Positions 1 to 64,000 of a DNA stretch of 64,000 nt are shown piece by piece. The notes below the pieces were generated by a model that saw only the letters and a list, made by a program, of their open reading frames with translations, did not search any database and had not been told where the DNA came from. How positions within the stretch are numbered: position 1 is the stretch's first letter; each line of letters starts with the position of its first letter. The stretch is from Yersinia bercovieri ATCC 43970. Its GTDB lineage: Bacteria > Pseudomonadota > Gammaproteobacteria > Enterobacterales > Enterobacteriaceae. A program made the translations under genes and the position numbers. The DNA lies in the NCBI RefSeq assembly GCF_013282745.1, contig NZ_CP054044.1, positions 2,976,001-3,040,000 on the forward strand, read 5' to 3'.

Positions 1-161
1 CAGTGAAAATTAGAGAAGAGTATTTTAATACTAGAAATAGTAGTTGGATTCCTCTATTCCCACCAAATGAACCGGGTGTATATTTTATGGAGTGTAAATT
101 GCTCCAATCTGGTAAAGTGATAAGTACAACTAATGTTGAGTTAAGTGTCGCATCTAATTAG
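1..161 (+). CDS. 3' end of an unidentified O-antigen cluster gene (partial)
   Basis: An open frame enters from the left edge and ends at TAG 159-161, giving about 52 residues. It stops 18 bp before gmd in the same direction, so it belongs to the same transcription unit. The visible tail (SSWIPLFPPNEPGVYFMEC and following residues) looks like a beta-strand-rich C-terminal domain. It could be the carbohydrate-binding end of Wzt, the ATPase subunit of an ABC-type O-antigen exporter, because D-rhamnan clusters commonly place wzm-wzt beside gmd/rmd. That identity is inference from context; no ATPase motif lies in the visible part. The base composition is AT-rich like the genes that follow. Confidence 0.6.
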   Translation, partial: VKIREEYFNTRNSSWIPLFPPNEPGVYFMECKLLQSGKVISTTNVELSVASN

Positions 162-1210
<1,049 letters not shown>

Positions 1211-1211
<1 letters not shown>

Positions 1212-2107
1212 TGGTAATGAATGGCAAGCGTGCCCTGATCACCGGTATCCAGGGATTTACGGGCCATTACATGGCAGTGGAATTATCCGCTGCTGGTTAC
1301 CGGGTGTTTGGTTTAGGCTCACAGCCATCAAATGAACCTGATTATTTTGAAGTAGATTTACTTGATGCTAACAGACTTACTTCTATCATTGAGCAGGTGA
1401 GACCTCATTTTGTTGTTCACCTTGCTGCCATTGCATTTGTCGGACATGGCGATCCAGGCGCTTTTTATGATGTTAATGTTGTTGGTACCAGGAATTTATT
1501 AGCCGCGTTGAATAGGATTTCCGACACTATAGACGCAGTTTTACTTGCCAGCAGTGCTAATGTTTATGGTAACACCCAAGCTGGCATGTTGAGTGAAACA
1601 GCCGTGGTAAATCCTGCTAATGATTATGCCGTCAGCAAGTTAGCCATGGAGTATATGGCTAAATTATGGTCTGATAAATTACCCATTATCATTGTTCGTC
1701 CCTTTAACTATACTGGTGTTGGGCAATCAGATAATTTCTTACTGCCTAAAATAGTTTCTCACTTCAAACGTAAAGCCGATCAAATAGAGTTAGGAAATTT
1801 AGATGTATGGCGCGACTTTACGGATGTTAGGGCATTAGCAAAAGCATATTTAGGTCTATTAGCAGCCAAACCTATTGGCGAGATTGTTAACGTCTGTTCT
1901 GGTCGGGCCTATTCATTACGTGAAGTGATTAGCCTATGTGAAGAAATAACCTCGCATAACCTAGCTATTCATGTTAATCCAGCCTTTGTTCGTGCTAATG
2001 AAGTAAAAATACTATGTGGTGATGCGAGTAAATTACAAAGCATTATTGATGGCTGGGATACGCCACCATTAGAACAAACACTACGTTGGATGCTGGAAAA
2101 TAAATAA
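1211..2107 (+). CDS. rmd: GDP-6-deoxy-D-mannose reductase (NAD-dependent SDR)
   Basis: A short-chain dehydrogenase/reductase of 298 residues with the glycine motif GIQGFTGHYMA near the N terminus and a YAVSKLAMEY YxxxK catalytic motif near residue 140. Placed directly after gmd, it most likely reduces the 4-keto group of GDP-4-keto-6-deoxymannose to give GDP-D-rhamnose. Stereochemically different reductases that make GDP-6-deoxy-talose or GDP-fucose cannot be excluded from sequence reading alone. An alternative ATG six bases downstream would remove only two residues. The stop codon overlaps the next gene's ATG (TAATG), continuing the compact operon. Confidence 0.82.
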
Positions 2108-3240
2108 TGAAAGTAGTTTTTTCTACTGACTCTATTAAATATCCGCTGACCGGTATTGGTCGCTATACATATGAGTTAGCCCGAGAGTTGCAAAATAATG
2201 ATGACATCTCAGAACTCCTATTTTTACAGGGTGGAAAAATATCCCGTGATTTACCAATTGTTAAGACTGAGTCGAGTGTTGCTTCAGGGTTAAAAACCGC
2301 GGTAAAAAATAGTGCAATTGGGATTGAGCTGTATCACCTTTCTGCGACGTGGTTAAAAAGCATGGCATTAAGCTCTTATAAGGATTCTGTTTACCATAGC
2401 ACCAATTTTTATTTACCCCCTCGAGTTGATAATGCTGTCGCAACTTTCCACGATCTTTCGATTTTTAAGTGGCCACAGTGTCACCCTCAAAATCGTGTGC
2501 AATATATGAAAAAAGAGTTATTACTCACACTAAAAAGGGCGAAAGTCTTAATTACTGACTCTGAATTTACCCGTAAAGAGTTAGCCGAGTATTTTGATTA
2601 TCCTATAGAAAAAATTGTCTCAGCACCCTTAGCTAGTAATAAGGATTTTTATCCTCGCGATGATGTAATCTTGCAAAAATTAATGACAAAGTTAGGGCTC
2701 ACTGTCGGTCAATATACGCTGTTTACTGGAACCATTGAGCCAAGAAAGAATATTGCAACGTTGCTCGATGCCTATGAACGTCTTCCTCAAGAAATACGTA
2801 CTTTCTATCCGTTGGTTATCTGTGGTTTTCCTGGTTGGAATAGTGAAGCGTTACATCGCCGTTTTGAATTAGCCACACAACAAGGCTGGCTATTATACCT
2901 TGGTTATTTAAGTTCGGATGATCTTCCTTTGCTTTTTTCTGGCGCAAGGACGTTTCTATTTCCTTCATTATATGAGGGGTTTGGCTTACCTGTTCTTGAG
3001 GCTATGGCATCAGGTGTCCCCGTTGTTTGCTCAAATGCAGCTTCATTGCCTGAGGTTCTAGGTGAGTCAGGTTTGATGTGCGATGCTTTGGATGTAGAGG
3101 GGCTAACTGCTGCTATCATTAAAAGTCTGGAAGATGAAAATTGGCGAAATAATGCAATAGCTGCTGGACTCTCCAGAGCTAATACCTTCTCCTGGAAGCG
3201 GTGTGCTCAGGAAACAATAAAAGCCTATCGACAGGTATAA
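2107..3240 (+). CDS. GT4-family glycosyltransferase, O-antigen assembly
   Basis: A 377-residue GT-B glycosyltransferase. The N-terminal half begins MKVVFSTDSIKYPLTGIGRY, with the glycine loop usual for acceptor-domain entry. The C-terminal half carries LFTGTIEPRKN and the donor-site EX7E motif in PSLYEGFGLPVLEAMASG near residue 300, characteristic of retaining GT4 enzymes such as mannosyl- and rhamnosyltransferases. With gmd and rmd immediately upstream, GDP-D-rhamnose or GDP-mannose is the probable donor, but linkage and acceptor cannot be read from sequence. The gene overlaps rmd by 1 nt. It is AT-rich like the rest of the cluster, consistent with horizontally acquired O-antigen DNA. Confidence 0.88.
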   Translation: MKVVFSTDSIKYPLTGIGRYTYELARELQNNDDISELLFLQGGKISRDLPIVKTESSVASGLKTAVKNSAIGIELYHLSATWLKSMALSSYKDSVYHSTNFYLPPRVDNAVATFHDLSIFKWPQCHPQNRVQYMKKELLLTLKRAKVLITDSEFTRKELAEYFDYPIEKIVSAPLASNKDFYPRDDVILQKLMTKLGLTVGQYTLFTGTIEPRKNIATLLDAYERLPQEIRTFYPLVICGFPGWNSEALHRRFELATQQGWLLYLGYLSSDDLPLLFSGARTFLFPSLYEGFGLPVLEAMASGVPVVCSNAASLPEVLGESGLMCDALDVEGLTAAIIKSLEDENWRNNAIAAGLSRANTFSWKRCAQETIKAYRQV

Positions 3241-3247
3241 TAATATA

Positions 3248-4368
3248 ATGCTAAAAATACTGCATTTTTATAAAACTTATTACCCTGACTCATTCGGTGG
3301 CATTGAACAGGTTATTTTTCAGTTATGCGAGGGGGGGCGCGTAGAGGTATTGACTCTACAGTACTCTCTTTAAGTAAACGAGGTAGTATTATAAATAAAA
3401 AGATAGGTTCACATAGCGTATATTGTTCCCCAATTAATCTTGAGCTCGCTTCTACACCTTTCTCATTTCAAGCATTGAAAGATTTTAAAAAATTAGCTAA
3501 TCAAGCTGATATTATTCATTATCATTTTCCATTCCCTTTTATGGACATGGTCCATTTTTTGTCGGGAATAAAAAAGCCTACTGTTGTTAGTTATCATTCT
3601 GATATTGTAAAGCAGAAGAACATGTTAAAAATATACACGCCATTAATGAATGGATTTCTTAATGATGTATCACATATTGTTGCTGCTTCACCTAATTATG
3701 TTGCGACTAGTATTACATTGAAGAAATTTGTTCATAAAGTAAGTGTTATTCCCTATGGTCTCGATGAGAAGTCCTATCCTGTTCCAACACTTGAACGCCT
3801 TGACTGTTGGAAGAATAAAATCGGCCCGCGTTTTTTCTTATTTATCGGTGCTTTCCGCTATTATAAAGGCTTGCATATACTTATCGAAGCTGCAAAAAAC
3901 TCAACTTATCCGATTGTTATTGTCGGTGCAGGCCCTATCGAGTCTGAATTAAAACACCAGGCTGAAGAGTTGAAAATTGAGAATATTCATTTCCTGGGAG
4001 CTGTTTCTGATGAAGATAAAGCCGCTCTTTTAACGCTTTGTTATGCAGTGGTTTTCCCCTCTCATTTACGTTCAGAAGCCTTTGGTATTACCTTATTAGA
4101 GGGCGCGATGTATGGAAAACCTTTAATTTCAAGTGAAATAGGAACAGGTACGACATTTATTAATATTGATCAACAAACGGGGTTAGTTGTACCACCATCA
4201 GATTATAAAGCACTAAGAGTTGCAATGGATAACTTATGGAATAATATTGAACTCTCTGCAGAGTTTGGCCGCAATTCACGAGCTCGCTACTTAGATTATT
4301 TTGTTTCTGAGAAAATGGTTTCAAGTTATATAGACTTATATAATAATCTTATTGAAAATAATACTTAA
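3248..4368 (+). pseudogene. GT4-family mannosyltransferase-like gene interrupted by a frameshift at a G7 tract
   Basis: Translation from ATG 3248 gives MLKILHFYKTYYPDSFGG..IEQVIFQLCEGG, a typical GT4 N terminus, and then runs to a stop in the wrong frame shortly after the seven-G run at 3331-3337. The rest of the enzyme (ARRGIDSTVLSLSKRG and on to 4368) lies in the -1 frame. It includes GAFRYYKGLHIL and the EX7E motif in SEAFGITLLEGAM. One more G (a G8 tract) would join the halves into one full-length protein of about 373 residues. A downstream ATG at 3325 would give a 347-residue product lacking the first glycine-rich loop. Possible readings are phase variation at the homopolymer, slippage on the G GGG GGG heptamer, a true null allele or a sequencing error; reading alone cannot decide. 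Confidence 0.85.
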
Positions 4369-4610
4369 TTACAATGTCGCTCTGGTTTTATAAGGTTTTA
4401 CTTTATTTAATAGTGTAATATTCATTCAACTCTTCTTGTTAATCATTAGTAAATGAAATAGTTGCTGATATTTTATGCCTGTAATCAGGCACATTACTGA
4501 TGTAAACTTTAGAGTAGATAAATGAATAATGAGTAATCTCAGCTTATTTTTTAAGTGTGCACAATTAATCTAACCAGATTTAGCTGGTTAAAGTTGAAGA
4601 GGTCATAGCA

Positions 4611-5501
4611 ATGAAGTCTTTGAAAGCAGTCATTCCTGTTGCCGGGCTTGGCACCCGCATGTTGCCCGCGACTAAGGCGATCCCAAAGGAAATGCTGCCA
4701 GTGGTCGATAAACCCCTGATTCAATATATCGTGAACGAATGCGTTGCTGCTGGCGTGAAAGAGATTGTGTTGGTAAGCCACTCCTCTAAAAATGCGATAG
4801 AAAACCATTTTGATACCTCATTTGAGTTGGAGGCGGCACTGGAGTCACGGGTTAAGCGGCAGCTCTTGAAAGAGATTAAAAATATCTGCCCGCCGGATGT
4901 CACTATCATGCAAGTGCGTCAGGGCCATGCCAAAGGGCTGGGGCATGCTGTGCTCTGCGCGCAACCGATGGTGGGTGATAACCCATTTATTGTGCTGCTG
5001 CCCGATGTGCTACTTGATGATTCAACAGCTGATTTATCTAAAGAAAACCTTGCTAGCATGATTAAGCGCTTCGAGGAGACCGGGCGTAGTCAAATCATGG
5101 TAGAGCCGGTGCCGAAAGCGGATGTCTCCAAGTACGGTATTGCGGATTGCGGCCATGTTGATTTGGCACCGGGCGAGAGCACCCTAATGACAGCAGTCGT
5201 CGAGAAACCTTCAGTCGCTGAAGCGCCATCCAACCTTGCAGTGGTTGGGCGCTATGTCTTGTCTAAGGATATCTGGCCACTGTTGAAAAAAACCCCACGT
5301 GGTGCGGGTGATGAAATTCAGCTGACTGATGCCATTGCGATGCTAATGGAGCAGGAGCCGGTTGAGGCCTTCCATATGACCGGTAAATCGCACGATTGCG
5401 GTGACAAGTTGGGTTATATGAAAGCTTTTGTCACTTATGGCGTCCGTCATAATACCGAGGGTGAGAATTTTACCGCCTGGCTAAAACAGCAAATCAACTA
5501 A
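4611..5501 (+). CDS. galU: UTP-glucose-1-phosphate uridylyltransferase (GalU type)
   Basis: Makes UDP-glucose from UTP and glucose-1-phosphate for LPS core, O-antigen precursors and osmoprotectants. The 296-residue protein has the nucleotidyltransferase motif [20 protein letters not shown], the conserved [12 protein letters not shown] segment, and [14 protein letters not shown], which matches the active GalU subfamily rather than GalF. It is preceded by 242 bp of AT-rich sequence after the last glycosyltransferase, so it probably has its own promoter. A GAAGAGG ribosome site lies about 8-14 bp upstream. A second paralogue follows directly; the pair share most of their length. Whether another galU exists elsewhere in the genome cannot be seen here. 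Confidence 0.9.
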
Positions 5502-5565
5502 CTTCGGCTTAGTGGCTGAAGAGGTAAATATTTTAAGTTCGTCTCAAGAGATCAGCAGGTTAATG

Positions 5566-6459
5566 ATGACCAAATTGAAAGCAGTGATCCCAGTAGCAGG
5601 TTTAGGCATGAGAATGCTTCCAGCCACCAAAGCCATTCCAAAAGAAATGCTGCCTATTGTTGATAAGCCCTTGATTCAATATGTGGTTAATGAATGCGTT
5701 GCTGCTGGTATTAAAGAGATCATTCTGATAACCCATTCGTCAAAGAATGCGGTAGAAAACCATTTCGACACCTCTTATGAACTGGAAGCCATGTTAGAGG
5801 CTCGCGTTAAGCGCCAGTTATTGGATGAAGTGCAATCTATCTGCCCGTCAGGGGTGACCATCATGCACATCCGGCAAGGCCACCCTGAAGGTTTGGGTCA
5901 TGCCGTGTTATGTGCCAAACCGCTGGTGGGGGATGCGCCATTTGCGGTATTGCTGCCGGATGTTCTGATTGATGACGCAAAATCAGATTTGACCCGAGAC
6001 AATCTTGCTCAATTGGTCAAGCGCTTCGAAGAGAGCGGAACTAGCCAGGTCTTGGTGCATTCGGTCGAACCCGAGGCGTTATCGAACTATTCGGTTATCT
6101 CTTGTGAGAAAACTGAACTAGCACCCGGTGAGAGCAGCCGAATTAAAGCCATGGTCGAGAAGCCGCAAAGCCCGGTGGACCTGCAATCAAATCTCTCTGC
6201 CGTTGGGCGCTATGTGCTGTCTGCGAACATTTGGCCGCAGTTGGAAAAAACCAAACCAGGTGCCTGGGGCCGTATCCAACTGACCGATGCCATTGATGCA
6301 CTAGCAGAAGAAGAGCCAGTTGATGCCGTTGCCTTGACTGGGCAATCTTACAATTGCGGTGAGAAACTCGGTTATATGCAGGCGTATGTTGCTTATGGTT
6401 TACGCCATCCACAACAAGGGGTGGAGTTTAAAGCCTGGTTGAAAGATTTTGTGGCATGA
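5566..6459 (+). CDS. galF: GalF, UDP-glucose pyrophosphorylase paralogue
   Basis: The frame is open from 5512, but ATG 5566 ([20 protein letters not shown]) gives 297 residues, the same length and N terminus as E. coli GalF, and has AGCAGG at suitable spacing. It differs from the upstream GalU at diagnostic positions: GLGM instead of GLGT in the nucleotide loop and [13 protein letters not shown] instead of [12 protein letters not shown]. Those changes mark the GalF subfamily, which is weakly active or regulatory towards GalU in E. coli. galF bordering the O-antigen cluster with gnd beyond it is the usual enterobacterial arrangement. A terminator hairpin follows at 6490-6520. Confidence 0.9.
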
Positions 6460-6489
6460 GTCAAATTTGAGATATGAGTTAGGCCGATG

Positions 6490-6520
6490 AAAAGCAATCC
6501 ATGGGGTTGCTTTTTTGTTT
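6490..6520 (+). terminator. Rho-independent terminator after galF
   Basis: AAAGCAA at 6491-6497 pairs with TTGCTTT at 6507-6513, followed by a T-rich run. It lies 30 bp after the galF stop and ends the O-antigen/gal unit. The 205 bp from here to gnd hold a second hairpin at about 6670-6697 (cctgtt..ggcc..ggcc..aacagg) just before the gnd ribosome site, which may influence gnd translation. Confidence 0.8.
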
Positions 6521-6725
6521 TGATTTACCCGCCCTAAATAGCGTTACATTACCTGTCTGTACTGGCGAAGCAAACGTATGCGCACAGCAACTGGTCAGTT
6601 GTGCTATCTATCGCACCAATCACTACCCAGCGGGCATAATCCTGAGTTAACATGTTTCCCACATCAAAAACCTGTTGGCCTCAAGGCCGGTAACAGGTGT
6701 CATCCTTCAGACAGGAGTTCTTTTA

Positions 6726-8135
6726 ATGTCCAAACAACAGATTGGCGTTGTCGGTATGGCGGTGATGGGCCGTAACCTGGCGCTCAACATCGAAAGCCGT
6801 GGCTATTCCGTCTCTATCTTCAACCGTTCATCAGACAAAACCGACGAAGTGGTTGCTGAAAATCCAGGCAAAAACCTGGTGCCGAGTTACACCGTTGAAG
6901 AGTTTGTTGATTCACTGGAAAAACCACGCCGCATCCTGCTGATGGTGAAAGCGGGTGAAGCTACTGACAAAACTATCGCTTCACTGACGCCGCACCTTGA
7001 TAAAGGTGACATTCTGATTGATGGTGGTAATACCTATTACAAAGACACCATCCGTCGTAATCGCGAACTTTCTGCACAAGGTTTCAACTTTATCGGTACT
7101 GGTGTTTCCGGTGGCGAAGAGGGTGCATTGAAAGGCCCTTCCATCATGCCTGGTGGCCAGAAAGAAGCTTACGAATTGGTTGCACCTATTCTTGAGAAAA
7201 TTGCGGCCCGTGCAGATGACGGTGAAGCATGTGTGGCTTATATCGGTGCAGACGGTGCTGGTCATTACGTGAAAATGGTTCACAACGGTATCGAATATGG
7301 CGACATGCAGCTGATCGCGGAAGCTTACTCTTTGTTGAAGCAGTCACTGGGCCTGAGCAACGAAGAGCTGGCAAGCACTTTCGCTGAATGGAACAAAGGT
7401 GAGCTGAACAGCTACCTGATTGATATCACGAAAGATATCTTTACCAAGAAAGACGAGGCTGGCATCTATCTGGTCGACGTGATTCTGGATGAAGCTGCAA
7501 ATAAAGGCACCGGTAAATGGACCAGCCAAAGTTCACTGGACTTAGGCGAGCCACTGACACTGATCACTGAATCTGTGTTTGCCCGCTATTTGTCTTCCCT
7601 GAAAGATCAGCGTGTTGCGGCATCTAAAGTGCTGACTGGCCCGAAAGTGCAGCCTTTTGTGGGTGATAAAGCTGAATTTATCGAAAAAATCCGTCGTGCG
7701 CTGTATTTGGGGAAAATCGTCTCTTACGCGCAAGGTTTCTCTCAGTTGAAAGCGGCATCTGACGAAAATAACTGGGATCTGCATTACGGTGAAATCGCCA
7801 AGATCTTCCGCGCAGGATGTATTATCCGCGCTCAGTTCTTGCAAAAAATCACTGATGCATATGCAGAAAATCCGAAAATCGCTAACCTGCTGTTGGCTCC
7901 ATACTTTAAGCAAATCGCTGATGAGTACCAGCAAGCGCTGCGTGATGTTGTGTCTTATGCGGTACAAAATGGTATCCCAACACCAACGTTCTCTGCTGCG
8001 ATTAACTACTACGATAGCTACCGTTCAGCCGTGCTGCCCGCTAACCTGATTCAGGCGCAGCGCGATTATTTTGGTGCGCATACTTATAAACGTACTGATA
8101 AAGATGGCGTATTCCATACTGAGTGGATGGAGTAA
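6726..8135 (+). CDS. gnd: 6-phosphogluconate dehydrogenase, decarboxylating
   Basis: Oxidises 6-phosphogluconate to ribulose-5-phosphate and CO2 with NADP in the pentose phosphate pathway. ATG 6726 ([20 protein letters not shown]) gives 469 residues, one more than E. coli Gnd, and follows an AGGAG site at 6714-6718; the open frame upstream of it is not needed. The Rossmann motif [14 protein letters not shown], the substrate-binding [11 protein letters not shown] block and the [13 protein letters not shown] segment with the catalytic lysine are all present. It sits between galF and the convergent his operon as in E. coli and Salmonella. The leader contains a GC-rich hairpin close to the ribosome site. 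Confidence 0.98.
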
Positions 8136-8208
8136 TTCATATAATGGCTACTGCGCGTTGCCATTTCGGGATTGCGTAGTGCTTGCTGATTTATAGGTTT
8201 GTCCCAAC

Positions 8209-8246
8209 AAAAACGCCCGCGATGATAAGTCGGGGCGTTTTCTTTT
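8209..8246. terminator. Bidirectional terminator between gnd and hisI
   Basis: AAAACGCCC at 8210-8218 pairs with GGGCGTTTT at 8233-8241, and both strands have a run of T after the stem. It can therefore end gnd transcription on + and his transcription on -. Just before it, 8145-8160 repeats the TGGCTACTGCGCGTT string also seen at 16806-16820, a fragment of a dispersed element. Confidence 0.85.
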
Positions 8247-8274
8247 ATCAGCAATAAAGCCACCAATAAGAAGA

Positions 8275-8882
8275 CTACTTTTCGTGGCGTTCCCGTAGAC
8301 GGCCAATGACTTTGCTGAGATCTAAATCTTGATCTTGTAATAACACTAACAAGTGATACATCAAGTCTGATGCTTCGTTGGTCAACTCTTCGCGATCATT
8401 CACCGTCGCGGCGAGGGCGGTTTCTACGCCTTCCTCCCCCACTTTTTGGGCGATTCGTTTAGTCCCGCTGGCATAGAGTTTTGCGGTATAAGAACTGGCC
8501 GGATCGGCTGACTTACGTGATGCTAGCAACTGCTCCAACTGATACAGAAAACTCCAGTCGCTGGCTGCAGGGGCGAAGCAACTGTTATTACCTAAATGAC
8601 AGGTTGGACCGATAGGATTCACCAGAATCAGCAGGGTATCATTGTCACAGTCAGGGTAGATATTCACCACGTTTAAGAAGTGACCGGAGCTTTCGCCTTT
8701 GGTCCACAAACGCTGTTTGGTCCGAGAGAAGAAGGTCACTTTAGCGGTTTCTTCTGTCACTGCCAGCGCTTCACGGTTCATATACCCCATCATCAGAACC
8801 TCACCGGACACGGCATGCTGAACGATGGCAGGCATTAGATTGTCGACTTTTTCCCAATCTAGTTGGTTAATTTGTTGTTCGG

Positions 8883-8889
<7 letters not shown>
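8275..8889 (-). CDS. hisI: HisIE: phosphoribosyl-AMP cyclohydrolase / phosphoribosyl-ATP pyrophosphatase
   Basis: A bifunctional enzyme for steps 2 and 3 of histidine synthesis, 204 residues. The N-terminal cyclohydrolase domain shows [17 protein letters not shown] and the metal-site region [15 protein letters not shown]. The C-terminal pyrophosphatase domain shows [20 protein letters not shown]. It is the last gene of the his operon and overlaps hisF by 7 nt, so the two are translationally coupled. A bidirectional terminator lies about 30 bp downstream. Confidence 0.97.
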
Positions 8890-14484
<5,595 letters not shown>

Positions 14485-14487
14485 CGG

Positions 14488-15387
14488 TTACTCCATCATT
14501 TTTTCAATCGGTAACACCAGAATGGAGCTGGCACCCAGCGCCTTCAGTTTTTCCATGGTTTCCCAGAACAGGGTTTCGCTACTGACCATGTGCATCGCGA
14601 CGCGGCTCTTATCACCGGCCAGCGGCAGAATGGTTGGGCGCTCGGCACCGGGCAGCAGGGTGATGATCTCATCCAGACGTTCGCTCGGTGCGTGCATCAT
14701 GATGTATTTGGATTCACGCGCCTGAATGACGCCCTGAATGCGGGTCATTAGACGGTCGATAAGTTCTTGTTTCTCAACAGGCATCTCGCCATCACGCTGG
14801 ATCAGGCAAGCTTTAGAGCGGTAAATCACTTCAACTTCGCGCAGGCCGTTGGCTTCCAGGGTGGCACCGGTCGAAACCAGGTCACAGATCACATCAGCCA
14901 AACCGGCACGGGGGGCGACTTCAACTGAGCCGTTCAGCAAACAAGATTTAAAGCTAACACCCTGTTTGTCGAGGTATTGTTTTAAAATGTGCGGGTAAGA
15001 GGTGGCGATACGTTTATTTTGTAAGCACTGCGGGCCGGTATACTCAGTATCCAGTGAGGCAGCCAGTGACAGGCGGCAGCCACCGAAATCGAGACGACGT
15101 AAGGTGAAGTAACGTGGATCCTCGCCCTGAGCACGGCGGCTCAGCAACTCCTCTTCCAGTACGTTCTCGCCGATAATGCCCAGATCAACCACGCCATCCA
15201 TCACCAAACCTGGGATATCGTCATCGCGTACGCGCAGAATGTCGATAGGCATGTTCTCTGCGAAAGCGATTAGACGCTGCTGCTGCAAATTGATTTTAAT
15301 CCCGCAGCGCGACAGCAGTTCATGGCAATCGTCACTTAGGCGGCCTGATTTCTGCATTGCGATACGTAAACGTGTTTTATCCAGCAT
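14488..15387 (-). CDS. hisG: ATP phosphoribosyltransferase (long form)
   Basis: First, feedback-inhibited enzyme of histidine synthesis, joining ATP and PRPP. At 299 residues it is the hexameric long form with the C-terminal regulatory domain, as in E. coli. [20 protein letters not shown], the [12 protein letters not shown] segment and the PRPP-binding loop region [13 protein letters not shown] ([16 protein letters not shown]) are visible. It is the first structural gene of the operon, preceded by the attenuator at 15443-15479 and the hisL leader peptide. Confidence 0.98.
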
Positions 15388-15442
15388 GGTAATCCTCTAA
15401 CTTTTTAATAAATAGAATCTAATTTATAAAATTATGGGCAAC

Positions 15443-15479
15443 AAAAAAGCCCTCGGAAGATAATCTTCCGAGGGCTTTC
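15443..15479 (-). terminator. his operon attenuator
   Basis: A perfect 12-bp stem: GCCCTCGGAAGA at 15449-15460 pairs with TCTTCCGAGGGC at 15464-15475, with a TAA loop. On the minus strand it is followed by a six-T run. It lies between the histidine-rich leader peptide and hisG, the expected place of the attenuation terminator that forms when charged His-tRNA is plentiful. Confidence 0.95.
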
Positions 15480-15546
15480 TCTATTGCGTTCTACCGCCAC
15501 CTGGAAGATTCGTTAACCGTCTTCCAGCACACATCGGCCTGCAAGA

Positions 15547-15594
15547 CTAGTCAGGATGATGGTGATGATGGTGATTAAATTGAACGCGATTCAT
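15547..15594 (-). CDS. hisL: his operon leader peptide
   Basis: Reading the minus strand from ATG at 15594 gives a 15-residue peptide, MNRVQFN, then six consecutive histidines, then PD and a TAG stop at 15547-15549. It is the counterpart of the E. coli HisL peptide, which has seven histidines in a row. Stalling of ribosomes at the His codons when His-tRNA is scarce would prevent formation of the attenuator hairpin 70-150 bp downstream. It is too short for standard gene callers. Confidence 0.95.
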
Positions 15595-15629
15595 AATAAT
15601 TTCTCTATTTGGGCTTTTGAGAAAATCAA

Positions 15630-15660
15630 AATAGCCGTGACGTGCCATAATTTCTGTCAA
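15630..15660 (-). promoter_or_regulatory. Probable his operon promoter
   Basis: On the minus strand TTGACA (15660-15655) matches the -35 consensus. A weak -10 candidate around 15631-15636 lies 18 nt downstream. It sits about 40 bp upstream of hisL. The -35 is clear, the -10 is not, so exact placement is uncertain. Confidence 0.4.
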
Positions 15661-15910
15661 TCAACGTAAACCATCTGATGGCTAGGGCGCAACCTTTTTT
15701 TCGCTAGATGAGGTTATTTCAAGCTGGCAGGCCGCGACTGATCTGCTGTTAATCTTTTTCTTTATGGCGATTACCACTCTATTTTATGTCAGTTTAAGCA
15801 CAAAGTTGTTACGCATTGCCATTACACCGATGAATGAAATGAAAGGCATTATGTACTCAACATAATTGTTAGCGCAGGCCAACTGGCGTAGGTTATCAGT
15901 ATAGTGCTTA

Positions 15911-15949
15911 TTATCGGCGTGAGTTATCGGCATGAGTTATCGGTATAAA
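15911..15949 (+). repeat. Three tandem 13-bp units upstream of yeeZ
   Basis: The units TTATCGGCGTGAG, TTATCGGCATGAG and TTATCGGTATAAA lie end to end, ending 19 bp before the yeeZ ATG and overlapping its presumed promoter or leader. The rest of the hisL-yeeZ gap (15661-15910) is AT-rich and shows nothing else I can name. Confidence 0.85.
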
Positions 15950-15968
15950 CCGATGGAGAGCAATTAAA

Positions 15969-16796
15969 ATGAAAAAAGTCGCCATTATTGGATTGGGCTG
16001 GTTAGGCTTGCCGTTAGCGCAATCATTGATCCGGCGCGGAGTGCAGGTGGTTGGTAGCAAAACCACCCCGGATGGGGTCGAAGCCGCCAGAATGAGCGGC
16101 ATTGATTGCTACCTATTGCAACTGACACCGGAACTGATTTGCGATCCGGATGATTTAGCACAGCTAATGACAGTCGATGCATTGGTCATCACCTTACCTG
16201 CCAGCCGCACGACTGAAGGGGGCGGGGACTATCTTCAGGCGGTACAAATGGTGGTCGACAGCGCACTGGCTTTCGGTGTGCCTCGCATTATTTTTACTAG
16301 TTCTACCTCGGTGTATGGCGAAACCCGTGGCCGAATCAAAGAGAGCTCACCACTGCAACCGGTGACCACCGCCGGAAAAACGCTGTTGGAGCTTGAGCTT
16401 TGGTTGCATAAGCTGCCCAATACCTCGGTGGATATTTTGCGCCTTGCCGGACTGGTGGGCGCTGATCGCCATCCTGGGCGTTTTCTGGCGGGGAAAATTG
16501 ATGTAAAAGGCGGTTCACTGGGGGTCAATTTGGTGCATCAGGAGGATGTTATCTCAGCCATCGAACTGCTGCTTAACCTGCCAAGAGGCGGCCATATTTA
16601 CAATCTCTGCGCGCCACTTCATCCGAGAAAACGTGACTTCTATCCCGCCAGTGCGCGGGCGTTGCAACTGACGCCACCGGAATTTGCATCTGAGGATATC
16701 GAAGAGCCTACTCGTGAGATCGATGGCAGCAAGATTTGCCGTGAGCTGGGGTTTGAGTATCAGTATCCTGATCCAGCAAGAATGCCTTTGAATTGA
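15969..16796 (+). CDS. yeeZ: YeeZ-family NAD(P)-binding epimerase/dehydratase-like protein
   Basis: A 275-residue atypical SDR with the N-terminal Rossmann motif VAIIGLGWLGLPLAQSL, the FTSSTSVYGETRG segment in place of a classical active-site strand, and HQEDVISAIELLL near residue 195. E. coli YeeZ has nearly the same length and lies at the same place, divergent from hisLG. Its substrate is unknown to me. The ATG has GGAGAG about 9 bp upstream. Downstream there is no clear terminator before the palindromic repeat at 16829-16921. Confidence 0.88.
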   Translation: MKKVAIIGLGWLGLPLAQSLIRRGVQVVGSKTTPDGVEAARMSGIDCYLLQLTPELICDPDDLAQLMTVDALVITLPASRTTEGGGDYLQAVQMVVDSALAFGVPRIIFTSSTSVYGETRGRIKESSPLQPVTTAGKTLLELELWLHKLPNTSVDILRLAGLVGADRHPGRFLAGKIDVKGGSLGVNLVHQEDVISAIELLLNLPRGGHIYNLCAPLHPRKRDFYPASARALQLTPPEFASEDIEEPTREIDGSKICRELGFEYQYPDPARMPLN

Positions 16797-16828
16797 GTCT
16801 CTTATTGGCTACTGCGCGTTTGTATTTT

Positions 16829-16921
16829 GGGTTTGGGCAGTGCTCAAAATCCTCACATACTACGTGTATGCTCCGGTTTTTGCGCGCTGGCCGCACCCAA
16901 ACTACTTCTGCTCGCCACGCC
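16829..16921. repeat. Dispersed palindromic repeat, family 1, copy A
   Basis: GTTTGGG at 16831-16837 and CCCAAAC at 16896-16902 form the outer stem. The centre holds CCTCACATACTACGTGTATG with its own inverted repeat CATAC/GTATG. The second copy, at 43309-43405 inside the pdu operon, shares tgctc..atcctcacRtactRcgtgtaYgctccggt but has a different outer stem that still pairs. The copy lies between the convergent yeeZ and the ABC permease gene and may act as their transcription barrier. Confidence 0.8.
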
Positions 16922-16970
16922 TCGAATGGATGGGCATTGAAAGCATTACAACATAAGAATCAATACCCTA

Positions 16971-17969
16971 TCACCGCTTCTGATGAATATAGGTCAGTGC
17001 CAGCGCCATCGCCAGAACCAGCCCTTTGATGATATCCATCGCATAATAGGGTACTGACAGCATCACCAGCCCGTTTTGCAATACGCCGAGGATCACCGCG
17101 CCAATCAGGGTGCCGAAGGCATTGGGTTTGCCTGAACCTGCCAGCGAGAAACCGATATAGGCGGCCGCCACCGCATCCATCAGATAACCGCCACCGGCGT
17201 TCACTTGTGATGAGCCAATCCGCGATGCCAGTAAAATCCCGCCCAATGCGGCTAATAGCGACGACAGCACATAAGCCAGCACCCGATAACGCACTGTCCG
17301 AATGCCCGCTAGCCGCGCAGCTTCTGGATTGCCGCCAATAGCATACATCCGCCGACCATGCTTGGTCAGCGACAAATACAGCTGCACCACAATGGTGACT
17401 GCTAACATAATCAGCACGATAACCGGCACTTGCCCCAGCGCTGAAAACATCTCAGGGATGACACCCTCCGCCATATCGCCGCTTGGCAGCAGCATATTCT
17501 GCGTGATAGAGCCGCCGTAGCTGTAAGTCATCGCCACACCTTGGATCACAAACAGACTGGCGAGGGTCGCCAACATGTCAGGGATCTTCAGCACCACAAT
17601 CAAAAACGCATTAAATAAGCCGACCAGTGTACAAATCAGCAAGGTCAATATAATCGCACCGGTGGTACCAAAGCCGTACCAGACAAACAGCGACACCACG
17701 ATGGCGTTGGCCAGTGAGGCGGTGGAGCCGACTGACAGGTCAAAGCCGCCAATTGACAGCGAAATCGACACGCCGATGGCAATCACTGTCACGATGGCAA
17801 TTGATCGCAAAATATTGATGATATTGTTCGGATCGAGGAAGTTTTCCGATGCCAAACCAAATAGCGCGATTAGCGCCACCACGGTGAGCAACATCCCCCA
17901 TTTATAGAGAAAATCAAATAGTTGGTGACGCCACGGCTGCGCGTCGGCTAGGGGGAGTTCTTTGCTCAC
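16971..17969 (-). CDS. CUT2-type sugar ABC transporter permease
   Basis: An inner-membrane permease of the RbsC/AraH family. GTG at 17969 (SKELPLADAQPWRHQ) overlaps the ATPase stop as GTGA and gives 332 residues; the longer frame to 18077 would run back into the ATPase gene. Eight to ten hydrophobic segments are visible, along with the family signatures GVSISLSIGGFDLSVGS, YAIGGNPEAARLAGI and AAAYIGFSLAGSG. It partners the upstream ATPase. No periplasmic binding protein gene is adjacent, which is unusual for this class, so the substrate is not predictable. Confidence 0.88.
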   Translation of the reverse strand: MSKELPLADAQPWRHQLFDFLYKWGMLLTVVALIALFGLASENFLDPNNIINILRSIAIVTVIAIGVSISLSIGGFDLSVGSTASLANAIVVSLFVWYGFGTTGAIILTLLICTLVGLFNAFLIVVLKIPDMLATLASLFVIQGVAMTYSYGGSITQNMLLPSGDMAEGVIPEMFSALGQVPVIVLIMLAVTIVVQLYLSLTKHGRRMYAIGGNPEAARLAGIRTVRYRVLAYVLSSLLAALGGILLASRIGSSQVNAGGGYLMDAVAAAYIGFSLAGSGKPNAFGTLIGAVILGVLQNGLVMLSVPYYAMDIIKGLVLAMALALTYIHQKR

Positions 17970-19477
17970 TGAGGGGTTCCTCCGGTTGAAAATAGTAATA
18001 GTGTCTCTTCGTCGACCTCTGCGGCGTTCAGCTCGGCGACAATGCGCCCGTCCCACAACACACAGATACGAGAGCATAAACCGACCAATTCTGAGAATTC
18101 ACCGGATGCATAAATAATGCCTTTCCCCTGCTGCGCCAATCCATCAATCAGATGGAACAGATCCTGCTTGGCTTTGATATCCACCCCTTTGGTTGGCTCA
18201 TCAAAAATCAGCACCTGCGCATCACCCCGCAACCACTTGCCGATAGCCACTTTTTGCTGGTTTCCGCCGGAGAGGCGAGCCAGCTTTTGTTGTGGGGAGG
18301 AGGTGCGCACCCCAAGGCGCTGAATCAGTGTTTTGGCCCAACTCAACTCTTGGCGACGACTAAAAATACTCCAGCGAGAAAAAGTGTCATCGGCGGCGAC
18401 ACTCAGGTTCATGGGGATACCTTCGTGGATAAAAATTCCCTCTTTGCGCCGCTCTTCTGGCACCAGTGCCAACCCTTGCGCAACTGACTGGTCAGGTGAG
18501 CGCGGTCTCCAGGCTTTACCCTGCAATTCACCGCGATCGACACGGCTGGGGGTGGCACCAAACAGCGCTTTACACAGTTCAGTTTTACCGGCACCGGCTA
18601 AGCCGGCAATGCCCAAAATCTCCCCCTCATGTAATGTCAGTGAGATATCACGCAACTTGTGCTGATCATGCAACCCGCTGACTGACAACAGGATTTTGTC
18701 GCTAACCACTGCCCGCCGTGATGGAAAGATATCATCCAGGGTGTGACCGAGCATCTTTTCCACAATCTGCTCACCACGTAAATCCCCCATCAGATCATGG
18801 CTGACGCGGCGACCATCACGTAATACGGTCAGTTGGTCGCAGATTTCACGTAATTCGTGGATACGGTGTGAGATGAAAACGATTGCCATCCCTTCCGACT
18901 GCAAACGGCGCACCACACGAAACAGCCGCGCACTCTCTTCTTGATCCAGTGGCGCGGTGGGTTCATCCAGAATCAGAAAACGGCATTGATGGGAAAGGGC
19001 GCGCGCCAGCAGCACCTGCTGTTTCTCGGCCAGAGTGCATGACTCCAGGCGCTGGCGAACATTCAACTTGAGGTCAAGCTGCCCAAGTAGTGCTTCGGCC
19101 TGACGATAAAGTTGCGGCCAGTTAAGCAGGTGACCCTGCTCGGCGAGCCTATCTAGCATAATATTTTCCGCTACAGACAGGGTCGGGATCAGCGCCACAT
19201 CGACCTCTTGCTGAACCACATGAATGCCATGCTGCTTTGCCTGACGGGGGGAGTGAATATCTATCTGCTGACCATCAATATAGATCTCGCCGCGATAGTG
19301 GCTGTGAGCGCCGGAGAGAATCGCCATCAGGGTCGACTTCCCCGCGCCATTAGCACCGACTAGCGCATGGGTAGATCCACCTTCCAGTGTAAAATCAACT
19401 TGTTGCAGGGCATGGAATCCAGAGAACGAGATAGAGATATTCCGCATCTCAAGGCGGGAGGAGGCGATGCTGGACAT
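17966..19477 (-). CDS. CUT2-type sugar ABC transporter ATPase (two nucleotide-binding domains)
   Basis: A 503-residue double-domain ATPase of the RbsA/MglA type. Domain 1 has Walker A GANGAGKST near residue 40, a degenerate signature (CTLAEKQQVLLARAL) and Walker B FLILDEPTAPL. Domain 2 has the variant Walker A GLAGAGKTELCKALFG near residue 290, a good signature LSGGNQQKVAIGKWL and VLIFDEPTKGVD. Such asymmetry is normal in this family. The gene is first of a two-gene unit with the permease, divergent from hcxA across a 202-bp AT-rich gap that must hold both promoters. Confidence 0.9.
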   Translation of the reverse strand: MSSIASSRLEMRNISISFSGFHALQQVDFTLEGGSTHALVGANGAGKSTLMAILSGAHSHYRGEIYIDGQQIDIHSPRQAKQHGIHVVQQEVDVALIPTLSVAENIMLDRLAEQGHLLNWPQLYRQAEALLGQLDLKLNVRQRLESCTLAEKQQVLLARALSHQCRFLILDEPTAPLDQEESARLFRVVRRLQSEGMAIVFISHRIHELREICDQLTVLRDGRRVSHDLMGDLRGEQIVEKMLGHTLDDIFPSRRAVVSDKILLSVSGLHDQHKLRDISLTLHEGEILGIAGLAGAGKTELCKALFGATPSRVDRGELQGKAWRPRSPDQSVAQGLALVPEERRKEGIFIHEGIPMNLSVAADDTFSRWSIFSRRQELSWAKTLIQRLGVRTSSPQQKLARLSGGNQQKVAIGKWLRGDAQVLIFDEPTKGVDIKAKQDLFHLIDGLAQQGKGIIYASGEFSELVGLCSRICVLWDGRIVAELNAAEVDEETLLLFSTGGTPQ

Positions 19478-19679
19478 AAATTTCGATGACTGCCCTATAA
19501 AGTATTTTGTCGCAATCGGCAGTCAATAATGCTGCTCATAGCACTCTTTTTTAACACAGTTTTTATTAATCGCAACAAACTAAAATAGTTAAGGTATATC
19601 AAAAAATTATTAAACATTACTGACGTAGCCCTTAAGATGAGAAAAATATTGCTGAGATTATCATTTAAAGGAACACGCC

Positions 19680-20795
19680 ATGAGCACCAATGCCATCCGA
19701 GTGCAGGTGGGGCCTGCTAACTATTTCTCTTTTCCGGGTGCTATCGACAAGCTGAGTGAGTTTTATCCTCCGGCAGCACTGGATCATGCGCTGTGGATCT
19801 ACGGTGAGCGCGCATTGGCCGCCGCCAGTGACTATCTGCCGGCAGACTTCCACGGAGAAAATGCGGTACGTGCTGCATTCTCAACCCATTGCAGTGCAGC
19901 TACTGTGGCGGATTTGGTGCATAAAGCGGGCAGTGACCGCCAGGTGGTGATTGGCATTGGTGGCGGGGCGGTATTGGATACAGCAAAAGTGGTGGCGCGC
20001 AAATTGGGTGTGCCACTGGTTGCCATTCCGACCATCGCGGCAACCTGCGCGGCCTGGACGCCGCTTTCGGTTTGGTATAACGAGGCCGGACAGGCGCTGA
20101 ATTTTGAAATTTTCAACGATGCCAACCACTTGGTGTTAGTGGAACCGCGCATCATTTTGCAGGCCCCTGTGGCGTATCTGTTAGCCGGTATCGGCGATAC
20201 ACTGGCGAAATGGTACGAGGCGGTGGTATTGAGTCCGCAACCGGAAAGCTTATCTCTGACGGTGCGTTTAGGGTTACAGGCGGCTCTGGAGATTCGCAAT
20301 GTGCTACTCAAGCAGAGTGAGTCGGCGCTACAGGCGGTTAAGCAAGGTGAACTGACGCAAGATTTTTTGGATGTCGTTGATGCCATTATTGCCGGTGGCG
20401 GCATGGTCGGTGGGCTGGGTGAGCGCTATACCCGCGTCGCGGCGGCTCATGCGGTGCACAATGGCTTGACGCTGCTACCCCAAACAGAGCACTTTCTGCA
20501 TGGCACCAAAGTAGCTTATGGGATATTGGTCCAAACCGCCTTGTTGGCGCAGGATGAGGCATTAAAATCGCTGATAGCCGCCTTTAATCAATTAGGTTTG
20601 CCAACGCATCTGGCCGCCCTGGATGTTGATATTAATGACCGCGATGGCATTGAGCGCGTGATTGGTCGAATTCTCAAGCCGAGTGAGTCAATCCACTACC
20701 TGCCGATTGCATTAAATTCAGACAAACTATGGGCAGCGATTGAGCGGGTGGAAATTGCTGCTCAACGCGCGCACAGCGCGGGAATAGGTGTTTAG
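19680..20795 (+). CDS. hcxA: Hydroxycarboxylate dehydrogenase A-like (YbdH family)
   Basis: A metal-dependent dehydrogenase of the glycerol-dehydrogenase/iron-ADH superfamily, 371 residues. NIRVQVGPANYFSFPG-type N terminus, the NAD-binding VIGIGGGAVLDTAKVVAR, the TIAATCAAWTPLSVWYN block and the metal-site histidines in AAAHAVHNGLT and EHFLHGTKVAYG closely follow E. coli YbdH (HcxA), which reduces short 2-oxoacids with NADH. The function is taken from that homologue. An AAAGGAA ribosome site precedes the ATG. Two hairpins follow the gene. Confidence 0.88.
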   Translation: MSTNAIRVQVGPANYFSFPGAIDKLSEFYPPAALDHALWIYGERALAAASDYLPADFHGENAVRAAFSTHCSAATVADLVHKAGSDRQVVIGIGGGAVLDTAKVVARKLGVPLVAIPTIAATCAAWTPLSVWYNEAGQALNFEIFNDANHLVLVEPRIILQAPVAYLLAGIGDTLAKWYEAVVLSPQPESLSLTVRLGLQAALEIRNVLLKQSESALQAVKQGELTQDFLDVVDAIIAGGGMVGGLGERYTRVAAAHAVHNGLTLLPQTEHFLHGTKVAYGILVQTALLAQDEALKSLIAAFNQLGLPTHLAALDVDINDRDGIERVIGRILKPSESIHYLPIALNSDKLWAAIERVEIAAQRAHSAGIGV

Positions 20796-20842
20796 ATCAA
20801 GCCAGCAGAAGAATATTATTTCTAATGGTTTAACACCTTGTT

Positions 20843-20913
20843 TTTTGCCCTCGAGTTAGGGCAAAATAGGCCCCATGCAATAACCGACGTTTAAACGCGT
20901 CGGTTATTTTTTT
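20843..20913 (+). terminator. Two hairpins after hcxA, the second a strong terminator
   Basis: The first, TTTTGCCCT at 20843-20851 with AGGGCAAAA at 20858-20866, has no following T run on + but has one on -. The second, TAACCGACG at 20881-20889 with CGTCGGTTA at 20898-20906, is followed by seven T and should terminate hcxA transcription. Confidence 0.8.
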
Positions 20914-21019
20914 GCATTCATGTTTTCACAAATCAAGAGGCCGGACAACGATCCGGATAGATAAACAGGTCCGCGAGCGATTATTCACATACGAAAATCG
21001 CCGTTATGAGGAAAGAGAG

Positions 21020-21235
21020 ATGGGGCAATTATTTTCATTGGCACCGGTGCCCACCGGTATGCGCTGCACATGCAGCGATTATGGCGCAGCAGGTATGGCA
21101 AATACCCGTTACACCGCTCAGGTTTCCCCACTTACGTATCCCAGGCAGATACGAAGTTTCCCCGTCACCTCTGACCTTTGCACTAAACTTGCAAATCGGG
21201 TTAAAGGTATGGGGAGGCTGAATCATGACGCATAA
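21020..21235 (+). CDS. Possible leader ORF overlapping plaP
   Basis: ATG 21020 follows a strong GAGGAAAGAG ribosome site and opens 71 codons ([13 protein letters not shown]..) that end 11 nt inside plaP, so translation of the two would be coupled. A second frame from 21006 also ends just 3 nt before the plaP start but lacks a ribosome site. I recognise no protein family in either. It may be a regulatory upstream ORF, or chance in a long structured leader. The rest of the 20914-21019 leader shows only a small hairpin, CCGGACAACGATCCGG, near 20942. Confidence 0.3.
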
Positions 21236-22613
21236 TGCTACTGTTGAAGTCGGCACCAATCAAACTGGCACCAACAACCGCGTTCAACTCAGAAAAACAC
21301 TGACGTTGGTACAAGTGGTGATGATGGGGCTGGCCTATTTGCAGCCGATGACCATTTTCGATACGTTTGGTATTGTATCCGGCCTGACCGATGGTCATGT
21401 CGCGACCTCTTACGCCATTGCACTGATTGCGGTGCTCTTCACGGCGATCAGTTACGGCAAACTGGTGAAGCGCTTCCCGTCCGCGGGTTCAGCTTACACC
21501 TATGCCCAGAAATCCATTAGCCCAAATGTTGGCTTTATGGTGGGTTGGTCATCACTGCTGGACTACCTGTTCATGCCGATGATTAACATTCTGTTGGCAA
21601 AAATTTACCTTGAAGCGATTTTCCCTGGTGTGCCATCGTGGATTTTTGTTGGCGCACTGGTCACTCTGATGACGCTATTTAACCTGCGTGGCATCAATGT
21701 GGTGGCAAATCTGAACTCAGTCATTGTTGTGGTTCAGGTCGCAATCATGGTGGTCTTTATGGGCCTGCTGATTCATGGCGTTTATCAAGGTGAAGGGGCG
21801 GGTACGTTGGTTAGCCCACGTCCGTTCTATTCTGAGAATGCCCATTTAGTGCCGATGATAACCGGGGCCACGATACTCTGCTTCTCATTCCTTGGCTTCG
21901 ACGGCATCAGTTCGCTGTCTGAAGAGACACCGAATGCTGGCAAAGTGATCCCGAAAGCGATTTTCCTGACGGCATTGATTGGCGGCGTGATATTTATTGT
22001 CGTCTCTTACTTCTTGCAGCTCTATTTCCCGGATATTTCGCGCTTCACCGATCCTGATGCATCACAGCCGGAAATCATGCTGTTTGTGGCCGGCAAGTTC
22101 TTCCAGTCAGTGATTCTGTGTTTCTCCTGTGTCACGGTGTTGGCATCAGGTATGGCCGCACACGCAGGTGTTTCACGTCTGCTGTATGTGATGGGGCGTG
22201 ACGGCGTATTCCCAGAAAAAGTATTTGGTTATGTGCATCCGAAATGGCGCACTCCTGCCATCAACGTACTGTTGGTGGGCGGCGTGGCGTTGTCTGCCAT
22301 CTCCTTTGATTTGGTGACGGCAACCGCATTGATTAACTTCGGTGCACTGGTGGCCTTTACCTTCGTTAACCTGTCAGTGATTTCACAGTTCTACATCCGT
22401 GAGCGCCGCAACCGCACGTTCAGGGATCATTTCAGCTACTTGATCCTGCCGATGATTGGCGCGGGAACCGTGGGTGTGCTGTGGATGAATCTGGAAAGCA
22501 GCTCAATGACTTTGGGGCTGGTATGGGGTGCCATTGGTCTGCTTTATATGATCTGGAAAACCCGTGCTTTCCGCCAGGCTTTACCGCAGTTCAATGGTGA
22601 GCTGGCACAGTAA
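21225..22613 (+). CDS. plaP: Low-affinity putrescine importer (APC family)
   Basis: A 462-residue amino acid/polyamine permease with about 12 membrane segments. [58 protein letters not shown] and [14 protein letters not shown] match E. coli PlaP (YeeF) nearly block for block, and the gene lies close to sbcB and yeeZ as it does there. It imports putrescine by proton symport, by homology. GGGGAGG precedes the ATG by about 9 bp. A long leader with a possible upstream ORF precedes it. Confidence 0.92.
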
Positions 22614-22641
22614 TCTGCTTTGAAATTAGGTTATTGCTAAC

Positions 22642-22670
22642 GAAAACGGAGCCTGATGGCTCCGTTTTTT
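22642..22670. terminator. Terminator between plaP and sbcB
   Basis: AAAACGGAGCC at 22644-22654 pairs with GGCTCCGTTTT after a TGAT loop and is followed by more T on the + strand. The A-rich 5' arm gives a T tract on the minus strand too, so it can serve both convergent genes. Confidence 0.85.
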
Positions 22671-22695
22671 ATGGGGGGATTTACAGTTTCCGAGG

Positions 22696-24126
22696 TTAAC
22701 TCACTAAGCCTTTTGCATAATCAAATAGCGCTTTTAGCAGTGCCAACTTCTCTTTATCGTCTTCATACTGATTATAGAATTGCTCCAGTTGCAGCACGTA
22801 ATCTTGCACCAGCTCTGGATTGAGCGCTTCACGGCGATGTTCCAGCCAGCGTTTCTGCTCACTGTAAGTCAAGGTGTTGGGGTAGTTACGGGCGCGGAAA
22901 CGAAATAGCAGCGGTTCCAGCCGTGGGTCTTGGAAGGTCAGATCCAGTGCGGGTAGATTTTGCGGCTCAGTTTGCAAAATAATCTTCATGGTAGCGCGAT
23001 CAGCATCACTGAAAAAGCCGTTATACAGCTGCGCATCCACATCATCAGAAACGGCAAATGGCTCGGCTTCGGCAAATAGCGCGACCACTTTTTCGCGAAC
23101 TTGCGGGTTCTGTCGCAGCAGTTGCAGGTTTCGTAGACAGTGTTGGCGGTCTATTCCCAGCCGTTCAGCATTTTCTGGCAGCAAGGTTTTAGCCGGTGCC
23201 AGTACCGGGCATTTGTTAATATGCACCAGCTTTAGGGGGACGGCGGCATCCTGAGCGCTGAGTCTATCGCGGCGGGTATATAGGCGTTCACGTAACGTGT
23301 CGCTATCCAGCTCCAGCAATGGCGACATATCACCGGCCAAATCGCACATAATCACCGCATTTTTATTCTCAGGATGCCATGCCAGTGGCGCAACCCAACT
23401 GGTATTGCCCCGTGCGGCACCGAACATGCCGGAGACATGAACCAGTGGTGTCATCTCTGCGATATCAATCAATGCATTAATTTTGTGCTTACTGCGGTGC
23501 TGATACAGATAGTCGAACAGACGCGGTTGTACCTGTTTCACCAATTTCGCCATGGCGATGGTGGCATGCACATCTGACATCGCATCATGGGCGTGCAAAT
23601 GTTCGACGCCGTTGGCCCGGGTCAGATGCTCCAGCTTGAAGCTCGGCAGGCCATCCTCATTTTCCGGCCAGATAATGCCCTCTGGACGTAGCGCGTAACA
23701 AGCGCGCATCACATCCAGTAAGTCCCAGCGGGAGTTGCCCCCTTGCCAGCTATAGGCATAGGGGTCATAAAAGTTGCGGTAGAAAATATTGCGGCTGACT
23801 TCATCATCGAAACGAATGTTGTTGTAACCGAGAATGCAGGTGCCGGGCACATTGAATGCCTGATGGATCTGGCGGGCAAACTCAGCTTCATTGACCCCAT
23901 TGGCTAAGGCGTGTTGCGGGGTGATGCCGGTTATCATCACCGCTTCGGGCTGTGGCAGGTAGTCATCTGCTGGCGCACAGTAAATAACCAGTGGTTCTTC
24001 AATGATATTGAAATCCAAATCGGTGCGGACGCCGGCGAACTGTGCTGGCCTGTCCAGGGCGGGTCGCTGACCGAAGGTTTCATAATCGTGAATGTAAAAT
24101 GTTGGCTGCTTATTTTTATCTGACAT
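22696..24126 (-). CDS. sbcB: Exodeoxyribonuclease I
   Basis: A single-strand-specific 3'-5' exonuclease acting in mismatch repair and recombination, 476 residues against 475 in E. coli. The DEDD exonuclease motifs are present: HDYETFG (Exo I, with catalytic Asp and Glu), GYNNIRFDDEVSRNIFYRNF (Exo II) and HDAMSDVHATIAMAKLV (Exo III). MFGAARGNTSWVAPLAWHPEN and the C-terminal YEDDKEKLALLKALFDYA region are also conserved. It is transcribed convergently with plaP. The 295 bp upstream, to the yeeA remnant, hold its promoter; I see no other feature there. Confidence 0.97.
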   Translation of the reverse strand: MSDKNKQPTFYIHDYETFGQRPALDRPAQFAGVRTDLDFNIIEEPLVIYCAPADDYLPQPEAVMITGITPQHALANGVNEAEFARQIHQAFNVPGTCILGYNNIRFDDEVSRNIFYRNFYDPYAYSWQGGNSRWDLLDVMRACYALRPEGIIWPENEDGLPSFKLEHLTRANGVEHLHAHDAMSDVHATIAMAKLVKQVQPRLFDYLYQHRSKHKINALIDIAEMTPLVHVSGMFGAARGNTSWVAPLAWHPENKNAVIMCDLAGDMSPLLELDSDTLRERLYTRRDRLSAQDAAVPLKLVHINKCPVLAPAKTLLPENAERLGIDRQHCLRNLQLLRQNPQVREKVVALFAEAEPFAVSDDVDAQLYNGFFSDADRATMKIILQTEPQNLPALDLTFQDPRLEPLLFRFRARNYPNTLTYSEQKRWLEHRREALNPELVQDYVLQLEQFYNQYEDDKEKLALLKALFDYAKGLVS

Positions 24127-24421
24127 TATTCGGTTTAACCCTTAATCCACTATGGTCATGCCTTATGACTGGCCTGTTTGAACCAGCCCCCTCTGAACAG
24201 GGGAACCCAGTGACCCATGACGTTGGGCGTAGGATAGCATTTCAGGCGGAGCGAGACGCTAATTTTGTCGCAACTAACGGATAATCAATCGGTTGTAAAA
24301 TATTCAACTGCTAATTAGTTTTGATATCACTATCCAGCAGCAAATGGCGGTTAACCCTGTGCCTGCCAGTAATAACTCAGCTAGACTTAGATTTTGCTAT
24401 CTTATTGGAAGTAGGTCTGTT

Positions 24422-24935
24422 GTGCGCCTGAATAAAAAAATCTCGCCACTGGATAACCTGATTTACAGTCACTATCGCATCACTCACGCTTTGCGTATTA
24501 CGCTGGCGGTGGTCTGTGGCTCCGCGCCGGGTGATATGAATACCGCGCTTTGGCGTAGCGGGGATGTGATTTTTGGCTCCTTACTGGCGCTGATTTTTAC
24601 CAGTGTCTATCCGCAGCGTGCTTTTATCCACTTGGTCATCATGTGAAAGCCATTTCATCATGCTCAATGCTAAAGGATTGCGCAGCACTCAGTTGATGAC
24701 GATTCGTACGCTGAATACGTTAAGTGACAGTTTGCGTGATGGAGCACCCGCGCGTGAACGCGAGGTGGTGGCGGATTTGAATGTGATTGCCAGTGAATTA
24801 AAATCACTGATGCTGGCAGTGACGCAGGAGCAGCAGGTAGAAACACCGATTTATGGCTATGTTTGGTTGAGTCTGGGGTTGACCAAACAGCTTGAGGAAT
24901 TAGATGATCTGATTAATATGACTCTGCGCAGGTGA
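24422..24935 (+). pseudogene. yeeA: Decayed yeeA (FUSC-type membrane protein)
   Basis: A GTG start at 24422 opens VRLNKKISPLDNLIYSHYRI.THALRITLA, matching the N terminus of E. coli YeeA. It then jumps to SAPGDMNTALWRSGDVIFGS..PQRAFIH, which lies about 90 residues later in YeeA, so an internal segment is missing in frame. The frame stops at 24644-24646. In another frame, ESHFIMLNAKGLRSTQ through VETPIYGYVWLSLGLTKQLEELDDLI to the natural C terminus (LRR, 24935) continues YeeA after a second, larger deletion. Under half of the roughly 350-residue protein is left. Its place between sbcB and tmaR agrees with E. coli order. Confidence 0.85.
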
Positions 24936-25072
24936 TTATGGGTGGCGATAAGGCAGATGAAATTTCTGTCTGGCGGGTAAAGCAGGTAAGATAAGCCAAT
25001 GAATCTTGTCACCAGGCACGGCAAAGCGGTATGGTGCAGGTAGCCTGGTCACCAGCAATTGAATTTGTGTAA

Positions 25073-25411
<339 letters not shown>

Positions 25412-25460
25412 CCTTCACCGGACGTATAATGCCTCATCACTTAGGGGCTATAAACAGAAG

Positions 25461-25488
25461 GGCTGGCATTAAGTGCCAGCCTTTTTTT
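25461..25488 (+). terminator. Terminator after tmaR
   Basis: GGCTGGCA at 25461-25468 pairs with TGCCAGCC at 25474-25481, followed by seven T. It works for tmaR on +; the minus strand has no T tract after the stem, so it does not clearly serve the convergent ABC operon. Confidence 0.9.
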
Positions 25489-25499
25489 AGCTGTAAGTT

Positions 25500-26483
25500 T
25501 TAATTCAATGGTTTATTGGGGCGCAAGAAGCGCAATGCCGGAATATTCACCCCTTTGATAAAGATAAAGGCTAGCAGCAGTGACCCCCACAGCGCCATGG
25601 TGATGTAGCTACTGACCCCCATGATGTTCAGCCCGCTCTCCAGCATTTGTAGCAGGAACAGCGCCAGCACAATACCGAAAATCTTGCCGAATCCACCATC
25701 AGGATTTACCCCACCCAGTACTGTCGCCAATATCGTGATCAGCAACAGTGATTCACCATAGGATGCTTTGGCCGAGTTCAGTTTTGACATCATTAATAGT
25801 GCCGCGACGGCGCACAGCAAGGATGAAATGACATAAACCCAAATTAGGGTGCGGCGGGTGTTAATGCCCGAGAAAAAGGTCGCTTTTTCATTGGAACCGC
25901 AGAGGTAAATTTGGCGGCCCAGCGGGGTTTTAGCCAGAATCAGCCAGATAAGCAGTGCCACCGCGATGAACAGATAGAGCGGCAAGGGCACGCCGAGAAA
26001 ATTGCTGCGATCCAGTGCCAATACATAGTTCGGAAAGTTGGAGATAGCGGAGCCTTTGGAGATCAGCACGTTTACGCCTTTTAGTAGTGTCATGATGCCC
26101 AGGGTCGCCAGAATAGGGGAGACCCGAACAATTGAGATCAGCACCCCATTAATCAGCCCCACCACCAAAGCTACCGCCGCACCGGCCAGCAGCATTAACA
26201 TCATTGAGCTGAATGTTGGCTCCAGATGGGTACAGACCCACGCCATCACCAGCGCGCTGGCATTGGCGGTAGCAATAATTGATAGGTTAATCCCGCCGGT
26301 CAACATAGTGATAGCCATAGCCAGCGTTAATACCCCAGCGACAGGGATTTGTGAGGCGATGGATTGGAAGTTGGCCGCAGACCAGAACACCTGTGGGATC
26401 AGCAGGCTGAACACCACGCCGACCAGCACCAGCAGTGTGACTAGCCAGCGTTCGGTATGATCACGTTGCGTTGATTTTGACAT
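25500..26483 (-). CDS. CUT2-type sugar ABC transporter permease, second subunit
   Basis: A 327-residue inner-membrane permease of the RbsC/YtfT/LsrD superfamily, last gene of a four-gene importer operon. Hydrophobic segments alternate with the family blocks AMAITMLTGGINLSI, GVLISIVRVSPILATLGIMTL, YLCGSNEKATFFSGI and TILATVLGGVNPDGGFG. It begins 2 bp after the preceding permease ends. The paired permeases probably form a heterodimer, as in LsrCD and YtfT-YjfF. The substrate is not known. Confidence 0.88.
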   Translation of the reverse strand: MSKSTQRDHTERWLVTLLVLVGVVFSLLIPQVFWSAANFQSIASQIPVAGVLTLAMAITMLTGGINLSIIATANASALVMAWVCTHLEPTFSSMMLMLLAGAAVALVVGLINGVLISIVRVSPILATLGIMTLLKGVNVLISKGSAISNFPNYVLALDRSNFLGVPLPLYLFIAVALLIWLILAKTPLGRQIYLCGSNEKATFFSGINTRRTLIWVYVISSLLCAVAALLMMSKLNSAKASYGESLLLITILATVLGGVNPDGGFGKIFGIVLALFLLQMLESGLNIMGVSSYITMALWGSLLLAFIFIKGVNIPALRFLRPNKPLN

Positions 26484-26485
26484 GA

Positions 26486-27523
26486 TTATATCCCTACCTT
26501 ATGACGTTGGCCCCAGGCGGTCACACTGATGCTGATGACAATCACCAGCCCGATCACTACGGTGTGCCAGTACGACGAAATACCCAGTAAATTCAATCCG
26601 TTTTGCAATATCGCCAGCAGTATCACCCCCAGTAAAGTGCCCGTCAGGGTGCCGCGTCCACCGACAATACTGGTACCACCGAGTACCACCGCCGCCAGCA
26701 CCGTCAGCTCATAACCCAGCAATGAATCAGGTGCGACGGTTAACACCGTATAGGACTGCACCACGCCAGCTATCCCAGACAAAAAGCCCATGTAGCCGTA
26801 GACAAAGAGTTGCAGCTTGAGAATGCTGAACCCCATGCGCGATGCCGCCTCCTGATTGCCGCCCAAAGCATAGATTTGGCGGCCAATACTGGTGCGGGTC
26901 ATCAGTAGGGCGGTGACAATAATGGTGATAAGCAGTGTCAGAATGGGCAGCGAAAGGCCATAGTCATAGCCATCGGCTGCGGTGAAGGAGAAGAGCATTG
27001 GCCCATGTTCGAACCATTCCGGATAGGTATAGAGCCAAACACCACGGCTGAGATAGAGCAGTAAACCATAGAATATATTCAGCGTAGAAATAGTGATGAT
27101 GATAGACGGCACACGCAGGCGATTAACCAGCAGCGCATTTATCAGCCCCAATAGTAGGCCGATACCGCCCGCCAGCGCGAAGGCCACGGGGAAGTTGCCG
27201 CCAAACTTCACAATTAATGTCACCATCACATATTGCGAAATAATGGTCATGGCAGGGAATGAAATATCAATACCGCCAGAAATCAATACGATAAACAAAC
27301 CACAGGCCAAAATGGTCAACATGGCATAGTTATTTATCAAATCGTAAATATTGGCGAGGGTCAGAAAATCTGGGCTGGTGAAGGCAAGATAGGTCGAAAT
27401 AATCAAAATAGTGAATGCCAACATAACTTCATGGCGTTTCAGATGCTCTTTATTGAATAAGCCGCGGTGACCGCTGTTCGATCTATTGGACACAGAGCTA
27501 TTTACCTCATGGGGGTTAGCCAT
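26486..27523 (-). CDS. CUT2-type sugar ABC transporter permease, first subunit
   Basis: A 345-residue membrane permease with a hydrophilic N-terminal stretch of about 30 residues before the first membrane segment (VMLAFTILIISTYLAF). The family blocks LFIVLISGGIDISFPAMTII, IYALGGNQEAASRMGF and TVLAAVVLGGTSIVGGRGT are present. It overlaps the ATPase gene by 8 nt. It forms the channel together with the downstream permease. Confidence 0.88.
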   Translation of the reverse strand: MANPHEVNSSVSNRSNSGHRGLFNKEHLKRHEVMLAFTILIISTYLAFTSPDFLTLANIYDLINNYAMLTILACGLFIVLISGGIDISFPAMTIISQYVMVTLIVKFGGNFPVAFALAGGIGLLLGLINALLVNRLRVPSIIITISTLNIFYGLLLYLSRGVWLYTYPEWFEHGPMLFSFTAADGYDYGLSLPILTLLITIIVTALLMTRTSIGRQIYALGGNQEAASRMGFSILKLQLFVYGYMGFLSGIAGVVQSYTVLTVAPDSLLGYELTVLAAVVLGGTSIVGGRGTLTGTLLGVILLAILQNGLNLLGISSYWHTVVIGLVIVISISVTAWGQRHKVGI

Positions 27524-28997
27524 TTACTACCTCCGCAATGGCTGCCTGGCTGCTGTTGCCAGGTAAGAACTCCTGCACCACTCTCCCGGCCCGCATCACT
27601 AAAATGCGGTGGCTATTAAAGAAAGCCTCATCAATCTCATCACAAACCATTAATACCGCAATCCCCCGTGCTGCTAGTGCATTGATAATATTATAGATAC
27701 CGGCTTTATTGGCGATGTCGACCCCGACGGTAGGGGAGTCGAGGATCAGTATTTGTGGATCCGTTGCCAGCCATTTAGCAATGGCGATTCGCTGTGCATT
27801 ACCGCCGGATAAGGTATTGACCGGCAGGTCACTGTTGCCGATTTTGATCGACAGGTGCTTCACCATATCTTCGACCAAGGTATCGACCCGCTCAGTGCGC
27901 ATTAGGTGAAAAGCATTTTTTAGCCGATGCAAGACGGTGGCGCTGATATTGTCGCGAATGGATTGCTCCATAATCAGTCCGGTGCTCATTCTATCCTCTG
28001 AAACGTAGCCAATTCCGGCGGCGATGGCATCGCGATTACTGACAAAATAGACCGGTTCATCATTGATACGAATAGTGCCTGACTCCGGTGTGGTTAAACC
28101 AAATAGGCTGAGGCAGAGTTCGGTGCGCCCAGAACCCAGCAAGCCAACTAACGAGACAATCTCACCGGGATGCAGGGTCAGTGAGATGTTGTGATATTGG
28201 TGGCCACGGGAAAGCTCCTCTACCGCTAACACCGGCGGGCGGGCGGCGGTATACGAGGGTAGAACCTGAAAATCAAATTTCATGCCGGTCATTAGCCAGG
28301 CCAGCCGTTGGTTATCCACTTCAGCAGCAGGGTAGGTGCCGACCCAATCACCATCCTTCAGTACCGTGATACGATCTGAGATCTCCAGCACTTCACTCAA
28401 TCGGTGGCTGACAAAGACCACGCAGATATTGCGTGATTTCAGCTCATGTACCACCCGCAGCAAGCCGTTAACCTCTTGCCGCGTCAGGGAGGCGGTGGGT
28501 TCATCCATCACAATCAGGCGGGCATCTTGTGCCAGCGCGCGGCAAATGGCGACCAGCTGCTTCTGCGCAATGGGTAAATTCTCAACCAATTCATCCAGAT
28601 CAAGATGGGCATCAATGCTACTGATGACTCGCTCAGCGGTGGCGCGCATCTGGCGCTTATCTACCCATAGATGATGGTGATAATGGTTCATGGCGATATT
28701 CTCAGCCACAGTCAGATTGGGGAATAGTGACAAATCCTGATAGATCACCTGAATCCCCAATCGGACAGATTCGATCGGTGTCAGGGTTGAGTAGGTTTTA
28801 TCATCAATGGTGATAGCGGCATCAGAATCGGGTTGGTAGACGCCGGAGATAATCTTGATCAGCGTTGATTTACCACAACCATTCTGCCCCGCGAGGCAAT
28901 GAACCTCACCTGGCAATAGGGTCATGGCCACCTTATTTAGCGCCTTGACGCCATAAAAGGTTTTGCTGATATTTTCCAGGGTAATAAATGGCTGCAT
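27516..28997 (-). CDS. CUT2-type sugar ABC transporter ATPase
   Basis: A double-domain ATPase of 493 residues. Domain 1 has Walker A GQNGCGKSTLIKIISG near residue 40, a signature-like LPIAQKQLVAICRAL and Walker B LIVMDEPTASL. Domain 2 has the variant Walker A GLLGSGRTELCLSLFG near residue 285, a signature LSGGNAQRIAIAKWL and Walker B LILDSPTVGVD, where aspartate-serine replaces the usual aspartate-glutamate. The second site is therefore probably not hydrolytic. The gene follows the binding-protein gene after 233 bp containing a palindromic repeat (29089-29152). Confidence 0.9.
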   Translation of the reverse strand: MQPFITLENISKTFYGVKALNKVAMTLLPGEVHCLAGQNGCGKSTLIKIISGVYQPDSDAAITIDDKTYSTLTPIESVRLGIQVIYQDLSLFPNLTVAENIAMNHYHHHLWVDKRQMRATAERVISSIDAHLDLDELVENLPIAQKQLVAICRALAQDARLIVMDEPTASLTRQEVNGLLRVVHELKSRNICVVFVSHRLSEVLEISDRITVLKDGDWVGTYPAAEVDNQRLAWLMTGMKFDFQVLPSYTAARPPVLAVEELSRGHQYHNISLTLHPGEIVSLVGLLGSGRTELCLSLFGLTTPESGTIRINDEPVYFVSNRDAIAAGIGYVSEDRMSTGLIMEQSIRDNISATVLHRLKNAFHLMRTERVDTLVEDMVKHLSIKIGNSDLPVNTLSGGNAQRIAIAKWLATDPQILILDSPTVGVDIANKAGIYNIINALAARGIAVLMVCDEIDEAFFNSHRILVMRAGRVVQEFLPGNSSQAAIAEVVNG

Positions 28998-29088
28998 AGA
29001 TCCTCTGGCCCAATAGGGTGCTACCTAAACCATAAAAGAGCCTGATAAGACACAGCGCCAGTAGGCTGTAGCATTATCAATTGAAGGG

Positions 29089-29152
29089 GAGGCGTGCCGT
29101 AGGGGCCGTAGCGGCGTGAGCCGCCGGAGTGCCCCTAGGTGCGTTAATCCCT
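29089..29152. repeat. Dispersed palindromic repeat, family 2, copy A
   Basis: A GC-rich element with the core CGGCGTGAGCCG and inner arms AGGGGC / GCCCCT, lying between the binding-protein gene and the ATPase gene of the sugar importer. The second copy is at 52809-52878 in the cob leader; the cores are nearly identical and the outer arms differ but still pair. As a hairpin within an operon it could set the higher expression of the binding protein. Confidence 0.8.
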
Positions 29153-29230
29153 TCTGGCTCCTTGCTTATCGGCTGGGTTTTCATTAGTTGCAGAGCCAAA
29201 CAGGCGTTCGGCTCTGCATAGCGCAATGAA

Positions 29231-30214
29231 TCAATACAGCGAATCGACGTTATCTTTGGTAACTCGCAGTACATTGTGGAACTGAATCAGATGCTTACCC
29301 TGATCAACTTCCGCTTTACCCACCCCTGGGATCTCCATACCCGTTTCGATTTTTTCGCCTTTTAGCACTTTGTCAGCAACAGCTGTCAATGCATAACCGG
29401 CAGAAGCTGGGTCATAAGTCACGCCCATGGCAATATCACCGCTTTTAACCAGTGAGGCCGCCTGAGAAGGGATCATCATGCCGAACACATGCACTTTGTC
29501 TTTGGCGCGTTTCTCTTTCACGGCACGGCCAGCGCCGATTGGGCCTTGTGAACCGAAGGCAACAACGCCTTTCAGGTCACTGTGCGCTTTCATCAAATCC
29601 AGGGTGGTGCGGCGTGAATCATCAATGCTCTCGGCGACCGGCATACGGCTGGTCACTTCGAACATCTCCGGATAGTGCTCTTTCTGATATTTAACAAATA
29701 GATCGGCCCACAGATTATGCTGTGGCACTGTCAAGCTGCCGACATAAATGACATAACCGCCTTTGCCACCCATGGCTTTTGCCATCTCTTCCACATTATC
29801 TGCGGCAAATTTAGCATTATCGATGATTTCGATATCCCAGTTAGCACTGGGTTGCCCTGGGGATTCGTTGGTTAACACCACGATCCCCGCATCACGGGCT
29901 TTCTTAAATACCGGCTCCAGCACATCGGCATCGTTCGGCACGATACTGATGGCGCTGACTTTTTTGGCAATTAAATCTTCAATAATTTTCACCTGTTGTG
30001 GGGCATCGGTGCTGGATGGGCCGACCTGATAGGCTTTGATGTTTAGATCTTTACCGGCACGCTCCACGCCGTCACCCATGCGGTTAAACCACGGCATACC
30101 TGCGATTTTCGAGATATTGACCACTTCGACTTCTTGCGCCAGTGCGCTACCCGAGCACGCCATCATGCTAAACAGGCTGGCTGCCAGTAAGGTTTTTACA
30201 CTCAATTTATTCAT
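29231..30214 (-). CDS. Periplasmic sugar-binding protein of a CUT2 ABC importer
   Basis: A 327-residue type I periplasmic binding protein. Residues 1-26 are a Sec signal peptide (MNKLSVKTLLAASLFSMMACSGSALAQ, with cleavage probably at ALA-Q). A lipoprotein reading of the MACSG segment is less likely because the region after the cysteine is not lipobox-like. The mature protein has VVNISKIAGMPWFNRMGDGV, DLIAKKVSAISIVPNDADVL and VVAFGSQGPIGAGRAV, resembling the LsrB/RbsB group. The ligand is not predictable; AI-2, rhamnose or another small sugar are possibilities by family only. First gene of the importer operon. Confidence 0.88.
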   Translation of the reverse strand: MNKLSVKTLLAASLFSMMACSGSALAQEVEVVNISKIAGMPWFNRMGDGVERAGKDLNIKAYQVGPSSTDAPQQVKIIEDLIAKKVSAISIVPNDADVLEPVFKKARDAGIVVLTNESPGQPSANWDIEIIDNAKFAADNVEEMAKAMGGKGGYVIYVGSLTVPQHNLWADLFVKYQKEHYPEMFEVTSRMPVAESIDDSRRTTLDLMKAHSDLKGVVAFGSQGPIGAGRAVKEKRAKDKVHVFGMMIPSQAASLVKSGDIAMGVTYDPASAGYALTAVADKVLKGEKIETGMEIPGVGKAEVDQGKHLIQFHNVLRVTKDNVDSLY

Positions 30215-30608
30215 CTAATCAGGCTCCCGGAGCTAATGTAGGTTGAGGTTATTACTATTTGGTATTGGTGTAATATTTTGCTGCTCTATCACTTGAGTTT
30301 TATTTATGTTTTTAAAAAAATGAAGATTTAACAGGCAGCAGATTTTACATCTGCACTACATCTCCTGTTGGTCGACTCTAATACCCCGATAGCGATTTCC
30401 CCCATATCCCTGAATGCTATTTACATGGACAAAATGGCTGCTTTCCCTGTTTGTGATGGAAGTCATGATTCCGGCGGGCAAGGTGATGAGAGTTACATAA
30501 AAGTGGTAGGCGGGAGGGTAATAACATGGGTGATTACATGGACATTATTGTTTGGCTATTTTGCAATAATTTAGCCGCATATCTGGGGTCGAATCGTGAC
30601 CTAAGGCG
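30215..30608. other. Intergenic region upstream of the sugar importer
   Basis: This gap separates the binding-protein gene from the end of the pdu/cob unit; both are on the minus strand, so it holds the importer promoter. A sequence resembling a CRP site, TGTGATGGAAGTCATGA, lies at 30452-30468 (left half-site perfect, right half-site partial), about 240 bp before the start codon. A 68-codon open frame on + (30368-30574) has no ribosome site and no family likeness. Nothing else is recognisable. Confidence 0.35.
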
Positions 30609-31469
30609 CTAACGTACCCCACCGGGCACCATGGTGAGCAAGTGCTGAGTCGGGTAGTTTTGGGTGATGTTGCGCTGCTGTAGTTGCCAATAAATCTTTT
30701 CTACATCATGGCGTTGGCGGTCTAGCAGCAGCCCCACGACACTGCCACTGTGGGCGACATTCAGCCCATAGAGATCCAGCTCTTCCACCAATTTCATTAG
30801 CGCCGCAAAATCGGGTTTGACCAGCAATCGCTGGCTGGCTTGCGCGCTAACTGTAGTGGCCTGACCAAGTAGTGAACAGTCGCGGCGCTCAGCCGCTTGG
30901 GTAAAGAGTTGCCATGCCCGCGCCAGTGAGGCGGCACTTGCCAGCAGTGCCGGTTGGCGATCACGGCGATGGTAATCCTCAGTATTCAGGATATTCTGGC
31001 TCTCCAGCAGCAAAATATCCAGCTGTGGCTGCCAATCATAAGAGATTTGCGTGGCGGCAGTTTGGTGATCAAACAGGGTTAATTGCTGAAATAAGGTGCT
31101 GTCGGTGGGTTCCAGAGTGACACACAATGCCGCGAGGGCGGCCTCATCCAGTGTTTCACCCAGATGGCGGGCGGTGGCCTGTGCGGTAGCGGCGATATCG
31201 GCGGTACTGCTCGCCAGCCCTTTTGCGACCGGAATAGTGGAATCAAAACGAATATTCAGCCCACGGGCCATCTCGGCGGGGTGGTCGAAGTAAGCCAGCA
31301 CCGCTGCTAGCATCTGGCGCATCCGTGGCCGCTCATGACCACTCGGCGCTCCATCACTCACCGAGACGGTACTGAACCAGTTTACCGGGCAGGAGATAAG
31401 CTTCTCGCCACCCAGTATCCAGCCCTGAATTAACTCGCCGCAGGAGGCAGGGCAACGGGCTTCAGCCAT
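30609..31469 (-). CDS. pduX: L-threonine kinase for cobalamin side arm
   Basis: Phosphorylates L-threonine to O-phospho-L-threonine, the substrate of CobD, on the route to the aminopropanol linker of cobalamin. The 286-residue GHMP-type kinase starts MAEARCPASCGELIQGWILG, with the PGSCGE-like opening, and has the ATP loop in IPVAKGLASSTADIAA near residue 88. It overlaps cobD by 8 nt and is the last gene of the pdu run. No terminator is evident in the 140 bp after it. Confidence 0.93.
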   Translation of the reverse strand: MAEARCPASCGELIQGWILGGEKLISCPVNWFSTVSVSDGAPSGHERPRMRQMLAAVLAYFDHPAEMARGLNIRFDSTIPVAKGLASSTADIAATAQATARHLGETLDEAALAALCVTLEPTDSTLFQQLTLFDHQTAATQISYDWQPQLDILLLESQNILNTEDYHRRDRQPALLASAASLARAWQLFTQAAERRDCSLLGQATTVSAQASQRLLVKPDFAALMKLVEELDLYGLNVAHSGSVVGLLLDRQRHDVEKIYWQLQQRNITQNYPTQHLLTMVPGGVR

Positions 31470-32535
31470 GGCCGAACACCTGCTGCAAGGCGGTGATTAG
31501 CCGCTGATTATCGGCGGCGCTTTTGATGGCCACGCGGTAGTGGTCGCGGGTCAAACCGGGGTAGTTGGCACAGTGGCGGATCAAGATATGATGCTGCAAA
31601 AGCGCTTGTTGCAGGTCGATTTCTGGCCTCAGGCAGCGCAGGAAAATGTAGTTGGCAGCACCTTGCCAGACCCGCAACGCGGGCAGGGTGCACAACTGTT
31701 GATATAACCAACGCTGTTGCTGCGCCAGCCATTGATGCGTTGCCTGAATATAAGCTTGGTCATCAAGGATAATCTCACCCGCTAGCGCCGCGAACGCATT
31801 GATGGTCCAAGGCTCGCGCTGCTGTTTCATTTGTGAGATTGCTGCCCGATCAGCGCTGAGTAAATAGCCCAGCCGCAGCCCCGGAATGGCGAAAAACTTG
31901 GTCAGTGAGCGCAGCACATAGAGACGCGGGAAATCCGCCAATTGCGGGATCAGCCCCGCCGCAGCCGGCAGAAAATCGATAAAAGCTTCATCGACAATCA
32001 GTGCAATCTGCTGTTGATGGCAGCAGCGCACAATAGCTTGCAGCAGCGCAGCATTGGGCATCAGGCCGGTTGGGTTGTTCGGCGTCGCCAGAAACAGGCA
32101 GTCAGGGCGTAGTTGAACCAACCGCTCCAGTAGCCGCTCATCCGGCTGATAGCCGTCCGCTTCGCTCATCGGATAGTCATGAATCTGGCAGCCGACCCGT
32201 TGCAGGGCGCGGCGATACTCAGCAAACCCCGGCGTCAACAGCAGCGCGCTGCGTGGTTGTAGCAACTGCACCACCGCGTAAATCAATTCGGTGGCCCCAT
32301 TGCCGGCGATAATGTTTTCCGGCTGGCAGTGGTGAGCGCGGGCCAGCGCGCCATGCAATTGGCGATACTCAACATCGGGGTAGCGCTCAGCACGGGCTAA
32401 CTGGGCAACAATGGCGGTTTTCAGGGAGTCGGGCATCCCCAGCGGATTAATATTGGCACTAAAATCAATGATATTTTCTGCCTCTGTGCCGATTTTCAGT
32501 GCCATCTCCAGCACATTGCCGCCATGCTCACTCAT
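31462..32535 (-). CDS. cobD: L-threonine-O-3-phosphate decarboxylase
   Basis: A PLP enzyme of 357 residues that makes (R)-1-amino-2-propanol phosphate for attachment to the corrin ring. It has the aminotransferase fold I layout of the HisC relatives: DFSANINPLGMP at the N terminus, ATPNNPTGLMP, IVDEAFIDFLP and the PLP lysine in RSLTKFFAIPGLRLGYL. It overlaps pduX, whose product it consumes. In Salmonella cobD lies away from the pdu operon; here it is inside the same run. Confidence 0.93.
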   Translation of the reverse strand: MSEHGGNVLEMALKIGTEAENIIDFSANINPLGMPDSLKTAIVAQLARAERYPDVEYRQLHGALARAHHCQPENIIAGNGATELIYAVVQLLQPRSALLLTPGFAEYRRALQRVGCQIHDYPMSEADGYQPDERLLERLVQLRPDCLFLATPNNPTGLMPNAALLQAIVRCCHQQQIALIVDEAFIDFLPAAAGLIPQLADFPRLYVLRSLTKFFAIPGLRLGYLLSADRAAISQMKQQREPWTINAFAALAGEIILDDQAYIQATHQWLAQQQRWLYQQLCTLPALRVWQGAANYIFLRCLRPEIDLQQALLQHHILIRHCANYPGLTRDHYRVAIKSAADNQRLITALQQVFGHG

Positions 32536-32567
32536 TGCTCTGTTATACCCCTATTCAACTTGTGTGT

Positions 32568-35039
<2,472 letters not shown>

Positions 35040-35043
35040 GGCA

Positions 35044-35397
35044 TCAGGTCCGGGTCATCGGGCAGGCGGTGAATTTCATCATGTCGCCCAGGGTGTGAAT
35101 GACCTGCTTTAGCGCGTACTCCACCGCCGACACATCACCGGTAAACACCACCGCGCCGGTGAAGCGGTCAATAAAACCAATCTCAACCGCGCCGGATTTA
35201 GTGGCGATGTCGCTGGCGATAATCGAGGCTTCGCTCGGGGTAATGGTCAGAATGCCAATGGCGCTACTGACATCATTCAGCCCCAGCTTTTTATAGAGCG
35301 CCTTATTGGGGTTGGCGATAAGATGCGCGAGGGTTATCTGTTTACCGGGAACATACTCCTGGATCACGCGCTCGGGGGTGCTGCTCTTCTCCATCAT
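35044..35397 (-). CDS. pduU: PduU microcompartment shell protein (permuted BMC)
   Basis: A minor shell hexamer subunit. ATG 35397 ([19 protein letters not shown]) overlaps the pduT stop as ATGA and gives 117 residues, matching Salmonella PduU (116); the longer open frame to 35421 would extend into pduT. It has [34 protein letters not shown] and [18 protein letters not shown], the circularly permuted BMC fold with an N-terminal beta-barrel strand. In the family this barrel caps the hexamer pore. Confidence 0.95.
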
Positions 35398-35951
35398 GCC
35401 TCCTGAACTAACTGACGCCACAGCGCCTCATGGGGACGGGGGATCAGGGTGCTGTAGACCAATAATCCCTTCTCACCGGCGCACTGACTGGCAACCTCGA
35501 CGGCGGTTTGCACATCGGCAATATCGCCGCTGAGCACTTGATAACATTTGCCGCCGATACCAAAGGCCATATGGATGCGCACTAAGGTGACATTGGCGGC
35601 TTTAACCGCGCGGTCTGCGGCGGTGATGCAAGCCGCCACACTCCAGGTCTCCACCACGCCCGCCGCCTGACGGTTCTCCACCCTATTTAGGCCACTGATC
35701 GCCGGTAACACTGACGGGTGCAGATTGGGCAGCACGATGCTATCAACCAATAAGTGACCACTGTGCTTTTCGCCACTCAGCACTGATTGGCTGACGGCAC
35801 CGATATCGCCACCCACCATCAGCAAATATTTGCCGGGGCAGAGGGTCTTACTGACCAGTAGGTTGACGTTGGCGCTTTTTAGCATCAGATCGCAAACCTC
35901 CATCCCTTTGGCGATACTGCTTAACTCAACGATTCCAATGGCTTGAGACAT
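35394..35951 (-). CDS. pduT: PduT shell protein with Fe-S site (tandem BMC)
   Basis: A trimeric shell protein made of two BMC domains (about residues 1-90 and 95-180). ATG 35951 ([19 protein letters not shown]) is preferred over one two codons upstream because it sets the [4Fe-4S] ligand cysteine in SKTLCPGKY at residue 38, as in Salmonella PduT. The cluster sits at the trimer pore and is thought to pass electrons across the shell, probably with PduS. It overlaps pduU by 4 nt. Confidence 0.95.
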
Positions 35952-35962
35952 GCTCACTCCTG

Positions 35963-37357
35963 TTAAATGCTGCGACGAAGGGTGATGGCGTTGGCACTGA
36001 TAGCCGTGACCACCCCCGCAATAGTGGCGTGCAGGGGGGCGCCCAAGGCGTTATTGGGGATCTGCCCGATAAGCTGGCCGTGCCTAACCGATTCACCGAC
36101 GCTAACCACCGCTTCGGCGGCGGCACCGATATGCTGGCGCAGCGGCAGCATCACCTGTTGCGGTTGATAGGCCTGCTCACTGAATGGGGCGGGCTGATAC
36201 CAGTCGGTGAGATCCAGCCGCGCAATCAGCCGCGATATCGGCACCATGCGGTAATTCGCCATCGGATCAGCCTCACGCAGCTCCCCCTGATAGCGTGCAC
36301 CCTGTGCGCGCAACTGAGTTTTCAGCAGGCGATTAATGCGCATTGGCGAGATATCCACCGGACAGGCGTAGCTTTCACACAGCCCACACTCTGAGCAGGT
36401 CAGGGCGCTCAGCAAGATATCCGGCGTGGCAACCTGCTGATAGATAATCGCCCGCACCAACAGATGCGGCGGTAGCTCATGACCAATCAGGTGGCGCGGA
36501 CAGAGTTCGGTACACATGCGGCACTGCTCGCAGACGGCGCGCGCGATAGCGAGCACATCCTGATCACTGCGGGCGCGGCGGGTGATCAGCAAGTGATCGG
36601 CGGGCAGTACCAGCAGGCCGCCAGTGGTTTTGGTCACCGGCTGATCGAGGTCGTGTAGTGCATGGCCCATCATCGGCCCGCCATTGATGTAGGCGGGATG
36701 GTCGATGGTCGCGCCACCTGCCAGTGCCAGCACTTCCCGTAGCGAGGTGCCGAGCGGCACGGTCAAGGTTAATGGTTGAGCCACGGCCCCATTGACGGTC
36801 AGTGTGCGGCGGGTGACGGGCCACTGCTGCTCCACCGCCCGCGCGACATTGAGCAGGGTTTGCACGTTATTCACCACCACGCCAATAGTGACCGGCAGGG
36901 CGGCAGGCGGGACGCGTCGACCCGTCGCCAGCCAGATAGTGATCACCTCATCACCGGCGGGGTAGACGTCGGGCAAGATATGCAGCCGGATCTGCGGTGG
37001 TAGCAGCGGCGTCAGTGCCGCAATGGCCGCCACATATTTGGCTTTCAGCGCAATGATGCCTTCGCGCGCGCCGGTGGCGACCATGCCATAGAGCAGACCG
37101 CGCACCAGCCGCGCGGCCTGGCGTGGGATCAACTGCTGATCCACTTTCAGCATCGGCTCACACTCAGCCGCATTGACCAGAAAAATTTCAGCCGGCGCCT
37201 GTAGTTTTACCGCTGTCGGGAACCCGGCCCCACCGGCACCGACCACTCCGGCATCGCGCACCCGCTGCTGAATAGTGGCGGCGTCACACCGCAACAGCTC
37301 ACCGCAGGCGAGGGGGGCGCTCTGTAGTGGCGGCACGGACATCGAGAGATCACTCAT
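35963..37357 (-). CDS. pduS: PduS cobalamin reductase, Fe-S flavoprotein
   Basis: Reduces cob(III)alamin towards cob(I)alamin for PduO, an RnfC-like protein with FMN and two [4Fe-4S] clusters. The N-terminal part has [19 protein letters not shown]. Cluster motifs are [12 protein letters not shown] near residue 295 and [13 protein letters not shown] near residue 340. The C terminus is a barrel-like lid ([17 protein letters not shown]). The frame is open to 37393, but ATG 37357 overlaps the pduQ stop by only 8 nt and gives 464 residues, close to the Salmonella length; ATG 37342 is also possible. Confidence 0.92.
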
Positions 37358-38465
37358 AAAGCGCCTCGACAATGGCGCGGATATCTTTTTCATCTGCCGG
37401 GCGCGGGTTGGTGCGCAGGGTGACGTCCGCCAGTGCAGCGGTGATGATCTGCGGAATACACTGCTGCAACTGGCGTTGGTTAACTTTCATCGCCGCCAGC
37501 GGTTGAGGTAATCCGCACTGGCGCTTAAGCTGCTCAATCTGATGAATCAGCTGATTCACCGCGCCGCGATCCTCCCCATTGACGGGGCTGAAATGACATA
37601 ACTTCGCTAACCGCGCATAGCGTTTACGCGCCCGCTCGTCGGCGGCATTAAAGCGGATCACCGGGACTAACAGCAGCGCATTGGCTAAACCGTGAGCGAT
37701 GTGGAACTGACCGCCCAGTTGGTGGGCGATGGCGTGATTGATGCCCAATCCCGCCTGACTGAACGCCATCCCCGCCAGGGTGGAGGCGTTATGCATCTTG
37801 CCTCGGGTTATCAGGCAATCGCCTTGCCGGCAGGCGGTCGGCAGGTGGCGAAACACCAGCTGCACCGCTTTTTCCGCCAGCGCATCGGTAAAATCACTGG
37901 CGCGTGGCGAGACATAGGCTTCCAGCGCATGGGTTAGCACGTCCAGCCCGGTATTGGCGGTGATAGCCGGCGGCAGGGTTACCACCAGTGCCGGATCTAA
38001 AATGGCGATATCCGGGTAGATATCATCATCAAACAGCGGATATTTAATGCTTTTTTCCGGATCGCTTATCACACAAGCGCTGGTGACCTCCGAGCCGGTG
38101 CCGCTGGTGGTGGGGATGGCGATGCAAGTTTCGATCTCCAGCCCCTGCTGGCGGCTAAACCAGACGATAGCTTTGGCGGCATCCAGCGCTGAGCCGCCGC
38201 CAAACCCAATCACCACATCAGGGCGCAGCGCTTGCATCTGCTCAATGCCCTTGACCACGGTGCTGATATTGGGGTCCGGCGTGATGTCGCTGAACAGAGT
38301 GATCTGGTTATCCGCCGCCAGCGCCGCTTTTAAGCGATCCAGTAGCGGCGAGGTGGCGAGAAAGCCGTCGCAGACAATCCAGATTTTGCGCTGCTGGAAA
38401 CGTTGCAGCACCTTGAGGCTGCCCTCCCCGCTATAAATGCGTGTTTGCAGGAAAAAACTCTTCAT
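37350..38465 (-). CDS. pduQ: 1-propanol dehydrogenase
   Basis: An iron-containing group III alcohol dehydrogenase of 371 residues that reduces propionaldehyde to 1-propanol and regenerates NAD inside the microcompartment. NAD-site motifs are GFGGGSALDAAKAIVW and IPTTSGTGSEVTSACVI. The metal-ligand histidines lie in GINHAIAHQLGG and HIAHGLANALLL. It begins 10 bp after pduP ends. Confidence 0.95.
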   Translation of the reverse strand: MKSFFLQTRIYSGEGSLKVLQRFQQRKIWIVCDGFLATSPLLDRLKAALAADNQITLFSDITPDPNISTVVKGIEQMQALRPDVVIGFGGGSALDAAKAIVWFSRQQGLEIETCIAIPTTSGTGSEVTSACVISDPEKSIKYPLFDDDIYPDIAILDPALVVTLPPAITANTGLDVLTHALEAYVSPRASDFTDALAEKAVQLVFRHLPTACRQGDCLITRGKMHNASTLAGMAFSQAGLGINHAIAHQLGGQFHIAHGLANALLLVPVIRFNAADERARKRYARLAKLCHFSPVNGEDRGAVNQLIHQIEQLKRQCGLPQPLAAMKVNQRQLQQCIPQIITAALADVTLRTNPRPADEKDIRAIVEALYE

Positions 38466-38475
38466 ACGTCCTCGC

Positions 38476-39864
38476 TCAGCGAATGGAGAAACCGTTGGTC
38501 AGCACACAGCGACGTTGGCGCGCAAAGGTGCGGGCCGAGGTGGTGCCTTCGCCAGTTGGGGTGGCGATAGTAAAGGTGGTAAAACCCTCGCCACCGACGC
38601 CGATCCCCGCGTAAGAGGGGCCGTTTTTCACAAAAATGGAGGTCTGTAGCAGGCGGGCCGCCAGATTTAGCCGCGAGACATTCTGCGAGTGCATGGTTGC
38701 GGTGTGATGCAGGCCGCCCTCCACTTGCAGCGCCAGTGTCAGAGCTGCATCAAAATCCTTTACCCGCACCACCGGTAACAGCGGCATCAGTTGTTCCGTG
38801 GTCACCAGCGGATCATCACCGGCCACCTCCACCAGCAGCAGGCGCGGGGCTTTGGCTGGGCAGGTGAGACCGGCGGCTTTCAGCAGTTCAAGCGGGCTTT
38901 TGCCCACCAGATTTTTGTTGGCGTGGCCTTGTGGTGTCAGGCAGGCCTTGCGCAGGCTATCGACATCTTGCGGATTGCTGATCAACAGCGCATCGAAGGC
39001 TTGCATCTGCTGCAATAGGCGATCGGCGACACTCTCCACCACAATCAGGCTCTTCTCGGCGATGCAGGGCAGGTTGTAGTCGAAGGATGCGCCGGAGACG
39101 ATATCTTGCGCCGCTTTCGCCAGTTCAGCGGTCTCATCCACCAGACAAGGTGGGTTACCCGCGCCCGCACCAATCACTTTTTTACCGCTCTTCATGCCCA
39201 TCGCCACAATGGCAGGCCCGCCGGTGATCGCCAGCAGGGCAATTTTGTCGTGGGCCATCATCTGTTGGGTGGCCTCGAAGCTCGGTTCTTGCACTGTCAC
39301 CACCAAATTGCGGATGCCGCAACTGTTGAAAATGATCGCTTCGATCTGGGCGATAAGATCCAGTGATACCGCTTTGGCACCGGGATGCGGGCTGAAATAG
39401 ACCGCATTACCGGCAGCCAACATGCTGATGCTGTTATTGATAATGGTTTCAGTGGGGTTAGTGCTGGGGGCGACGGAGCCAATCACGCCAAACGGCGAAT
39501 ATTCGAACAATACCATGCCGCCGTCGCCGGTCAGAGCGGTGGTGGAGAGATCTTCAATGCCGGGGGTATTTTCCAGCGCCGCCTTATTTTTCAGGAATTT
39601 ATCCTCTTTATTGCCCATGCCGGTTTCACTGGCACCGCGCTCAGACAGTGAGGCCAACTGGGGTTTTAGCTGTTGACGCAGGGCGCTAATAATCGCGCTG
39701 CGGGTCTTCATCGGGCTTTGCTGATAGCGCAAAAAGGCGCTATGAGCGGCATTGACTGCTTCATCCACGCTGGCAAAAATGGCGTTGGAGGCAGACGCAG
39801 TAGCAGGCGTCAGTTGCTCGGTGAGGATAGTGCGAATGAGAGATTCAAGGTCATTGGTGTTCAT
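38476..39864 (-). CDS. pduP: CoA-acylating propionaldehyde dehydrogenase
   Basis: Oxidises propionaldehyde to propionyl-CoA with NAD, 462 residues. Residues 1-18 (MNTNDLESLIRTILTEQL) form the amphipathic helix known in this family to target cargo into the shell. The catalytic cysteine is in DYNLPCIAEKSLIVV near residue 270, and the nucleotide loop is in GAGAGNPPCLVDE. Its start ATG overlaps the pduO stop. Confidence 0.96.
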   Translation of the reverse strand: MNTNDLESLIRTILTEQLTPATASASNAIFASVDEAVNAAHSAFLRYQQSPMKTRSAIISALRQQLKPQLASLSERGASETGMGNKEDKFLKNKAALENTPGIEDLSTTALTGDGGMVLFEYSPFGVIGSVAPSTNPTETIINNSISMLAAGNAVYFSPHPGAKAVSLDLIAQIEAIIFNSCGIRNLVVTVQEPSFEATQQMMAHDKIALLAITGGPAIVAMGMKSGKKVIGAGAGNPPCLVDETAELAKAAQDIVSGASFDYNLPCIAEKSLIVVESVADRLLQQMQAFDALLISNPQDVDSLRKACLTPQGHANKNLVGKSPLELLKAAGLTCPAKAPRLLLVEVAGDDPLVTTEQLMPLLPVVRVKDFDAALTLALQVEGGLHHTATMHSQNVSRLNLAARLLQTSIFVKNGPSYAGIGVGGEGFTTFTIATPTGEGTTSARTFARQRRCVLTNGFSIR

Positions 39865-40892
39865 TATTCATTCCTCAGATGTAGAGCCGATATGGCTGCT
39901 TCTGCTATATGCATATCTTGTTCGACGCTACCGCCGCTGATGCCTAAGCCGCCCACCAGCTGGCCGCTACGCCACAGTGGGTAGCCGCCACCAAAACTCA
40001 CCACTTTGCCGCCGGTACTGGCTTCCAGTTGGAACAGATCAGCCCCCGGTTGCACGGCGCTGCTGAGTTGATGAGTGGCGGTTTTCAGGGCGACAGCGGT
40101 CCAGGCTTTTTTCGGTGCCAGTTCGCTGCTGACCAGTAAGGTATCGGGCATACGGTAGGTCATGATGAGGTTGCCGTGGCGGTCAGCCAGTGCCACAACC
40201 ACGGCGATTTTGAGTGTCATTGCAGCCTCAACCGCCAACTTAACCAACTGATGGACATCAGAAAAACCGAGTCCAGCGGTCGTCGGCTGGGTCATTTTTG
40301 GCGCGATGCTAGGATGCGCTGCCTCGGTTGCCGCCAGATAACGGGCCAGCACGGTTTGCGCGGTCTGCTGCAACTGTTGGCGCTGATCCTCATCGCGGGC
40401 CAGGGCATACAGGCAATCGGATAAGCGGTTGAGATACTGCAACAGCACCGGGCGCACTGGCACCTGTTCAGCCAGCTCTATTAGCCGCCGTTCACCGCGC
40501 CGCGCAAGGGTGCGGGCAAAATGTAGACGGCTACCGGCTTCGGTATCACCGGGCAGAATAAAACCTTTGACCGGCGGCAACTGCGCCATGCAGCGGTCAA
40601 CTGCCCGCTCCAGCGCCTGAATATCCTGCTCACTGATGCTTTTGCGCCCGACCGGCGGGGTGTCGCTATCTTCGCTGGCTAATTCAGCGCTGAAATAGAA
40701 CAGCTGATGTTGTACGGCATCCAGTAGCTGGCGGTTCTCCTCGCCTTGCGTCACACGGGCGCATAGGCTCAGCGCGGCGTTAAGTTCATCCAGCGTGCCG
40801 TAGGTCTCCACCCGTGGGTGGCTCTTTTTCACCCGTTGACCGGTGAATAGGGTAGTGGTCCCCGCATCGCCGGTTTTGGTATAGATGCTCAT
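39864..40892 (-). CDS. pduO: PduO: ATP:cob(I)alamin adenosyltransferase with GlcG-like C-terminal domain
   Basis: Makes adenosylcobalamin for the diol dehydratase. Residues 1-190 are the adenosyltransferase: IYTKTGDAGTTTLFTGQRVKKS, YGTLDELNAALSL and the helical ATP site FILPGDTEAGSRLHFARTLARRGERR. Residues 205-342 are the DUF336/GlcG-like domain (VKLAVEAAMTLKIAVVVALAD, FGGGYPLWRSGQLVGGLGISGG), which binds heme in homologues. The length of 342 is normal for the two-domain form. It starts after a 34-bp gap from pduN. Confidence 0.95.
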   Translation of the reverse strand: MSIYTKTGDAGTTTLFTGQRVKKSHPRVETYGTLDELNAALSLCARVTQGEENRQLLDAVQHQLFYFSAELASEDSDTPPVGRKSISEQDIQALERAVDRCMAQLPPVKGFILPGDTEAGSRLHFARTLARRGERRLIELAEQVPVRPVLLQYLNRLSDCLYALARDEDQRQQLQQTAQTVLARYLAATEAAHPSIAPKMTQPTTAGLGFSDVHQLVKLAVEAAMTLKIAVVVALADRHGNLIMTYRMPDTLLVSSELAPKKAWTAVALKTATHQLSSAVQPGADLFQLEASTGGKVVSFGGGYPLWRSGQLVGGLGISGGSVEQDMHIAEAAISALHLRNE

Positions 40893-40926
40893 AAAATCAC
40901 CGTTAACTCAGTCAGATCACTGATCA

Positions 40927-41202
40927 TCAGTAAGAACACTCATCGACGATGGCGACAATCGCCAGATCGATGGCATCATTCGGCTCGGCAAAGACGCGCC
41001 TGGCACTGGAGCCTCCCGCCAGTAGCACCAGCTCTCCTTGACCCGCGCCGACGGAGTCGACCGCCACCTCATCTGGGGTTTTGCTGTCGGGCGGTAATGA
41101 GCCGTCACCGGCGACACGGCGCACCAGTAGCAGCTTCTTACCAATCAGCGTCGGCGATTTTTGCGTTGAGACCACGGAACCTACCACTCTGGCCAGTTGC
41201 AT
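40927..41202 (-). CDS. pduN: PduN pentameric vertex protein (BMV)
   Basis: A 91-residue EutN/CcmL-family protein that closes the corners of the microcompartment shell. [49 protein letters not shown] and [10 protein letters not shown] are typical of the family. It begins 3 bp after the pduM stop; the gap to pduO is longer than other gaps in this block but shows no signal. Confidence 0.95.
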
Positions 41203-41205
41203 GAT

Positions 41206-41703
41206 TTACTCCTGCCTTAACAGTTGAATGTGACGGGCTGACAGGGTGTCCTGTGCCAGCGGTGTAACCAGCGTGTGGGCATCAATCAGCAGCCAGCTGG
41301 GGTCGAGGGTGGCAATATCGCGATAGCTCAACACCTTGCCTGCGTGTAGCCGTACCGCGACCCCCTGACTGTCGCTAAAACTCAGCGGCAATGGGCGCAG
41401 TGCGGCGGCGGGCAGGGCCGCTAGCAGTTGGCGGTGCAAGCTGATATGCACTTTCATACCCCATGACCACGCCTCGTGCAGTGCCATGACCGCCGGGCAG
41501 TGGCTATCGGAGTGCGCCAGGCGGTGCATAAATGCCAAATCCGGCAACATTAGATGTAGCGTGGCATGGTGGACGAAGACCCATGAGTCAAGCCCGGCGC
41601 GCAACTGAGGCAGCAGCAAGGCGTGAACCCGCCGTTCACGCTCGGTCAACCGCGTGACAATCTGGCTGACCAGTTGTTCGGTTTGCGCCTGAGTCAGATT
41701 CAT
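41206..41703 (-). CDS. pduM: PduM, microcompartment assembly protein
   Basis: A 165-residue protein found only in pdu-type operons and needed for shell formation in Salmonella; its biochemical action is not known to me. It begins MNLTQAQTEQLVSQIVTRLT, an amphipathic helix like those on encapsulated cargo. The rest shows no motif I can name. It overlaps pduL by 4 nt and is followed directly by pduN. The call rests mainly on position and length. Confidence 0.85.
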   Translation of the reverse strand: MNLTQAQTEQLVSQIVTRLTERERRVHALLLPQLRAGLDSWVFVHHATLHLMLPDLAFMHRLAHSDSHCPAVMALHEAWSWGMKVHISLHRQLLAALPAAALRPLPLSFSDSQGVAVRLHAGKVLSYRDIATLDPSWLLIDAHTLVTPLAQDTLSARHIQLLRQE

Positions 41704-42347
41704 GGCTGTGTTGTCCGTGGTGGCGTGAGTAGTGTGGCAAACGCCGCCGGATCATCCGCGCCTGCGGCATTGGCCTCGTCGGTGTCGATGTGCATCTCCA
41801 GTTTCATTTGCGGTGAAACGCGGATCGCCACATCATCCATAATCAGCCGACGGCCACTGCCGTGAATCGCCACTTGTACCCGGTCACCGTGCTTGACCCG
41901 ATAGATAAGGGCATCCAGCGGCGACATATGAATGTGCCGTAGTGCCACAATCACCCCATGGGGCAACTCCACTGCGCCGTAAGGGCTGACCAACCGTATC
42001 GCCGCTGTCCCCTCCAGATTGCCGGACATGCGCAGTGGTGCATTGATCCCCAGTGTGCGGGCATCGGTGCGGGAGATCTCCACCTGGCTTTGGTTACGTA
42101 ACGGCCCCAGAATGCGGACGTTTTTTAAGCTGCCTTTCGGCCCGACCAGGGTCACTGTCTGTTCGGCGGCATACTGACCGGGCTGGTGTAGCGCTTTTTT
42201 TTCAATGAGCGGCTGCTCGGGGAACAGCCGTTGGTAGTCCTGCGCTGAGAGATGCAGGTGTCGGTTGGAAACCCCAAGTGGGATCGGACGAAGACGCATT
42301 TCGTCGAGGATCTTACTGACGACGGGTTCCAGTAACGCTTTTTCCAT
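41700..42347 (-). CDS. pduL: PduL phosphotransacylase
   Basis: Converts propionyl-CoA and phosphate to propionyl-phosphate and recycles CoA within the compartment. The 215-residue protein opens with a targeting helix (MEKALLEPVVSKILDEM) and has zinc-ligand histidines in PLGVSNRHLHLS and IVALRHIHMSPLDALIYRV, the two barrel domains of the PduL family unrelated to Pta. It overlaps pduK by 1 nt and pduM by 4 nt. Confidence 0.96.
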   Translation of the reverse strand: MEKALLEPVVSKILDEMRLRPIPLGVSNRHLHLSAQDYQRLFPEQPLIEKKALHQPGQYAAEQTVTLVGPKGSLKNVRILGPLRNQSQVEISRTDARTLGINAPLRMSGNLEGTAAIRLVSPYGAVELPHGVIVALRHIHMSPLDALIYRVKHGDRVQVAIHGSGRRLIMDDVAIRVSPQMKLEMHIDTDEANAAGADDPAAFATLLTPPRTTQP

Positions 42348-42967
42348 CAGACTTTTCCTCGTTTACCCAAGTGGATGCAGCGAAAGCGAGGCTCACCTTT
42401 ATGGCGTCGGCAAGCCGGGTCGAGGCAGAGATTACAGCTCACACGAGGAGCTGACAGGGCCTCACTTTCTCTCTTGCTGTTATCTAAACTGTGATTGTCT
42501 GCGCTGTTGGTATCTATATCTGCCAATGTGCCGGGTGCATCGTCGGTGGCAGTGTCAGCCGCGGTAGGAGCATCGGCTTCCTCTGTCTCCTCGGTGGCGG
42601 GTGTCGCGGTCATCGCCTCCTCGGCGCTGGCAATTTCCGCCGATTCGCTCGCTTTTTCAGCTTTAGCGGGCACTTCGGCGGAGGTTTCAGCGGCGGGTGC
42701 CTGCCAATAGGCCATCAGGCTATCTGCCGGACGAGCCAGTACTGCACGAGAAACCAAACCCTGATGCTGTTCGGCAAAGGCGGCACCGGTACTGATTGCC
42801 GCCTGAACTGAGGCCACATCACCGGTCAGGCGGATTAACATCCAGCCGGAGCCGTTGGTTTTTTCTATGCCGATCAGCTTAACGGAGGCGGCTTTCGCCA
42901 TGGTATCCGCCGCGCCGATAGCCAGCGCTAGACCGCTAACTTCAAGTAAACCCAGTGACGTTTTCAC
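42347..42967 (-). CDS. pduK: PduK shell protein with acidic linker and cysteine-rich tail
   Basis: A BMC-domain shell protein of 206 residues, longer than the roughly 160 of Salmonella PduK. Residues 1-90 are the BMC domain (MKTSLGLLEVSGLALAIGAA). Residues 95-175 form a low-complexity linker rich in Ala, Glu, Asp, Ser and Thr. The last 30 residues hold CNLCLDPACRRHKGEPRFRC, a CX2CX4CX10C pattern able to bind an Fe-S cluster or zinc. The extra length lies in the linker. It follows pduJ after 21 bp. Confidence 0.93.
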   Translation of the reverse strand: MKTSLGLLEVSGLALAIGAADTMAKAASVKLIGIEKTNGSGWMLIRLTGDVASVQAAISTGAAFAEQHQGLVSRAVLARPADSLMAYWQAPAAETSAEVPAKAEKASESAEIASAEEAMTATPATEETEEADAPTAADTATDDAPGTLADIDTNSADNHSLDNSKRESEALSAPRVSCNLCLDPACRRHKGEPRFRCIHLGKRGKV

Positions 42968-42988
42968 GCTGTGCTCCTCGTCTTACCC

Positions 42989-43264
42989 TTAGGCAGAGGT
43001 CGGTAAAATGGCTTCTACATCACTGTGCGGGCGCGGGATCACGTGGCAGGAGGTCAATTCACCTACCGCGCTGGCCGCCGCAGAGCCAGCATCGACTGCC
43101 GCTTTAACTGCGCCGACATCACCGCGCACCATCACAGTGACCAGGCCGGAGCCTATTTTTTCGTAGCCCACCAGTTGGACGTTGGCAGATTTGACCATGG
43201 CGTCAGCTGCTTCGATGGCGGCGACCAGACCTTTGGTTTCGATGAGTCCAAGTGCATTATTCAT
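42989..43264 (-). CDS. pduJ: PduJ major shell protein (BMC)
   Basis: A 91-residue hexameric BMC protein that tiles the shell facets. [40 protein letters not shown] and [17 protein letters not shown] are nearly identical to PduA of the same locus. The pore loop KIGSGLV is intact. The gap before it, towards pduH (43265-43420), contains a palindromic repeat. Confidence 0.97.
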
Positions 43265-43308
43265 AAATTTGATTTCCTTGTTATAAAGTAAGGGCTATCT
43301 TGTTTGCC

Positions 43309-43405
43309 ATTTTGAACTCGGGCCGTGCTCGCCATCCTCACGTACTGCGTGTACGCTCCGGTGGCTGTGCGGCTTGCCGAGTCCAAACTGCCTGCACCGA
43401 TAACG
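43309..43405. repeat. Dispersed palindromic repeat, family 1, copy B, inside the pdu operon
   Basis: The second copy of the element at 16829-16921. ACTCGG at 43317-43322 pairs with CCGAGT at 43378-43383, and the centre has CCTCACGTACTGCGTGTACG. It fills the 156-bp gap between pduH and pduJ, where neighbouring genes of the operon are otherwise packed tightly. It could act as an mRNA-stabilising or attenuating hairpin just upstream of the shell genes. Confidence 0.82.
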
Positions 43406-43420
43406 CCCTTCGATTTGGGA

Positions 43421-43762
43421 TCACTTAAACGGTAAACCTTTCACTAACCGGGCGGCGTTGTTACCGAGCCGCCGTAATTGCTCTGCGTCTTGCTCCCGCG
43501 CCTGCCGAAATAGCGGGCTGGCGGGGGGTAAATTACGGAAATGCACCAGCACTTCGTCGGCAGAACAGGCCAGCCCCACCAATAACGGGGAGCGGGTGGC
43601 GGCTTGCCAGGCGCGTTGTGTTGCATCGCCGTCGTCGTCTTGTTGCCACTGCCAGGGAATACCCTCCTCCTCAATACCCAGCAACACTTGATGCCAGACG
43701 GCCTCGGGGGTTGGCGTGGTGAGGCTAATCACGATGGCGGGGGCGTCATGGGTGAAATTCAT
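43421..43762 (-). CDS. pduH: Diol dehydratase reactivase small subunit
   Basis: The 113-residue beta subunit of the reactivating factor that removes damaged cobalamin from PduCDE. It has PAIVISLTTPTPEAVWHQVLL at the N terminus, LGIEEEGIPW and a C-terminal LGNNAARLVKGLPFK, as in DdrB/PduH. It overlaps pduG by 1 nt. Confidence 0.94.
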   Translation of the reverse strand: MNFTHDAPAIVISLTTPTPEAVWHQVLLGIEEEGIPWQWQQDDDGDATQRAWQAATRSPLLVGLACSADEVLVHFRNLPPASPLFRQAREQDAEQLRRLGNNAARLVKGLPFK

Positions 43763-45591
43763 CAGTGACTCTCCCGCTGATAAGCCAGAATCAAGCCGGT
43801 TGCCACGGCATTACGTGGGCCTTCACTGGCGCGGATGTTGCCGCGACCCGCTACCAACTTGTAGTGGGAGAGGGCGTCGGTGACCAATTGCGGGATCTCG
43901 AAGTCCAGCGACGAGCCGCCGACCAGCACCACGAAGGGGATGTCGCGGATATTGCCGGTTGGGCTGACCTGGCGCAGGGCGCGCAGCGCATTGGTGACAA
44001 ACACCCGCTGTTTGGCGGAGCGGCGAATATTGCGGACTTTTTCCAGTGCGTAATCACCCGGCAGTGGCACCAAACCTTCCGGTTTGACCACCACCAGTCG
44101 GGCAAAAACTTCTGGCGCCAGCGGTTGTGGGAAGAACTGAACACTGCCGTCTTCGTGGCGCAGATGGAACAGACTTTCCACTTTGGCGAGCGGATACTTT
44201 TTGATCTCCTCGGCCAGATAGCGGTCTTGCAGATCCAGTTCCGAGGCGATGATCATCGTCACCATGTCGCCCGCCCCTGCCAGATGAGTGGCGACGATTT
44301 GCCCTTGGGCATTGATGATGGAGGCATCGGTAGAACCTGCCCCCAAGTCGAGGATGGCGAGTGGCCGCCGTGTCCCTGGTGTGGTCAGCGCGCCGAGTAT
44401 CGCCGCTTCGGCCTCCGCCCCCCCAATCTGTACATCAATGCCCAAGGTTTTTTCGATCTCACTGGCGATATGCGCCATTTGCAGGCGGTCAGATTTCACC
44501 ATTGAGGCGATACCGACCGCTTGCTCAAGGGAGAACTCGCCCGCCAGACCACCAATGACATTGACAGGCACCGCCGTGTCGACGGCCAGCAAATCTTGAA
44601 TGAAGATCTCACTGGTCGGTTTGTTGGTCAGTTCCGCCATGGTCTGGCGCACGTGTTCGAGCATGCCGCCGATATTGGTGCCCGCTTCACCGCTGACATT
44701 GTCCAGATGGCGCAAGCTGTTAACCGCCGACATAATGGCTTCGCTGCCGGTAGCGACATCTACCCGCACTGTGCGGCCCTCGGCGAATAGCTCCAGATGA
44801 CCCGCCGGTATCGAGCGCGCTTTAACGTCCCCCTCCGGCGTCTTCACCACCACCGCTGAACGTGTGCCAATCAAGGCGCGCGCCACCGGAACAATGTTTT
44901 TGGTCTCTTCGGCGCTGAGTTCAAATACCGTGGCAATGCCATAAGGGTTAGAGAGGGTTTCAATCACCTGACCCGGCATGGCAACTTCCACCGCCGCCAA
45001 CATGCCCATCGGGATACGGTCGATATGCAGCACCTCATCGACGATCGGCAGTGGGTGGCTGAGGCGATTACTGACCAAGACCCCATCGTCTCGTTGCAAG
45101 ATAATCGCCGTGATGCGGTATCCGGCCCGGTTGGCGGCATTGACGACCGCCGCAACATCAGCAAAATCGACCGCCGATGGCACTACCAGAATGTAGGGTT
45201 GGGCAGGATCACGGGTGATCAGCTCATCAAGGGTGATGGTCAGCCCGACCCCTAACCCCAGTCCACCGGGGGTTTTCGGGTTGTGGCCGATCATGGTGGA
45301 TTCAGTGATGATGGTTTCAGTGATGGTTTCCATCGCCACATCACCAATCACTGGCGTTGCCTCGTTGATGCGGATCAGACTGATATTGCCCAGCGCAATA
45401 CCGGCCTTTTCCACCAACATTGTCAGCGCTTTGTTGATGCCGAAAATGTTACGTTGCGTCCCCTTGATACCGGTCGTTTCGGTCAAGGCGCTGGTGACAA
45501 ATTGCAACTGGCCGTCAGCCGCGCATTGTGCCAGTGCCACTTCCGTTGATGAGTTGCCGATATCCACACCGACGATGTAATCCATATTCAA
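43762..45591 (-). CDS. pduG: Diol dehydratase reactivase large subunit
   Basis: A 609-residue chaperone-like ATPase of the actin/Hsp70 fold. YIVGVDIGNSSTEVALAQ is the first phosphate loop and AILDLGAGSTDASIINAQG the second. GGLGLGVGLTITLDEL, VIGGLAGEFSLEQAVGIA and FVVLVGGSSLDFEIPQLV follow as in DdrA. With PduH it exchanges inactive cobalamin for adenosylcobalamin in an ATP-dependent manner. A 140-bp gap with an inverted-repeat element precedes it. Confidence 0.97.
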   Translation of the reverse strand: MNMDYIVGVDIGNSSTEVALAQCAADGQLQFVTSALTETTGIKGTQRNIFGINKALTMLVEKAGIALGNISLIRINEATPVIGDVAMETITETIITESTMIGHNPKTPGGLGLGVGLTITLDELITRDPAQPYILVVPSAVDFADVAAVVNAANRAGYRITAIILQRDDGVLVSNRLSHPLPIVDEVLHIDRIPMGMLAAVEVAMPGQVIETLSNPYGIATVFELSAEETKNIVPVARALIGTRSAVVVKTPEGDVKARSIPAGHLELFAEGRTVRVDVATGSEAIMSAVNSLRHLDNVSGEAGTNIGGMLEHVRQTMAELTNKPTSEIFIQDLLAVDTAVPVNVIGGLAGEFSLEQAVGIASMVKSDRLQMAHIASEIEKTLGIDVQIGGAEAEAAILGALTTPGTRRPLAILDLGAGSTDASIINAQGQIVATHLAGAGDMVTMIIASELDLQDRYLAEEIKKYPLAKVESLFHLRHEDGSVQFFPQPLAPEVFARLVVVKPEGLVPLPGDYALEKVRNIRRSAKQRVFVTNALRALRQVSPTGNIRDIPFVVLVGGSSLDFEIPQLVTDALSHYKLVAGRGNIRASEGPRNAVATGLILAYQRESH

Positions 45592-45602
45592 TCCCCTTCA
45601 TC

Positions 45603-45703
45603 TTTCAATTTGCAGCGGTGTTGGCTGCGTTCACTCACCCCAGTCACTGAGTTGAGTCAGCTCCCGGGGCTTCTTTCTCTTGCCGCCTACCTGCAACTTG
45701 AAA
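45603..45703. repeat. Short inverted-repeat-bounded element between pduE and pduG
   Basis: TTTCAATTTGCAG at 45603-45615 and CTGCAACTTGAAA at 45691-45703 are inverted repeats matching at 12 of 13 positions and enclose about 75 bp that include CTCACCCCAGTCACTGAGTT. I recall the same sequence as a frequent intergenic element in Yersinia genomes, but only one copy lies in this window. No protein is encoded, so it is miniature-element-like or a palindromic intergenic unit. Confidence 0.65.
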
Positions 45704-45732
45704 TCTATTGGGTATAACAATTAATTGATGAA

Positions 45733-46257
45733 TTAATCGTCGCCTTTCAGTTTTTTACGCTGAACATACAAAACGGCAGCTTCGCGCACGAAGGCGGCGC
45801 AGATAGTCGCTTGGTAAGTTTTTTCCAGATCATCGGCAATGGCGTTCAGCTCCTCTTTGCTTGAGCGGAAAGGGCGCAGGGCGTTGTAGATATCCAGCAC
45901 CTTGTCATCCGGTACTGCGGTCAACTCAGCGGCACGCTCGAAGTTCATTGCTAGCAGCGGGCGGCCCGCGTCTTTGGCAATGGAGGCTTGAATGCGCAGG
46001 ATTTCCGGGGTAATGCGCAAATCCTGTGAGGTGACACTGCCGTTCAACACGTTAGCCAGCGTCAGATCATCCAGCGTTTTATTGGTGGCGGTTTTCACCC
46101 AATCAGGGTGTTTGTTTGCCAGTGGATAATCTGAGACTTTGGCATCACTGCGCGAACTGGCCGCCGGTGCTGGACAAGCTGCTGGCGCTTGGCCTTGCAG
46201 GCTGTTCATCTTGTTCAGCACATCGCGAACCATGGATTCAATAGCTTCGGAATTCAT
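45733..46257 (-). CDS. pduE: Propanediol dehydratase small subunit
   Basis: The 174-residue gamma subunit of the adenosylcobalamin-dependent diol dehydratase. The N-terminal helix MNSEAIESMVRDVLNKMNSL is the shell-targeting type. It is followed by a Pro/Ala-rich spacer and then DYPLANKHPDWVKTATNK and DKVLDIYNALRPFRSSKEEL of the catalytic core. It starts 14 bp after pduD. Confidence 0.97.
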   Translation of the reverse strand: MNSEAIESMVRDVLNKMNSLQGQAPAACPAPAASSRSDAKVSDYPLANKHPDWVKTATNKTLDDLTLANVLNGSVTSQDLRITPEILRIQASIAKDAGRPLLAMNFERAAELTAVPDDKVLDIYNALRPFRSSKEELNAIADDLEKTYQATICAAFVREAAVLYVQRKKLKGDD

Positions 46258-46271
46258 TGTGTTTTCCTTTG

Positions 46272-46937
46272 TTAAAGCGCCACCCGGAGTTCCTGAGGAT
46301 TCTTGCCGGTCACCACATATTTGGTTTCTTTAATGTGCAGAATCGCTGATTTGGCCTGATATTTTGGCCGAGCCATCTGGTCGTTCAGGGTCGGCACCGG
46401 TTGTGGTGACTCCCGTTTGGCGTAGCGCGCTGCGTTTTTACCAATCAGGCGGTAGGTTTCCAGCGTCAGCAGTGGTGCTTGCGGGAACAACTCCAGATTA
46501 GAGAGTGGCGGCAGACCCTGCTGATGAATGACCGTCGTGCCTTTGGATTGAATGCCGATAGAGATACCGGAACCGCTCAGGCGGTTGCCCTCTACCGCGA
46601 CAAAGGCCACATCGGAGGATTTAAAGCAGCGGATCACCCGCGCTTTGATGCCCTCCTCTTCGATACCGGCAATTAGCTCGCGCAGAATGTTTTTGTGCGG
46701 GATGCCGACGATGTTGGCGGTTTGCGACAGACCAAATGCCGGGCCGACCGCAATGATCACCTCATCCTGATTGCTGCCAGGGCGGGCTTCCCCCACTTCG
46801 GTGAGGAAATCCCCGGATGCCACGGCCGTTGCAGGCTGAGACTCTTGCTTAAAGGAGACGCTGTTTTTCTCTCCCTGCATTTCCTGCAGTACGCCTTCGA
46901 TAATTTGGCGTAACAGTTTTTCGTTAATATCGACCAT
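46272..46937 (-). CDS. pduD: Propanediol dehydratase medium subunit
   Basis: The 221-residue beta subunit. Residues 1-20 ([20 protein letters not shown]) are the known signal that brings the whole dehydratase into the microcompartment. The core shows [41 protein letters not shown] and [19 protein letters not shown], which contribute to the cobalamin-binding face. It follows pduC after 12 bp. Confidence 0.97.
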
Positions 46938-46949
46938 CTCGTGAACCCC

Positions 46950-48614
46950 TTAGCCAAGCTCATTCGGATCAAGCGCGTTTGGAATGTTTTTGATCTCTTC
47001 CCAACGTGCACCTTCCAGCCGATAACCGGTAGCTGGGCCCGCGTAGTCATTGACGTCATTCACCGCTGACAGCACTTGGTTGTCACCTTTGATGATCGCC
47101 GAGGTGTGCAGGTAGTCACCGGCAATTTTGGCTTTCTGGATGTTGAGCATGTCTTGCGCCACATCCTCAAAACCGCCTTGTGCCAATGCTTTAACTACCT
47201 CCAGACCGGTGCGGTTTTTGCTGATGATCTCCTGAGCGAACTTGATGTCTTCGACAATGTTACGTTCCGGCATATCTTTCGAGCCGTGGGCATAAGTGGC
47301 GGCAATCACTTCTTCGTCAGTGATTGGTGGCAGGCCCATACCGGCGAACACCGCTTGCAGGGCGCGTGCGGCTTTATTACGAATCGCCACCACGTCAGCT
47401 TCCAGCACCGGGCGCAGACCACCATCCACTTTTAGATCGCGCTGCAACACGTTGTAGTCATCAAAGTCTTCGGCGTCTTCGTTGGAGCCTGCGAACATGT
47501 TGTCGTAGTTCGGCACCGCAGAATAACCAGAGGAGATAAAGTCAGTCCCCGGCAGGAACTGCATCAGCAGGCGTGCGGTACGACGCATATCGGAGTGGGT
47601 AAAGGTCTGGTCGTTACTGGAGGCGCACTCCAAATCCAGCGCCGAACAGATCAGGTTTTCTGCCAAAATGGCACGGATACCTGATGGCACCGCAGATGGC
47701 ACACCGACACAACTAACGGAGCCGTTTTGCAGCCCTTGCACCCCAGCCGCTTTGGTGATGTAGATACAGCGGGCTTCCAGATAGAGCATGGATTTACCCT
47801 CGGCGTAGCCCATTTGGACTTCGGAACCGGAGCCAGAGGTAAAGCGCATTTTCAAACCGCGTGATGCATAGGAGGAGGCGAGGAAGCCTTTCGACCATGG
47901 GGTGTCATCGCCGTCGGTAAATACCGGTTCAGTCCCGTAGACCGAAATGGTTTCGGCATAACAGGTGTGGCCCAACATCCCCAGCTTCAGCTCGGTCGCC
48001 TCTTCCAGCGAACATTGGGTCAGTACACCGGGGCGGCCCACTTGCGATCCGACCAGCAGCGCGATGGCGTTAAAGGGGGCGTAACGGGCGACGGCGACGG
48101 TGGTTTCCTGCTCGTCGAAGCCACGGAATGCCCCTTCGGCAGCATCAGCGGCAATCTGCACCGGGTTATCTTTCACGTTGGTAACGTGAGCTTGTTGTGA
48201 TGGGGTACGACGTGCGCGCATTTTCTGCATCGACATCATCATTTCCACCACATTCATATGGGAAACCACCTCGACGATTTTGGCCGGCGTCATGGCGGTG
48301 GTCAGTGGCACAATGGTGCGGCGCGACACATTTGGGTCACACAACATATTGGCCAGCTTGATGGAATCCATCTTCATCACTTCTTCCGCGTGGTCCAGAT
48401 TGATACCGTAGCGGGCGATAAAGTGATCGATCAGGTCGAAACTGCTCTGTGGTTTGCCATCTAGCTCGGTGACCACCCCGTTGACTATCTTGATGGAGGG
48501 TTTAGGATCGTTCGGGCTTTCCATGGCAATAAAGCCTTCCTCGATCCACTCTTTGACAAAACCGTCCTGATTAACCGGGCGTTTCGCCAATGCTTCAAAT
48601 CTTTTCGATTTCAT
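46950..48614 (-). CDS. pduC: Propanediol dehydratase large subunit
   Basis: The 554-residue catalytic alpha subunit, a TIM barrel that converts 1,2-propanediol to propionaldehyde by a radical mechanism with adenosylcobalamin and potassium. It begins MKSKRFEALAKRPVNQDGFV. It contains LGHTCYAETISVYGTEPVF, LEARCIYITKAAGVQGLQNG with active-site residues, LDLECASSNDQTFTHSDMRR and NMFAGSNEDAEDFDDYN. The length equals Salmonella PduC. Confidence 0.98.
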   Translation of the reverse strand: MKSKRFEALAKRPVNQDGFVKEWIEEGFIAMESPNDPKPSIKIVNGVVTELDGKPQSSFDLIDHFIARYGINLDHAEEVMKMDSIKLANMLCDPNVSRRTIVPLTTAMTPAKIVEVVSHMNVVEMMMSMQKMRARRTPSQQAHVTNVKDNPVQIAADAAEGAFRGFDEQETTVAVARYAPFNAIALLVGSQVGRPGVLTQCSLEEATELKLGMLGHTCYAETISVYGTEPVFTDGDDTPWSKGFLASSYASRGLKMRFTSGSGSEVQMGYAEGKSMLYLEARCIYITKAAGVQGLQNGSVSCVGVPSAVPSGIRAILAENLICSALDLECASSNDQTFTHSDMRRTARLLMQFLPGTDFISSGYSAVPNYDNMFAGSNEDAEDFDDYNVLQRDLKVDGGLRPVLEADVVAIRNKAARALQAVFAGMGLPPITDEEVIAATYAHGSKDMPERNIVEDIKFAQEIISKNRTGLEVVKALAQGGFEDVAQDMLNIQKAKIAGDYLHTSAIIKGDNQVLSAVNDVNDYAGPATGYRLEGARWEEIKNIPNALDPNELG

Positions 48615-48634
48615 GAAACAGCCTCGCTGTGGCG

Positions 48635-49447
48635 TCAGATATAAGAAGGGCGGTCGTTTTTCGGTTCAGAACCTAAGGTTCCTAATACCGTTTTGCCGAT
48701 CTCACGGGCAGAAATCACTGCCTGACGGACTGCGCCAGAATCACCGGAGATAACCAGAATCACTTCGTTACTGAAGCTGGTGCCTTGTGCCGGCGAGCTG
48801 TACGCCACCACGTCAACATTGGCGGATTTCACGGCGGTATCGGCCATCAGCACCCCAATCGAAGCTGGCGCACCGACTATCACGCCACAAGAGCGGCCCA
48901 GTGGTGCGCCGAAGGCTTTTTCTAATGCATGACTGGCGCGGGCGCTGTATTGCAGCTCAATGTGGCCCGCTTCATTGGCGTAAACGTCGCCGAATGTCCG
49001 ATCCAGCTCTTTCAGTGCCACTTCCACGGCGCGTTTGACGTCAGAAACATCATCACCGCCGAAGATAATCAGCGAGCCATGACCGGCGCCGCCTTTGGTA
49101 TCGCGGGGTAACTCAATACTGACCACTTCGGTATTGGTGGCTTTTACCGCTTCATCGGCCGCCATAATGTGTGGGCCGGCACCAGTACGCGCGCCCAGAA
49201 TGCCGATGGAGCGATAGCGTTTTTCCAGCTTCATTGCGTCTAGCAGGGCGCTATCGACGTTGGCTATCACCAGTCCGACCGTGTCACCGATCGCGGTTCC
49301 AACAAATTCCGTTAAACTGCAAGTTTTCTCAGCCATAGCCGTATCTCGTTGTTTATGAGAGGGTTGCGTAGAAGACGCCGGAGCGTGCTCACTGACTTTC
49401 GCTATCACCTGCGCCATGATTTGGTCGACCAGGTCATTGCTTTTCAT
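48635..49447 (-). CDS. pduB: PduB shell protein (tandem BMC), with internal PduB' start
   Basis: A trimeric shell protein of 270 residues with two BMC domains (about 45-150 and 155-260). The first 37 residues form an extension whose N terminus ([20 protein letters not shown]) is thought to connect cargo to the shell. An in-frame ATG at 49336 ([18 protein letters not shown]) marks the start of the shorter form PduB', which in Salmonella is also made. Its start ATG overlaps the pduA stop as ATGA. Confidence 0.97.
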
Positions 49448-49758
49448 TCGTTATTTCCCTTTGATAAGCTGCCCTTTGGTAACCGGCCCTTGGGTAAAAA
49501 AGCCTCGACATCGGTATGTGGGCGCGGAATAACGTGGGTTGATCTCACTTCGCCCACTTTTGCGGCCGCGCTGGCACCGGCATCGGTGGCCGCTTTAACC
49601 GCCCCGACATCACCGCGGACGATGACGGTCACCAGACCCGAGCCGATCTTTTCGTAGCCCACTAACGTCACATTGGCCGATTTCACCATGGTGTCAGCGG
49701 CCTCAATGGCCGCGGTCAACCCTTTGGTTTCCACCATTCCTAGTGCTTCTTGTTGCAT
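49444..49758 (-). CDS. pduA: PduA major shell protein (BMC) with repeated C-terminal tail
   Basis: The first gene of the pdu operon, a hexameric BMC protein whose pore admits propanediol. [20 protein letters not shown] and the pore loop YEKIGSGLV are standard. The protein is 104 residues, about ten longer than Salmonella PduA. The extra end reads [17 protein letters not shown], encoded by three 15-bp tandem units at 49453-49497. The basic tail faces away from the BMC core by family structure. The ATG has GAGG at suitable spacing. Confidence 0.97.
49453..49497 (-). repeat. Three tandem 15-bp units in the end of pduA
   Basis: On the minus strand the units are TTACCCAAGGGCCGG, TTACCAAAGGGCAGC and TTATCAAAGGGAAAT, which encode [10 protein letters not shown] and LSKGN. 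Being in frame and a multiple of three, copy number could change without breaking the gene. Confidence 0.85.
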
Positions 49759-49844
49759 AAATACCTCGACGGAATATCAGGAGCCTTGTTCTGGCTTGAA
49801 ATGTCATGTTGAAATATTGAATTGTCAGGTTCGTGCTGAGAACG

Positions 49845-49930
49845 AATATACAAACAAGCAATGAAAAAGAATGGCTGTATTGAATTTACTGGCAGGAATG
49901 GTTAGCGACTAAATAACAAAATATTGTCAT
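49845..49930 (-). promoter_or_regulatory. pdu operon promoter with candidate PocR operator
   Basis: Read towards pduA, the 18-bp motif ATGACAATATTTTGTTAT occupies 49930-49913. After exactly 62 nt comes TATATT at 49850-49845 as -10, with CCATTCTTTT starting 39 nt after the motif at the -35 position. The -35 is poor, as expected for an activator-dependent promoter. The same arrangement occurs at the cob promoter and, with one nt more, at pduF. The remaining 49931-50243 gap is AT-rich with no gene or other signal I can support. Confidence 0.6.
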
Positions 49931-50243
49931 CATAATGGGCTAATGGAGTGTTTTTTATAGGTATTTCACTTCTCTTTCATGGTAATAACTGGTTATTGAA
50001 TATTCAGAATTACAATTAAGTAGGTGACAGCGCATATTTATTTTGCTAATCACGCGCCTGCCCAGTAAATAAAGTGTCTGGCTGTGCGCATTAAATATCA
50101 AGCGATGGGGGTGGGGATGTTAGCGGCAAAAGTGCGAGCCTGATAACAATAATAGAAAGAATAAACAGCAAGAAAGTCATATTGGTGAATAAAGCATAAA
50201 AGTCTCTATTTACACGGGGTTGATCCTGATTTTGTCGGCAGCA

Positions 50244-50330
50244 ATGACAATAATTTGTTATTGAGAGCTTAGTTTTTATTTAATGAATCACCAATCACGA
50301 CAACACTTTCATTTTGCGCCTCTTTATAGT
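50244..50330 (+). promoter_or_regulatory. pduF-pocR promoter with candidate PocR operator
   Basis: ATGACAATAATTTGTTAT at 50244-50261 matches the pdu motif at 17 of 18 positions, in the direction of pduF. TATAGT at 50325-50330 lies 63 nt downstream as a likely -10. The leader to the pduF ATG is about 75 nt. Because pocR lies beyond pduF, this site could provide autoregulation. Confidence 0.55.
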
Positions 50331-50407
50331 GGCTGAGTCAAGGGCCGTGCATTACTTCATCTACTGTTAGGTAGATTGATCATAATAATCACAAGCAGGG
50401 TAACTCT

Positions 50408-51223
50408 ATGAACGATTCACTCAAGGCTCAGTGTATTGCAGAATTTCTCGGTACTGGGCTGTTTTTATTTTTTGGTATTAGTTGTCTGGCGGCACTGAAA
50501 GTGGCGGGGGCCAGTTTTGGTTTATGGGAAATATGTATTGTGTGGGGGCTGGGGATTTCACTGGCAGTCTACCTAACCGCCGGTATTTCCGGCGCTCATC
50601 TCAACCCAGCCATTACCATTGCTTTGTGGCTGTTTGCTTGCTTCCCAGGCCATAAAGTCATTCCTTACTCTATTGCACAAATCGCGGGTGCTTTTGGCGG
50701 CGCGGCACTCTCCTATATGCTATATCACAACTTATTTACTGATTTTGAAACCGCACATCAAATGGTGCGCGGCAGCATGGAAAGTCTGCAATTAGCCAGT
50801 ATTTTCAGTACCTTCCCATCACCGGCTATTAGCGTATGGCAGGCCGCATTTGTTGAAATCATCATCACCTCAATACTGATGGGGCTAATTATGGCCCTGA
50901 CCGATGATGGTAATGGTGTGCCACGTGGAGCATTAGGGCCATTGTTGATTGGTATTCTGGTGGCGGTGATCGGGGCGTCTACCGGCCCATTAACTGGTTT
51001 TGCCATGAATCCGGCGCGTGATTTCGGCCCTAAATTATTTACCTTCTTTGCTGGTTGGGGGAAAATCTCCATGACCGGTGGCCGCGATATTCCCTATTTT
51101 ATCATCCCTATTGTGGCCCCTATTATTGGTGCTTGCCTGGGTGCGGCGGTCTATCGTTTCTTTATTGGCAAAAATCTGGCATGTAACAGCTGTAAATTAG
51201 AGGATGAAGAAGCCACTCATTAG
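50408..51223 (+). CDS. pduF: Propanediol diffusion facilitator
   Basis: An aquaglyceroporin-type inner-membrane channel of 271 residues with six membrane segments. The two NPA half-helices are in GAHLNPAITIALW near residue 65 and FAMNPARDFGPKLF near residue 200. GGRDIPYFIIPIVAPIIGACLG precedes the charged cytoplasmic C terminus. It admits 1,2-propanediol and glycerol. Transcribed away from pduA and ahead of pocR, as in Salmonella. Confidence 0.96.
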   Translation: MNDSLKAQCIAEFLGTGLFLFFGISCLAALKVAGASFGLWEICIVWGLGISLAVYLTAGISGAHLNPAITIALWLFACFPGHKVIPYSIAQIAGAFGGAALSYMLYHNLFTDFETAHQMVRGSMESLQLASIFSTFPSPAISVWQAAFVEIIITSILMGLIMALTDDGNGVPRGALGPLLIGILVAVIGASTGPLTGFAMNPARDFGPKLFTFFAGWGKISMTGGRDIPYFIIPIVAPIIGACLGAAVYRFFIGKNLACNSCKLEDEEATH

Positions 51224-51246
51224 TCGTATATCAGTTAACGCGGTCT

Positions 51247-51322
51247 CCTCATCTTACGACTGTCACTCTATCGTTAGATGAGGAAATTTCGTGATCCATT
51301 TACCTTAATGGATCATTTATTA
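51247..51322 (+). terminator. Two hairpins after pduF
   Basis: CCTCATCT at 51247-51254 pairs with AGATGAGG at 51276-51283, extended by ACGA/TCGT, without a T tract. TGATCCATT at 51292-51300 pairs with AATGGATCA at 51307-51315 and is followed by TTTATT, the more likely terminator. The rest of the gap to pocR (51323-51532) is AT-rich and presumably holds a pocR promoter; no operator copy above 12/18 was found there. Confidence 0.6.
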
Positions 51323-51532
51323 TCCCCTGTAGATTATGACTCTGGTAAGGTGAACTGTTATTTGTCTTCATTTCACAGGAGAGTCAGTCTTCACAGGGAA
51401 ATAGGTTTTTTCTCCTAACTAACGGGAATGAAATATAACAATGCGTTAACACATTAAACATCACAGGGATGAGTTATAGCAGTAAACAAAAATTTAATAA
51501 CAATAAATTAAAATTAACTGAGAGGTTTTATC

Positions 51533-52435
51533 ATGATTTCTGCCAGTTCTCTAAACTCAGAGCTCATAAATAAAATCGCGCAGGATTTTGCTCAGGCAAC
51601 CGGGTTGGCCGTAGTCGTGGTCAATATTCACGGTGAAGAGATTTCCGATTTATTTAATTTCACCCCGTTTTGTCAATTGATGCGCCAAGACCCGGTTAAC
51701 CACCTTCGTTGTCGAATGAGTGATCGCTGCGGTGGCCTTGAGGCCTCAAAATCCAATGAGCCATGTATTTACCGCTGTCATGCCGGATTGACGGATTTTT
51801 CTATCCCTCTGGTGATTGCCGGCCATTTAGTTGGTTTTGTTCTATGTGGTCAGGTGCGGCTGCATTCTGATGTTTATCTAATTGATATTTTGAATGTTGA
51901 TAACCACTGGCAGCAGGATCCAGCACTGATGGATGAGTTTCATAATGTGCCGATAATGGATTTCTCGCGGGTGATCGCCTCGGCGGATTTACTTAAGCTG
52001 ATTGTCGAAAATTGCCTGAAAAAGCACCTCAATTTTGTGGTAATTAATGACAATATGGGCAGCAAAGAGCCGGGCAAGATACGGCCTGTTCATCCACATG
52101 ACAGCAAAATGAAGAAAGTATTACGCTATATTGATACCCATCTGTCGGAGGAGCTGCGGCTAGAAGATGTGGCGAGCAAGGTCTATCTCAGCCCCTATTA
52201 CTTCAGCAAATTATTTAAAAAATATCAGGGTATCGGGTTTAATGCCTGGGTGAACCAGCAAAGGATGGCTAATGCCAGAGAGATGCTGCAACACAGCGAT
52301 TGGAGCATTGCCAGCATCGCCAAAAATCTGGGGTTTTCGCAAACCAGCTATTTCTGTAAGGTGTTCCGTCAGACCTATAATGTAACACCGCAGGTATTTC
52401 GTTCACTTTCATCTGATCGCAGCGAAATGGAATAA
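51533..52435 (+). CDS. pocR: PocR, AraC-family activator of the pdu/cob regulon
   Basis: A 300-residue regulator. Residues 1-165 form the PocR sensory domain, with cysteines in FCQLMRQDPVNHLRCRMSD and CIYRCHAGLTDFSIPLVI. Residues 195-300 form the AraC DNA-binding domain (VLRYIDTHLSEELRLEDVAS, KVYLSPYYFSKLFKKYQGIG, IASIAKNLGFSQTSYFCKVF). In Salmonella PocR responds to propanediol and activates both pdu and cob. The gene lies between its two target operons. GAGAGG lies about 8 bp before the ATG. No terminator is apparent after it. Confidence 0.96.
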   Translation: MISASSLNSELINKIAQDFAQATGLAVVVVNIHGEEISDLFNFTPFCQLMRQDPVNHLRCRMSDRCGGLEASKSNEPCIYRCHAGLTDFSIPLVIAGHLVGFVLCGQVRLHSDVYLIDILNVDNHWQQDPALMDEFHNVPIMDFSRVIASADLLKLIVENCLKKHLNFVVINDNMGSKEPGKIRPVHPHDSKMKKVLRYIDTHLSEELRLEDVASKVYLSPYYFSKLFKKYQGIGFNAWVNQQRMANAREMLQHSDWSIASIAKNLGFSQTSYFCKVFRQTYNVTPQVFRSLSSDRSEME

Positions 52436-52526
52436 CTGCCATTGAGCTAATATTATTCAATCTTGCCATGCGTTTTGATTTTCTATATTAAAAAACAAAC
52501 TAAAAATTAACTATTTAAAATGATTA

Positions 52527-52544
52527 ATGACAATATTTTGTTAT
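52527..52544 (+). promoter_or_regulatory. Distal candidate PocR operator at the cob promoter
   Basis: ATGACAATATTTTGTTAT, identical at all 18 positions to the site upstream of pduA. It lies 76 bp upstream of the proximal cob copy, in the same direction. It is 91 bp past the pocR stop. Confidence 0.55.
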
Positions 52545-52602
52545 CCTTGGAAAAGAGATAGGCGTCATAACTTACTGTTTTTAAATCTTATTTAAGAGTG
52601 TC

Positions 52603-52688
52603 GTGACAATATTTTGTTGTGCGGGCGCAAGAAAATCATCAGCAAAAAAGGAAATTCACCATTTTTTCTGAACAGAAAGGCGTATATT
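52603..52688 (+). promoter_or_regulatory. cob operon promoter with proximal candidate PocR operator
   Basis: GTGACAATATTTTGTTGT at 52603-52620 matches the pduA motif at 16 of 18 positions. After 62 nt comes TATATT at 52683-52688, and CCATTTTTTC starts 39 nt after the motif, just as CCATTCTTTT does at pdu. Transcription would begin near 52695, leaving a leader of over 500 nt to cbiA. Confidence 0.6.
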
Positions 52689-52727
52689 AAATTTATGGCA
52701 CGCTAATAAGATATCAATTAATAAACG

Positions 52728-52743
52728 CACTGTTATAACAGTG
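52728..52743. promoter_or_regulatory. Perfect 16-bp palindrome in the cob leader
   Basis: CACTGTTATAACAGTG reads the same on both strands. It lies about 40 bp downstream of the proposed cob -10 hexamer. It could be an operator for a dimeric repressor or a small RNA hairpin; no known regulator consensus is recognised. Confidence 0.35.
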
Positions 52744-52808
52744 TAAATAAAGAGATAAATTAGATAACTAAATAAGAAATTAAATAACAGAAACAGATAA
52801 AGCTGATA

Positions 52809-52878
52809 GGTGGGGAAATGTACCGCATGGGTCGTAAACGGCGTGAGCCGTCGGAGTGCCCAGCGGTACAGTCGCCCC
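52809..52878. repeat. Dispersed palindromic repeat, family 2, copy B, in the cob leader
   Basis: GTACCGC at 52820-52826 pairs with GCGGTAC at 52863-52869, and the inner core is CGGCGTGAGCCG as in the copy at 29089-29152. It stands between the cob promoter and the cobalamin riboswitch, so it should be part of the leader transcript. Confidence 0.8.
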
Positions 52879-52942
52879 GCCAGACGCCGAGCGATAAATT
52901 GATTTGTTACTAATTTCAGAGCAATTTTTTATATATCGAAAT

Positions 52943-53097
52943 GGTCATGTTATGCGCAAAAGCATAACTGGGAAGGGGGTGACAATCCCCCGCAGCCCCC
53001 GCTGCTGTGATGCTGACGAACCCGCTGTTACCACTGATCCATCGGATTGGGAAGGTTGCGGGTGAGAGTGACGCTAAGCCAGAAGACCAGCCAGATC
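52943..53097 (+). ncRNA. Cobalamin riboswitch
   Basis: The leader has the conserved order of a cobalamin-sensing RNA: a P2-like hairpin TTATGCGCAAAAGCATAA, GGGAAGGGGGTGACAATCCC with the core GGTGNNAATCC-type segment, GCTGCTGTGATGCTGACGAA, the TTACCACTGATCC stem, TTGGGAAGG, GAGAGTGACGC, and finally the B12 box AGCCAGAAGACCAGCC at about 53077-53092. It lies upstream of cbiA, the normal target. Excess adenosylcobalamin is expected to lower expression of the operon. Confidence 0.93.
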
Positions 53098-53191
53098 GGT
53101 AAAAGATATTCAACTCCTTCGGTGGGAAGCGGGTTGTCATCAGATGCGCGCAGCGGTGACGTTGCGTAGGCGCACCTTTTTGACACTGCAT

Positions 53192-53218
53192 ATCCCGCTT
53201 GAAATGGCGGGATTTTTT
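53192..53218 (+). terminator. Riboswitch-linked intrinsic terminator abutting the cbiA start
   Basis: ATCCCGC at 53192-53198 pairs with GCGGGAT at 53207-53213, followed at once by a T run to 53218. The cbiA ATG begins at 53219. The GGCGGG in the 3' arm is the only purine-rich sequence at ribosome-site distance, so the hairpin may block both elongation and initiation. Confidence 0.8.
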
Positions 53219-54631
53219 ATGCAACGGTCAGGCAAACACGCTTTTATTATCGCGGGCACCGGCAGCGGATGTGGCAAAACCACCATGACGCTGGGTATCC
53301 TGCGCGCCTTGATTAATCGCGGATTAGCGGTGCAGCCGTTCAAGGTGGGGCCAGACTACCTCGATACGGGCTGGCATACCGCCGTCAGTGGTGTGACGTC
53401 ACGCAATCTTGATGCCTTTATGTTGCCCACCGCCACCCTGAATGGGCTGTATAAGCAGCATATGCGCCATGCCGATGTGGCGGTCATTGAGGGCGTCATG
53501 GGGTTATATGATGGTTACGGCACTGACCCCGACTATTGCAGCAGTGCCGCAATGGCCAAGCAGCTGGGCTGTCCGGTGATCTTACTGGTGGATGGCAGGG
53601 CGGTATCGACCTCAATTGCCGCCACCGTGATGGGCTTCAATCAGTTTGACCCCAATGTGGTGATTGCCGGGGTGATAGTGAACCGCGTCAATTCTGACCA
53701 TCACTATCAGCTGCTGCGCCACGCCATCGAACACTATTGCGGTATTCCGGTATTGGGGCGTCTGCCGGTGATGGATGATGTGGCGCTACCATCGCGCCAT
53801 CTAGGACTGATCCCGGCGCAACCGTGCGGCGAGGCGATGCGGGGTAAAAACCGGCCGCCCGATAGCGACCCTCGCTGGCAGCGCCTGGCACAGCAGATTG
53901 AGGCAACCCTTGATCTCGACCAGCTATTGGCGCTGACCCACTGCTCAGCACTGCCCGCAGGCACCCCACCTGAATTACCTCCCCAGAGACTGGCCGAGGG
54001 CCTGACACTGGCCCTCGCCGAGGATGAAGCCTTCAATTTCTACTATCCCGATAATCTGGATCTGCTTGAGCAGGCCGGGGTGCGCATCCAACGTTTTAGC
54101 CCGCTGCATGACCACCAGTTGCCCGCGTGCCAAATGATCTATCTAGGCGGCGGTTATCCAGAGATCCACGCCGCCAAATTGGCTGCCAACACGGCGATGC
54201 GCGGGGCGTTACAGCAGGCTCACCGCCAACAGATCCCGCTGTACGGCGAGTGTGGCGGCTTGATGTATCTCGCCGATGGCTTAACCGACCAACAGGGGCA
54301 GCGCCATCCGATGGTGGGAATTTTGGCCGGCGAGAGCCGGATGGGAGAACGGCTGGCCCGCTTTGGTTACTGTCAGGCCGAGGCGCGCAGCGACACTTTA
54401 TTGGCGGCGCAAGGCGAGATCCTGCGGGGCCATGAATTCCACTATTCCGATTTTACCAGCGCACTGACGCCGGTATTTGATAGCAGCAAGTGGCGCGATG
54501 GGATGGAAATCCAGCGCTGGCAAAGCGGCTATCAGGTGCAGCGCACCCAAGCCAGTTACCTGCATATCCATTTCGCCCAACGCCCCGGTTTACTGAATGG
54601 CTGGCTAAGTGCCGCCCGGAGCCTGCTATGA
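53219..54631 (+). CDS. cbiA: Cobyrinate a,c-diamide synthase
   Basis: Amidates the a and c side chains of cobyrinate using glutamine and ATP. ATG 53219 (MQRSGKHAFIIAGTGSGCGK) gives 470 residues; the open frame to 53144 passes through the terminator and is not needed, and ATG 53204 is a less likely alternative. The N-terminal P-loop is GTGSGCGKTTMTLG, followed by KVGPDYLDTGWHT and EGVMGLYDGYG. The C-terminal amidotransferase has the cysteine in YGECGGLMYLADG near residue 350. First gene of the operon; its stop overlaps cbiB as ATGA. Confidence 0.95.
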   Translation: MQRSGKHAFIIAGTGSGCGKTTMTLGILRALINRGLAVQPFKVGPDYLDTGWHTAVSGVTSRNLDAFMLPTATLNGLYKQHMRHADVAVIEGVMGLYDGYGTDPDYCSSAAMAKQLGCPVILLVDGRAVSTSIAATVMGFNQFDPNVVIAGVIVNRVNSDHHYQLLRHAIEHYCGIPVLGRLPVMDDVALPSRHLGLIPAQPCGEAMRGKNRPPDSDPRWQRLAQQIEATLDLDQLLALTHCSALPAGTPPELPPQRLAEGLTLALAEDEAFNFYYPDNLDLLEQAGVRIQRFSPLHDHQLPACQMIYLGGGYPEIHAAKLAANTAMRGALQQAHRQQIPLYGECGGLMYLADGLTDQQGQRHPMVGILAGESRMGERLARFGYCQAEARSDTLLAAQGEILRGHEFHYSDFTSALTPVFDSSKWRDGMEIQRWQSGYQVQRTQASYLHIHFAQRPGLLNGWLSAARSLL

Positions 54632-55584
54632 CCCTCGCCGCCTGGTTTGTTGCTTTCTTGCTCGATAACTGGCTCGGCGATCCGCCGCACTGGCCGCATC
54701 CGGTGCGCTGGATTGGTAATCTGATCACCTTGCTGCAACGGGCGATCCGTGCCGTTTGCCGTAGCGAACCGGCGCTGAAGTGGGGCGGTGCGGTGCTATG
54801 GCTGCTGGTGGTGGGGGTGACCTGGCTGGTGAGCTGGGGCTTTTTATCGCTGATAACGCACATTCACCCCTGGCTCGGCTGGCTGGCGCAGGTGTGGATG
54901 ATTTACACCCTGCTGGCGGGGCGCTGTCTGAGTGACGCGGCACTGCGGGTATTTGATGCGCTACAACATGGCTCGCTGGCGCAGAGCCGCGAAAAGCTGT
55001 CATGGATTGTCGGGCGCGACACCTCGCAACTGGAGAGAGCGCAGATCACCCGTGCGGTGGTGGAGACGGTGGCTGAAAACAGTGTCGACGGTGTGATTGC
55101 GCCGCTGTTTTTCCTGATGTTAGGCGGCCCGCCACTGGCGATGGCCTACAAAGCGGTCAATACCCTTGATTCGATGGTCGGCTACAAAACCCCGAAATAC
55201 CGGGCGATCGGTTATGTGTCGGCACGGATGGATGATCTGGCCAACTGGCTGCCGGCGCGTCTGAGCTGGTTATTGCTCAGTGCGGCGGCGTGGTTGATTC
55301 AGGCCGACTATCGGCAGGCGCTGCGCATTGGTTGGCGCGATCGCTATCAACATGCCAGCCCAAACTGCGCGTGGTCAGAAGCCACGGTGGCCGGTGCACT
55401 GGGGCTGCGCCTCGGCGGCCCGAATGATTACTTTGGCGAGCGGGTAGAGAAACTCTGGATTGGTGATGAGCGGCGTGAGGTGGCACTTAATGATATTCCG
55501 CGCAGCATCCATCTGATGCTAATGGCATCACTGCTAGCTCTTTTACTGTTTGCTCTGATCCACCTGCTGCTGGTCGGCATTTAA
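54628..55584 (+). CDS. cbiB: Adenosylcobinamide-phosphate synthase
   Basis: A membrane enzyme joining aminopropanol phosphate, made by PduX and CobD, to adenosylcobyric acid. ATG 54628 (MTLAAWFVAFLLDNWLGDPP) overlaps the cbiA stop and gives 318 residues, close to Salmonella's 319; the longer open frame runs back into cbiA. HPVRWIGNLI, VVETVAENSVDGVIAPLFF and AYKAVNTLDSMVGYK are the family blocks. Four or more hydrophobic segments are visible, the last at the C terminus. Confidence 0.96.
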   Translation: MTLAAWFVAFLLDNWLGDPPHWPHPVRWIGNLITLLQRAIRAVCRSEPALKWGGAVLWLLVVGVTWLVSWGFLSLITHIHPWLGWLAQVWMIYTLLAGRCLSDAALRVFDALQHGSLAQSREKLSWIVGRDTSQLERAQITRAVVETVAENSVDGVIAPLFFLMLGGPPLAMAYKAVNTLDSMVGYKTPKYRAIGYVSARMDDLANWLPARLSWLLLSAAAWLIQADYRQALRIGWRDRYQHASPNCAWSEATVAGALGLRLGGPNDYFGERVEKLWIGDERREVALNDIPRSIHLMLMASLLALLLFALIHLLLVGI

Positions 55585-55597
55585 TAAGGATAACCTG

Positions 55598-56230
55598 ATG
55601 AATTATATAAAAAACCCGCAACAGATCGAGCAAAACAGTTTTGTGATTATCGGCGATATTATTGCTGAGCAGCGGCCTGATTATCACTTTGCCAGTGAGA
55701 TGCACGAAGCGGTGATCAAACGGGTTATCCATACCACGGCCGATTTTGACTGGCTGGATATTCTGCACTTTTCGCCACAGGTGCTGACCCAGATTACAGC
55801 GGGAATCCAACGGGGTTGCACTCTCTACACCGACACCACCATGGCGATGTCCGGCATCAATAAGACGCTACTTAAGCAGATGGGCTGTGAATGCCGCTGC
55901 TATATCAGTGATCCTCGGGTGGTGGAAAGCGCGCCGCAACAGGGCATCACCCGCTCGATGGCGGCGGTGGATGTGGCGCTGGCAGAAGTGGGGGAGAAAC
56001 TGTTTGTGTTCGGCAATGCGCCCACGGCGCTGTTCCGCCTGCTGGAGCGGCAAGCGGCTCCGGTGGCGGTGATTGGCGTACCGGTCGGTTTTGTCGGCGC
56101 GGCGGAATCCAAAGATGCCTTGGCGGCAAGTGACCTGCCCTGCATCGCGGCACTGGGGCGCAAGGGCGGCAGTAATGTGGCAGCCGCCATCATCAATGCC
56201 ATCCTCTACCAGTTGCGGGGGGCGCTATGA
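55598..56230 (+). CDS. cbiC: Precorrin-8 (cobalt-precorrin-8) methylmutase
   Basis: Moves the C-11 methyl group to C-12 to form cobyrinate. The 210-residue protein has [35 protein letters not shown] with the catalytic histidine, [15 protein letters not shown] and [16 protein letters not shown]. It follows cbiB after 13 bp with TAAGGA as ribosome site and overlaps cbiD by 4 nt. Confidence 0.96.
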
Positions 56231-57393
56231 GTGATATTGCCCTGAGTGACAATCAAGAGCGGCAAAATCAGCCACTGGATAGCATTTGGCATAACGGCAA
56301 GGCGTATCGCAAAGGTTACACCACCGGCTCTTGTGCCACTGCGGCGGCGAAAGTGGCGGCGCTAATGGTGTTGCGCCAGCAAGTGATTGATCAGATTTCC
56401 ATTGTCACCCCATCCGGCATCACCTTGAGTCTGAATGTCGAGCAGCCGCTGATTGAGGGCCAGCAAGCCACGGCGGCGATCCGCAAAGATGGCGGTGATG
56501 ATGTCGATGCCACCCACGGTATGCTGATTTTCGCCCGCGTGACCCTCACCGAACAGAGTGAAATCACCCTGCGTGGCGGCGAAGGGGTGGGCACAGTCAC
56601 GCGCAAAGGCATTGGCCTGCCGGTGGGTAGCTGCGCCATTAATCGCACCCCACGCCAGACGATTGAGGCGGCGGTGCGCGAGGTTATCGGCCCATTACGT
56701 GGCGCGACAGTTGAAATTTTTGCGCCGGAGGGGGAGGCGCGGGCGAAAAAAACCTACAACGGCCGGCTGGGGATCCTCGGCGGCATCTCCATTATCGGCA
56801 CCACCGGCATTGTGACGCCGATGTCAGAGGAGAGCTGGAAACGCTCACTGGCGCTGGAGCTGGAGATGAAGCGGGCGGCGGGGGAGGAGCGGGTGATTCT
56901 GGTGCCGGGTAACCACGGCGAGCGCTTTGTCCGCGAGCATCTGGGGTTGGATAGCCAGCGGGTGGTCACCATGAGCAACTTTGTCGGCTACATGTTGCAA
57001 GAGTGTGTACGGCTGGGTTTTCGCCGCGTGCTGTTAGTGGGGCACCCCGGAAAATTGGTTAAAGTTGCCGCCGGTATCTTCCACACCCATAGCCATATTG
57101 CCGATGGACGCATGGAAACACTGGTGGCCAATCTGGCGCTGATGGGCGCGCCCCATCGGCTGTTAGTGGAGGTTAATCAGTGCGATACCACCGAGGCCGC
57201 CATGGAGCTGATTGCAGCGCAGGGCTGGCAGGGGGTCTACAGCCGCATTGCTGAACGCATTTGTGAAAGAATCGCCGAGATGATGCGTTTTTCGGTAAAT
57301 CCACCACAGTGCGACGCCATTTTATTCTCTTTCGATAATCAGGTGCTGGGTAGCAGCCGACCACTGGATGAGATCCTAGAGGCGCTACGATGA
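56227..57393 (+). CDS. cbiD: Cobalt-precorrin-5B C1-methyltransferase
   Basis: A SAM-dependent C-1 methyltransferase of 388 residues. It has [20 protein letters not shown] near residue 28, [29 protein letters not shown] and [20 protein letters not shown], the conserved blocks of CbiD. The N-terminal 25 residues are variable. It overlaps cbiC and cbiE by 4 nt each. Confidence 0.96.
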
Positions 57394-57992
57394 TTACCGT
57401 GGTGGGCATTGGCCCTGGTGATACCAAACATTTAACTCCCAGTGCGCGGCAGGCCATCGATCAGGCCGAGGTGCTGGTGGGCGGCAGACGCCATCTGGCG
57501 ACCTTCAGCGGTGATGGCCGCGAAACCCGGGTGCTGGATGCTGATCTGCTGGGCCTGCTGGAGTGGCTGGACAGCAATATACAGCGCGCCATTGTGGTGC
57601 TGGCCTCCGGTGATCCGCTGCTGTTCGGCATCGGCAAATTGCTGGCGGCGAACTTCAGCGCCGACCAGTTGCATATCGTCCCTGGCATTAGCGCCATCCA
57701 ATATCTGTGCGCCAGCGTGGCGCTGGATATGAATGACCTGTTCCTCACTAGCAGCCATGGGCGGGAGCCAGATTTTGACTGGATATTCCAGCACGACAAA
57801 GTGGCGATGGTGACCGACGCTATTATCGGCCCGCGCGCCATAGCCGATGCGCTGCAACAACGCGGCCTCGTCCGCAGCCTGATTATTGGTGAAAACCTCT
57901 CCCAGCCCAATGAACGTATTCACCGCCTGTCGGTGGATCAAGTGGCGGCCCGTTACGACATGAATGTGGTGGTGATCCTCAATGAGAGATGA
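57390..57992 (+). CDS. cbiE: Cobalt-precorrin-7 C5-methyltransferase
   Basis: A tetrapyrrole-methylase-fold enzyme of 200 residues. The start [19 protein letters not shown] carries the SAM-site [20 protein letters not shown] and [13 protein letters not shown] follow in the usual order. In some bacteria CbiE is fused to CbiT as CobL; here the two are separate but overlap by 11 nt. Confidence 0.95.
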
Positions 57993-58551
57993 ACTTTTTT
58001 TTCGTGGGCAAAGTGTCCCAATGACCAAAGAGGCGGTACGTGCACTGGCACTGGAGCGGCTGGAGCTGACCACTGCCGCTCACCTGATTGATGTCGGCGC
58101 GGGAACCGGCAGTGTGGCGCTGGAAGCGGCACTGCGCCGCCCCGATTTACGGGTAACGGCCATTGAGCGCAATCCAGCGGCCCTTGAGCTGATTCATGAA
58201 AACCGCCAGCGGCTAGGGTGTCGCAATGTTGAGATCATCGCCGGCGTGGCCCCAATGCCCCTGCCAGATAGCGCCGATGCCATTTTTATTGGTGGCAGCG
58301 GCGGCCACTTGACCGCGCTTATCGACTGGGCGCTGATGATGCTCAACCCCGATGGGCGCTTGGTATTGACCTTTATTCTGCTCAACAACCTAAATGATGC
58401 ATTGAGCCACTTACAGAGCTGCGCGGTTAGCCAGTTGGATTGCGTGCAGTTGCAGCTCGCCAACCTGACGCCTCTGGGCAGCGGACACTATTTTAAACCT
58501 AATAATCCTACTTATCTTATTTCCTGCCACAAGGAGGCGCGCAATGTCTGA
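57982..58551 (+). CDS. cbiT: Cobalt-precorrin-6B C15-methyltransferase (decarboxylating)
   Basis: A class I SAM methyltransferase of 189 residues that methylates C-15 and removes the C-12 acetate carboxyl. [20 protein letters not shown] is the substrate-recognition start, and [17 protein letters not shown] is SAM motif [19 protein letters not shown] and [18 protein letters not shown] near the C terminus are conserved in CbiT. It overlaps cbiE by 11 nt and cbiF by 8 nt. Confidence 0.96.
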
Positions 58552-59335
58552 GCATCCTAATACCGCATCAACATGGGATACGCAAAAAGTCTGGTTTGTC
58601 GGGGCCGGGCCGGGTGATAAAGAGCTGATCACGCTAAAAGGCTACCGCTTGCTACAACAGGCGCAGGTGGTTATCTATGCCGGATCGCTGATCAATACCG
58701 AGCTGCTGAGCTATTGCTCGCCACAGGCGGAGTGCCACGACAGTGCGGGCCTGAATCTGGCACAGATCATCACTCTAATGGTGGAGGGGGTGCAGGCGGG
58801 CAAGTTGGTGGTGCGGCTGCAAACCGGTGACCTCTCGCTGTACGGCTCGATTCGTGAGCAGGGTGAAGTCTTGGCTGAGCATGGCATTGGTTTTGTGTCG
58901 GTGCCGGGGGTCAGTGCTTTTCTCGGCGCAGCGGCACAACTGGGCGTGGAGTACACGGTGCCGGAAGTGGCGCAGAGCCTGATTATTACCCGCATCGAGG
59001 GGCGCACGCCGATGCCGCCACTGGAGCAGTTGGAAGCCTTCGCTGCGCACCAAACGTCGATGGCTATTTTCCTCTCGGTACAAGAGGTGGGCAGTGTCGC
59101 TGAGCGCTTAATCGCCGGAGGCTATCCCGCCACCACCCCGGTCGCGGTGGTGTACAAAGCCACCTGGGCTGAAAGCCGCACGGTGCGCGGCACCCTGACA
59201 GATATCGCCGAGTTGGTACGCGCCGCCGCTATCAATAAAACCGCGCTGATTTTGGTGGGGGCCTTTCTGGGGGATGAGTACCACTACTCCAAACTTTATG
59301 ACGCGGGGTTTAGCCATGAATACCGTCAAGCCTGA
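58544..59335 (+). CDS. cbiF: Cobalt-precorrin-4 C11-methyltransferase
   Basis: A tetrapyrrole methylase of 263 residues. [20 protein letters not shown] is the SAM site, [18 protein letters not shown] lies near residue 87 and [20 protein letters not shown] near residue 125. It overlaps the preceding cbiT by 8 nt and cbiG by 20 nt. About 14 residues precede the conserved fold. Confidence 0.96.
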
Positions 59336-60386
59336 ATCGATAGCGGTCTTTTGCCTGACCCCCGGCGGGGTGCGGCTGGCGCGGCGCTTACAAACCCACT
59401 TACCGCTGAGCTGCTTTACCAGTGACAAGTTGCTGGAGCCGGGCTTCTTGCCGTTCAATGGCAGTTTTGGCGAGACAATGCGCGAGGCGTTTAAGCAGTA
59501 CTCGGCGCTGGTGGTGGTCGGGGCCATTGGCCTGACGGTGCGGGTCATTGCGCCATTGGTGAATGACAAAATGACCGATCCTGCGGTAGTGGTGATTGAT
59601 GAGCGCGGGCAGCACGTCATCAGCTTGCTATCGGGCCACGTCGGCGGCGCGAACACGCTAACCCGCTATCTGGCGGGCATTTTGGGGGCAGACCCGGTGA
59701 TTACCACCGCCACTGACGTCAACCAAATGGCGGCGCTGGACACCCTCGCAAACCAGCTGGATGCCGAAATGCAGGATTTCCGCCACGCGGTCAAAGTGGT
59801 CAATCAAATGCTGGTTAGCAACCAAAAAGTGGGGCTGTGGTGGGATACACCGCTGCTGGCCGAACGGACGCGCTGCGACACCCGAGGTTTTCTCCCCGTT
59901 GATTCGCTGGACGATTTACCGCCACTGGACGCCCTGGTGTGCATCACCCTGCGCGACAGCCTGCCGCTATCTGCTGGGCAACAGCTCTCTTTGCCGGTCT
60001 ACAAACTGGTGCCGCGCCGCGTGGTGGCGGGGATCGGTTGCCGCCGTGCTACCTCGCTGCAAACGCTGGTGGAGCTGCTGCAACAGCAAATGGCAGAAAA
60101 TCACTTTGATCTCATGGCGCTACGGGCCATTGGCAGTGTCACCATCAAAAAAGATGAACCGGCGCTCCATCAGCTCGCGCAGTGCTGGCGCGTGCCATTC
60201 GAACTGTTCAGCGTCGGCGAACTGAGCCGCCATGAACAACGTTTCCCTGCTTCTGAATTTGTCCGCCAAACGGTGGGTGTCGGCAGCGTCTCACAACCGG
60301 TCGCCTGGCTAATGAGCGACGGTAAATTAGTTGGCAATACTCTGCGTCAGCAGGGCGTCACCATCACTCTGGGAGTATCGCATTAA
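59316..60386 (+). CDS. cbiG: Cobalt-precorrin-5A hydrolase
   Basis: Opens the delta-lactone ring and releases acetaldehyde during ring contraction. ATG 59316 ([20 protein letters not shown]) gives 356 residues; an ATG at 59274 lies further into cbiF and is less likely. [40 protein letters not shown] and the C-terminal [19 protein letters not shown] domain are the CbiG blocks. Its stop overlaps the cbiH start by 1 nt. Confidence 0.95.
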
Positions 60387-61111
60387 TGTTAACCGTGATT
60401 GGCATCGGGCCGGGCAGTGAATCGATGATGACGCAGGAGGCCATTGCGGCTATCCAGGACGCTGAAATTATCGTCGGCTATAAAACCTACACCCATCTGG
60501 TCAAGTCGATGACCATGGATAAGCAGGTGATCAAAACCGGCATGTGCAAAGAGATTGAGCGCTGTCAGGCGGCTATCGATCTGGCGCTAGCGGGCCATAA
60601 GGTGGCACTGATCAGCAGCGGCGATGCCGGTATTTATGGTATGGCGGGGCTGGTGCTGGAGTTGGTCACGCAGCAGCAGTTGGTGCTGGAAGTGCGGCTG
60701 GTGGCGGGGATCACCGCCAGTATCGCGGCGGCTTCACTGCTTGGCGCGCCGCTGATGCATGACTTCTGTCATATCAGCCTGAGTGATTTGATGACCCCGT
60801 GGGCAGTGATTGAAAAACGCATTATCGCTGCCGCGCAGGCCGATTTTGTGATCTGTTTCTACAATCCCCGCAGCCGTGGTCGTGAAGGGCATTTGGCGCG
60901 CACGTTTGAGTTAATGCAGCCGTGGAAAAAAGCGACCACGCCGGTGGGGGTGGTGAAAGCGGCCGGGCGTAAAAAGCAGGAGAAATGGCTAACCACCTTG
61001 GGTGAGATGGATTTTGAGCCGGTGGATATGACCAGTCTGGTGATTGTTGGTAATCAGGCCACCTACTGTCGCAACGGGATGATGATCACCCCTAGGGGCT
61101 ACTCATTATGA
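60386..61111 (+). CDS. cbiH: Cobalt-precorrin-3 C17-methyltransferase
   Basis: The ring-contracting tetrapyrrole methylase, 241 residues. VIGIGPGSESMMTQEA is the SAM loop, VALISSGDAGIYGMAGLVLE lies near residue 73 and FVICFYNPRSRGREGHL near residue 155, all standard. [12 protein letters not shown] starts at the overlap with cbiG. A 30-bp gap separates it from cbiJ. Confidence 0.96.
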   Translation: MLTVIGIGPGSESMMTQEAIAAIQDAEIIVGYKTYTHLVKSMTMDKQVIKTGMCKEIERCQAAIDLALAGHKVALISSGDAGIYGMAGLVLELVTQQQLVLEVRLVAGITASIAAASLLGAPLMHDFCHISLSDLMTPWAVIEKRIIAAAQADFVICFYNPRSRGREGHLARTFELMQPWKKATTPVGVVKAAGRKKQEKWLTTLGEMDFEPVDMTSLVIVGNQATYCRNGMMITPRGYSL

Positions 61112-61141
61112 GCGGGCATTCACTGTGATAGGCCATTGGTT

Positions 61142-61945
61142 ATGACGAGCAGCCACCCAGCGATCCACCTGTTTGGCGGCACCAGTGATGCACGGCTGAT
61201 TTGCCAATTGCTTGATGGCGCAGGCGAGCGCTATAGCCTGTCGGTCGCCACTGATGCGGGCAGGCAGCTGGCGGGTGATATTCGCGGCGAAGTGTTGGTC
61301 GGGCGCATGGATGCGGCGGCGATGGCCGATTTTCTGACCGCCCGCGCGGTGCGCTGGGTGATTGATGCCTCACACCCTTATGCCGAGCTGCTCAGTGACA
61401 ATGTGGTCGCCGCCTGCGCGCAGTCGAATGTGCCGATGACTCGCTATCAGCGCCCGAGTGAAATTGACGCGATCAATCATCCACTGCTGCACAAAGTCGA
61501 TAGCTTAAGCGCGGCCTGTGCCGTGGCCCAGACGCTGGGGCCACGGGTGCTGCTCACCACCGGCAGCAAACAGCTGGCGGAGTATCAGCGCCGGTTGACA
61601 GGTAAAACAGTGTTGGCGCGTGTGCTGCCCACCGCCGAGGTGCTGAGTCAGTGCGAAGCGCTGGGGCTGGGGGTGGACAATATTATCGCGCTGCGCGGGC
61701 CATTTAGTGCGCAGTTCAATCAGGCGCTGTATCAGTTTTGCCAGCCGGATGTGGTCATCACCAAAGAGTCCGGTGTGCAGGGGGGCTATCAGGAGAAAGT
61801 GGCCCCCTGTCTGGCGCTGAATATCCCCTGCATTGTAGTGTGCCGCCCGCCCGCCGTGCACTTGGGCCATATTGGGCAGCAAGTGACTTCATTAGATGAA
61901 TTGACCCAACATCTGACCCACTGGCAGCAACAACGAGGAGAATAA
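61142..61945 (+). CDS. cbiJ: Cobalt-precorrin-6A reductase
   Basis: An NADH-dependent reductase of the macrocycle, 267 residues from ATG 61142 (MTSSHPAIHLFGGTSDARLI); a TTG two codons upstream is in frame but unlikely. HLFGGTSDARLICQLL is the nucleotide-binding start, VIDASHPYAELLSDNVV lies near residue 75, and VVITKESGVQGGYQEKV near residue 205 is the CbiJ/CobK block. The ribosome site is weak (an AGG 10 bp upstream). It ends 1 bp before cbiK. Confidence 0.93.
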   Translation: MTSSHPAIHLFGGTSDARLICQLLDGAGERYSLSVATDAGRQLAGDIRGEVLVGRMDAAAMADFLTARAVRWVIDASHPYAELLSDNVVAACAQSNVPMTRYQRPSEIDAINHPLLHKVDSLSAACAVAQTLGPRVLLTTGSKQLAEYQRRLTGKTVLARVLPTAEVLSQCEALGLGVDNIIALRGPFSAQFNQALYQFCQPDVVITKESGVQGGYQEKVAPCLALNIPCIVVCRPPAVHLGHIGQQVTSLDELTQHLTHWQQQRGE

Positions 61946-61946
61946 A

Positions 61947-62741
61947 ATGAAAAAAGCACTGTTGGTGATCAGTTTTGGCACCAGTTACGAACAGACCCGC
62001 CAGAAGAATATTGATACCTGCGAGCAGCAGTTGGCGGCGGCTTACAGCGACCGCGATATTTTCCGCGCCTTTACCTCGGAGATGATTATTCGCAAATTGC
62101 GTAAGCGCGATGGCCTGCTGATCAATAACCCGCGTGAAGCCCTGAAACAGCTGGCCGAGTTGGGCTATCAGGATGTCGCCATCCAATCACTGCATGTGAT
62201 CAACGGCGATGAATATGAAAAAGTCGCCAATGAAGTTCGCGCCTTCAGCGACCTTTTCCACCATCTGGTGCTGGGCACGCCGCTGCTGAGCAGCTTTGCC
62301 GATTACCAACAGTTGCTGGTTGCGCTGCGAGCGCAGATGCCACCACTGGCGGCGGATGAACGGGTGGTGTTTATGGGCCACGGTGCCAGCCATTTCGCCT
62401 TCTCCGCTTATGCCTGCCTTGACCACTTAATGGCCTCGCTGAACTTCCCCGCGCTGGTCGGCGCGGTGGAGAGCTACCCGGAGATCAGCCATATCATTAG
62501 CCGCCTACAGCAGCAGGGGGTGCGCAAAGTGCACTTGATGCCACTGATGCTGGTAGCAGGGGATCACGCCATCAACGACATGGCCTCTGACGAACCGGAC
62601 TCATGGCGCTCACAATTGGAAGCGGCCGGTATCAGCGCTCAATCATGGCTGCAAGGATTAGGTGAAAACCCCTTGATTCGCCAAATGTTTGTGGAACATC
62701 TAGACCACGCCCTACAACAAAAACAGCAGGAGGCAGCGTAA
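61947..62741 (+). CDS. cbiK: Anaerobic sirohydrochlorin cobaltochelatase
   Basis: Inserts cobalt into sirohydrochlorin early in the anaerobic route, without ATP. The 264-residue protein has LLVISFGTSYEQTRQKNI and the active-site residues known from Salmonella CbiK at the same numbers: His145 in MGHGASH, Glu175 in GAVESYP and His207 in VAGDHAINDMASDE. There is no signal peptide, so it acts in the cytoplasm. GAGGAG precedes the ATG. It overlaps cbiL by 1 nt. Confidence 0.97.
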   Translation: MKKALLVISFGTSYEQTRQKNIDTCEQQLAAAYSDRDIFRAFTSEMIIRKLRKRDGLLINNPREALKQLAELGYQDVAIQSLHVINGDEYEKVANEVRAFSDLFHHLVLGTPLLSSFADYQQLLVALRAQMPPLAADERVVFMGHGASHFAFSAYACLDHLMASLNFPALVGAVESYPEISHIISRLQQQGVRKVHLMPLMLVAGDHAINDMASDEPDSWRSQLEAAGISAQSWLQGLGENPLIRQMFVEHLDHALQQKQQEAA

Positions 62742-63454
62742 TGAGCGGCAGACTTTATGCCTTAGGTGTCGGCCCCGGTGCCAGTGATTTGATCACGGTG
62801 CGAGCCGCACGACTGGTCGCTAAACTCGATGTGCTCTATGCCCCGGCAGGGCGCAAAGGTGGTGATAGCCTGGCACTCTCTATCGTGCGCGAATATTTGT
62901 CACCCACCACTGAAATTCGTACCTGCCACTTCCCGATGAGTGCCGATGATAGTGAAAAGCAGGCGGTCTGGGATGAGGTGGCGCAGCAGTTGCAAACCGA
63001 GGTCGCCAATGGGCGTCAGGTCGGCTTTATCACCCTCGGCGACTCGATGCTATTTAGCACCTGGGTATTTTTGCTAGAACGCATTGGTCGCCCTGATTGG
63101 TTGGAGATTGTTCCGGGCGTGACCTCTTTCGCCGCCATTGCATCCCGCGCGGCCTTGCCGTTGGCGATGGATCAACAGTCGCTGGCGATTATCTCTTGTA
63201 CCGCGCCGGAAGCGGAGCTGGAGCGGGCATTGCGCGATCACGATTGCGTGGTATTGATGAAAGTTTATGGCCGCTTCGCCCGCATTCAGGCGCTGTTGGC
63301 CCGCCTGGAACTCTTCCCCCATGCGCTGCTGATGGCGGAAGCCTCACTACCGGGGGAGCTGTGTTGGCGTCAGTTGGATAGTATTGCCGCTGACCAGCCA
63401 TTGCCCTATTTCTCGACCATTTTAGTGAATAAGCAGCAACGAGTTAATGGATAA
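62741..63454 (+). CDS. cbiL: Cobalt-precorrin-2 C20-methyltransferase
   Basis: A tetrapyrrole methylase of 237 residues. LYALGVGPGASDLITVRAAR is the SAM site, VGFITLGDSMLFSTWVFLLE lies near residue 95 and EIVPGVTSFAAIASRAALPL near residue 123, as in CbiL. Its substrate is the cobalt-loaded product of CbiK. The operon continues after 66 bp with the cobalt transport genes. Confidence 0.96.
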   Translation: MSGRLYALGVGPGASDLITVRAARLVAKLDVLYAPAGRKGGDSLALSIVREYLSPTTEIRTCHFPMSADDSEKQAVWDEVAQQLQTEVANGRQVGFITLGDSMLFSTWVFLLERIGRPDWLEIVPGVTSFAAIASRAALPLAMDQQSLAIISCTAPEAELERALRDHDCVVLMKVYGRFARIQALLARLELFPHALLMAEASLPGELCWRQLDSIAADQPLPYFSTILVNKQQRVNG

Positions 63455-63520
63455 CCGCTAGCTAATAAATATCCGATAGTTAAGTTTTTTAACCGATATC
63501 CAAAGTGATTGGAGCAACTA

Positions 63521-64000
63521 ATGGAAATGGAAAAAGAGTTAAAGAAACTTTCGTATAGCGGAGTTGCGATGGCAATTCTGTTAACACTGGCCCCGAATGA
63601 TGTTTTTGCGATGCACATTATGGAAGGTTTTTTGCCGCCGATGTGGGCACTGGCCTGGTGGGTGCTGTTCCTGCCGTGCCTGTTTATGGGGCTGGTGCGC
63701 TTAAAGCAGATTGTGGCTGAAGACAGTAATCAAAAAGTGTTACTGGCACTGTGTGGTGCCTTTATTTTCGTGCTCTCCGCGCTGAAAATTCCGTCGGTGA
63801 CCGGCAGTTGCTCGCACCCCACGGGTGTTGGGCTGGCGGTGATTCTGTTCGGGCCTGTGGTGGTGGCGGTATTAGGGGCGATTGTGCTGCTATTTCAGGC
63901 GCTGCTATTGGCACACGGCGGGTTGACCACCTTGGGCGCGAATGGCATGTCGATGGCGGTGATTGGGCCGGTCGTGGGTTATCTGGTCTGGAAACTGGCC
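63521..64000 (+). CDS. cbiM: CbiM, substrate component of the cobalt ECF transporter (partial)
   Basis: ATG 63521 has GGAG 8 bp upstream and opens an uninterrupted frame of 160 codons to the window edge. [20 protein letters not shown], with the cobalt-binding N-terminal Met-His-Ile-Met, follows a signal-like hydrophobic stretch ([18 protein letters not shown]) that is removed in homologues. [20 protein letters not shown] and [19 protein letters not shown] are CbiM signatures. The gene should continue for roughly 80 residues, with cbiN, cbiQ and cbiO expected beyond. Confidence 0.95.

Follow-up and report, generated by a model that had tools for sequence, protein, structure and literature searches.

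The genes pdu - pduF - pocR - cbi/cob follow each other in this order in the window, that is, the whole stretch of 64,000 nucleotides of Yersinia bercovieri ATCC 43970 that was analysed (contig NZ_CP054044.1, positions 2,976,001 to 3,040,000 of the forward strand), and a short DNA element recurs at the promoters of pduA, pduF and cbiA. The question raised by this locus is whether the element is the site of action of the AraC-family activator PocR. The original prediction had described an 18-bp operator at a fixed distance from the three promoters and had taken it to define a probable PocR regulon. As discussed below, the element is in all likelihood the operator of PocR, acting as proposed at pduA, pduF and cbiA, and the prediction as a whole is partly supported.

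Genes and sites of the locus

The genes concerned, together with an RNA element, are as follows.

49444–49758, minus strand: microcompartment shell protein, named PduA in the original prediction (best NCBIfam match EutM, 121.2 bits, below the cut-off of 133)
50408–51223, plus strand: pduF, MIP family channel (TIGR00861, 220.9 bits)
51533–52435, plus strand: pocR, AraC-family activator (NCBIfam equivalog TransRegPocR, NF047788.1, 563.7 bits, cut-off 500)
52925–53109, plus strand: cobalamin riboswitch in the cob leader (Rfam RF00174, 111.6 bits)
53144–54631, plus strand: cbiA, cobyrinic acid a,c-diamide synthase, first gene of the cob operon (NF002204, 541.3 bits)

The pocR product contains the Pfam PocR sensory domain (PF10114) and an AraC helix-turn-helix. 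The recognition-helix stretch SPYYFSKLFKK is identical in all of the 15 PocR proteins inspected, while SQTSYFCKVFRQ is present in 11 of them and SQASY in the other four (loci L067–L070). The true start of cbiA is probably further in than 53144, because the family match begins at residue 33. The riboswitch lies between the proposed cob promoter or start and cbiA, so the cob operon would be under two layers of control, with PocR and cobalamin acting in series.

The sites at the three promoters, very probably PocR binding sites as predicted from the letters of this genome, and the elements around them are listed below; offsets (+21, +52, +53) are counted from the proximal site.

49845–49850, minus strand: probable -10 of the pdu promoter, TATATT
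49860–49877, minus strand: weak motif copy (+53) of the pduA promoter, over its -35 position, containing CCATTCTTTT
49913–49930, minus strand: predicted proximal PocR site at pduA, matching perfectly
49979–49996, minus strand: degenerate PocR-like site in the distal position at pduA, differing from the broad motif by 3 mismatches and best in the reverse orientation
50165–50182, plus strand: candidate distal site of the pduF promoter, weak (5 mismatches), 79 bp from the proximal site
50244–50261, plus strand: predicted proximal PocR site at pduF, with 1 mismatch
50297–50314, plus strand: weak motif copy (+53) of the pduF promoter, over its -35 position
50325–50330, plus strand: probable -10 of the pduF promoter, TATAGT
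52527–52544, plus strand: predicted distal PocR site of the cbiA promoter, perfect match
52603–52620, plus strand: predicted proximal PocR site at cbiA, with 2 mismatches and 76 bp downstream of the distal one
52624–52641, plus strand: weak third copy (+21) of the cbiA promoter, at a profile peak at +21/22
52655–52672, plus strand: weak fourth copy (+52) of the cbiA promoter, over the -35 position, containing CCATTTTTT
52683–52688, plus strand: probable -10 of the cob promoter, TATATT

The three proximal sites had been described earlier with the same coordinates, strands and mismatch counts, and TATATT, TATAGT and TATATT do stand 62, 63 and 62 nt past the sites of pduA, pduF and cbiA, respectively. 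The picture of one site per promoter is right in that these sites exist but is incomplete, since distal and proximal sites and two weaker copies were found; the perfect site at 52527–52544, 76 bp upstream of the cbiA site, had been overlooked. Four close sites thus lie within 2.7 kb. At up to 3 mismatches the palindromic pattern occurs four times in the window against 0.29 expected, a number reached in 0 of 100 shuffles. The 66 bp between the distal and proximal pduA sites recur in relatives, the distal pduF candidate is better in Enterobacteriaceae than in the window, and the +21 copy of cbiA is scarcely recognisable from the window's genome alone.

Conservation and co-occurrence with pocR

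In the 4.4-Mb genome, the palindromic pattern is found at three places with up to 1 mismatch, all at the pdu/cob locus, and at seven places with up to 2 mismatches, four of them at this locus; of the three outside places, one is between two unrelated genes and two are inside unrelated reading frames. The motif is, as the prediction required, not common away from pdu/cob at up to 1 mismatch. At up to 3 mismatches there are 50 places versus 43 for a reversed-pattern control, and only close matches count because this number hardly exceeds the control. Background frequency at 3 mismatches is also what speaks for the explanation that the sites are nothing but chance similarities of A/T-rich intergenic DNA, and this explanation has to be weighed against the conservation of the sites.

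For this, 72 loci were fetched, of which 58 (L016–L073) were used together with the window to give 59 pocR loci; the other 14 (L074–L087), distant and mostly partial matches, were dropped. A broadened motif, ATRRCAAWWWTTTGYTAT, served for both the locus counts and the Yersinia genomes. At up to 2 mismatches it is present in 55 of 57 pduA-pduF spacers and in 46 of 52 pocR-cbiA spacers, counts that are not independent because many of the loci are close relatives, so the expected conservation in related species was found. The pduA-pduF spacer was taken as one region here, and its two promoters were separated in the covariation analysis. At the same threshold the motif is absent from the coding regions of pduF (0/57) and pocR (0/59). 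Random spacer copies with the same dinucleotide statistics as the real spacers contained a site in 15/1140 (pduA-pduF), 2/1040 (pocR-cbiA) and 4/1140 (pduF-pocR) cases. These low counts and the spacing kept in an unrestricted histogram (see below) refute chance similarity for the distal and proximal sites, and its probability is negligible.

The spacer between pduF and pocR has a site in only 3 of 57 loci at up to 2 mismatches, so autoregulation of pocR via the motif is not supported. This near absence fits a gel shift described in the part of PMC10433801 consulted, where the pduA promoter region was bound by PocR and the promoter of pocR was not; the same source places the action of PocR upstream of pduA and pduF.

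Individual loci depart from the general picture. The site (up to 2 mismatches) is missing from the pduA-pduF spacer of L051 (K. pneumoniae) and L064, and the cob site is missing from L025, L029, L059, L066, L068 and L073. The cob proximal copy is poor (4–5 mismatches) in many Citrobacter, and two Citrobacter loci (L025 and L029) have no good cob PocR site, with pocR and the pduF site intact. In Aeromonas sp. RU39B (L066), pocR adjoins cbiA and the cob site pair is degenerate, with the 75 bp spacing kept; pduA and pduF were not found within the fetched stretch. The Sodalis-like loci L067–L070 carry a variant cob proximal site, e.g., ATAGCTAAAAAGTGTTAT, and SQASY, not SQTSY, in the second helix-turn-helix of their PocR; their pduA proximal sites are nearer the usual motif than their cob proximal sites.

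Exact ATRRCAAWWWTTTGYTAT matches follow pocR. Among 25 Yersinia genomes they are present in all 18 with pocR and in none of the seven without it, and 48 of the 49 exact sites lie less than 3 kb from pocR, the remaining one being at a contig edge. Places with 1 mismatch in these genomes number 11 near pocR and 20 elsewhere by the 3-kb rule, and one of the latter (G004:C56:81) shares its contig edge with the stray exact site. A wider regulon was looked for at the three outside 2-mismatch places of this genome and at four of the 20 distant 1-mismatch places in Yersinia, and no link to a propanediol or cobalamin gene was seen at these places. Furthermore, CRP-like sites gave weak matches only, with 2–3 mismatches to TGTGAN6TCACA.

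Spacing, direction and the weaker copies

An open search at the pocR loci revealed paired sites. In the unrestricted spacing histogram, the pduA-pduF spacer shows its largest peaks with 17 pairs 65–67 bp and 25 pairs 78–79 bp apart, the smaller recurrent spacings including 144 bp (5 pairs); in the pocR-cbiA spacer the largest peak is that of 33 pairs 75–78 bp apart, one pair is 67 bp apart, and the smaller recurrent spacings include 40 (8), 21 (4), 60 (3), 16 (3) and 98 (3) bp. For assignment of pairs to each promoter, the permitted spacings were preset from this open search and weak rows were dropped (L029, L050 and L059 for cbiA; L023 and L067–L070 for pduF; L050 and L061 for pduA). The distance from distal to proximal site is then 65–67 bp at pduA, 78–79 bp at pduF and 75–78 bp at cbiA (67 bp in L023), the pduA and cbiA spacings lying about one helical turn apart; no pduF site pair was obtained for the Sodalis-like loci L067–L070.

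The distance to the -10 played no part in the choice of the proximal site. A -10-like TAnAKT hexamer stands 62–64 nt past it in 46 of 49 cbiA promoters (62 nt in 40 and 63 nt in 6), 51 of 52 pduF promoters (63 nt in 45 and 64 nt in 6) and 54 of 55 pduA promoters (63 nt in 31, 62 nt in 17 and 64 nt in 6). One of the three cbiA rows without a -10, L033, has the +21 copy wrongly entered as proximal.

These distances can be compared with footprints at Pcob of Salmonella typhimurium, for which PMC11264322, in the passages available and citing Rondon and Escalante-Semerena 1996, gives two PocR boxes, one of 20 and one of 48 bp, with 52 bp between them and 9 bp between the second box and the -35; removal of either box impaired or abolished the response, so that both are needed. 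The cob site pair agrees with these two boxes, as they are quoted there, within a few bp. In the Salmonella loci the distal and proximal cob sites are 75–76 bp apart versus 72 bp between the left edges of the boxes, and the distal site starts at about -168, with box I at about -165 by the quoted lengths; this is our own arithmetic, with the start assumed 12 nt after the first base of the -10, and the comparison depends on the authors' placement of the -35. The site at 52527–52544 corresponds by spacing to box I of Salmonella as quoted, and by the same arithmetic box II would span the proximal copy and the one at +21. The literature searched contained no PocR consensus sequence; one may be printed in Rondon 1996 or Chen 1995. 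The passages searched of a paper on L. reuteri PocR gave no binding site.

Read as letters, the element is nearly palindromic, its arms standing 11 bp apart in the manner of sites for dimeric helix-turn-helix proteins, and it had been suggested that a dimer binds one such site. The same symmetry would suit an operator for a different conserved regulator, either a dimeric repressor or a global one, acting on the same promoters. The symmetry is present in the letters and is not reflected in the variation of the sites, because there is no excess of covariation between the arms and the centre is polar. Among 132 distinct sites, positions 4/15 are complementary in 60 versus a shuffle mean of 57.7, and complementarity is rarer than in shuffled sites at positions 8/11 (26 versus 45.2) and 9/10 (47 versus 68.5). 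In addition, a profile of cob distal sites finds proximal sites directed toward the gene in 23/23 cases at pduA, 24/30 at pduF and 19/27 at cbiA; the opposite orientation scores better in 8 of the 27 cbiA and 6 of the 30 pduF proximal sites, and pduA distal sites are split 8 to 11. The dimeric palindromic operator is rejected, as neither compensatory change in the arms nor a symmetric centre was found, and with it the suggestion of a dimer on one site. The PocR site has a direction, with exceptions, which is expected for one AraC-type domain with two helix-turn-helix motifs.

Besides this lack of symmetry, another regulator is contradicted by the exact sites, which track the presence of pocR over the 25 genomes, by the agreement of the cob sites with the PocR boxes as quoted, and by pocR being the sole regulator gene identified between pduA and cbiA in the window; it is very improbable. 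The regulon proposed for PocR, with a shared operator at a fixed distance from three promoters, is supported: the sites are conserved, they occur together with pocR, and they agree with the Salmonella boxes and gel shift.

The weaker copies are less certain. A profile trained on the cbiA and pduF distal sites only was slid downstream of the proximal site, and in all three promoters its two best shared offsets are +21/22 and +52/53; column-permuted profiles match the better peak in 68 of 2000 cases and both peaks in 1 of 2000. When the loci are split into Yersinia, Enterobacteriaceae-type and other loci, the offset of +52–54 ranks 1–2 of 80 and that of +20–22 ranks 1–4 of 80 in 9/9 group-promoter cases. 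Against permuted profiles, +53 stands out in each group (4, 6 and 3 of 1000 as good, in the order given), whereas +21 stands out only in the other loci (388, 101 and 2 of 1000). The decamer CCATTYTTTT, noted before as common to the pdu and cob promoters at the -35, is indeed present and lies within the +53 copy, the weak motif copy being the cause of the sharing.

There is about an even chance that these copies are ordinary promoter sequence, namely an A/T-rich upstream element and a poor -35, whose likeness to the motif comes from chance or composition. Each of them is weak in any single sequence, the +21 peak is within the control in Yersinia alone, and an activator over -39 to -22 would clash with sigma; moreover, the +53 copy is apparently unprotected by PocR alone, because the box II footprint as described in PMC11264322 stops 9 bp before the -35. 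On the other side are the coincidence of both peaks in three promoters, which permuted profiles hardly ever reproduce, and the high ranks of both offsets throughout the three groups of loci. It is possible, though doubtful, that every PocR promoter carries four copies of one directional operator at a roughly constant helical phase, namely the distal and proximal copies and those at +21 and +53. The +53 copy would then have taken the place of the -35, PocR and sigma would compete for it or share it, and propanediol might move PocR between copies.

Proposed activation and known systems

PocR binding, activation and the response to propanediol are taken from the Salmonella papers in the parts available, and the sites, their conservation, spacing, polarity and co-occurrence with pocR were computed here. 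We infer from both that PocR behaves in the same way in this genome, including how it recruits polymerase, the help given by the distal site and the start sites. PocR, stimulated by 1,2-propanediol, would occupy the distal and proximal copies upstream of pduA, pduF and cbiA and recruit RNA polymerase to promoters with a fair -10 and no good -35. Each copy would be a directional site for one AraC-type domain with two helix-turn-helix motifs and not a symmetric dimer operator. The proximal copy, 62–64 nt before the -10, would be centred at about -83 for a start 12 nt past the first base of the -10, and the weaker copy 21 bp downstream (centre about -62) probably completes the proximal footprint, so that polymerase would be recruited from about -83 and about -62; the distal copy, about 6 or 7 helical turns further upstream, would help activation.

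PocR has been made into a propanediol sensor and is used to control microcompartment formation, according to the parts of PMC4245221 and PMC11264322 consulted, and a searchable consensus and layout are now at hand for this activator. With them, what was known as two footprinted boxes in a single organism becomes a rule that can be tested on many pdu/cob clusters. The functions of the distal site and of the odd -35 can also be tested directly.

The boxes of MarA, SoxS and Rob are polar sites of about 20 bp, each bound by one domain with two helix-turn-helix motifs. The PocR site resembles them in length, polarity and the type of domain, and differs in its near-symmetric letters and in its multiple spaced copies. 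The operators of AraC include direct repeats 21 bp apart near the promoter (araI1-I2) and a distant half-site (araO2). The PocR arrays share with them the 21-bp direct repeats, the distant site and the protein family, and differ in that the proximal PocR copies are about two turns further from the -10 than araI1-I2. Furthermore, the distant site of the AraC system serves a repressing loop, whereas the distal box of PocR, as far as described in PMC11264322, helps activation. The nearest known system is Pcob of Salmonella typhimurium itself, with two boxes upstream of cbiA at a similar spacing, both needed there according to the passages quoted above. In comparison with those boxes, the element described here is an 18-bp directional motif which also stands at the promoters of pduA and pduF and recurs across about 59 loci, and box II as quoted is seen here as the proximal copy and, 21 bp downstream, a weak one. 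PocR was known before, as were the two boxes at cob and the control that it exerts on pdu and cob; what is added to this system is the consensus, its distribution across about 59 loci and the layout of the array.
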